This document shows positions 1 through 29,808 of a stretch of 29,808 bases of DNA, in pieces. The notes beneath the pieces were generated by a model. The model was not told the origin of the DNA, ran no database searches, and saw nothing but the letters and a program-made list of their open reading frames with translations. Each line of letters starts with the position of its first letter. The first letter of the stretch is position 1. Origin of the DNA: a virus; IMG/VR virus record IMGVR_UViG_3300006847_000306, positions 1 to 29,808 of that record; one strand, 5' to 3'. A program made the position numbers and the translations under genes.

Positions 1-896
1 TTCCAGTTGCACTCCAACAAGCAGTGCTCCATCCGCAACCGTTTGACCGACTTGATCTCGAACAAGCACTTGATACTCGGCTGACTGGCGAGGGACATCC
101 AGGCGTAGTTCTTACTCAGGTGGCAGCGGCTGATGAGAATGTCGGAGCACGCCATCTCCGGCGAGGCGCAGTCGCTGCCGCCGAACATGACGTTCTCGGC
201 CCCGCCCTCTAAGAAGCAGTTCTCGATCTTGAGATACTGGCCGCCGTTCCAGGCGCTGACCGCCTGGCTATCCCGCCCCGGCTCGAAGATGTCCTTGATG
301 TAGCAGCTGCTCACCGTGACGTTCGACGCATTCAGGGTGATGCCGCGATGCCCGCCGAGGACCGGGTCACCGAAGATGTAGCAGCGGTCAAAGAGGAACC
401 CGTCGGGGCGGTCTTCCGGCGTGAGCATGTTGCGCTTGTCGCCGCCCATCTCGACGTGCGAGTAGCTCTTGGTCAGTGGCGGCCCGATGCCGATATTCAC
501 AAAGGCGACGTGGTGCGCTTTGTTCTGGATGCGGATGGGAGAGGTGGTTTTGGTCACTCCCTGCAGCACGCCCAGCGCCGGCAGGTACTCCGGTGTGATC
601 ATCGACCCGACCGGCGGGTACTCGCTGCTATCACTGGTGATCGTCACCCACGGCGCGTCCGGTGGGCGCTCGCGGATCCGCAACTCGCCGAGATGCGTCC
701 CGACCTCCAGCTGGATGATGCCGCCGGTCGGCTCCAGCGCGTCATACGCCGTCTGCACGCTCTCGCCGACCGGCACCTTCACCGTCGGCACGTCGATCGG
801 CGCCGGGAAGGCCTGGTCGACTTCGCTCCGCAGCTGCTCGGCATCGGCCACGATGTGGTCGATGAGGTCATACATTCGCCGTCGTTCACCCGCCAT
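1..896 (-). CDS. Right-handed beta-helix protein, partial (likely tail or surface decoration)
   Basis: The frame is open from the ATG at 896 to the left edge, so the C-terminus is missing and at least 298 residues are visible. After a short helical N-terminus (residues ~1-30, MAGERRRMYDLIDHIV...) come many short repeating beta-strand turns with the pattern of a parallel beta-helix, for example ITLNASNVTVSSCYI, LKIENCFLEGG and ILISRCHLSKN. Cys and Asn recur at turn positions, as in pectate-lyase-like folds. Phage proteins of this fold are commonly tail spikes or polysaccharide-degrading surface proteins; an enzyme activity cannot be shown because no catalytic site is recognised. A purine-rich GGGGGGAG lies just before the ATG, and the gene follows the helicase stop by 13 bases, so it is probably the last visible cistron of that operon. 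A tail-type protein beside replication genes is unusual. Confidence 0.8.
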   Translation of the reverse strand, partial: MAGERRRMYDLIDHIVADAEQLRSEVDQAFPAPIDVPTVKVPVGESVQTAYDALEPTGGIIQLEVGTHLGELRIRERPPDAPWVTITSDSSEYPPVGSMITPEYLPALGVLQGVTKTTSPIRIQNKAHHVAFVNIGIGPPLTKSYSHVEMGGDKRNMLTPEDRPDGFLFDRCYIFGDPVLGGHRGITLNASNVTVSSCYIKDIFEPGRDSQAVSAWNGGQYLKIENCFLEGGAENVMFGGSDCASPEMACSDILISRCHLSKNYAWMSLASQPSIKCLFEIKSVKRLRMEHCLLECNW

Positions 897-909
897 CACT
901 CCCCCCTTT

Positions 910-3417
910 TCACAACCACGCCCGCAGCCGCGGGTCCGTCACGCACCGCTCCACCAGCGCCTGCGGGCTGCCGACCAATCGCAACCCGGCGGCACTTCTC
1001 GCTCGGCTCAACGCGACATAGAGCATCCCTGGCGACTTGAAGAACGGGTCGCGGATGTTGACCTGGACCCGATCGAGACTCAGTCCCTGCGAGTTGCTGC
1101 CGACGAACGGCCCGAAGCCTAGCTCGTGGATCGTTTCCAGCTCGATGTCGAACATCGGCACGATCACCTTCAGGCACTCGATCGTCTTGACAGTGTCCGT
1201 CCCGTCGAAGTGCTTGATCACGCGGTTCGGATGCCACTCGCCTAGTGCGCGCTGTTTCTCGGGGTGGGAGAAGCCGACCAGCGCTTCGTAGCGGTCGCGT
1301 TGCTCCGCATTGATCCAGACGTGCTGGTACGGCCCCGTCGGTCCCGCGTAGGTGCCGCGCGTGCTGGCGATGCCGAGATACAACAACAGCTGCTGCACGT
1401 CGCAGGCGAGTCCTTCCGACCGCGTCGCGTAGACCAGCCGGCGATCGATCATCGAGCCATCGGTGTCGAACAGGCCCTGTAGGCACGCCGCCCAAGCCGA
1501 CGGCCCCGACGTCCAAATCGCCTCAGGGACGCGCTTGTCCACCGCGGTGACGTAGTCGCAGCCCCACGCTGCGAGCCGGAGCCGCAGTGGCAGGCTGGTG
1601 AGATGACAGCCGCGCTCGTCGCGGCGTGTGTTCGGCCGCCCACCGAGTCGCTGCGCGATCGCCATCCAGCGCTCGCGCAGGTGCGCGACCTCGCTGGTGA
1701 AGTGGATCTGGCCTTCGCGCTGGTCAGCCCAGGCGGCGTTGCCGAGCGAGGCACCGATCCACCACGCGAGGTCGCTGTCGATCTCCTGTGTGCCGGTGAT
1801 CGTCGCGGTTGTCGTTAGGCAGATCGGGTGATCGGGGACGAGCTTGCACGTCTGGCGGAAGCCATGCGGCGTCTTCCACCGATGGTCGGGCGAGCAGAGC
1901 AGTGTGTAGCCGCGCGCGGTGGTCAGTCGATGCAGACGACACTCGGTCTGCGCCACCGCCTTGAGGCGTGCGAGGCCGCCGCCCGTATCGATCCACTCGC
2001 CGACGCGTAGATCACACACGCGCACAGCGCCGCGGCCGGCGACTAACACGCGCGTGTCCGGCGCGACGCACTTATGCACCGTCGATGCATATGCAACTCT
2101 GAGCGGCAGGTAGGTAATGCTCCCGACCACTTCCCACTTGCCGTCGATCCGTGTCGCGCCCTCCGGCCCTTTCTCGCGCAGCTCTTTCCTCCGCGCCGAG
2201 TCACACGGCACCTTCACATCCCGGGTGACCGGCTCGACTTCCACCACCTCGCCGGTGCGCTGCAGCTCGACCCAGCAGGTCGCCTCGGTGGCGTCGACGA
2301 TCGTCCCGAGGTCGCCGTTGACATACAGCAGCCGCCGCGGCAGCAGCTCGGTCCGGCGGTTGGCGAGGATCATCACCAGCGCGCCGATCTTCAGCGGCAG
2401 CACCTTCGGGATGCCCCACTGCGCCTCCGGCTTCTCCAGCTGGCCCCACTCGCTTCTGAGCTTCCCCCAGCGGTGACTGGTGAACTTCAGCTCTTTGCCC
2501 TGCAGCTGTGACATCCGCAGGTAGTTGAAGCGGTCGACCGACTCGTTCTTCGCGACGATGGTCGGGCCGTCGTAGTGATCGTCGGTCTCGTGGTTGATGG
2601 CGTTCCGGCTGGCGAAGTACTCCGCCACCACCCGCCCGCGGCCATGGCGCGCCGCCCGCAGCACGGCGATGAAGTCCTGGTCGTCCTGGCGGTAGATGCG
2701 GTCCAGGGTGATGACGTTCGGCGCGAAGCGCTCCCACTCGGGCGACTCGAACGCATAGCTCGCCTTCACCGGACTCAGCTGCGCGAAGTCGCCCACCAGC
2801 GTCAGCCCCATCTGCGGCGGGTCGTCGTCGTCCGGCGTGCTCTTGCCGAGGACATACCCGCGCCCGTTCACTTCGTCGATCGCCCGCACCAGGAAGGTGA
2901 GCTGGTCGCCCGCCAACATGCTCACTTCATCCAGCACCAGCCGGCGCACGCCCGACTTCCACAGTTTCCCGAGCTTGGCGGTGAGGAAGCCGGTGATGTA
3001 GGCCTCCTGCAGGCTGGCGGTGTCGAAGTAGCCGAGCACGCTGTTGATCGTTTCGCCGCCGAGATTGATCGCCGCAATCCCGGTCGTCGCGCACAGCACC
3101 AGCCCCGGCTCCTTCTCCGCCCACTCCCGGGTCGCGAAGGTCTTGCCGCTCCCCGCCGGCCCCGCCAGATAGGTGAAGGTTGGAGCCGGCGCTGCCCACA
3201 GCGTCCCATCAGCCGCGCGGGGTGGGCCGAGGTCCGGCAGGATTGACGGTGCCTCGACGCGCGCTGCTGGCGTCACGACCGGGGCGGGCGCCGGCTCCAT
3301 CTCGATCGGCGCCCGTTCGATCGGCGCCCGTCGCCGGGGCTGCACCACGGGTGCGACCGGCGCCGCAAAGGCGAGATCCGGGTCGGGCGGCGTCACTTGT
3401 CGGGTGACCGCCATCAC
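910..3417 (-). CDS. Pif1-like SF1 helicase precursor containing an intein
   Basis: The 835-residue precursor has a Pro-rich N-terminus (1-80), Walker A GPAGSGKT (86-93), Walker B LVLDEVSML (160-168), motif III GDFAQLSPV (209-217) and motif VI YVALSRAR (800-807). This set is typical of Pif1/Dda-type 5'-3' DNA helicases used in replication or recombination. Motif V is split: STVHK ends at 449 and SQGLSLD resumes at 776, with 326 intein residues between. Removing the intein leaves a contiguous TVHKSQGLSLD motif and a 509-residue helicase. The start could be GTG at 3417 or ATG at 3414; the latter overlaps the upstream stop as TGATG. Residue numbers here use 3417. The precursor must splice to be active, because motif V contributes to nucleotide and DNA contacts in this superfamily. 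Confidence 0.93.
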   Translation of the reverse strand: MMAVTRQVTPPDPDLAFAAPVAPVVQPRRRAPIERAPIEMEPAPAPVVTPAARVEAPSILPDLGPPRAADGTLWAAPAPTFTYLAGPAGSGKTFATREWAEKEPGLVLCATTGIAAINLGGETINSVLGYFDTASLQEAYITGFLTAKLGKLWKSGVRRLVLDEVSMLAGDQLTFLVRAIDEVNGRGYVLGKSTPDDDDPPQMGLTLVGDFAQLSPVKASYAFESPEWERFAPNVITLDRIYRQDDQDFIAVLRAARHGRGRVVAEYFASRNAINHETDDHYDGPTIVAKNESVDRFNYLRMSQLQGKELKFTSHRWGKLRSEWGQLEKPEAQWGIPKVLPLKIGALVMILANRRTELLPRRLLYVNGDLGTIVDATEATCWVELQRTGEVVEVEPVTRDVKVPCDSARRKELREKGPEGATRIDGKWEVVGSITYLPLRVAYASTVHKCVAPDTRVLVAGRGAVRVCDLRVGEWIDTGGGLARLKAVAQTECRLHRLTTARGYTLLCSPDHRWKTPHGFRQTCKLVPDHPICLTTTATITGTQEIDSDLAWWIGASLGNAAWADQREGQIHFTSEVAHLRERWMAIAQRLGGRPNTRRDERGCHLTSLPLRLRLAAWGCDYVTAVDKRVPEAIWTSGPSAWAACLQGLFDTDGSMIDRRLVYATRSEGLACDVQQLLLYLGIASTRGTYAGPTGPYQHVWINAEQRDRYEALVGFSHPEKQRALGEWHPNRVIKHFDGTDTVKTIECLKVIVPMFDIELETIHELGFGPFVGSNSQGLSLDRVQVNIRDPFFKSPGMLYVALSRARSAAGLRLVGSPQALVERCVTDPRLRAWL
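1093..2070 (-). other. Intein (protein intron) with a degenerate LAGLIDADG endonuclease
   Basis: Residues 450-775 of the helicase precursor. Block A begins CVAPDTRVLV with the nucleophile Cys450. Block B is GYTLLCSPDHRW, with His512 at the conserved position. Block F/G is MFDIELETIHEL...FVGSN, ending in Asn775 and followed by +1 Ser776. The penultimate residue is Ser rather than the usual His, which other inteins tolerate. Two dodecapeptide motifs are visible: WWIGASLGNAAWAD (~552-565), where the expected acidic residue is Asn560, and LQGLFDTDGSM (646-656), which looks intact. Homing may therefore be lost or weak while splicing is kept. The insertion point lies within a conserved nucleotide-binding motif, as is usual for inteins. 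Confidence 0.93.
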
Positions 3418-3677
3418 AACCCGCTCTCACTCCGAATGTGTTCCGCTCGCAGCCCCTTGGCGACCACGCGCGGCTCGAACACCACCATCGCGCCTTCCTC
3501 CAGCTCCTCGATCCGCCGGTCGTCGAGACCACTCATGTGAAAGAAGTAGTCCTTGCCGACTTCCCCCACGCCCTCGGTGCAGCGGATGAAGCCGAAGCCG
3601 CGCTCGGGGTAGAGGCGCTGCACGCGACCGCGCGCCTCAGGCAACTCGGAGCGGGAGGACGTCTCTGAAGAGGTCAT
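3414..3677 (-). CDS. Cold-shock-domain nucleic-acid-binding protein
   Basis: 87 residues from the ATG at 3677. The frame is open further upstream to 3872, but that part is the antisense-like shadow of the glycosyltransferase. The sequence GRVQRLYPERGFGFIR (about residues 15-30) contains the RNP1 signature RGFGFI, and DYFFHMS (~42-48) matches RNP2, so this is a CSP-type OB fold that binds single-stranded RNA or DNA. The remainder (EELEEGAMVVFEPRVVAKGLRAEHI) follows the family pattern. It overlaps the end of the upstream glycosyltransferase by 41 bases and its stop overlaps the helicase start, which suggests translational coupling. A role as RNA chaperone or helper of the helicase is inferred. 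Confidence 0.88.
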   Translation of the reverse strand: MTSSETSSRSELPEARGRVQRLYPERGFGFIRCTEGVGEVGKDYFFHMSGLDDRRIEELEEGAMVVFEPRVVAKGLRAEHIRSESGL

Positions 3678-4422
3678 AGCCTTTTCGATGTGCTTGTTCC
3701 CAGAACCCACGGTCGCCTCCGTTAATCTGTGTTGCCGCCCAGCGTTGATACCCAGGGTCGCCGACAGCGGTCTGTCCCCCCAGGTGCCGGCACTGCACCG
3801 GGACGTAGAAGACCTGCCACTGCAGCCGGCGCGCGAGACAGCCGAGCGCCCCGTCGTAGAAGTGGTGGACAAAGCCGTTCACCTGCAGGTAGTCCCACGG
3901 CGGCATGTGCGTCGCGCCACTCGGACTCCGCCCCTGCCAGAACGCCCGCCGCCCGATCTGACTGAAGCCGTCGAGACAGACGACTTCCTCCGGCAGCAGG
4001 CTCCGCGCGCCGTGCGCTTCGGCGTCGACCAGATTGCTGCGGAAGCCGATCCGCGCCAGCTGCATCGGGTCATACGGTTCCTGATACAGCTCGTCGCTGC
4101 CCAGGCCGATCGCGCCGCCGAAGCCGACCAGCCCCACGTCTGGATGGCGGCGGAAGCAGGTCTCGACGACGTCGTCCCAGCCCCGTTCGAGGATCAGCAC
4201 GTCGTCATGCAGGCAGGCGATGATGTCGACGTCGGGCCACAGCACGAGCATCTCGTCGATGCCCCGCCGGAACGCCGGCACGGTCCCGAGGTACGGCTGC
4301 TCGTCGCTGCTGCCGTTCTCCACCACCAGGATCGGCAGGTCGGTCACGGCGTGCTGCAGCCACGACTGGAAGCACGGGTCGGCGCGTCGGCGATTGGTCG
4401 TCGCGGTGACAATGCCCAGCAT
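3637..4422 (-). CDS. GT-A fold (family 2-like) glycosyltransferase
   Basis: 261 residues from the ATG at 4422, chosen because it overlaps the upstream stop as TGATG; the longer open frame to 4824 is a shadow. The N-terminus MLGIVTATTNRR and PILVVENGSSDE (30-41) have the Rossmann-like nucleotide-sugar site of family 2 enzymes. CLHDDVLIL (70-78) supplies the DXD-like metal-binding acids, and a late CRHLGG (211-216) matches the C-terminal His/Gly element seen in many GT2 enzymes. It would transfer a sugar from a nucleotide sugar to an unknown acceptor. It sits two small genes from a GT-B enzyme, which suggests a shared glycosylation task such as a virion protein, phage DNA base or host surface. 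Confidence 0.85.
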   Translation of the reverse strand: MLGIVTATTNRRRADPCFQSWLQHAVTDLPILVVENGSSDEQPYLGTVPAFRRGIDEMLVLWPDVDIIACLHDDVLILERGWDDVVETCFRRHPDVGLVGFGGAIGLGSDELYQEPYDPMQLARIGFRSNLVDAEAHGARSLLPEEVVCLDGFSQIGRRAFWQGRSPSGATHMPPWDYLQVNGFVHHFYDGALGCLARRLQWQVFYVPVQCRHLGGQTAVGDPGYQRWAATQINGGDRGFWEQAHRKGYDLFRDVLPLRVA

Positions 4423-4682
4423 CAGTTGTTCTCCGGGTCGAACGGGAAGTCGTACTCCCGTCTGCCGACGACTTCGACGTCGCCCTCGGCGGTCAGCTCG
4501 GGGCAGGCCTCGATGAACTCCTGGAACAGCGCGACGATCGGCCGCAGGTGGTGGCCGGCAAAGGTGACGGTGTGCTCGCCGCAGATGTCGCAGCTGATAT
4601 GCAGCTCGGCGACGAGGAACGGCTTGCCCTGCCCCACGGGCGGCGTCACGGTGATGGCGCGGGCGCGCACCAGCGCTTTCAC
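4422..4682 (-). CDS. Small protein with one CxxC pair, unknown function
   Basis: 86 residues with a GTG start at 4682 that overlaps the previous stop (GTGA). Its own stop overlaps the glycosyltransferase start. ISCDICGEHTVTFAGHHL carries one Cys pair followed by two His, which could bind a metal, but a full zinc finger is not evident. The C-terminus is acidic (EGDVEVVGRREYDFPFDPENN). It is probably translated from the same message as the two glycosyltransferases. No family was recognised. Confidence 0.7.
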   Translation of the reverse strand: MKALVRARAITVTPPVGQGKPFLVAELHISCDICGEHTVTFAGHHLRPIVALFQEFIEACPELTAEGDVEVVGRREYDFPFDPENN

Positions 4683-4888
4683 CGCAGTGCCTCCAGCACG
4701 TCAGGTCGGGCAAGGGCGAGTTGCACGCCGTCCCAGACGCCCTGCAGATAGCAGCTGCGCGTGGCGCTCTCGACGATGTTCGCGTCGTGGCACGCGCGCC
4801 GGACGATCGCGGCGATGCGGGCATCGGCGAACGCCATGTACTCGTGCGGCACCTGCAGCGTCTCGATCTCCGGTGTGCGCTTCTTCAT
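4679..4888 (-). CDS. Small helical protein, unknown function
   Basis: 69 residues from the ATG at 4888, which overlaps the GT-B gene's stop by four bases (ATGA). The frame is open to 5107 but the upstream part is a shadow of that gene. The protein is predicted mostly helical (MAFADARIAAIVRRACHDANIVESATR...) with no clear motif. It is tightly coupled on both sides, so it is likely expressed with the glycosyltransferases. Confidence 0.65.
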   Translation of the reverse strand: MKKRTPEIETLQVPHEYMAFADARIAAIVRRACHDANIVESATRSCYLQGVWDGVQLALARPDVLEALR

Positions 4889-6042
4889 AGCCCGCTCCGT
4901 ATCCAGCTCACCCAGCGGTCGCCGAGCGCCTCCCAATCGAGGTGCGCGACGCTGCCGCGGCAATACGCGGCGGCGGTCTCCCGGCCGACCTCGTCTCGCC
5001 AGGTGAGCGCCCGCTCGGCGGCGTTCGCCACATCCTCGATGCGGAAGACCGGCCGGCGCAGCGCATAGACGCTCTCGGTGCGGTACTCGCGCATCGGCAC
5101 GCGCCACTCGACCTTCGGCACCAGCTCACTGCCGCCGCCGAAGTCACCATGGATGACCGGCACGCCGGCCGCGAGCGACTCGACGATCGGATAGCCGAAG
5201 CCTTCGCCCAACCCCGGGGCGATCGTCAGGTCGCAGCGCTGGTAGAAGCAGGCCAGCTGCCGGTCGTTCATCGTGCCGAGCGTCACGGTGACGCGCTTCT
5301 GCAGGCCGCAGTCCTCGACCAGCTGGGTGATGCTCCAGGCATTGACCAGCAGGTCGGTGTGCAGCCAGCCGTAGACCTTCCGCCCGCGCGCGGCCAGCAC
5401 GGCGAGCGTCTCGAAGAAGAGCGCGAGATCCTTCCGCGGCTGGTTGGTGGCGACGCAGCCGATGAGCGTGTCGTCCCGATTGATGTATGGCCCGAGGCGC
5501 GACGTCACCCACTCCCGCTCGGTGTCGCTCGCCTCGCTGTAGTCCGCCGGCCAGAGGCCGTGCGGCAGGTAGCTCACGTCCTCGCCGCGCACGGACTTGA
5601 TGATCTGTGCGCCCCAGCGGGTATAGGCGAGCACGCGGTCGAACGTCTGCAGCGGGACAGCGGGCGGGCCGGACAATCCGCCCAGGCGGTTGTGCGAATC
5701 GACCGCGGTGTAGCACCACTTCTTCGCCGGCACGTCGATGTCGCAATATGCATAGAGGCGCGCCGGATCCCAGACCAGGAACAGCACGCCTGGCTGCTCG
5801 CCGAAGCGGTCCTTCCAGATCGCGGCGACGAACTTCGCGCCCCAGTCGTCGCCCCGCTCGGCGACGCCCATCGGGACGTGCGGCCACGCCGTCCAGCAGG
5901 GCGGCACGGCCCCGCCGACCGAGACGAGATCGAGCGGGAGGTTGCGCGCCCCGATGAGCACGCCGAGGTCCCGGGCGATCCGTCCCAATCCGGTGGGTTC
6001 CTGCGGGCCGTCGCCGACCAGCAGGCAGGGGATGCGCTCCAT
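4885..6042 (-). CDS. GT-B fold (family 4-like) glycosyltransferase
   Basis: 385 residues, full length for the family. The C-terminal half carries the donor-site signature GLGEGFGYPIVESLAAG (278-293), with the E-x7-E pair Glu280 and Glu288, followed by VPVIHGDFGGGSEL. CVATNQPRKDL (196-206) provides the basic residues that usually contact the nucleotide phosphate, and LPHGLW (159-164) is the inter-domain element common in GT4 enzymes. The N-terminal domain starts IPCLLVGDGPQEPTGLGRI, a Gly-rich acceptor-domain loop. It likely uses a nucleotide sugar in the cytoplasm; donor and acceptor are unknown. It starts one base after the stop of the small upstream gene and overlaps the next gene by four bases. 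Confidence 0.9.
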   Translation of the reverse strand: MERIPCLLVGDGPQEPTGLGRIARDLGVLIGARNLPLDLVSVGGAVPPCWTAWPHVPMGVAERGDDWGAKFVAAIWKDRFGEQPGVLFLVWDPARLYAYCDIDVPAKKWCYTAVDSHNRLGGLSGPPAVPLQTFDRVLAYTRWGAQIIKSVRGEDVSYLPHGLWPADYSEASDTEREWVTSRLGPYINRDDTLIGCVATNQPRKDLALFFETLAVLAARGRKVYGWLHTDLLVNAWSITQLVEDCGLQKRVTVTLGTMNDRQLACFYQRCDLTIAPGLGEGFGYPIVESLAAGVPVIHGDFGGGSELVPKVEWRVPMREYRTESVYALRRPVFRIEDVANAAERALTWRDEVGRETAAAYCRGSVAHLDWEALGDRWVSWIRSGL

Positions 6043-6043
6043 G

Positions 6044-6235
6044 TCAGTTGGTGAGCGGTGCGGGTTCAGCGGTCGCAGCGGCCGGCTTCCTCGTCGACTT
6101 CTTCGTCGTCGTCGCGCGCGGCTGCCGGTTCTTCACAATGGCCGACGCGATCGCCAGCGTCTGCTGGGCGAGCGCCAGTTCGGCGTGCTCGAAGTAGTTG
6201 ATCACCGCGATGACCGGGTCCTTCGGTTTCGACAT
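6044..6235 (-). CDS. Small protein with Lys/Ala/Pro-rich tail, unknown
   Basis: 63 residues. The first 35 form a likely amphipathic helix (VIAVINYFEHAELALAQQTL). The last ~28 are basic and low in complexity (ATTTKKSTRKPAAATAEPAP), reminiscent of histone-H1-like tails, so non-specific DNA binding is possible but unproven. It lies 2 bases after the Zn-ribbon gene and just before the GT-B gene, all in one direction. Confidence 0.65.
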   Translation of the reverse strand: MSKPKDPVIAVINYFEHAELALAQQTLAIASAIVKNRQPRATTTKKSTRKPAAATAEPAPLTN

Positions 6236-6237
6236 CG

Positions 6238-6909
6238 CTAACTCCTGATGTTGTCGACGTTGGCGAACGCCCGCAGCAGCGCGCCGCAGTTGCCACAGGT
6301 GATCTCGTACGGCACCTCGCCGTTCGCGCCCTTCGGCACATCCTCCTGGTAGTAGCTTTCGCCGCAGCCCTTCTTCCCCTCGACCACCTGCACCTGGCCG
6401 GCGTTGTCCCGGGCGCGAATATCCCGATCCTTGCTGCAGCGCCAGCTGTATCTCAGGTCGGCGCTGAACTCCTTGCCCGCCTGCTTCTGCACCGCCGCCA
6501 TGTACTCCCGGTTGCTCTTCGGCTTGGCCTTCTCGCCGGTGGCGCGCAGCAGGTAGTCGAGGTCACTGGCGACGACGGACTTGTCCTTGCCGCGAGCGCG
6601 CTCGTTGTTGGTGAGGCGCGTCTCGAACGGCTCGCCGTTGCTCTTGCCCTGGGGCGACTGCACGATCAGCAGCGGATGGTCGCGGTCGAACGCCAGCCGC
6701 ACGCGCTGCGACGGGTTCTTGTCGGCGGCGTCGAACAGATCCCAGATCGGCGCGGTCTGCAGGCCAGCGGGGAGCTTGAAGCGATACGCCCCGGGTGGCG
6801 GCGGCGGCGCGAAGCTGCCGAAGATCGGGAGGTCGTCGAGGTCCTGGCCGGCAGTCGGCAGGACTTCGTCTTTCAGCTGGCCCGCGAGTTCTGCGAGTGA
6901 CTTTCCCAT
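6238..6909 (-). CDS. Zn-ribbon phage protein, possible ssDNA-binding role
   Basis: 223 residues. There is an acidic/Pro-rich stretch (DLDDLPIFGSFAPPPPPGAYRF, in part 24-44), a middle beta-rich part (VRLAFDRDHPLLIVQSPQG) and a C-terminal zinc ribbon formed by Cys158, Cys182, Cys205 and Cys208 (WRCSKDRD, GCGESYY, CGNCG). Its place after a RecB-like nuclease and a Sak4-like ATPase is where phages often carry a single-stranded DNA-binding protein. That role is inferred from context; an OB fold is not evident by eye. A non-enzymatic replication accessory is an alternative. Confidence 0.75.
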   Translation of the reverse strand: MGKSLAELAGQLKDEVLPTAGQDLDDLPIFGSFAPPPPPGAYRFKLPAGLQTAPIWDLFDAADKNPSQRVRLAFDRDHPLLIVQSPQGKSNGEPFETRLTNNERARGKDKSVVASDLDYLLRATGEKAKPKSNREYMAAVQKQAGKEFSADLRYSWRCSKDRDIRARDNAGQVQVVEGKKGCGESYYQEDVPKGANGEVPYEITCGNCGALLRAFANVDNIRS

Positions 6910-6936
6910 GACGATGCACCTCTGACGGATGACGAG

Positions 6937-8385
6937 TTACGGGGTACCGGGCGCCTTCGCCGGGGGTTTCATCCCGGGTGGCGGGGGCGGCCCAGCGACA
7001 ACGGGTGTCGTCGTCGTCGGCGTCGTCGTCGTCGTCGGTGTAGTCGTCGTCGGTGTCGTCGTCGAGAGTGGCGCGCCCCCGTTGCCGGCCGGCAGCGGCT
7101 CGACCTTGCGCTTGCGTGCGGTGACCGTCACGGCGACGGGCGCAGCTGGTGCCACTGGCACTGCAGCGGCTGGCACTGGCACTGGCACTGGCACCTGGAG
7201 GGGCGTCAGGGTCTCGCTCGTCGAGGCGGGCGCGCTCGCCGCCGGCAGCTGCGCGAAGGCCTCGCCGTAGTCGCTCGGCGTCCCGGCGAGTCCCGGTGCG
7301 CCCGCGATCTGCTCGGTCATCGCCTGCTGCAGGTCGGCGTCCAACATGCGGAACACCAGACCGAGGTTCGCCTGCGCCCACGGCTGGCCGATCGGGTCGA
7401 CGAGCTTATCTGGTAACCCGGTGGGGCTGGCGCTGGTCTTCAGCAGGTGGCGACGGTTCTGCGGGTCGGTGAACGGACGCAAGAACAGCGTGAAGTGCTC
7501 GCCGCCCGCGTCGTCGATCTCTTTCCCCATCTCATAGACGTTGCCGAACCACGCGCTGGCCTCATCGGTCGCGGCGCGGCCTGGCAGCTTGGCGCCGACA
7601 ATCGGCAGCCCGCCTTCGTCGGTCGCTTCCATGCTGAGCGCGGTGAAGATCGGTCCCTCGACCAGGTACGGAATGCTCAGGCTGTTGTGGACACACTGAC
7701 GGGCGCGGGTCTGGCCGAAGCCGATGTCCGCGCGGTTGCTGCCGCCGAAGGTGACCGAGCCGCTCCGCACCGTGCCGCCGAACGCGCTCTTCTCGCCGCC
7801 GATCTGCCCCGCGCCGCGCGCCTCGTCCATGTGATCGAGCACGACGCTGCCCATCGAGGTCAGGCCGTCGAAGGCGACGCCGCCCACCAGCTCGAAGCCT
7901 CTCGTCCGGTGGACGTCTTCCATCACGTTCAGCTCACTGACCGGATGCAGCGTCTTGCAGGGCGTACAGTAGGTCGGGGTGAGCAGGCTCTGTGTCGGCA
8001 GCTGCGCCAGCACCTCGCCGGTCTTGCGACAGCTGACCGTGTAGCGCGTGGTGACCGGCGGCACCAGCCGCACGGCCGGTGTGGTCTCGCCGGTCTCGCG
8101 GTTGATCTTCGCCGGCCAGTAGCCCTTGGTCGCCAGCATCAGCGTTTCAATCCCGAGGCCTTCGCCGCTGCGCGTCCTCGCGCGCCAGAAGCGAATCAGC
8201 CCCTGCTGCATCAGCTTCTGCAGGTTGGTCGGGATGGCGCCGCCGTCCCAGGAGTAGAGCAGCAGGATCTTGTGGAAGGTCTCCCAGAGATACTCGGCGA
8301 ACGGCGCGAGCAGTGACGTCTTGCCGGCGCCGGGGACGCCGAGGATCAGCGTGGCGGTGAAGATGCGACGGGCGGCGTTAGACAT
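6937..8385 (-). CDS. P-loop ATPase, AAA_24/Sak4-like, with Thr/Pro-rich tail
   Basis: 482 residues from the ATG at 8385; the open frame to 8445 is rejected because it runs deep into the upstream gene. Walker A is GVPGAGKT (16-23). A hydrophobic strand ending VAFDGLTSMGSVVLDHMDE is the likely Walker B region. Cys residues at YTVSC and YCTPCKTL may bind a metal. Sak4-type phage ATPases are RecA-like proteins that promote single-strand annealing; the N-terminal Walker A and the neighbouring nuclease fit that. After about residue 400 the protein becomes low-complexity: Pro/Val repeats, then runs of Thr (TTTTPTTTTT) and PPPPPG. It overlaps the preceding gene's end by 8 bases. Confidence 0.8.
   Translation of the reverse strand: MSNAARRIFTATLILGVPGAGKTSLLAPFAEYLWETFHKILLLYSWDGGAIPTNLQKLMQQGLIRFWRARTRSGEGLGIETLMLATKGYWPAKINRETGETTPAVRLVPPVTTRYTVSCRKTGEVLAQLPTQSLLTPTYCTPCKTLHPVSELNVMEDVHRTRGFELVGGVAFDGLTSMGSVVLDHMDEARGAGQIGGEKSAFGGTVRSGSVTFGGSNRADIGFGQTRARQCVHNSLSIPYLVEGPIFTALSMEATDEGGLPIVGAKLPGRAATDEASAWFGNVYEMGKEIDDAGGEHFTLFLRPFTDPQNRRHLLKTSASPTGLPDKLVDPIGQPWAQANLGLVFRMLDADLQQAMTEQIAGAPGLAGTPSDYGEAFAQLPAASAPASTSETLTPLQVPVPVPVPAAAVPVAPAAPVAVTVTARKRKVEPLPAGNGGAPLSTTTPTTTTPTTTTTPTTTTPVVAGPPPPPGMKPPAKAPGTP
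7004..7064 (-). repeat. Trinucleotide (GTC/GAC-type) repeat inside the P-loop ATPase gene
   Basis: The plus strand reads imperfect GTCGTCGTCG runs broken by GGTGTAG and GGTGTCG. On the coding strand this gives ACGACGAC and encodes the (T)n-P-(T)n tail. Such tracts can change length by replication slippage in units of three without breaking the frame. Confidence 0.85.
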
Positions 8386-8896
8386 GAGCCGGCTCCTGAA
8401 CTTCCAGCTGCAGGCGGCGCAGCAGCAGATCGACTTCCGCGACACTCAACCACTCGCCGTTGTCGATCTCGTCGGGTTCGTGGACGAGCACCTGCTCTTT
8501 GAACAGCGTCAGCGCCGCGATGATGGTGCGGTTGATCTTCTGGTCGGGGATGTAGCGCACCTCGGACGGCGCCTGGCGGGCCGCCGCTCTCGCCGCCTGC
8601 ACGCCATCGAGGTAGCCGGCGCGGTAGGCTTCCGCGATCGAGACGTCGGCGTGCCGGCTCGCCCAGTAGTCGGCGACGTCGCCCTGCACCACCTGCGGCT
8701 CGGGCGCCTCAGGCACCTCGGGCGGTGCCGGCGGTGGTGGGGGCGGTGCCGCCTTGTGCCCGGGTCTGCCGGCGCCGCAATGCACGCAGCCCTGACTGAT
8801 CGGCCCGGTGTTGTCTTCGCCGCAGCTCGGGCAGCCCCAGATCCCTTCCTGGCCCAGGCCCGCGCCGCCATAGAACCGGCTCCCTCCGACTGGCAT
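8378..8896 (-). CDS. RanBP2-like zinc-finger protein, unknown function
   Basis: 172 residues from the ATG at 8896, which overlaps the nuclease stop as TGATG; the upstream open frame to 9274 is a shadow. Residues ~19-44 (WGCPSCGEDNTGPISQGCVHCG) give two CxxC pairs after a Trp, the layout of a RanBP2/zinc-ribbon finger that binds RNA or protein. A Pro-rich linker (APPPPPPPAPPEVPEAPEP) leads to a helical C-terminal half (DYWASRHADVSIAEAYRAGYLDGVQAAR). It lies between nuclease and ATPase, so a part in the recombination module is likely. Confidence 0.75.
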   Translation of the reverse strand: MPVGGSRFYGGAGLGQEGIWGCPSCGEDNTGPISQGCVHCGAGRPGHKAAPPPPPPAPPEVPEAPEPQVVQGDVADYWASRHADVSIAEAYRAGYLDGVQAARAAARQAPSEVRYIPDQKINRTIIAALTLFKEQVLVHEPDEIDNGEWLSVAEVDLLLRRLQLEVQEPAHV

Positions 8897-10311
8897 CACT
8901 CCTCCTCGTCGACCGCTTCGGCTTCCGCCGGCAGCAGCCCGCGTGCGACCGCCTGGTCTAACTCTGGTTGGTGGTGAGGTAACCGCGGCTGATACCGGCC
9001 CGTGCCGAGCGGATCTTCCCAGCCGCTGTGGCGGTGGCAGATCGGGACGAACTCGCACTCGTGTTCGCGCCCGAACGGCCGGCAGTTCCAGCTGCAGGGG
9101 ATGATGCGGTCGAGCGCGTGCTGGAAGGTGTCGCTCGCCCAGGCGTGTCCCGCCGCCTGCAGCTCGTACAATTCCCAGAGCGCCTGCTGCCAGCGCGCCT
9201 CGTCCCCGGCGAAGCCGCGCATCAGCGACTCCAGCTGATGGTCCTGCCTGTTCATCGGCCCGAGGATGAAGCACACCTTGTCGAGGACGCTGGGCGGCAG
9301 CATCCTGACCCAGAACTCGGCGGGACTCATCTCCGGGTTGGCGGTGGCATAGGCGCGCCAGGTCGGCCAGTCACTCTCCGGCAGATGCCAGACGCCCTTG
9401 CGGCGATGCGCCTTGCTCTTGCGCTTGGTCTGCCCCTCGGCATCGATCCACTCGTAGCTCGGGAGCCAGTCCTCGTGTTGAATCGGCGGGTTACTTGGTC
9501 GCACAAAGCCGTAGCAGAGCGGCGACAGCTGCCGCTTCATCGGGTCGTCTTCATAGCGATCCTTCTGCCGCGTCCCCTTGCTCAAGCCGATGATGAAGGT
9601 CTCGGTCACCTCGGCGCCCCACAGCTGCTGCGCGTCGAGCGTGCCGATCGCCAGCTGCGGGTCGGTCTCCCACTTCTCGCTCCAAGCCGCAGACTCCCAC
9701 CCCGTCGTCTTCGCCTCGAAGTAGGCGAGGCTCTGCCCGCTCCGGCGCTGCGCCAGTAAGTCGGTGCGGATCATCAGCGCCTTGCCGCTGCAGCCGCGGC
9801 GGATGTGTTCGTCCTGGTCGAGGGGCGGCGCGCCGCAGCTGCAGTCGAGGAAGTGCAGCCGCTCCTGCTCCACCGTGACCACCTTGTAGGTTTGTAGTAA
9901 CCAGGGGAGGAACTTCAGGCGCAGCGCCCAGGCCAGCCCTGCGGCCAGGGTCGACTGCTCTTTGATCGTCTCTTCGGTCTGCGCGCTGCCGAGGATGCTG
10001 GTGTAGCCGCGCGCTTCCACCCGCGTGATGTAGCCCGCGACCGCGTCGTTGATGATGTCGCGGGTCTCGACGAGATCGGGCAGCCGGTCGAACTTCGCCA
10101 GCAGCCGTGCGAACGCTTCGAGGATGTGGTGGACGACGATGCCGGTGACCAGCGGCAGCGAGTCGCGTCGGGTGGTGATGCCGTAGCCGGTGGGACCGAA
10201 GTGATACCCCAGGTAACGCTTGCGCCAGCAGGTCACCGCCGCCTTCCAGCGACTCCGGTCAGTCAGCCAGAGATTCAACGGCGCTGTCGGGGTGGTCGGT
10301 GGTGTCGTCAT
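8896..10311 (-). CDS. PD-(D/E)XK nuclease, RecB/Cas4-like, probable Fe-S cluster
   Basis: 471 residues from the ATG at 10311, which has an AGAGGAG element about 11 bases ahead. Motifs in order: an N-terminal Cys28 (CWRKRYLGYH), TGIVVHHILEAF with His61/His62, RTDLLAQ with Asp184, YFEAKTTG with Glu199 and Lys201, a downstream Gln219, and a C-terminal cluster Cys406, Cys410, Cys419 and Cys425 (CSWNC...CEFVPIC). This is the arrangement of RecB/AddB/Cas4-type nucleases, where one N-terminal and several C-terminal Cys hold an Fe-S cluster. It probably resects DNA ends for phage recombination with the downstream ATPase. The Cys spacing is wider than in classical Cas4. Confidence 0.87.
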   Translation of the reverse strand: MTTPPTTPTAPLNLWLTDRSRWKAAVTCWRKRYLGYHFGPTGYGITTRRDSLPLVTGIVVHHILEAFARLLAKFDRLPDLVETRDIINDAVAGYITRVEARGYTSILGSAQTEETIKEQSTLAAGLAWALRLKFLPWLLQTYKVVTVEQERLHFLDCSCGAPPLDQDEHIRRGCSGKALMIRTDLLAQRRSGQSLAYFEAKTTGWESAAWSEKWETDPQLAIGTLDAQQLWGAEVTETFIIGLSKGTRQKDRYEDDPMKRQLSPLCYGFVRPSNPPIQHEDWLPSYEWIDAEGQTKRKSKAHRRKGVWHLPESDWPTWRAYATANPEMSPAEFWVRMLPPSVLDKVCFILGPMNRQDHQLESLMRGFAGDEARWQQALWELYELQAAGHAWASDTFQHALDRIIPCSWNCRPFGREHECEFVPICHRHSGWEDPLGTGRYQPRLPHHQPELDQAVARGLLPAEAEAVDEEE

Positions 10312-10354
10312 CGCGGTGCTCGCTCCTCTCGCTCGGCTCTCGGCTCTCGCTCGA

Positions 10355-10570
10355 CTACTTCTTCTTCTTGTTGAGTAACCCCTCCAGCGCAATGCCGGTC
10401 TTCTTGTGAATCTTCAGCGCCAGCTCGGGGCGCGGCACGCGCAGGCCGGTGACCCACTGGCTGACGGCGGACTGTTGGACGTCGAGGGCACGGGCGAACG
10501 CGACCTGGCTGGTCGCGGTGGCGCTCAGATATTCGTTCAGCGTGCGGTAGGTGCGGCGGGCCTTTCCCAT
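10355..10570 (-). CDS. XRE/Cro-family repressor-type regulator
   Basis: 71 residues. The helix-turn-helix runs from TSQVAFARALDVQQSAVSQW (about residues 20-39) into VTGLRVPRPELALKIHKKTG, the standard Cro/CI-type fold with little beyond the DNA-binding domain. The C-terminus is basic (LLNKKKK). No good Shine-Dalgarno lies before the ATG, so translation may be weak. It is divergent from another HTH gene across a palindrome-rich gap, like a lysis-lysogeny switch. The half-site TATCAC at 10588-10593, just upstream of its start, would allow self-control. It lacks a protease-sensitive C-terminal domain, so it is more Cro-like than CI-like. Confidence 0.88.
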   Translation of the reverse strand: MGKARRTYRTLNEYLSATATSQVAFARALDVQQSAVSQWVTGLRVPRPELALKIHKKTGIALEGLLNKKKK

Positions 10571-10621
10571 AGCGGAAGGGCGAACCCTATCACGAATCGC
10601 AAACGGGTTGCAAACAGGGCC

Positions 10622-10636
10622 ATAACGAAGCGTTAT
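10622..10636. promoter_or_regulatory. 15-bp palindrome ATAACG-AAG-CGTTAT
   Basis: Perfect 6-bp arms around AAG, about 52 bases upstream of the XRE start. The size is suitable for an HTH dimer. A TTATAG follows on the plus strand, giving TATAAC on the minus strand, a possible -10 element for the repressor gene. Confidence 0.6.
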
Positions 10637-10647
10637 AGAGGTGTTAT

Positions 10648-10732
10648 CGAGGCGGGGTTACACGGCAGGCGGTCATTTGTCAACCCCGTTCGAGGCGGGA
10701 TTATCGGCAGGCGGTCATTTGTCAACCCTGTT
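10648..10732. repeat. Tandem direct repeat, 43 and 42 bp
   Basis: Copy 1 (10648-10690) and copy 2 (10691-10732) both run CGAGGCGGG..., then CGGCAGGCGGTCATTTGTC, then AACCC.GTT, with a few changes and one base of length difference. Each ends in a TTTGTCAAC box (10676-10684 and 10718-10726). The phasing of about four helix turns suits cooperative regulator binding. Confidence 0.9.
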
Positions 10733-10749
10733 GATAAACTGTTGACAAA
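10718..10749. promoter_or_regulatory. Inverted repeat TTTGTCAAC / GTTGACAAA
   Basis: Perfect 9-bp arms at 10718-10726 and 10741-10749 with 14 bases between. The right arm contains TTGACA, a consensus -35 box on the plus strand; the left arm and its copy at 10676 carry TTGACA on the minus strand. The element could be an operator overlapping promoters in both directions. Confidence 0.65.
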
Positions 10750-10762
10750 CCCATTGCAGCGC

Positions 10763-10779
10763 TATCACAAGTTGTGATA
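10763..10779. promoter_or_regulatory. Perfect 17-bp operator-like palindrome
   Basis: TATCACAAGTTGTGATA is a perfect dyad with 8-bp arms around a central G. Degenerate relatives occur at 11144-11160 and 16122-16138 (13 of 17 positions each) and 11177-11193 (12 of 17), and a TATCAC half-site at 10588. This is the most convincing operator in the window, probably bound by one of the two flanking HTH proteins. Confidence 0.75.
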
Positions 10780-10911
10780 CGGTGTCGGGACGTGACGAAA
10801 GCTAACAGGCCAGAAGCGGCCGTAAACGGCCGGAAGCGGCCCGCGCAGCCCACACCGGCCTGCACGACCAGACCACGCTCCCCCCACGCTGGATTGAAGC
10901 GGGAGATAACA

Positions 10912-11643
10912 ATGACTGCCTTCTCCACGGCTATGCGGGAGCACGTTCGGCAGCTGATCTTCGACTACGGGCTATCACAGAATGCGTTCGCCGAGGAGTT
11001 GGGGCGCTCGCAGTCCTCGGTCAGCCAGCTGCTCACCGGCAATCGCCACAGCAAGGACCTCGACGTCTGGCAGGAGATCGCCGCCTACTTCAATCGGTCG
11101 CTCAGTCAGTTGATTCGGGAAGCTGAAGTGTTGCAATTGTATCCATCACAAACTGTGAAAATAAACAGGTACGCAGAATCACAGTCTGTTATAGACTCCC
11201 CCGCACTTCCTACCACTCCTGGCACCTCCGAAGGAGAACCCAATGACGATCGTCGTACACTTTCGCGACCAGCTGCTCCCGGCTCGTTCATCTCCTACAG
11301 CCGCGTCAACAGCAACGACGACCACGACGTCAACGCCCTCCTCCTCCTCCGGCAGAACATCGAAGCGCTCGTCAACACCGAGTGGCGCAAGCGCAGCCAA
11401 GCCAAGCGCCTCCGACTCTTCGAGTCCATCGCCGGTTTCATCCTCGAAGCTCTCCACTCTCGCGAACTTGCCGGCGACGAGCATGGTGAGCGCCACGCCG
11501 AAGTCGCGGCATCGGTATCGCCAGATCAACCACGGGATGGCGGCTATCAGGATCCTGCACCAGCAGCTCGCCGACCTAAGCCACGAGCCAAACGCGCAAC
11601 AGGCCGCGCTGGACAAAGTCCACAGCTACGTCGAAACGCATAG
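10912..11643 (+). CDS. HTH regulator with C-terminal extension
   Basis: 243 residues from the ATG at 10912, supported by GGGAGATAAC just upstream; the frame is open from 10774 but those residues are unlike the domain. Residues ~10-60 form a Cro-like HTH (LIFDYGLSQNAFAEELGRSQ then SSVSQLLTGNRHSKDLDVW). A linker of low GC is followed by a helical region (LLLLRQNIEALVNTEWRKRS, FESIAGFILEALHSREL). From about 11480 the frame looks less like coding sequence, while another frame (11243-11716) looks better, so either two genes overlap or a frameshift joins them. It is the probable rightward switch gene opposite the XRE repressor. Confidence 0.75.
   Translation: MTAFSTAMREHVRQLIFDYGLSQNAFAEELGRSQSSVSQLLTGNRHSKDLDVWQEIAAYFNRSLSQLIREAEVLQLYPSQTVKINRYAESQSVIDSPALPTTPGTSEGEPNDDRRTLSRPAAPGSFISYSRVNSNDDHDVNALLLLRQNIEALVNTEWRKRSQAKRLRLFESIAGFILEALHSRELAGDEHGERHAEVAASVSPDQPRDGGYQDPAPAARRPKPRAKRATGRAGQSPQLRRNA
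11144..11193. promoter_or_regulatory. Pair of degenerate operator-like sites inside the HTH gene
   Basis: CATCACAAACTGTGAAA at 11144-11160 matches the 17-bp palindrome at 13 of 17 positions, and AATCACAGTCTGTTATA at 11177-11193 at 12 of 17. They are 33 bases apart, about three helix turns, in a stretch of low GC. TTATAGAC just after could serve as a -10. A promoter for the overlapping frame at 11243, which has a GAAGGAG site, is plausible. Confidence 0.5.
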
Positions 11644-11716
11644 AATGCTGCTGCAGCGGCTGCTGCGCGCCCTGGTGGCGTGCCTGCTCGCGGCTAGCGA
11701 GGGCGGCTACGGTTGA
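11243..11716 (+). CDS. Overlapping ORF in +1 frame, uncertain extent
   Basis: 157 residues with a strong GAAGGAG before the ATG. Residues 1-15 (MTIVVHFRDQLLPAR) look ordinary, 16-80 are Ser/Thr-rich, and 81-157 (from the ATG at 11483) look like a genuine helical domain: RYRQINHGMAAIRILHQQL, then VHSYVETHRMLLQRLLRALV. The region shares 401 bases with the HTH gene's frame. Three readings are possible: a true overlapping gene from 11243, a 77-residue gene from 11483, or the end of the HTH gene reached by frameshift. No homologue was recognised. Confidence 0.5.
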   Translation: MTIVVHFRDQLLPARSSPTAASTATTTTTSTPSSSSGRTSKRSSTPSGASAAKPSASDSSSPSPVSSSKLSTLANLPATSMVSATPKSRHRYRQINHGMAAIRILHQQLADLSHEPNAQQAALDKVHSYVETHRMLLQRLLRALVACLLAASEGGYG

Positions 11717-11761
11717 ACCCACCACAGCCGCCCGGTCGGGGCAGCGCGCTCGCGAGCTGGA

Positions 11762-12181
11762 TTACTCCGGGGGCACCGGTCGTACGAACGGCTTGCCGGT
11801 GCCCACGTAGCCGTCCTTGGTGATCCTGGCGTAGCCGTAGCGCGTCAGCGAACCGAAGCCGGCCGCGCCGACCTTGACGCCGAGCTGCGCTTCCAGCCGG
11901 CGGCGGAACTCGTCGGTCACGAGTGGGGTCTTGGCCTGATTCAGGATCTCGACCGCCGCCCGCGCGAACTCGCCGGTCTTCAGCTTCGTCACCGCGATGC
12001 GAGCACCACGCTTGCCGTGCCCCTTGCGAATCTTGATCGCCTGTACCAGCTGCGCCGGCAGGTGCTCGTGCTTCTTCTCAATCCGGTGCCCGTTCAGTTC
12101 CGCGGCGGCTAGGCGGAGGCCATCCGCCTTCTTCTGGTACTCGTCGGCCAGCTGCAGCAGTCGCTCAGTCGTCGTCGTCAT
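11762..12181 (-). CDS. Probable winged-helix-like small protein
   Basis: 139 residues with an excellent AAAGGAG site. It begins MTTTTERLLQLADEYQKKADGLRLA, a coiled helix, followed by a basic segment (AIKIRKGHGKRGAR). Its C-terminal half (AAVEILNQAKTPLVTDEFRR then LTRYGYARITKDGYVGTG) has the helix-helix-wing pattern of HARE/winged-helix DNA-binding domains. It converges with the plus-strand HTH operon, 45 bases away; that gap contains a GCTCGCGAGC palindrome. Function is unknown; DNA binding is inferred. Confidence 0.75.
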   Translation of the reverse strand: MTTTTERLLQLADEYQKKADGLRLAAAELNGHRIEKKHEHLPAQLVQAIKIRKGHGKRGARIAVTKLKTGEFARAAVEILNQAKTPLVTDEFRRRLEAQLGVKVGAAGFGSLTRYGYARITKDGYVGTGKPFVRPVPPE

Positions 12182-12193
12182 CGTTGCTCCTTT

Positions 12194-12682
12194 TTAGCCT
12201 GCTCGTTCCGTGAATCGATCGACCCGCAGCTGCTGCGCCCGATCGCGTCGGCTCGCCTTGCGCCGCTTGCGTGCCTTGCGCTCGTTCGCCACCTCGGCGT
12301 GCTCGCGCTTCTTCAGCGTGTCGAACGTGACGACCTTGTTGCCGTTCACCAGGTGCCTCCGTACGTAGCTCTCCAGCGGCGCCTGGCCGCCGATCCCCTT
12401 CGCCTCGAACGCCGCACCCAGGACCGCCAGGCTGATCACGCCCAGGTTGGGCAGCGCCAGCGCCGAGGGCGGGATCTTCTCGTAGACGTCGCGCAGGTTC
12501 CGCACGTCCAGCTCGCGCAGGACATGGCTCAGCAGCCGCGCGGCGTGGAAGTTGTAGCACTCGACGCCCGCCAGGTCGGCGCGCGTGAGCTTGTCGCTGC
12601 CAATCTGCAGCACCGCTCCCGCTGCGCTCTCGCGCAAGCGATCGACTGCTGAGGTGCCGAGGATGTTCGCGGCGAGGTTCAT
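12194..12682 (-). CDS. Phage protein of unknown function with basic tail
   Basis: 162 residues from the ATG at 12682, overlapping the upstream stop as ATGA; the open frame to 12814 is rejected. The main part is helical (AVDRLRESAAGAVLQIGSDK, FHAARLLSHVLRELDVRNLR). The last ~40 residues are strongly basic (ANERKARKRRKASRRDRAQQ), consistent with nucleic-acid binding. It is the middle gene of a three-gene operon behind the promoter at 13005-13033. No family recognised. Confidence 0.7.
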   Translation of the reverse strand: MNLAANILGTSAVDRLRESAAGAVLQIGSDKLTRADLAGVECYNFHAARLLSHVLRELDVRNLRDVYEKIPPSALALPNLGVISLAVLGAAFEAKGIGGQAPLESYVRRHLVNGNKVVTFDTLKKREHAEVANERKARKRRKASRRDRAQQLRVDRFTERAG

Positions 12683-12987
12683 GCTGCGTCCTCCTGGCTG
12701 GGCTGGGCGTCCTTGAGCAGCCGGGTGATCCCCTTGACCCCCACTCGACTGAGCGCCGGGAAGAACACCAGCAGCGCATCGCGCACCGCGTAGGCTTCCT
12801 CGGGCGAGTCGCACTCGATCGTCCAGCGCACGTCCTTCCAGGCGTGGTACTGCGCCCCCTTGCCCTTGACCTCCCTCAGCACCATGGGCTGTATCCGCAG
12901 CCGGATGGGCTTGCCCGACCGCTCCTTCGCCGCCGCCGCAATCGGGCCGTCTTCGTCGGCCAGATCTCTGATGAACTCACTCTGCAT
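12679..12987 (-). CDS. Small phage protein, unknown function
   Basis: 102 residues with a CGGAGG site ahead of the ATG at 12987, and first in its operon. The middle is beta-rich (GKPIRLRIQPMVLREVKGKG, WKDVRWTIECDSPEEAYAV), with a helix AVRDALLVFFPALSRV. The layout of an alternating strand-helix domain of about 100 residues fits a small alpha/beta fold but gives no function. Confidence 0.7.
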   Translation of the reverse strand: MQSEFIRDLADEDGPIAAAAKERSGKPIRLRIQPMVLREVKGKGAQYHAWKDVRWTIECDSPEEAYAVRDALLVFFPALSRVGVKGITRLLKDAQPSQEDAA

Positions 12988-13004
12988 CGCGTGCCTCCGC
13001 TCCT

Positions 13005-13033
13005 ACCGTAGCCGAAGTCTGGCAAGCTGTCAA
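13005..13033 (-). promoter_or_regulatory. Sigma70-type promoter for the 12987 operon
   Basis: On the minus strand TTGACA (13033-13028) is followed, after exactly 17 bases, by TACGGT (13010-13005). The -35 is consensus; the -10 keeps the first TA and final T. Transcription would begin near 12998, giving a short leader that contains the Shine-Dalgarno of the 12987 gene. Confidence 0.7.
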
Positions 13034-13203
13034 CCCTCGAGCGGGCAGGTTGCACACCCACTCCTGGTAGGGGCTGCCGCGCTCTGCCGTACTAGATGCA
13101 GGGAGGCGCGAGAGAGGCTGCAGGGAGGCTTGCTTTACGCGCGCGTGATGCGATAGAACGGGCGCTTCCGACTGGTTCTGACTAGCCTGGCGGAGGAAGG
13201 AGC

Positions 13204-13230
13204 GGGGCTTCCCTGAGCAGGGGAAGCCCC
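13204..13230. repeat. Strong hairpin, 10-bp stem
   Basis: GGGGCTTCCC (13204-13213) and GGGAAGCCCC (13221-13230) pair perfectly around TGAGCAG. There is no T-run on either side, so a classical intrinsic terminator is unlikely. It lies about 128 bases upstream of the helicase start and may structure its leader. Confidence 0.8.
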
Positions 13231-13357
13231 AAGAGCGGAGCGAGCAAAAGCCGCCGTTTCAACAACGACGACTCCCACGCCGACAACGCCGACAACCACG
13301 ACGCTGACGACGACGGCCAACCCTCAAGCACCAAGGAGGTGCAGAAGGAGCCTTAGT

Positions 13358-14323
13358 ATGTCTGCCACAAGTGGGAGGCGAAGTCAACCTGCCTGCGAAC
13401 CTGCCAGCGAGTACGCCAACGACCCGATCCCGCTGATCATCCCCGCCTACGGCATCTCACTGCTGGCGGGCGCGCCCAATGTCGGCAAGACAGCGCTGCT
13501 GGCTGGCCTGGCGCGCAACTTCCGCGACCATCGGGCGATCTTCGGGCACCAGCCCTGTCAGCTGCCGGCGATCGGCGTCATCAACGCTGACCGCAGCTGG
13601 GCGCGCGGCACCGGCGAGTGGTTCAAGCGCGTCGGCTTCGCTGACGTCCGCTACTACTCGATGGCCGACGATCGGAACTTCGACCCCAAGAGCCTGCGCC
13701 GCAAATTCGAGCGGGCGCAGCGGCTGGCCGAGTTCATCCACAAGCTGCAGCTGCCGGCCGAGAGCCTGATCCTGGTCGACCCCATCAGTCTCTTCCTGGG
13801 TGGGAACCTGCTCGACTACGACAGCTGCGCGGTGGCCTGCCATGAGATCCGCGCCATGCTCAACACCAGCAAGTACCACATGATCGCGACCGCGCACTCC
13901 AGCAAGCTGAAGGCGGACAAGAAGGACCGCTACGTCCGGCTGCAGGACCAGATCCTCGGCTCCACGGCGATCTTCGGCTTCAGTGATACCCAGATGTATC
14001 TGGCGGCGCCGGAAGAAACCAACAAGACCTACTACACCTTCGTCTGGCACTCGCACCTCGCCCCGCCGGAGTTCTTCTTCCTGGAGCGGGACGAGCAGGG
14101 GCTGTTCGTCCCCTACTCGGGGGCTGACGAGGGCAACTGCACGCGGCTGCTGGCGCTGTTCCCCGACGACGGGACGACCATCACCTTCGCCGCGCTCGTC
14201 GAGCTGGCCGAAGCCATCCCGCTGTCGCGCGCCACGGTCGCTCGCGTGCTCGAAACCCTGCGTGAGCGCGAGCGCATCGAGAAGTCGAAGCACGGCATCT
14301 ACCGGCTGAAGACCCTCCACTAG
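13358..14323 (+). CDS. RepA/AAA_25-type replicative helicase-like ATPase
   Basis: 321 residues. Walker A is GAPNVGKT (38-45). LILVDPISLFLG (137-148) is the Walker B strand with Asp141. MIATAHSSK (175-183) matches the sensor His of RecA-fold helicases such as RepA of plasmid RSF1010. The C-terminus (276-318) forms a winged helix: LVELAEAIPLSRATVARVLE, then a basic IEKSKHGIYRLK wing. This architecture is known from phage and plasmid RepA/AAA_25 proteins that open or load at the origin; the wHTH may bind origin DNA. It is the only plus-strand gene between 11.7 and 21.6 kb and is flanked by non-coding gaps with hairpins and GTAC-rich DNA. Confidence 0.87.
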   Translation: MSATSGRRSQPACEPASEYANDPIPLIIPAYGISLLAGAPNVGKTALLAGLARNFRDHRAIFGHQPCQLPAIGVINADRSWARGTGEWFKRVGFADVRYYSMADDRNFDPKSLRRKFERAQRLAEFIHKLQLPAESLILVDPISLFLGGNLLDYDSCAVACHEIRAMLNTSKYHMIATAHSSKLKADKKDRYVRLQDQILGSTAIFGFSDTQMYLAAPEETNKTYYTFVWHSHLAPPEFFFLERDEQGLFVPYSGADEGNCTRLLALFPDDGTTITFAALVELAEAIPLSRATVARVLETLRERERIEKSKHGIYRLKTLH

Positions 14324-14474
14324 TACGGCTGGTGCGGCTCCACTGGTACCCGAGGCTGCGAGCGAGTACGCGAAGACCGCTGGGGGGGTGATCTGTGAGA
14401 CTTTCCCCCCTAACCCCTATGTACAGTACAAGATAGAAAAATCTCAGCTCAGCAGCAGTTTTTGATACTTTCCC

Positions 14475-14511
14475 CAGAATCTCAATATCGTCTCAGGGGG
14501 TCGAGATTCTG
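14475..14511. repeat. Inverted repeat in low-GC gap after the RepA-like gene
   Basis: CAGAATCTC (14475-14483) and GAGATTCTG (14503-14511) are perfect 9-bp arms 19 bases apart. The 266-base gap (14324-14589) is unusually AT-rich for the window, has several ATCTCA words, and five or six GTAC words. A GGGGGGG...CCCCCC pair (14382 onward, then ~14405) lies at the convergent gene ends and could aid termination. Confidence 0.65.
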
Positions 14512-14589
14512 TAAGTCGTACACTGCATTGGACTTAGCCTCTAAATCTCACAAAAACCACCTATATGGCATCGGCTCCTACGGCAGCTG

Positions 14590-15102
14590 CTACGGCAGCC
14601 CCGTGGTGTGCTCCAGCGGGCCGCCATACCCATGCACCCGGCAGCTGGGTACCCAGCCCTTCTCAGGGCAGCTGCAGTCACCGTCGATCGCCAGGTTGAC
14701 CTCGTCGCTGCTCCGGTTGTCCTTGTCGATGAAGAAGCCGCCGGCAGCGCGCCGCATCTCCATCCGCTGGCGCTTGGTCGGGCGGGTATCGGACGGCTCC
14801 TCCCGCAGGTACCCGCCTGGGTGAATCGGGTAGGCGACGATGCCCACCGCGTAGGTCGAGCGGCAGAACGGGCAGCGCAGCCGCTGGGTGACCGGATTGA
14901 AGACCATGTCGCGGATGCTCGGCGAGCGCGGCTTCTCTGCCGCCAGCGCACGGCGCCGATGGTTGGTGTGGCGCCAGCCAGGATGGCGCCGCGCGTCGTG
15001 CATGGTGAAGAGCAGCTCCCCGCAGCTGGGACACTCGCACTCAAAGCGGTCGAGACGAGCGAAGAAGCGGTTGTTCGGCGGCATCGACGGGACATGCGGC
15101 AT
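14590..15102 (-). CDS. Multi-cysteine zinc-binding protein, unknown
   Basis: 170 residues, with AGGGAGG before the ATG. Cys pairs occur at CECPSC (~22-27), RCPFC (~76-80) and CSCPEKGWVPSC (~142-153), enough for one or two zinc ribbons. Around them are basic segments (RRHPGWRHTNHRRRALAAEK). A nucleic-acid-binding or late-transcription-type Zn-ribbon is possible; no family recognised. It converges on the RepA-like gene across the low-GC gap. Confidence 0.75.
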   Translation of the reverse strand: MPHVPSMPPNNRFFARLDRFECECPSCGELLFTMHDARRHPGWRHTNHRRRALAAEKPRSPSIRDMVFNPVTQRLRCPFCRSTYAVGIVAYPIHPGGYLREEPSDTRPTKRQRMEMRRAAGGFFIDKDNRSSDEVNLAIDGDCSCPEKGWVPSCRVHGYGGPLEHTTGLP

Positions 15103-15160
15103 GGTTCTGTCAACCTCCCTAGGCTGGCAAGATTACAACTTGCGGAGCGGTCGGCCGCAG

Positions 15161-15248
15161 GTACTGCTGGTACTGCTGGTACGGGGTACAGGTGCCCGCT
15201 GCTGGTACGGGGTACTAGCGCCCGCTGCTGGTACTGCTGGTACGGTCC
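15161..15248. repeat. GTAC-rich tandem repeats in intergenic DNA
   Basis: Units of 9 bp (GTACTGCTG) at 15161, 15170 and 15231 alternate with two 26-bp units at 15179-15204 and 15205-15230 that share GTACGGGGTAC and GCCCGCTGCTG. The array fills most of the 160-base gap before the Zn-protein gene. Iteron-like binding sites, or the product of slippage, are both possible. Confidence 0.85.
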
Positions 15249-15262
15249 TGCGGTCCAGCGGC

Positions 15263-15472
15263 TCAGAAGCCCAGCAGCACGTCGAGCGCCAGGAGGACGA
15301 CGAAGACGACGCCGGCCACGAGCAGCACGCCGTAGTCGTAGCGGTTGCCGCGCCGGATCTGGGACGGCGTGAGCGGCGAGGGATCGATCAGCCGGTCGCG
15401 GCTGTCGATGTACTCGCGGACGCCGCCGACGAGCAGCAGGCCGGCGATGGTGACGAGAATCAGGATGATCAT
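15263..15472 (-). CDS. Small two-helix membrane protein
   Basis: 69 residues from the ATG at 15472, overlapping the previous stop (ATGA). Two hydrophobic spans are clear: MIILILVTIAGLLLVGG (1-17) and VLLVAGVVFVVLLALDVLLG (about 49-68), with a charged linker REYIDSRDRLIDPS between. Two-span proteins of this size in phages are often holins or membrane effectors, but no lysin lies next to it, so its role is open. Confidence 0.75.
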   Translation of the reverse strand: MIILILVTIAGLLLVGGVREYIDSRDRLIDPSPLTPSQIRRGNRYDYGVLLVAGVVFVVLLALDVLLGF

Positions 15473-15702
15473 GGCTGCTCCTTCGCCGGCAGCTGGCGCA
15501 CCGCTGCCGCCCACTCGGCCAGTATCCGAAAGTACTCGACCAGCCGGCGGCGCTCGTCATCCGACAGTGCCGGCTGCTGCGCCAGCTGCGCCGCCAGCTG
15601 CTCGCCCGCCGCGATCGCCTCGGGGGTGTGCGCGTCCATCCATTCGTCGCAGGCCAGGCACTCGCCGTTGTGGTCAGGGCGGAAGACGGGACAGGCGGTC
15701 AC
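15469..15702 (-). CDS. Small Cys-containing helical protein, unknown
   Basis: 77 residues from a GTG at 15702 with AAGGAGGA ahead of it; the frame runs further to 15774 but the GTG overlaps the upstream stop (GTGA) and fits better. The N-terminus has Cys at CPVF and CLACDEW, a possible metal site. A long helix follows (SDDERRRLVEYFRILAEWAA). Part of a tight four-gene run (15263-16087). Confidence 0.65.
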   Translation of the reverse strand: MTACPVFRPDHNGECLACDEWMDAHTPEAIAAGEQLAAQLAQQPALSDDERRRLVEYFRILAEWAAAVRQLPAKEQP

Positions 15703-15890
15703 AACTCCTCCTTCGCCGACCGGGACCACTCGGCGCTCTCCAGGTCGACCACGGGTTCGTCGTCGGGTATCCACAGGCCGGTCACTTCAGCGTAGTCACT
15801 GGTAGTCGGGGCACCCATGCGGACGATGCGCTCGCCCTTGCCCTCCTCGATGAGCGACACCAGCTGCGCGTACAGATCCTTGACCGTCAT
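15699..15890 (-). CDS. Small acidic protein, unknown
   Basis: 63 residues; the start overlaps the upstream stop by four bases (ATGA). The helix MTVKDLYAQLVSLIEEGKGERIV is followed by a beta/acidic segment (GLWIPDDEPVVDLESAEW). The pattern is shared by many small phage proteins that follow a VKDL..L...G..d layout; no function is known to me. Confidence 0.65.
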   Translation of the reverse strand: MTVKDLYAQLVSLIEEGKGERIVRMGAPTTSDYAEVTGLWIPDDEPVVDLESAEWSRSAKEEL

Positions 15891-16087
15891 GGCTGCAGCC
15901 CCTCGTTCATCAGCCGGTTCAGCAGCTGCAGCGCCGAGCGGTTCGCCTCGATGGCGCTGACCAGCGCCGCGTCATGATGGTTGAAGGCGAGCTGCATCGC
16001 CCCGTGGGCGGCGCGTATCTCCTGCAACACCTCGGCGTGGCTGTCGAGGATGCGGTGAATCTCGATGCGGATGTCGTGCTCGTTCAT
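15887..16087 (-). CDS. Small helical protein, unknown
   Basis: 66 residues, nearly all helix (IRIEIHRILDSHAEVLQEIR, AALVSAIEANRSALQLLNRL), a likely short coiled coil. It is the first gene of the 15263-16087 run. An operator-like site sits 35 bases upstream of its start (16122-16138), suggesting that this run is under phage-repressor control. Confidence 0.65.
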   Translation of the reverse strand: MNEHDIRIEIHRILDSHAEVLQEIRAAHGAMQLAFNHHDAALVSAIEANRSALQLLNRLMNEGLQP

Positions 16088-16121
16088 GGCGTGCGCTCGC
16101 TCCTCCAGGCTTCCAGGCCTC

Positions 16122-16138
16122 TATCACAGATTGTTATT
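16122..16138. promoter_or_regulatory. Degenerate copy of the 17-bp operator-like palindrome
   Basis: TATCACAGATTGTTATT matches the perfect dyad at 10763 at 13 of 17 positions, with its left half intact through TATCACA. It is 35 bases upstream of the 16087 start and overlaps the end of the small basic ORF. AACAATCTGTGATAG on the minus strand offers a possible -10 (GTGATAG). Regulation is inferred. Confidence 0.5.
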
Positions 16139-16291
16139 GTAGCAGCTGCTGCTGCCGCGTAGCAGCTGCGCCAGCTGCGCTCGATAGCGCACCTTGGCGC
16201 GGTGCAGCCGGCGGCGCGTGCGGGTCTGCTGCTCACTGACGCGCGGCTTGCCGGCCACGGTCGTCAACAGCCCCTTCCAGTTCATGCTCAT
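16124..16291 (-). CDS. Small basic protein, putative
   Basis: A 55-residue frame from the ATG at 16291, with GGAGCA just ahead of it. It begins MSMNWKGLLTTVAGKPRVSE and continues with an Arg-rich helix (RTRRRLHRAKVRYRAQLAQL), ending in SSSCYNNNL. Basic character suggests nucleic-acid or membrane association. The frame is short and the evidence is the ribosome site, high-GC third positions and lack of any better reading. Confidence 0.5.
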   Translation of the reverse strand: MSMNWKGLLTTVAGKPRVSEQQTRTRRRLHRAKVRYRAQLAQLLRGSSSCYNNNL

Positions 16292-16370
16292 TGCTCCTGC
16301 TCCTCTCCTGCTCTCTGCGCCCAGCTGCCGGCAGCCGCTCCCTCAGCAGCTGCCGGCCGCGAAGCATATG

Positions 16371-16652
16371 CTAGTTCCACATCCGCCGGCCGTCCCGATG
16401 CGCGCCGCTGTGGCCGTGCTCCTCGCGGCACATCACGTTCCCGCCGCTCTCCAGCTGCAAGGTGTCGCCGCAGATCTCCACTGGTTCGACCGGGACGTGC
16501 GGCGAGATGGTCAGCCACTGCCCCTCGACGTCGCGGCAGGTGTTCTTCGCCACCTTGGTGAAGACCGGCCCAGCCGGCGCGCCGCCAGCGGCGACGACGC
16601 GGAAGCGCTCGCCCTTGAGCAGCGCGCTGAAGGTCAGTACGGTGGCGCTCAC
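16371..16652 (-). CDS. Small beta-rich protein, unknown
   Basis: 93 residues with a GTG start overlapping the upstream stop (GTGA). It is largely beta (LLKGERFRVVAAGG, FTKVAKNTCRDVEGQWLTIS), and ends in a His/Arg-rich tail (CREEHGHSGAHRDGRRMWN). A small conserved-looking motif VFTKV...N resembles phage proteins of the lineage that I cannot name. Coupled to the 17314 gene. Confidence 0.65.
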   Translation of the reverse strand: MSATVLTFSALLKGERFRVVAAGGAPAGPVFTKVAKNTCRDVEGQWLTISPHVPVEPVEICGDTLQLESGGNVMCREEHGHSGAHRDGRRMWN

Positions 16653-17314
16653 GATGCCTCCTCCTCGCTCCCTGCCGGCAGCTGCAGCCGCTCCTCGCCC
16701 TCGCGCATGGAGGCTGCCGGCAGCGCTTCCTGCGCCGGCTTGCCCTCCTCGACCCAGACGTGAATCAGCTGGTTGATCCGGTTGACGCCGTCGCCGATGC
16801 TCATCCAGTCCCAGCCCAGCCCGCTCGTGACCTGCTGCCGCTGGCCCCGCGCAATGACGACGCCCTTGCAGCCCATCACCTCCGCCAACCTCCCGCAGTA
16901 CTCGCCGAAGCTCCGCACGTAGCCCCGCGCCTCGCGCAGCTTCTCCAGCCCCTTCTCGACCTTCTCAAGGGTCTTCTGCATCCGCCGCACGCGGCGCAGG
17001 TCCAGCCGGAAGACGTCGTGATACTCGGTGCCGAAGCCATACACGGGGCCGCTCTCGCCCGCGTTCTCGTCCGCCCGCTGCCGGCTGCGCGCATCCCCCT
17101 GGCAGCTGGCACGCAGCCCCGACCACAGCAGCCCGTCGCTGTAGTCGTCGTCGACGCCCTGCGGCGTCCACTGGCTGTGCTCGTACTTCTGCGTCACGAA
17201 GCGCCCGCGCAGGTGGAAGTACTCGCCGTTGTAGCCGTCGCGATCGCGCTCCTCCCAGACGTAGAGATACAGGTCTTGCTTCGCGTCGCCGCTCGTTCGC
17301 TTGCTCTTGGTCAT
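16649..17314 (-). CDS. Hypothetical phage protein, 221 residues
   Basis: From the ATG at 17314, with GAAGGGAGCG ahead; the open frame to 17431 is rejected. The N-terminal half is beta-rich (DLYLYVWEERDRDGYNGEYF), the centre a long basic helix (RVRRMQKTLEKVEKGLEKLR), then GRLAEVMGCKGVVIARGQRQ and an acidic end (LPAGSEEEAS). No catalytic motif is seen and no family recognised. A coiled-coil contact via 130-165 is likely. Confidence 0.7.
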   Translation of the reverse strand: MTKSKRTSGDAKQDLYLYVWEERDRDGYNGEYFHLRGRFVTQKYEHSQWTPQGVDDDYSDGLLWSGLRASCQGDARSRQRADENAGESGPVYGFGTEYHDVFRLDLRRVRRMQKTLEKVEKGLEKLREARGYVRSFGEYCGRLAEVMGCKGVVIARGQRQQVTSGLGWDWMSIGDGVNRINQLIHVWVEEGKPAQEALPAASMREGEERLQLPAGSEEEAS

Positions 17315-17344
17315 CGCTCGCTCCCTTCGTTGTCGTTGTTGGCT

Positions 17345-17376
17345 TGCATATGCATTAGACGTCGAAGCATATGCTT
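17345..17376. repeat. Two GCATATGC palindromes upstream of the 17314 gene
   Basis: TGCATATGCA at 17345-17354 and AAGCATATGCTT at 17365-17376 are perfect palindromes 20 bases apart. A third (AAGCATATGCT, 16362-16372) lies at the end of the downstream gene. They fall outside coding sequence in an otherwise GC-rich area. Confidence 0.6.
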
Positions 17377-17411
17377 TGGTTCCATCGCTGCCGAGGCTCG
17401 CCGCCGGCCGG

Positions 17412-17660
17412 CTACATTGGTACGCCCGCATCCGCGTCGCCTGCCGCCGGCCTGCCGTCCAGGTACTCGCTCAGGCCAGCCACCAGCGCACGGCACTGAG
17501 CCGGGGACAACTCCAGACGCAGGTGTGCGGAAGCCTTCTCCAGGCGGCCGGCGTACGCCTTCGCCGGGTAGATGGTCAGGATCAACCGAGTGCCGGCCTC
17601 GCACGGCAGTGTGGTGATCGTCACGCGCCGGCCGAGGCTGTCGTGTGTCGTCGTCGTCAT
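17412..17660 (-). CDS. Small protein, unknown
   Basis: 82 residues, starting MTTTTHDSLGRRVTITTLPC, with GGAGCAACGACC before the ATG. Beta-rich N-terminus (VTITTLPCEAGTRLILTIYP), then a helix (LSPAQCRALVAGLSEYLDG). The pattern resembles small phage proteins of strand-strand-helix form. Its start region is almost the same as that of 12181 and 18691. Confidence 0.65.
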   Translation of the reverse strand: MTTTTHDSLGRRVTITTLPCEAGTRLILTIYPAKAYAGRLEKASAHLRLELSPAQCRALVAGLSEYLDGRPAAGDADAGVPM

Positions 17661-17723
17661 GGTCGTTGCTCCGCTCCCCTGCAGCTGCCGGCGGTCGGCC
17701 CGCCCAGCCCGCCAGCAGCTGCT

Positions 17724-17739
17724 GCCGGCAGCTGCCGGC
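17724..17739. repeat. 16-bp palindrome GCCGGCAGCTGCCGGC
   Basis: A perfect dyad containing two overlapping copies of the dispersed 12-mer GCAGCTGCCGGC. It lies in the 88-base gap 10 bases beyond the stop of the 17749 gene and could fold, but no T-run follows. A further 12-mer copy is at 17681. Confidence 0.8.
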
Positions 17740-17748
17740 GCTCCCGCG

Positions 17749-17949
17749 TTACCGGTCGTCGTCGCCCTCCGGCGCGCCGTTCAGGGCGTCGTACCGCCGC
17801 GCCCAGCGCTCCATGCCCGCCTCGTGGCGCGCTGGCCAGCGGCCCGCCGTCCAGGCCTGCGCGTGGTTCGCCTTCGCCTGCTGCAGGCGTCGCCCGTGTT
17901 CGCGCCGGCAGCGCTTGCACTCGCACGTTGCCGAGTAGCTGTGCTTCAT
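17749..17949 (-). CDS. Small Cys/Arg-rich protein, unknown
   Basis: 66 residues, with GGGAGGGGTGAGCG before the ATG. CECKRCRREHGRR gives three Cys plus His, a possible zinc site of HNH or ribbon-like type but too short for a nuclease. The rest is Trp/Arg-rich (WTAGRWPARHEAGMERWARR). It sits between the Zn-finger gene and the 17660 gene. Confidence 0.6.
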   Translation of the reverse strand: MKHSYSATCECKRCRREHGRRLQQAKANHAQAWTAGRWPARHEAGMERWARRYDALNGAPEGDDDR

Positions 17950-18040
17950 CGCTCACCCCTCCCCCTCCCCTGCAGGCGCCCCTTCGGATACGCGCCCCGG
18001 TGGGTTACAGGCCAGCCCCGGCCGGCTGGCCTGCCGTCCC

Positions 18041-18691
18041 CTACAGCAGGTCGTCGTCGTCGAAGGGCTGGACTGCCGGCGTGCGGCTGATCGTCGCTCT
18101 CAGGGCCGCCTGACGCGCCGCCGGGGCGGTCTGGGCCTTGGCAGCTGCGGCCTCCGTCTGGCGGATCACCGCTGGCAGCCCCTGCCAGTCGTTCCAGCCG
18201 GGAACCTGCCAGTCGGGCACGCGGGCCGGCGCCTCGACGACAGCCGGCGCCTCGACGTCGACCGCGACAGCCGGCGCCTCGACCGCTGCCGGCGGCTGCT
18301 GGCGCGGTTCGAGGTCGGCCAGCACGACCGGCCGCGCCATCAGGCCGGCGAAGGTCTGCGCGATGCTCCCGGCCATGGCCGCTGACATCAGCGCCTTGTC
18401 GTCGACCGCTGCAGCTGCCGGCGCGACCGCGACCGCGACCGGGACAGCCGCCACGGGCGCCACCGGGGCAGCTGCCGGCGCCGCCACGTAGTCAGCCGGC
18501 GCCGACGTCGACAGCGTCGACGCAGGCGGGACGTAGCTGCAGGCGTCGGCTAGGTGATAGGTCCGGCCGGGGCCGCCAAACCGGATCGACTGGCCGACGG
18601 TGATCGGCCCCTTGCAGCGCTTGCAGGTGCCGGCGAAGCGGGCGGTAATGGTCCGAAAGGCGGGGGCGGTCGTCGTCGTCGTCGTTGCCAT
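18041..18691 (-). CDS. Zn-finger protein with Ala/Pro/Val linker and acidic tip
   Basis: 216 residues, with GCAGGAGACAACGACC before the ATG. Residues ~17-51 (ITARFAGTCKRCKGPITVGQ, then GRTYHLADAC) hold a C-x2-C...H...C finger, a form seen at the start of phage DNA-binding or replication proteins. A long Ala/Val/Pro linker follows, and the C-terminus ends FDDDDLL, resembling the acidic tip of bacterial SSB. Protein-partner recruitment to ssDNA by that tail is inferred. The linker DNA contains three copies of GCCGGCGCCTCGAC and two of the dispersed 12-mer. Confidence 0.7.
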   Translation of the reverse strand: MATTTTTTAPAFRTITARFAGTCKRCKGPITVGQSIRFGGPGRTYHLADACSYVPPASTLSTSAPADYVAAPAAAPVAPVAAVPVAVAVAPAAAAVDDKALMSAAMAGSIAQTFAGLMARPVVLADLEPRQQPPAAVEAPAVAVDVEAPAVVEAPARVPDWQVPGWNDWQGLPAVIRQTEAAAAKAQTAPAARQAALRATISRTPAVQPFDDDDLL

Positions 18692-18774
18692 GGTCGTTGT
18701 CTCCTGCGTCGTCGTCGTTGAAGGGCGGGGCTGCCGGCGTCATGCCAGCAGCCCCAGAGGGGCCGCCAGGGCGC

Positions 18775-19815
18775 CTAGACCGCGCCCAGCAGCTGCCGCG
18801 CCTCAGCGAAGGCTGCGGCCTTCACCTCGGCATTGCCGCCGAACAGGGCGGACTCGAACGCGTTCTGGCGGCCGGCGTCGCTCTTCGCCTCAGCCGGCCG
18901 AACGTGGTCGAAGTACTCGCTCACGGCGTTCACCGTGGCCCAGAGGCTGGCGCTGCCGTCGCGGGTGTCGACCAGCTGGTTCGCCATGGCCGCGCCCCGG
19001 CCGGCGTGAACCAACCGCGCCACGGTCTCACGCCGCGCCTGAATCACCGGGGCCACGGTCGCGGCCTTCGCGTCAGTGTTCGGGATGACGCTGTCGATGT
19101 AGGCGACGATCTGCTGGGCGCTGAGCCGCTTGGCGGCCATGCCGGCGAAGGTGTCGCCGGTCGTCTTCAGCGCCTCCATCAGCTTGCGGACAATGCCGGC
19201 GGCCTCGTCGAGCCGCGCCGACGCGCTCGCGGTGTGGCGAATGCTGATCCACGCCTTGCGGCCGTTGGTCGCCATGTTCAGGGTGTTCTGGCAGACGACG
19301 CGCACCGACGTGCCCAGCCCCTGCACCGACATGTTGCCGTCGTGGCCCCAGTGCAGCAGGAAGTACCCGCGCACGTCGTCGCCCGCCACCGGCGTGATCG
19401 TCGCGTCCGCGAGCCGCATGAGCATCCAGCAGCGTTCGCCCTGCCCCAGCACGCCGGCCACAGCCGGGACGCAGCCGAACTCCTCCGCCAGCACCCGCAG
19501 GATCGAGACGTTTTCCTCGTTCTGGGTGTGGGTGTAGCCGTCGCCGACGGGGCCGAAGACAGCCGCGACGGTGCCATCCGCCGCGAAGCGGACGCTGATC
19601 TTGTGGCCGCGCACCTCGGTGCCGTCGGGGAGGTGCATCGGGACGCTGCCCACCTGATACCGCATCTGGGCCGCGTCGAGCGCCACGTCCACGTAGGTGG
19701 CGGGCGTGGCCTCCCGCATCAGCTTCAGCACGTTGTTGCCGAGGTTGTGCCACGCCGGCCCGTCGATGTAGGCCATAGCGACGGTGTTGTTGAGGGTCGC
19801 GAGATTGTGTGCCAT
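18775..19815 (-). CDS. DUF932-type phage/plasmid-like protein
   Basis: 346 residues, near the usual length. PAWHNLGNNV (~20-29) matches the family start; further conserved segments are FGPVGDGYTHTQNEENVSIL, GERCWMLMRL, DDVRGYFLLHWGHDGNMSV, VRVVCQNTLNMA and WISIRHTASASARL. The family (TIGR03299/PF06067) is common in phages and plasmids; its role is not settled. A GGAG site lies before the ATG. It is the most upstream gene of the minus run 17412-19815 and its promoter must lie in the repeat-rich gap. Confidence 0.88.
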   Translation of the reverse strand: MAHNLATLNNTVAMAYIDGPAWHNLGNNVLKLMREATPATYVDVALDAAQMRYQVGSVPMHLPDGTEVRGHKISVRFAADGTVAAVFGPVGDGYTHTQNEENVSILRVLAEEFGCVPAVAGVLGQGERCWMLMRLADATITPVAGDDVRGYFLLHWGHDGNMSVQGLGTSVRVVCQNTLNMATNGRKAWISIRHTASASARLDEAAGIVRKLMEALKTTGDTFAGMAAKRLSAQQIVAYIDSVIPNTDAKAATVAPVIQARRETVARLVHAGRGAAMANQLVDTRDGSASLWATVNAVSEYFDHVRPAEAKSDAGRQNAFESALFGGNAEVKAAAFAEARQLLGAV

Positions 19816-20225
19816 GTCGGTAACTCCTGCGAAAGGGCCGACTGCTCAGGCCGGCCGCGGTTGTCGGTTGGTTGCCTCGGGACGAGGTCCAAACGGCTCA
19901 GCTGCAGGCATCGTGCCATCTGGCAACCGGCCAGATTGCCAGCAAACGGCCGCAGCTGCCAGCGAGCCGCCTGCCAGATTGTCTGGAATACCTGCACTTT
20001 AGTCTGCCAAACCATACACTTTCCAGCCGGCCAGCAGCCGCCGGCCGCCGGCTCAGCCCCGCCCACCTGGTTAACATAACCCAGCTTCTCAGACGCGTGG
20101 GCTGTAAGTCGCACCGGCTCAGTAGGTTAGCGGCGCGCTCCGCGACGAAGGTCAGGCGAAACGGCCCGCCGGCCCGCTTCGCCGGCCTCGGCAGCTGGCG
20201 GGGCAGCCGGCCGCCGGCCCCGGCA

Positions 20226-20270
20226 GCTGGCGGGCGCCTCGACGCGGGCGGCTGGCGGGCGCCTCGACGC
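20226..20270. repeat. 20-bp exact direct repeat
   Basis: GCTGGCGGGCGCCTCGACGC occurs at 20226-20245 and again at 20251-20270 without mismatch, five bases apart. The word CGGCAGCTGGCGGG is also repeated at 20190-20203 and 20221-20234. The GGCGCCTCGAC core also recurs within the 18041-18691 gene. Confidence 0.88.
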
Positions 20271-20362
20271 CGCCAGCTGGCGGCCAGCCTGCCAGCAGCT
20301 GGCGGCGGGCGCATTGTCCGCGAGGCCGTAGGGGGGAGAGGCGCGAGCGCCTGCACCCGGTA

Positions 20363-20432
20363 TCAGCGATTTTTCAGCGATTTTTCAACTAAATTTTGAA
20401 AAAATCTGCGGAAAGCTGAGGAAAGCTGAGGA
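20363..20432. repeat. AT-rich island with direct repeats
   Basis: TCAGCGATTTTT occurs twice in tandem (20363 and 20374), followed by an AT-rich dyad (GATTTTTCAA near 20379, TTGAAAAAATC ending 20405) and then GGAAAGCTGA twice (about 20411 and 20421). It stands out in very GC-rich DNA, the arrangement of a DNA-unwinding element or of a leader. Confidence 0.75.
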
Positions 20433-20444
20433 TCTGAAGGAAAC

Positions 20445-20470
20445 GGGACCGAACGGCTCAGCTCGGTCCC
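20445..20470 (-). terminator. Hairpin terminator candidate for the 20495 gene
   Basis: GGGACCGA (20445-20452) and TCGGTCCC (20463-20470) form a perfect 8-bp stem, 25 bases downstream of the minus-strand stop at 20495. The minus strand continues GTTTCC, a weak U-tract. It probably ends transcription coming from 21.5 kb. Confidence 0.6.
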
Positions 20471-20494
20471 TTGCGGTGGGTTGGGCGGGTGCGG

Positions 20495-21169
20495 CTATTC
20501 GTCGCGCTTCGGCTCGCCTGGCGGCTGGTTCTGCTGCGCCTGCTGCTGCTGAGCCATCTGGCCCTGCTGGAACTGCGGCATCATCCCGCCGGGGAACTGC
20601 GGTTTGTACGGGCTGCCGCCCCCGCCCGCGTTGCCGAGCAGCGGGTTGCCGCCCATGCCGCCGGCCTGCGGGTTGTTCATCAGCTGGCCGACGCCGCCCA
20701 TCATGCCGGCCAGGCCACCGCCGGCCCCGATGCCGCCGCCGATGCCGCCGCCCATGCCCATGGCGTTTTTCGCGTTCAGTCCCCAGGGGACGCTACTCTG
20801 GGTCTGGTTTGGGCCGCCCATGCCGGGAAGGCCGCGCAGCGACGGCAGGCTTTTCTTGATCCGGCTCATGAAGCTGCCGCCTTTTTGCTGGCCCAGCGTC
20901 GCCTTGAACGTCCCGAGCGCCCCGGGCAACGCCTGACCCGCGGGTTGGCCCTGGCCCCGCAGGTTGCCGGGTCCGTCGGTGAAGGCCTTGCCGCCGTTGA
21001 CCTCCCCCTGCGCCGGTGGCATGCCGCCCATCCCCTGCTGCCCCATCTGCCCCAGCAGCCCCAGCGTGCCGACGTTCTGGCCGAGCATCGGCTGGCCCTG
21101 CTTCTTGCCGCCCGCCATCCCGCCGGTCATGCTACCCGCCAGCGTGTTCATCGGTGCCATCGCGCCCAT
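20495..21169 (-). CDS. Gly/Met/Gln-rich low-complexity protein
   Basis: 224 residues, with AAGGAG before the ATG. Composition is dominated by Gly, Met, Gln and Pro (GGGIGGGIGAGGGLAGMMGG, QQQQAQQNQPPGEPKRDE), broken by one basic helix (FMSRIKKSLPSLRGLPG). Such sequences are probably disordered. It overlaps the acetyltransferase gene by 38 bases. Its composition is like the partial protein at the right edge (29531 onward), so a structural or scaffold-like late role is possible even though it is on the opposite strand. Confidence 0.7.
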   Translation of the reverse strand: MGAMAPMNTLAGSMTGGMAGGKKQGQPMLGQNVGTLGLLGQMGQQGMGGMPPAQGEVNGGKAFTDGPGNLRGQGQPAGQALPGALGTFKATLGQQKGGSFMSRIKKSLPSLRGLPGMGGPNQTQSSVPWGLNAKNAMGMGGGIGGGIGAGGGLAGMMGGVGQLMNNPQAGGMGGNPLLGNAGGGGSPYKPQFPGGMMPQFQQGQMAQQQQAQQNQPPGEPKRDE

Positions 21170-21527
21170 CGGTCACTCCTTCGCTTGCTTCACTTGCGTC
21201 CCGTCGTAACTTCAGCAGGAACAGCCGCCCCGGCGCGGGCGTGAACCCGAAGTGCGCCAGCAGCTCGGCCACATCTGGTCTCGCATCCTCGACGCCGCAA
21301 TACACGGTGTCAAGCCCTGCCTCGTTCAGGACCTCCAGGCTGCGCTCGACCAGGTGCTTCAGCACCACGCCCTTGCCGCGGTGCGCCTCGTCGATCCACC
21401 ACTCGTCCCAGTGGACCGCGGTGAACAGGTGGCAGCGCCCCACGACCGTGCCGTCCTGTTCGACCACCACCTCCAGGATGTCATCCGAGAGCGGCGCGGT
21501 CCTGGTCGTCATCCCGGTTGTCAGCAT
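21132..21527 (-). CDS. GNAT-family acetyltransferase-like protein
   Basis: 131 residues. It has the GNAT core: strand EVVVEQDGTVVGRCHLF, acetyl-CoA loop region WWIDEAHRGKGVVLKHLVER (R-G-K-G), helix SLEVLNEAG, then VEDARPDVAELLAHFGFTPA and a closing strand RLFLLKL. The expected product is an N-acetyltransferase; substrate unknown. The start could be the ATG at 21527 or at 21512. The gene is divergent from the late operon. Phage GNATs can modify host proteins or inactivate toxins, but nothing here selects between roles. Confidence 0.8.
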   Translation of the reverse strand: MLTTGMTTRTAPLSDDILEVVVEQDGTVVGRCHLFTAVHWDEWWIDEAHRGKGVVLKHLVERSLEVLNEAGLDTVYCGVEDARPDVAELLAHFGFTPAPGRLFLLKLRRDASEASEGVTDGRDGTDEHAGG

Positions 21528-21597
21528 GTCTGCACTGTGCCGCTGCCAGGGGGACTAGACAAGACCCCCTCCCCGGTGCTTACTGACCTACACCTTG
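21528..21597. promoter_or_regulatory. Divergent gap, candidate late promoter
   Basis: 70 bases between the GNAT gene (minus) and the packaging operon (plus). On the plus strand TAGACA (21556-21561, five of six to consensus) is followed after 17 bases by CTTACT (21579-21584), a weak -10. GGGGG-ACTAGACAAGA-CCCCC (21549-21569) can form a stem. The word CTAGACAA recurs at 29070 after the portal gene. Confidence 0.4.
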
Positions 21598-21960
21598 ATG
21601 TTCAAGCGCATGGCGGCAGCGATCTACCTGCGGCGGGTCGCCCGCGACCTCAGCCGGGTCGCCGCGGCACTCGACCGCCAGACCGACGTGCTCGCCCGCC
21701 TGGCCGACCACTTCGCGCCACCCGCCCTCGTCCCGCCTGACCGCAAGACCCTCAACGCCGACACCGCCGTCAGCTTCCTCGACCCGATCGAAGCGGGTCT
21801 CGCGCTCGACTTCGTCGCCAAGATCACTACCGCCACCGGGCACTCGCCCGATGACGAAGAGATCCTCACCTACCTGGCCGACGAGAAAACCACCGACCTG
21901 CAGAAGCGGCTCGCCGAGCGCGAGCTGGAACTCACGCGCTTGATGGAGGCCCGCCGATGA
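21598..21960 (+). CDS. Small helical protein, first gene of the packaging run
   Basis: 120 residues from the ATG at 21598 (a TTG directly precedes it). Helices dominate (AIYLRRVARDLSRVAAALDR, KTTDLQKRLAERELELTRLM), with EAGLALDFVAKITTATGHSP between. The pattern suggests a small phage protein of accessory function. It overlaps the next gene by four bases (ATGA). Confidence 0.65.
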   Translation: MFKRMAAAIYLRRVARDLSRVAAALDRQTDVLARLADHFAPPALVPPDRKTLNADTAVSFLDPIEAGLALDFVAKITTATGHSPDDEEILTYLADEKTTDLQKRLAERELELTRLMEARR

Positions 21961-22136
21961 AAGCGACCACCGTGGTGCCCCCCACCCCGCCACGCGACCC
22001 CCACGAGGTCGAGCGCTTCCTGCGCGAGCAGCCGCCGACGCTCATTCCGCGCCGCCACGTCGAGCCGCGCCAGGTGCCAGGCCTGGTCGCCCACCAGCTG
22101 CTGGGCAACCGCGTCATCACCCGCTACGAGGTCTAA
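21957..22136 (+). CDS. Small Pro/Arg-rich protein
   Basis: 59 residues: MKATTVVPPTPPRDPHEVER, then FLREQPPTLIPRRHVEPRQV and VAHQLLGNRVITRYEV. The start overlaps the stop of the preceding gene (ATGA), the usual pattern here, and the frame closes 23 bases before the small terminase gene. No known family. Confidence 0.6.
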   Translation: MKATTVVPPTPPRDPHEVERFLREQPPTLIPRRHVEPRQVPGLVAHQLLGNRVITRYEV

Positions 22137-22159
22137 GGTCTAGAGAGGTCCAGCTCCCG

Positions 22160-23080
22160 ATGCCGATTCGCAGCTATAGCGGCACCGCGCCGCGACCCGC
22201 GGGTGCCCGAAGCGCCAACAAGAAAAAGCCGGTCGGCCGCCCCAAGGCGCAGACCTCCGCGCTCATCCCGGCCGCGGCGCGCCTCCGCATGGGCGGGCGC
22301 CTCGCCGACGACGAGGTCCAGCTGAACGACCACGCGGTCGAGACCTTCTCGCGCGCGGTCGGCGGCCGGCAGAGCCTCACCGACGTCCTCTCGGTCGCCG
22401 CCGACGCGCCCGAGGTCCAGCAGATCGTCGACCACCTGCTCGACCACCGCTACGCGCGCTGGAGCCTCCGCAAGCTCTGTACGATGCACGGCATCTCGGT
22501 CGCCGACCTCTTCACCGCCTACCGCAAAGCCCTCATCGCCAAGGCGCACATCGAGGCGACGCACATCATCGCCCGCCGTCTTCCGCCCATCGTCGAGGAC
22601 GTGATGGTCCGCGCCGCGCCGCAGGAGGTCGCCTGCGACTGCGTCGGCGAGGAACGACCCACCTGCCGCCAGTGCCACGGCACCGGCGTCACCCTCACCG
22701 AACCGGACCTCGATCGGCAGAAGCTGGCACTCGAACTCGGCCACCTCACGGAAAAGAAAGCAGGCCTCATCGTGCAGCAGAACCAGGGCGTGATGACCTC
22801 CGGCGGCGCCGCTCTGGTCGCCCAGGGCAGCGGCGCGCTCGAACAGCTGCAGCAGGCGGTCGGCGAGCTGCTCTTCAGCCCCGCCCGCCGTCGGTCGCAG
22901 GCGCCGCGCGAGCCGATCGAGCCGCGCGAGCAGATCCAGGATCCGCCCGCCGAGCCGACAGAGTCGCCGCGACAGGAGCCACCCGCGGGTGCCCCCACCC
23001 CGCGCCAGGACGACCCCGACGCGGACGCGCAGAGCGACGAGGACGACGAGCCGGACGACCCGAAGACCTCGCTGCACTGA
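22160..23080 (+). CDS. terS: Probable terminase small subunit with HTH and Zn-finger
   Basis: 306 residues. A basic KKKPVGRPKA (21-30) resembles an AT-hook. WSLRKLCTMHGISVADLFTA (101-120) is a HTH of the type used by small terminases to recognise packaging DNA. CDC...TCRQCHGTG (Cys159, 161, 169, 172) is a DnaJ-like zinc knuckle. A helical part follows (ELGHLTEKKAGLIVQQNQGV) and the last ~60 residues are Pro/acidic and disordered. Its place directly before the large subunit supports the call; the assignment rests on position plus HTH. Confidence 0.72.
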   Translation: MPIRSYSGTAPRPAGARSANKKKPVGRPKAQTSALIPAAARLRMGGRLADDEVQLNDHAVETFSRAVGGRQSLTDVLSVAADAPEVQQIVDHLLDHRYARWSLRKLCTMHGISVADLFTAYRKALIAKAHIEATHIIARRLPPIVEDVMVRAAPQEVACDCVGEERPTCRQCHGTGVTLTEPDLDRQKLALELGHLTEKKAGLIVQQNQGVMTSGGAALVAQGSGALEQLQQAVGELLFSPARRRSQAPREPIEPREQIQDPPAEPTESPRQEPPAGAPTPRQDDPDADAQSDEDDEPDDPKTSLH

Positions 23081-23087
23081 GCAGGCG

Positions 23088-23183
23088 ATGCCCGACATCA
23101 GTCCAGCGGTCCCACAGTGCGACGTTCCGGCAGTTCGACAGTCCGCCGGACTGTGGGACTGCACAGTCCCTAAGAAGTACTAG
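23088..23183 (+). CDS. Possible 31-residue ORF between the terminase genes
   Basis: MPDISPAVPQCDVPAVRQSA then GLWDCTVPKKY, starting 7 bases after the small terminase stop and ending 4 bases before the large one's GTG. There is no clear ribosome site. Its sequence is made of the inverted-repeat words described at 23109-23170, so it may simply be open by chance; a leader peptide is the alternative. Confidence 0.3.
   Translation: MPDISPAVPQCDVPAVRQSAGLWDCTVPKKY
23109..23170. repeat. Nested inverted repeats between terS and terL
   Basis: Three perfect dyads: GTCCCACAGT (23109-23118) with ACTGTGGGAC (23150-23159); CAGTCC-GCC-GGACTG (23139-23153); and GGGACTG-CA-CAGTCCC (23155-23170). They compete for pairing, so alternative structures are possible. 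The place suits a packaging signal, a translational switch for the large terminase, or a small mobile repeat. Confidence 0.8.
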
Positions 23184-23187
23184 CCCC

Positions 23188-25509
23188 GTGTATCACCCCG
23201 ATCTCATCGCCGAGGACGAAGCCGAGACCGCGCGCCAGTTCCGCTCGACCTTCCAGGGCGCCATCCCGCGCTACTCCATCGACGACTCCGCCGCCCTGAC
23301 TGCCTCGGTGATGCAGGCGGTCGACGACACCAACACCGTCACCCGGCCGCTCAGCGAAGACGAGCAGCGCTTCATCGCCTCCTCGCGCCTCCGCAGCATC
23401 TACGACTTCCCCTACTTCGCCGAGCGCTTCGTCTGGATCGACGAAGAGGGCCACGGCCTGCGCCGCCTCTCGCCGCTCTGGGAGTCACAGCGCATGGTCC
23501 TCGACCAGCTCGCCCAGATCGAACGGCACAACGTCCGAATCGGCTCGCCCGACGGTCTGCTCCTCAACATCCTCAAGGCGCGCCAGCTCGGGGTCTCAAC
23601 GCTCAGCGAAGCCCTCGTCGCGCATCGCCTCGTCACTCGCACGCACACCCGCGCCCTCAGCGGCGCCGACGTCGAGGAACAAGCCGGCTACCTCTTTCGC
23701 ATGGTCGTCCGCATCTACGACCAGCTGCCCTGGTTCCTCAAGCCGGATCGCGTCTACTTCAACAAGAACCGCGAACTCTCGCTCGCCAACCAGTGCTACC
23801 TGAAAACCGCCTGGGGCAAATCCACCCGCGGCGCGCTCCAGTCGACCACCGGCGCCGAAGGATCGAAGGGCGCGATCGGCCGCGGCCAGACCTACTCGGT
23901 CGTCCACATCAGCGAACTCCCCACCTGGGAGAACCCCGAGCAGCTCGACACCGCTCTGCTCCCCGCCATCCCCTACTCGCCCGACACGCTGGTCCTCTAC
24001 GAGGCGACAGCGGAGTTTGCCGGCGACTGGTGGCACAAGCATTGGCTCGCCAGCGGCCAGGACGAAGGCCGCTTCAAGAATGTCTTCATCCCCTGGTCGG
24101 CGGAGCCGAAGAAGTACTCGCTCCCCGCGCCGCTCGACTGGACGCCCTCCTCGACCACCATCGCCCACGCGATGAAATGCGAGAAGGACTCGCCGAAGTG
24201 GTTCAGCGGGCGCACCGTCCGCCTCTCGCGCGAGCAGATGTACTGGTACGAGAAGACGCGCCGCTTCTACGAGACCAAGGGACAGCTGTATAAATTCCTG
24301 AAGGAGTATCCGGCCGACGACCAGGAGTGCTTCCAGTACGCCGGCCGCTCGGTCTTCACCCTCGAACAGCTCGAAGCGATCGACCGCGCCGGCTCGCTCC
24401 GCCCGCTCAAGGACGTCTGGTCGGTCGAACCGGCGATGGAGATCGCGCGCCTCCGCACCGTCGCCGACGAGACCGCCGACCTCGACGCCAAGCGTGTGGT
24501 CCCGCCGCTCGCGCCGCACGACCCCGCCGCGCGCTCGACCAAGATCACCCACGAAGTCGACCCGGTCCCTCCCGGCTACGGCTTCCGCCGCCTGACCCGT
24601 TCTCAGCTCGCCGCGATGCCCAACCTGCGCGGCTCGGTCCTCGCCATCTGGGAGTACCCGCGGGTGCGCGGCCCGCGCCGCTACATCATGTCGGTCGACG
24701 TCTCTGACGGCCTCGGCCTCGACTACTCGGTCGTCGACATCATCCGCCAGCCGACGATCGAAGAACCGGCCGAGCAGGTCGCCCAGTACGTCAGCAACCG
24801 CCTCGACCCCAAACAGCTCGCCTTTGTCTGCGACGCCATCGGCCGCTATTACGCCGACGCCGATCAAGTGGAAGCGATGGCGGCGATCGAGACCAACAAC
24901 CACGGCCTCGCCACCCAGGACACCCTGCAGCTGCACCTGGGCTACTGCCACTTCTACGTCTGGGAGTACGCGGATGCGGCGTCGGCCGAGCGCCGCTACT
25001 CGACCCGCATCGGCTGGGTGACCTCACCGCGCACGCGTCCGCTGCTCCTCGCCAGCTACTACGGCGCCATCACCACCTTCGACCCGATCACGCGCCTCCC
25101 CGACCTGGTCCTCAACTCGCCGCTCACCAGGGGGGAGTTGCGCCACTTCATTACCGAATCGACAATCGGGGAAGCCGAAGCGGCGCGCGGCCAGCACGAC
25201 GACTGCGTGATGGCCTCGGCGATCGGCTTCTACGTCGCCTGGCGGATGGCCGGCGGCGAGATCGAACCGGTGGCCGAACGGCGTCGGCGCAAGGCGGCGC
25301 TCGACCAGCTGCACCGCGACCAGGCGACCGAAGTGCCCGACTACCGCAACTCGCCGGCCACCGCGGCGGATGCCGACGACCTGGAGATGGATTATGAAAG
25401 TGTCCACGCCGATGATTATTCCAGCCTCGATACCGGAAGCGACGGAAGCACCGGCAGCGGCGGCACCGGCAGCGGCGGTCTCTACTTCGACGATCGCTCC
25501 CGCGCCTGA
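23188..25509 (+). CDS. terL: Terminase large subunit
   Basis: 773 residues from a GTG at 23188; the open frame from 22672 is a shadow of terS. ATPase domain: Walker A KARQLGVST (130-138) and Walker B VVHISE (238-243). Nuclease domain: MSVDVSDGLGLD (501-512) with Asp504, a middle ETNNHG motif, and HDDCVMAS with Asp671/672. These are the hallmarks of the motor that packages DNA into the procapsid through the portal. The protein is longer than many TerL because of an acidic/Gly-rich tail (TGSGGTGSGG...DDRSRA). The start codon lacks a good Shine-Dalgarno, so the upstream inverted repeats may affect translation. Confidence 0.95.
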   Translation: MYHPDLIAEDEAETARQFRSTFQGAIPRYSIDDSAALTASVMQAVDDTNTVTRPLSEDEQRFIASSRLRSIYDFPYFAERFVWIDEEGHGLRRLSPLWESQRMVLDQLAQIERHNVRIGSPDGLLLNILKARQLGVSTLSEALVAHRLVTRTHTRALSGADVEEQAGYLFRMVVRIYDQLPWFLKPDRVYFNKNRELSLANQCYLKTAWGKSTRGALQSTTGAEGSKGAIGRGQTYSVVHISELPTWENPEQLDTALLPAIPYSPDTLVLYEATAEFAGDWWHKHWLASGQDEGRFKNVFIPWSAEPKKYSLPAPLDWTPSSTTIAHAMKCEKDSPKWFSGRTVRLSREQMYWYEKTRRFYETKGQLYKFLKEYPADDQECFQYAGRSVFTLEQLEAIDRAGSLRPLKDVWSVEPAMEIARLRTVADETADLDAKRVVPPLAPHDPAARSTKITHEVDPVPPGYGFRRLTRSQLAAMPNLRGSVLAIWEYPRVRGPRRYIMSVDVSDGLGLDYSVVDIIRQPTIEEPAEQVAQYVSNRLDPKQLAFVCDAIGRYYADADQVEAMAAIETNNHGLATQDTLQLHLGYCHFYVWEYADAASAERRYSTRIGWVTSPRTRPLLLASYYGAITTFDPITRLPDLVLNSPLTRGELRHFITESTIGEAEAARGQHDDCVMASAIGFYVAWRMAGGEIEPVAERRRRKAALDQLHRDQATEVPDYRNSPATAADADDLEMDYESVHADDYSSLDTGSDGSTGSGGTGSGGLYFDDRSRA

Positions 25510-25879
25510 GCCGACGATCGCTCCCACGCCTGAGCGCATCGGCGTCGTGCGGAACGTGATCTCCCAGATGCGAACGCTGCTCGACCAGCTGCAGACCGCC
25601 GCCACGCCAGTCTCTGTGCCCGGGCTGCAGCTCGGGCCGCTCGACTGCAACCGCCTCGAAGAGACGACCGGCTTCGGCTCGACGCGCTCGCCCGAGGCGC
25701 TGTGCCGCGCCGTCGAGAAGCTCGCCGCGATGAAGGTCGGCGACATCCGCATCCCGTTCTCGCCCGGGCAGCTCGCCGAACTGCAGCACCGCGCACAGAA
25801 GCGCGGGCGCTCGCTCGAAGCGGAGATGAAAGCCGTCGTCGCTCGCATCGAAGAAGAGCTGTTCTACAAGGGGGGCTAG
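25394..25879 (+). CDS. Ribbon-helix-helix domain protein with Ala/Pro-rich N-terminus
   Basis: 161 residues if begun at the ATG at 25394, which has GGAG ahead; an ATG at 25409 is an alternative. The first 45 residues are Ala/Pro/Thr-rich (AAAAPAAAV, APAPEPTIAP) and overlap the terL tail by 116 bases. A helix (IGVVRNVISQMRTLLDQLQT) and a middle domain follow. The C-terminus DIRIPFSPGQLAELQHRAQK then RGRSLEAEMKAVVARIEEEL has the strand plus two helices of FitA/Arc-like RHH DNA-binding proteins. A late regulator or packaging accessory is inferred. Confidence 0.75.
   Translation: MKVSTPMIIPASIPEATEAPAAAAPAAAVSTSTIAPAPEPTIAPTPERIGVVRNVISQMRTLLDQLQTAATPVSVPGLQLGPLDCNRLEETTGFGSTRSPEALCRAVEKLAAMKVGDIRIPFSPGQLAELQHRAQKRGRSLEAEMKAVVARIEEELFYKGG
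25488..25535. repeat. 24-bp tandem duplication across the terL stop
   Basis: CGACGATCGCTCCC(G/A)CGCCTGAGC occurs at 25488-25511 and 25512-25535 with one mismatch. The first copy supplies the terL TGA. In the overlapping gene the two copies encode the repeat TIAPAPEP-TIAPTPE. Confidence 0.92.
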
Positions 25880-25887
25880 GGAGGCTG

Positions 25888-26118
25888 ATGTGCCGCGGAC
25901 TGCTGCTGCCCCTGGTCGCGTTCGTCGTCTCGATCGCCGCCTGCGCGAGCGTCGCGCCGGGGCGCCCGCGCTTCGTCGCCGTCTTCGAGCAGCAGTCGAA
26001 GCTCTGTCGCATTCAGATTCTGCAGGACACGCGCTCGCTCGCCTGCTTCATCGCCTTCCGCTGCGGGCGGCAGCCGGTCACTGTCCTGCTGGTCGATGAC
26101 GGGATGTGTGTGCCATGA
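25888..26118 (+). CDS. Putative small phage lipoprotein
   Basis: 76 residues with AGGGAGG before the ATG. The N-terminus MCRGLLLPLVAFVVSIAAC has a charged residue, a hydrophobic core and a lipobox-like IAAC with Cys19, so lipid modification and membrane anchoring after export are likely. The mature part (ASVAPGRPRFVAVFEQQSKL...) has four more Cys, suggesting disulfides. Phage lipoproteins include spanin outer-membrane subunits and superinfection-exclusion factors; neither is shown here, as no inner-membrane spanin partner is adjacent. Confidence 0.65.
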   Translation: MCRGLLLPLVAFVVSIAACASVAPGRPRFVAVFEQQSKLCRIQILQDTRSLACFIAFRCGRQPVTVLLVDDGMCVP

Positions 26119-26139
26119 GGAACTGGCGAGCGGGGAGGG

Positions 26140-26193
26140 ACGCGTCAATCCTGACGCGTTCCGGGTGGGGGAGACGGGGGCCAATCCTGGCCC
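26140..26193 (+). promoter_or_regulatory. Twin hairpins with identical ATCC loops
   Basis: ACGCGTCA-ATCC-TGACGCGT (26140-26159) has an 8-bp stem; GGGCCA-ATCC-TGGCCC (26178-26193) has a 6-bp stem. Both share the CAATCCTG-like apex (C/T)CAATCCTG(A/G), while the stem bases differ, so the structure looks conserved rather than the sequence. They lie in the 103-base gap before the gene at 26222. A protein-binding RNA operator is the favoured guess. Confidence 0.65.
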
Positions 26194-26221
26194 TCGGCCA
26201 CTCGCGGCTGGAGGTGAGCTG

Positions 26222-26419
26222 ATGGCGTGCTTCATTCGGTCGGTGGACGACGCATGGATCAACCTGGACCTGGTGAGTCGGCTGGAGCCGCGAACGGTTC
26301 CGGGGCGTCGGCCGACCTACCACGTCTACGACGCGAGAGGCGAGGCGACGGGTAAAGAGGTCGATCAGGTCGAAGTCGATGACGCTATCCTGACGGGTGA
26401 ATACGTGGGGTCACGCTGA
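26222..26419 (+). CDS. Small conserved-looking phage protein
   Basis: 65 residues from the ATG at 26222 with a near-perfect GGAGGTGAG site; the open frame from 26096 passes through the twin hairpins and is rejected as a start. Sequence is beta-rich (MACFIRSVDDAWINLDLVSR then TYHVYDARGEATG), resembling small one-domain proteins of unknown function found widely in phages and bacteria. Its stop overlaps the next start (TGATG). Confidence 0.7.
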   Translation: MACFIRSVDDAWINLDLVSRLEPRTVPGRRPTYHVYDARGEATGKEVDQVEVDDAILTGEYVGSR

Positions 26420-26907
26420 TGGCACTCCACGACTTCTGGTGTCAGGTCTGCGGCCAGGTCCTCACCGACATCAACGTCCCGATCGAACTCGGCGCCCGCT
26501 CCGGCGCGCCCGAGCACTGCGGCAGACCCACCTCCTGGATCCCGCAAGTGGGGCGCATGGACGCCGGCAGCGGTCCTGGCTTCGAGGCCTTCGACGCCTA
26601 CGACGGGCAGAACCATCCCGTCCGCGTCGACTCGCTCCACAAGCTGCGCGCGATCGAGCGGCAATCGGAAGCCGACGCGCGCAACGGCGAGGGGCAGCCG
26701 ATCGTCTGGCGCCGCTACTCGCAAGATCGATCGAACGTCCACACCCACTCGCTCGCGCCCGGGTGGACCGGCGGCGAGCAGCCCGACCCCGCCTACGTCA
26801 AAAAATTCGGCGCCTCGATCCGCAAGTCTGCTGAGGACCCCGATCTCGCCTACGGCCCGGGCGTCTCTGACGACACGCCGCTCGCCACCTCACACCTGAA
26901 GGACTGA
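26419..26907 (+). CDS. FmdB-like zinc-ribbon phage protein
   Basis: 162 residues. The start MALHDFWCQVCGQVLTDINV with a later EHCGRP gives Cys8, Cys11 and a third Cys in the spacing of an FmdB/zinc-ribbon N-terminus. The rest is polar (VRVDSLHKLRAIERQSEADA, YSQDRSNVHTHSLAPGW). Proteins of this kind often lie next to phage portal genes; function unknown. The start overlaps the previous stop and the portal follows after 5 bases. Confidence 0.75.
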   Translation: MALHDFWCQVCGQVLTDINVPIELGARSGAPEHCGRPTSWIPQVGRMDAGSGPGFEAFDAYDGQNHPVRVDSLHKLRAIERQSEADARNGEGQPIVWRRYSQDRSNVHTHSLAPGWTGGEQPDPAYVKKFGASIRKSAEDPDLAYGPGVSDDTPLATSHLKD

Positions 26908-26912
26908 TCGCC

Positions 26913-29057
26913 ATGGCCGACTTCTCGCCCTCGGGTGTGCTCGACCTGCCGCCGACCTCGGTCGACTCGCTCACCCGCGGCGACCCGCGCGTGCTCGGCT
27001 GGCTGCGCGAGTGGGTCCAGGAGGGCGACGCGATCAACCGCCAGGACCCGTCCTACGATCTCATCGGCCGTGCCCAGGACTACATCGTCGGCAACCAGCT
27101 CTCCGCCGAGCAGTGCCGCCTCAAATACCTGCCGCAGGTCACGATCAACGAGACCCGCAAGGCGATGCAGGCGCACGTCTCTGCGATCACCGACCTCAAG
27201 CCGGTCGCCGGGTGGAAATCCAACCCCGAGTACCAGGTCCAGGCGAACCTCCTCAACCAGTACCTGATGGCGGAGTGGGTCACCACAATGATGGACCTCG
27301 ACCTCGGCGACTGCGTCAAGTACTCCCTGGCCGGCGGCACCGGTGATCTCGTCGTCGACTGGGATCCGCACGCGCCCTACGGCGGCGCGCATCAACTGAC
27401 CGCCCGCGACCCGCGCGATACCCTCCCGCTGCGCCCGTCCTTCGGTCGATCGAACCAGCTCTGGGAAGGCGTCTGCTTCCGCGAGGAGCACACCGTCAAC
27501 GTCCTCAAGGGGATGTATCCAACCAAGCAGCATCTCTTCCGCGCCTCGGCCGATACCCTCCTCGGCCAGGTGATGGGCCGCTTCCGCACCGGCATGTCGC
27601 GCCTGATCTCGCCCGCCGACCCGCTCGACTCGATCGCCTGGCCTGGCACCGCCGCCACCACCCGCAAGGCCCGCGCCGGATCGATCGTCGTCTACCGCGC
27701 CTACTTCACCGACCGCACGCGCAACCTCACCAACCAGCCGATCGTCATGGGCGAACCCGGCACCAACTGGGCCTATGTCGTCCAGCCGAAAGAGCCGCTC
27801 TACCCGCGCAAGCGCCTGCTCGTCGCCACCGAAGACGCGCTGATCTACGACGGCCCGAACACCTACTGGCACGGCATGTTTCCGTTCTGCCGCCTCAAGC
27901 TCTGGAGCGTCCCCTGGCAGTTCCTCGGCATTCCGCTGTTCAACGATCTGCTGCCGCTGCAGGACGCGATCAACGACACCGTGCATGACGTGCGCCTCGG
28001 GATGCGCCAGTGGATGAACCCCGACATCACCTACAACCGCACCGCCGTCAGCGAAGCGACGATGAAGCTGATGGACCCGCGCCGCCCGGGCAAGCGCGTC
28101 AAGGTGATGCCGGGGTTCGGCGACCCGTGGAAGAAGGAAGACGGCCCCAACCCGCAAGTCATCGCCATGGGCATCGAGCTGTGGGAGAAGCTCACCCAGA
28201 AATTCGCCGACCTCAGTGGCACGGCCAATCTCTCCGCCCTCCTCCAGCTGCGCCAGATGCCCTCGGCCGACACGATCCAGAAGTACTACGAAGCGCTGAC
28301 CCCCGAGATCCGCCAGGAAGCGCGCCAGGTGGAACTCTTCCTGCGCGACTTCAGCGAAATGATCAAGGTCAACTACTTCCAGTTCCTCAGCCAGAACAAG
28401 CGGGTGCAGGTCCTCGGCACCGGCGGGAACATGCTCAACGAGTTCGACTTCGATCCCGAGATGTTCGTCCCGGCGCTCCTCCCGGGCCAGGCCGGCTACA
28501 CGCCCGAACTCGACGCCAACACCACCAGCCGCGATCAACGCGCGCAGTACTTCCACAAGCAGTTCATCTTCGTCGTCGCGCCGAACTCGGTCCTCGCCAT
28601 GGACGCGCAGGAGCGCAAGATGATGCGCGTGCAGCTGGCGCGCATGGGCTACTACGACTTCTGGTCGCTGCACGAAACGCTGGAAACGCCCAACGTCGGC
28701 GCGCCGCCCGCGATCCCGCTGCCGCCGCTCGCCCCGCCGCCGCCCGACGTCCTCCCGAACATGCTCGGCCAGGCCACTCAGCTCGAAGGCGCGATGCAGA
28801 TGATGGCGATGGGCGCGATGCCGCTCCCCCAGTACACCGACCCGGTGACCAACCGCACCTTCTCGCTCGACCAGATGTCGGGCCAGCTGATGGAGATCCG
28901 CGTCCCGGTCACCGTCACCGAACGGCTGCAGGCGCAGCAGCTGATCGGCATCGGCCAGACGGTCAACCCGGCGGGGCGGAAAGCCAGCGGCCAGGCGCCG
29001 CCGCAGCAGGAAGAGAAGTCCGACGGGCGGTCGACCATCACGGAGAGCGACAAGTAG
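26913..29057 (+). CDS. Portal protein, P22-like size
   Basis: 714 residues with a GAAGGA site. The N-terminal half has portal features: an early helical stem (VLGWLREWVQEGDAINRQDP), QVTINETRKAMQAHVSAITD, DCVKYSLAGGTGDLVVDWDP, then PLQDAINDTVHDVRLGMRQW and a helix-rich stem (QKFADLSGTANLSALLQLRQ). The C-terminal ~120 residues are Pro/Met/Gln-rich (IPLPPLAPPPPDVLPNMLGQ), and may form the barrel or a disordered tail. The dodecameric portal joins head to tail and is the docking site of the terminase encoded upstream. The length resembles the 725-residue portal of phage P22, but no clear homology can be claimed. Confidence 0.9.
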   Translation: MADFSPSGVLDLPPTSVDSLTRGDPRVLGWLREWVQEGDAINRQDPSYDLIGRAQDYIVGNQLSAEQCRLKYLPQVTINETRKAMQAHVSAITDLKPVAGWKSNPEYQVQANLLNQYLMAEWVTTMMDLDLGDCVKYSLAGGTGDLVVDWDPHAPYGGAHQLTARDPRDTLPLRPSFGRSNQLWEGVCFREEHTVNVLKGMYPTKQHLFRASADTLLGQVMGRFRTGMSRLISPADPLDSIAWPGTAATTRKARAGSIVVYRAYFTDRTRNLTNQPIVMGEPGTNWAYVVQPKEPLYPRKRLLVATEDALIYDGPNTYWHGMFPFCRLKLWSVPWQFLGIPLFNDLLPLQDAINDTVHDVRLGMRQWMNPDITYNRTAVSEATMKLMDPRRPGKRVKVMPGFGDPWKKEDGPNPQVIAMGIELWEKLTQKFADLSGTANLSALLQLRQMPSADTIQKYYEALTPEIRQEARQVELFLRDFSEMIKVNYFQFLSQNKRVQVLGTGGNMLNEFDFDPEMFVPALLPGQAGYTPELDANTTSRDQRAQYFHKQFIFVVAPNSVLAMDAQERKMMRVQLARMGYYDFWSLHETLETPNVGAPPAIPLPPLAPPPPDVLPNMLGQATQLEGAMQMMAMGAMPLPQYTDPVTNRTFSLDQMSGQLMEIRVPVTVTERLQAQQLIGIGQTVNPAGRKASGQAPPQQEEKSDGRSTITESDK

Positions 29058-29114
29058 CCAGCAGCTCGGGGGGTCTAGACAAACGCGAAATCTCCCCTGA
29101 CGCTAGCTCCTCAG

Positions 29115-29288
29115 ATGCCGCTCACCCGCTCCGGCAGCAAAGTCCTCGGCTCGATGCAATCGCAGTACGGCGCCGAAAAGGGCGAGCGGGTGTTCTACGC
29201 CTCGATCAACAAAGGCAAGCCGGGGTCGGCGAAGTGGCACGGCACCAAGCGCCCCTCGGCCGGCCGCTCGCTGAGCAAACCGCGATGA
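29115..29288 (+). CDS. Small conserved phage protein (MxxxYGxxKGxxVFYAxxNKG type)
   Basis: 57 residues. LGSMQSQYGAEKGERVFYAS then INKGKPGSAKWHGTKRPS matches a short motif that recurs beside portal and capsid genes in many phages (a basic, one-domain protein of unknown function). The start is the ATG at 29115; no strong Shine-Dalgarno precedes it. The stop overlaps the next start (ATGA). Confidence 0.75.
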   Translation: MPLTRSGSKVLGSMQSQYGAEKGERVFYASINKGKPGSAKWHGTKRPSAGRSLSKPR

Positions 29289-29530
29289 GCAACAGCGGCG
29301 AGACCTTCGACCAGATGATGGCGCGGGTGCAGTCCCGCAGGGAGTCCTCCATGCCGAAAGGGAACCTCGCACCGCCGTTCGCGAAAAAGGGCGCCTCCGC
29401 CAGCGGCGCCGACGCGGCGATGTCCGAGAAGCCGTCGTTTGTGAAAAGCAAGAAGGGCAAGCCGTTCGGCAAATCTGCACCGGCCCAGAAATCCATGCGA
29501 AGCGGTCGCAGCTTCGGAAGGGGGCGATAG
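29285..29530 (+). CDS. Small basic Ser/Lys-rich protein
   Basis: 81 residues beginning MSNSGETFDQMMARVQSRRE, then a disordered basic end (FVKSKKGKPFGKSAPAQKSM, RSGRSFGRGR). It starts within the stop of the previous gene. Basic low-complexity proteins here may bind DNA or act in head assembly; no evidence picks one. Confidence 0.65.
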   Translation: MSNSGETFDQMMARVQSRRESSMPKGNLAPPFAKKGASASGADAAMSEKPSFVKSKKGKPFGKSAPAQKSMRSGRSFGRGR

Positions 29531-29808
29531 ATGTTCCCCCCGATGGGCGGCAGCGGCTTCCCCGGCATCGGCCCCACCCCCGGCGCCAGCGCGCTCGACG
29601 GCCCGCCGCCGTCGCCCACACCGATGGGCGGCGTCGACCCGAACGCCCCGTTCTCGATGTCCGGCCTCGCCGGCCAGCTCCCGGGCCAGATCCCCGCGCA
29701 GGGGATGCCGCCCGAGGTCCTCACCGGCCTGACGCAAGCGATGACCTCGGTCGGCGACATGCTCGACTCGGCGGCGCAGGTGACGCCCGACAAGGCGCCG
29801 CAGCTCGC
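29531..29808 (+). CDS. Gly/Pro/Met-rich protein, partial
   Basis: The ATG directly follows the previous stop (TAGATG). The visible 92 residues begin MFPPMGGSGFPGIGPTPGAS and continue through PPPSPTPMGGVDPNAPF and MPPEVLTGLTQAMTSVGDML; the gene runs off the right edge. It is similar in composition to the minus-strand protein at 20495-21169. A scaffold or head-accessory role is possible from position. Confidence 0.65.
   Translation, partial: MFPPMGGSGFPGIGPTPGASALDGPPPSPTPMGGVDPNAPFSMSGLAGQLPGQIPAQGMPPEVLTGLTQAMTSVGDMLDSAAQVTPDKAPQL

Follow-up and report, generated by a model that had tools for sequence, protein, structure and literature searches.

The 29,808-nucleotide stretch of viral DNA analysed here (IMG/VR virus record IMGVR_UViG_3300006847_000306, positions 1 to 29,808; hereafter the window) encodes a phage Pif1/Dda-like helicase that is interrupted by an intein, and we consider it highly probable (roughly 0.88) that this intein still splices while its endonuclease is most likely dead, which would place the element in the decay phase of its homing cycle. 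The course of events that we propose is as follows: A class 1 intein would have entered the motif V codon junction TVHK|SQG of the helicase (the vertical bar marks the junction) and would excise itself via Cys1, Ser+1 and Asn326. As one helicase motif is divided by the insert, activity of the helicase most likely requires splicing. The nested endonuclease is predicted to keep its fold. Of its two catalytic acids, the first has been replaced (Asp to Asn), as has the adjoining glycine, so that the homing double-strand break is most likely no longer made. The decayed element would be carried along because splicing stays necessary.

Host Gene and Boundaries of the Intein

The helicase gene and its parts are arranged as follows:

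910..3417, minus strand: gene of the Pif1/Dda-like SF1B helicase precursor, 835 aa including the intein and 509 aa after splicing
2071..3417, minus strand: N-extein, residues 1-449, with the final residues ...YASTVHK
1093..2070, minus strand: class 1 intein, Hint domain with nested LAGLIDADG endonuclease, 326 aa, Cys450 to Asn775
913..1092, minus strand: C-extein, beginning with SQGLSLD and comprising the remainder of motif V, then motif VI

The open reading frame starts with GTG, and its product matches the Pfam families AAA_30 (3.7e-14) and PIF1 (1.8e-7), while the N-extein is assigned to PHROG 325, Dda-like helicase (E 2.9e-49). The Walker A and B, motif V and motif VI sequences GPAGSGKT, DEVSM, HK|SQG and ALSRA are all present in the alignments, which places the protein among the Pif1/Dda-like SF1B helicases. 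Solved PIF1 helicases are matched at E 2e-26 by L009, a homologue without interruption, and the alignment spans the insertion junction (ayaatvHK-SQGlsld in L009, awamsiHK-SQGmtld in the solved PIF1); we take this HK-SQG segment to be the SF1B helicase motif V. The helicase gene is directly preceded on its strand (3637-6042) by a glycosyltransferase group 1 gene (PHROG 2170, E 6.5e-27) together with a second ORF, for which the only match, a weak one to glycosyltransferases, falls under Pfam's cut-off. At the other side of the window, between the terminase and the window's end, a 714-aa ORF (26913-29057) is by its position probably the portal protein; it has no Pfam or PHROG match at 1e-3. Within the helicase gene itself, the codons directly before the insertion site (codons 433-449, window 2071-2121) have the lowest GC3, with A/T-ending codons at 6 of 12 positions compared to an extein mean GC3 of 0.88, and similar A/T-ending codons just before the junction are seen in the uninterrupted homologues L012 and L013.

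Joining the extein flanks yields 509 residues with the motif YASTVHKSQGLSLD and restores the junction YASTVHK|SQGLSLD. A scan of IMG/VR with the helicase profile returned 80 loci, and the seven closest helicase homologues (L009, L010, L011, L012, L013, L023 and L025; 59-72% identical) all read VHK|SQGLSLD, uninterrupted at the exact junction. Their DNA is continuous through the site, at which the window has 978 extra bases. (One of them, L013, has its helicase homologue in two frames of 262 and 344 aa at L013:2566-4324, a frameshift or assembly error.) The insertion is thus in frame and missing from homologues, and its removal restores a conserved site, as expected of a class 1 intein. These results bear out an earlier note on this DNA, which had proposed that motif V of a Pif1-like helicase contains an intein: Its coordinates (1093-2070), the length of 326 residues, the 509-residue product and the restored TVHKSQGLSLD are all correct, and the finding that it named as speaking against an intein, namely close homologues that share the 326 residues as a conserved domain, is absent from seven of seven. 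A second IMG/VR record holds an identical copy (100% over 7,070 bases), which may be the same phage and is therefore not independent support.

The boundaries and empty homologues are joined by the predicted fold in supporting this assignment. An AlphaFold2 model of the intein, built on a 17-member alignment, reached a mean pLDDT of 92.7 and a pTM of 0.92. Its best PDB matches in Foldseek are intein endonucleases (TliVMA 3.8e-21, PI-PfuI 1.4e-15, PhoVMA 3.3e-15), and the best matches in VIA-align, TliVMA, PI-PfuI, PI-PkoII, PhoVMA and PI-SceI, have Z 22-30 over 286-319 residues (TliVMA Z 29.8 over 308 residues; PhoVMA Z 25.1). The structure prediction suggested by the earlier note thus produced a full-length match to solved Hint plus LAGLIDADG inteins. 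Taken separately, the Hint fold is matched by the gp41-1 intein (Z 19.7, rmsd 1.5 over 123 residues, VIA-align), and residues 94-278 are matched by I-DmoI (Z about 17-18), with two LAGLIDADG helices in the typical fold. In addition, the intein matches Pfam LAGLIDADG_3 (E 7.4e-13) and several NCBIfam intein-bearing families. Because these family matches coincide with empty close homologues and a full-length intein fold, the intein is more than a chance resemblance.

The Splicing Domain

The earlier note had described splicing blocks A, B, F and G as readable, and each of them is found:

2032..2070, minus strand: block A, CVAPDTRVLVAGR, with the nucleophile Cys1
1876..1926, minus strand: block B, LTTARGYTLLCSPDHRW, with Ser60 and His63
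1093..1161, minus strand: blocks F and G, VPMFDIELETIHELGFGPFVGSN, with Asp308, His315, Ser325 and Asn326

All splicing nucleophiles are present: Cys1, the C-terminal Asn326 and Ser+1 agree with class 1, and the histidine of block F (His315) is retained. Block B reads Ser60-Pro-Asp-His63, in which a serine replaces the usual threonine; serine at this place is common among inteins of the same site. The penultimate residue is Ser325 (precursor Ser774) and not histidine, as the earlier note had recognized. This serine is no sign of trouble, since the same state is found in another same-site intein (L005/L100) and is documented in phage inteins, so that we do not regard it as decay: Class 1 inteins of mycobacteriophages are often without the penultimate histidine and have Gly, Lys or Ser there, and one of them with a penultimate Gly splices completely and was slowed once His was introduced (PMC5050341). 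These inteins resemble that of the window in their class and in the missing histidine and differ in their host genes. Moreover, a review cites several inteins that splice without it (PMC4031507). The penultimate serine consequently argues neither against splicing nor for a slow switch. Judged by its residues, the intein should remain able to excise itself via the standard route of Cys1, Ser+1 and Asn326.

The Endonuclease Domain

The two LAGLIDADG helices differ in the state of their catalytic acids:

1729..1770, minus strand: block C, first LAGLIDADG helix, LAWWIGASLGNAAW, with the acid replaced by Asn111 and the next Gly by Ala
1450..1491, minus strand: block E, second LAGLIDADG helix, AACLQGLFDTDGSM, with the acid Asp204 (precursor Asp653) intact

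At the position of the first catalytic acid stands precursor Asn560 (intein Asn111; codon AAC at 1738-1740), followed by Ala561 (GCC), so that the usual DG pair has become NA by change of two codons. The earlier note was therefore right about Asn560, but the pair differs at both letters and not at one; its further statement that the second motif, FDTDG, is intact is confirmed by block E, which reads GLFDTDG and keeps Asp653. An acid in each motif characterizes active LAGLIDADG endonucleases, and as it is missing from the first motif (Asn111 in the first, Asp204 in the second), we file the domain as a degenerate and not as an active homing endonuclease. The domain is not truncated, and both its second acid and its fold are kept. 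A sequencing error behind Asn560 is unlikely because two codons of the motif deviate from the consensus and the second record, although possibly not independent, is identical.

The closest precedent is PhoVMA, the VMA intein of Pyrococcus horikoshii (PDB 7qst), which likewise has an asparagine at the aligned first-acid position (MANGTL, as opposed to IADGTL in the active TliVMA). Its architecture is preserved and its Hint domain is capable of splicing by itself, while its endonuclease is inactive in vitro (PMC8966425). PhoVMA differs from the window's intein in host gene and site, and its second motif is also truncated, whereas that of the window is intact. Based on this precedent, the endonuclease is probably inactive and homing has likely been lost. 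Among the inteins compared there is no close relative with an intact endonuclease, the nearest non-identical intein being 37% identical. Empty target alleles persist in related phages, so that a shortage of targets in the wider clade does not account for a loss of activity.

Such losses are not confined to the window. Inteins at the same site have Asp at the first acid position in 14 of 17 cases, the exceptions being those of the window (Asn), L091 (Tyr) and L219 (Asn). A wider comparison covered about 216 distinct inteins that have letters at both acid positions of the alignment: 195 have both acids and 21, about a tenth, are without one or both, which shows the loss of one acid to be recurrent; Asn occupies the first position in 11 of the roughly 216.

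The intact Asp653 site raises the question of whether the endonuclease is still useful as a strand-specific nickase, with a nick at the empty site starting the transfer. Retention of the second acid and of the whole fold is compatible with nicking or another role. Among the inteins of L089-L291, 15 have lost the first acid and retained the second, compared with 4 in the opposite state, and Asn is the replacement seen most often. Since the second motif was part of the search patterns, however, this ratio may reflect ascertainment and yields no general conclusion. Furthermore, cleavage was absent in PhoVMA, in which Asn at the same position is accompanied by truncation of the second motif (PMC8966425), and in the window the glycine neighbouring the first acid is lost as well. 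We therefore consider a nickase very unlikely, and even less credence is due to the extended idea that the inteins of the window, L091 and L219 represent a recurrent LAGLIDADG form that moves by nicking instead of double-strand breaks.

Inteins at the Motif V Junction and Their Distribution

The same junction is occupied in at least eight other phage-type helicases and also in bacterial RecD2. The phage inteins are those of Pectobacterium phage CB7/phiTE, the human faecal phage L005/L100 and the IMG/VR loci L045, L051, L090, L091 and L092; a further one, L219, resides in the Pif1-like helicase of a Prosthecobacter assembly, and L093 and L120 have inteins at HK|C...N|SQG. The nearest to that of the window are L091 and L090 (37-38% identical), its sisters in the tree with a clade support of 95/91. 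Both share the site and have a penultimate His; L091 differs by Tyr at the first acid position and a +1 Cys, L090 by the retained Asp and a +1 Thr. The CB7/phiTE intein (CB7_80; PHROG 30356) occupies the same site (GHK|C...N|CQG) of a homologous helicase and likewise combines Hint and LAGLIDADG domains, but it is about 26% identical and 370 aa long and has both acids intact, a penultimate His and a +1 Cys. It has been published as a helicase intein with LAGLIDADG and putative splicing (PMC7344957); beyond CB7/phiTE, a search of open-access literature revealed no intein catalogued under RecD or Pif1. LAGLIDADG inteins are also found at this junction in RecD2-type helicases of Armatimonadota, Gemmataceae and Opitutaceae, on bacterial genome contigs (L212, L213, L215, L218, L222 and L227): They share the motif V junction (IHK|C...N|SQGS) in a related SF1B helicase and differ from the window's intein in their length of 436-461 aa, their intact acids and their cellular genes. 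The intein of the window is accordingly a further example of a known element at a site known for recurrent inteins.

Some of the retrieved loci show peculiarities of their own. The same-site intein of L045 (3997-5079) has Cys at the block F Asp position and Phe as its penultimate residue, lacks the His of block F and has suffered a deletion at the second LAGLIDADG motif; it is a more decayed or mechanistically odd relative. L094, L101, L169 and L194 are single ORFs that apparently contain two intein or LAGLIDADG insertions each.

When intein presence was mapped on a helicase tree with 84 rows, each of the nine rows with an intein was surrounded by rows without one, and about 9 changes were required for these 9 rows, no fewer than with shuffled labels, in a set that is biased in that 6 of the 9 came from intein searches. 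This scattered presence fits a mobile element. A single ancestral gain is unsupported by it, deep branches and ascertainment limiting the inference.

The distribution also bears on the timing control that the earlier note considered possible, in which the intein would be retained for its splicing rate, as a switch that delays helicase activity during infection. The intein splits motif V, so that the precursor should be inactive, and the penultimate residue strongly alters the splicing rate of a mycobacteriophage intein (PMC5050341); however, a needed control would be kept, and the intein is not conserved among close phages, its scattered distribution fits a mobile element, and no condition that gates splicing is evident here. 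Any intein within a catalytic motif could conceivably exert timing control, but nothing found here favours it, and we rate it as more improbable still than movement by nicking.

The base composition of the intein is that of its host gene (GC 0.673 in the intein versus 0.680 in the extein; GC3 0.853 versus 0.884), so that there is no sign of a recent invasion visible as foreign composition. A co-conversion footprint was likewise not seen: Up to 10 codons from the junction, codon identity to the empty alleles was raised in none of eight comparisons. The frame that is open throughout and the matching codon usage (GC3 0.85 versus 0.88) would also suit 326 residues that are a native helicase domain and stay in the protein, but this is refuted by the close homologues, seven of seven of which are without the insert at exactly one codon junction, and is further opposed by the Hint and LAGLIDADG fold with Cys1 and Asn326 at its ends.

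Implications

An intein that probably still splices and has a most likely dead endonuclease leaves the general view of inteins unchanged. It represents a further occupied allele at an insertion hot spot common to phage Pif1/Dda-like helicases and bacterial RecD2, and it would constitute a clear case of endonuclease decay while related phages still hold empty target alleles. In addition, a compact splicing domain with a penultimate serine could be developed from this natural intein.
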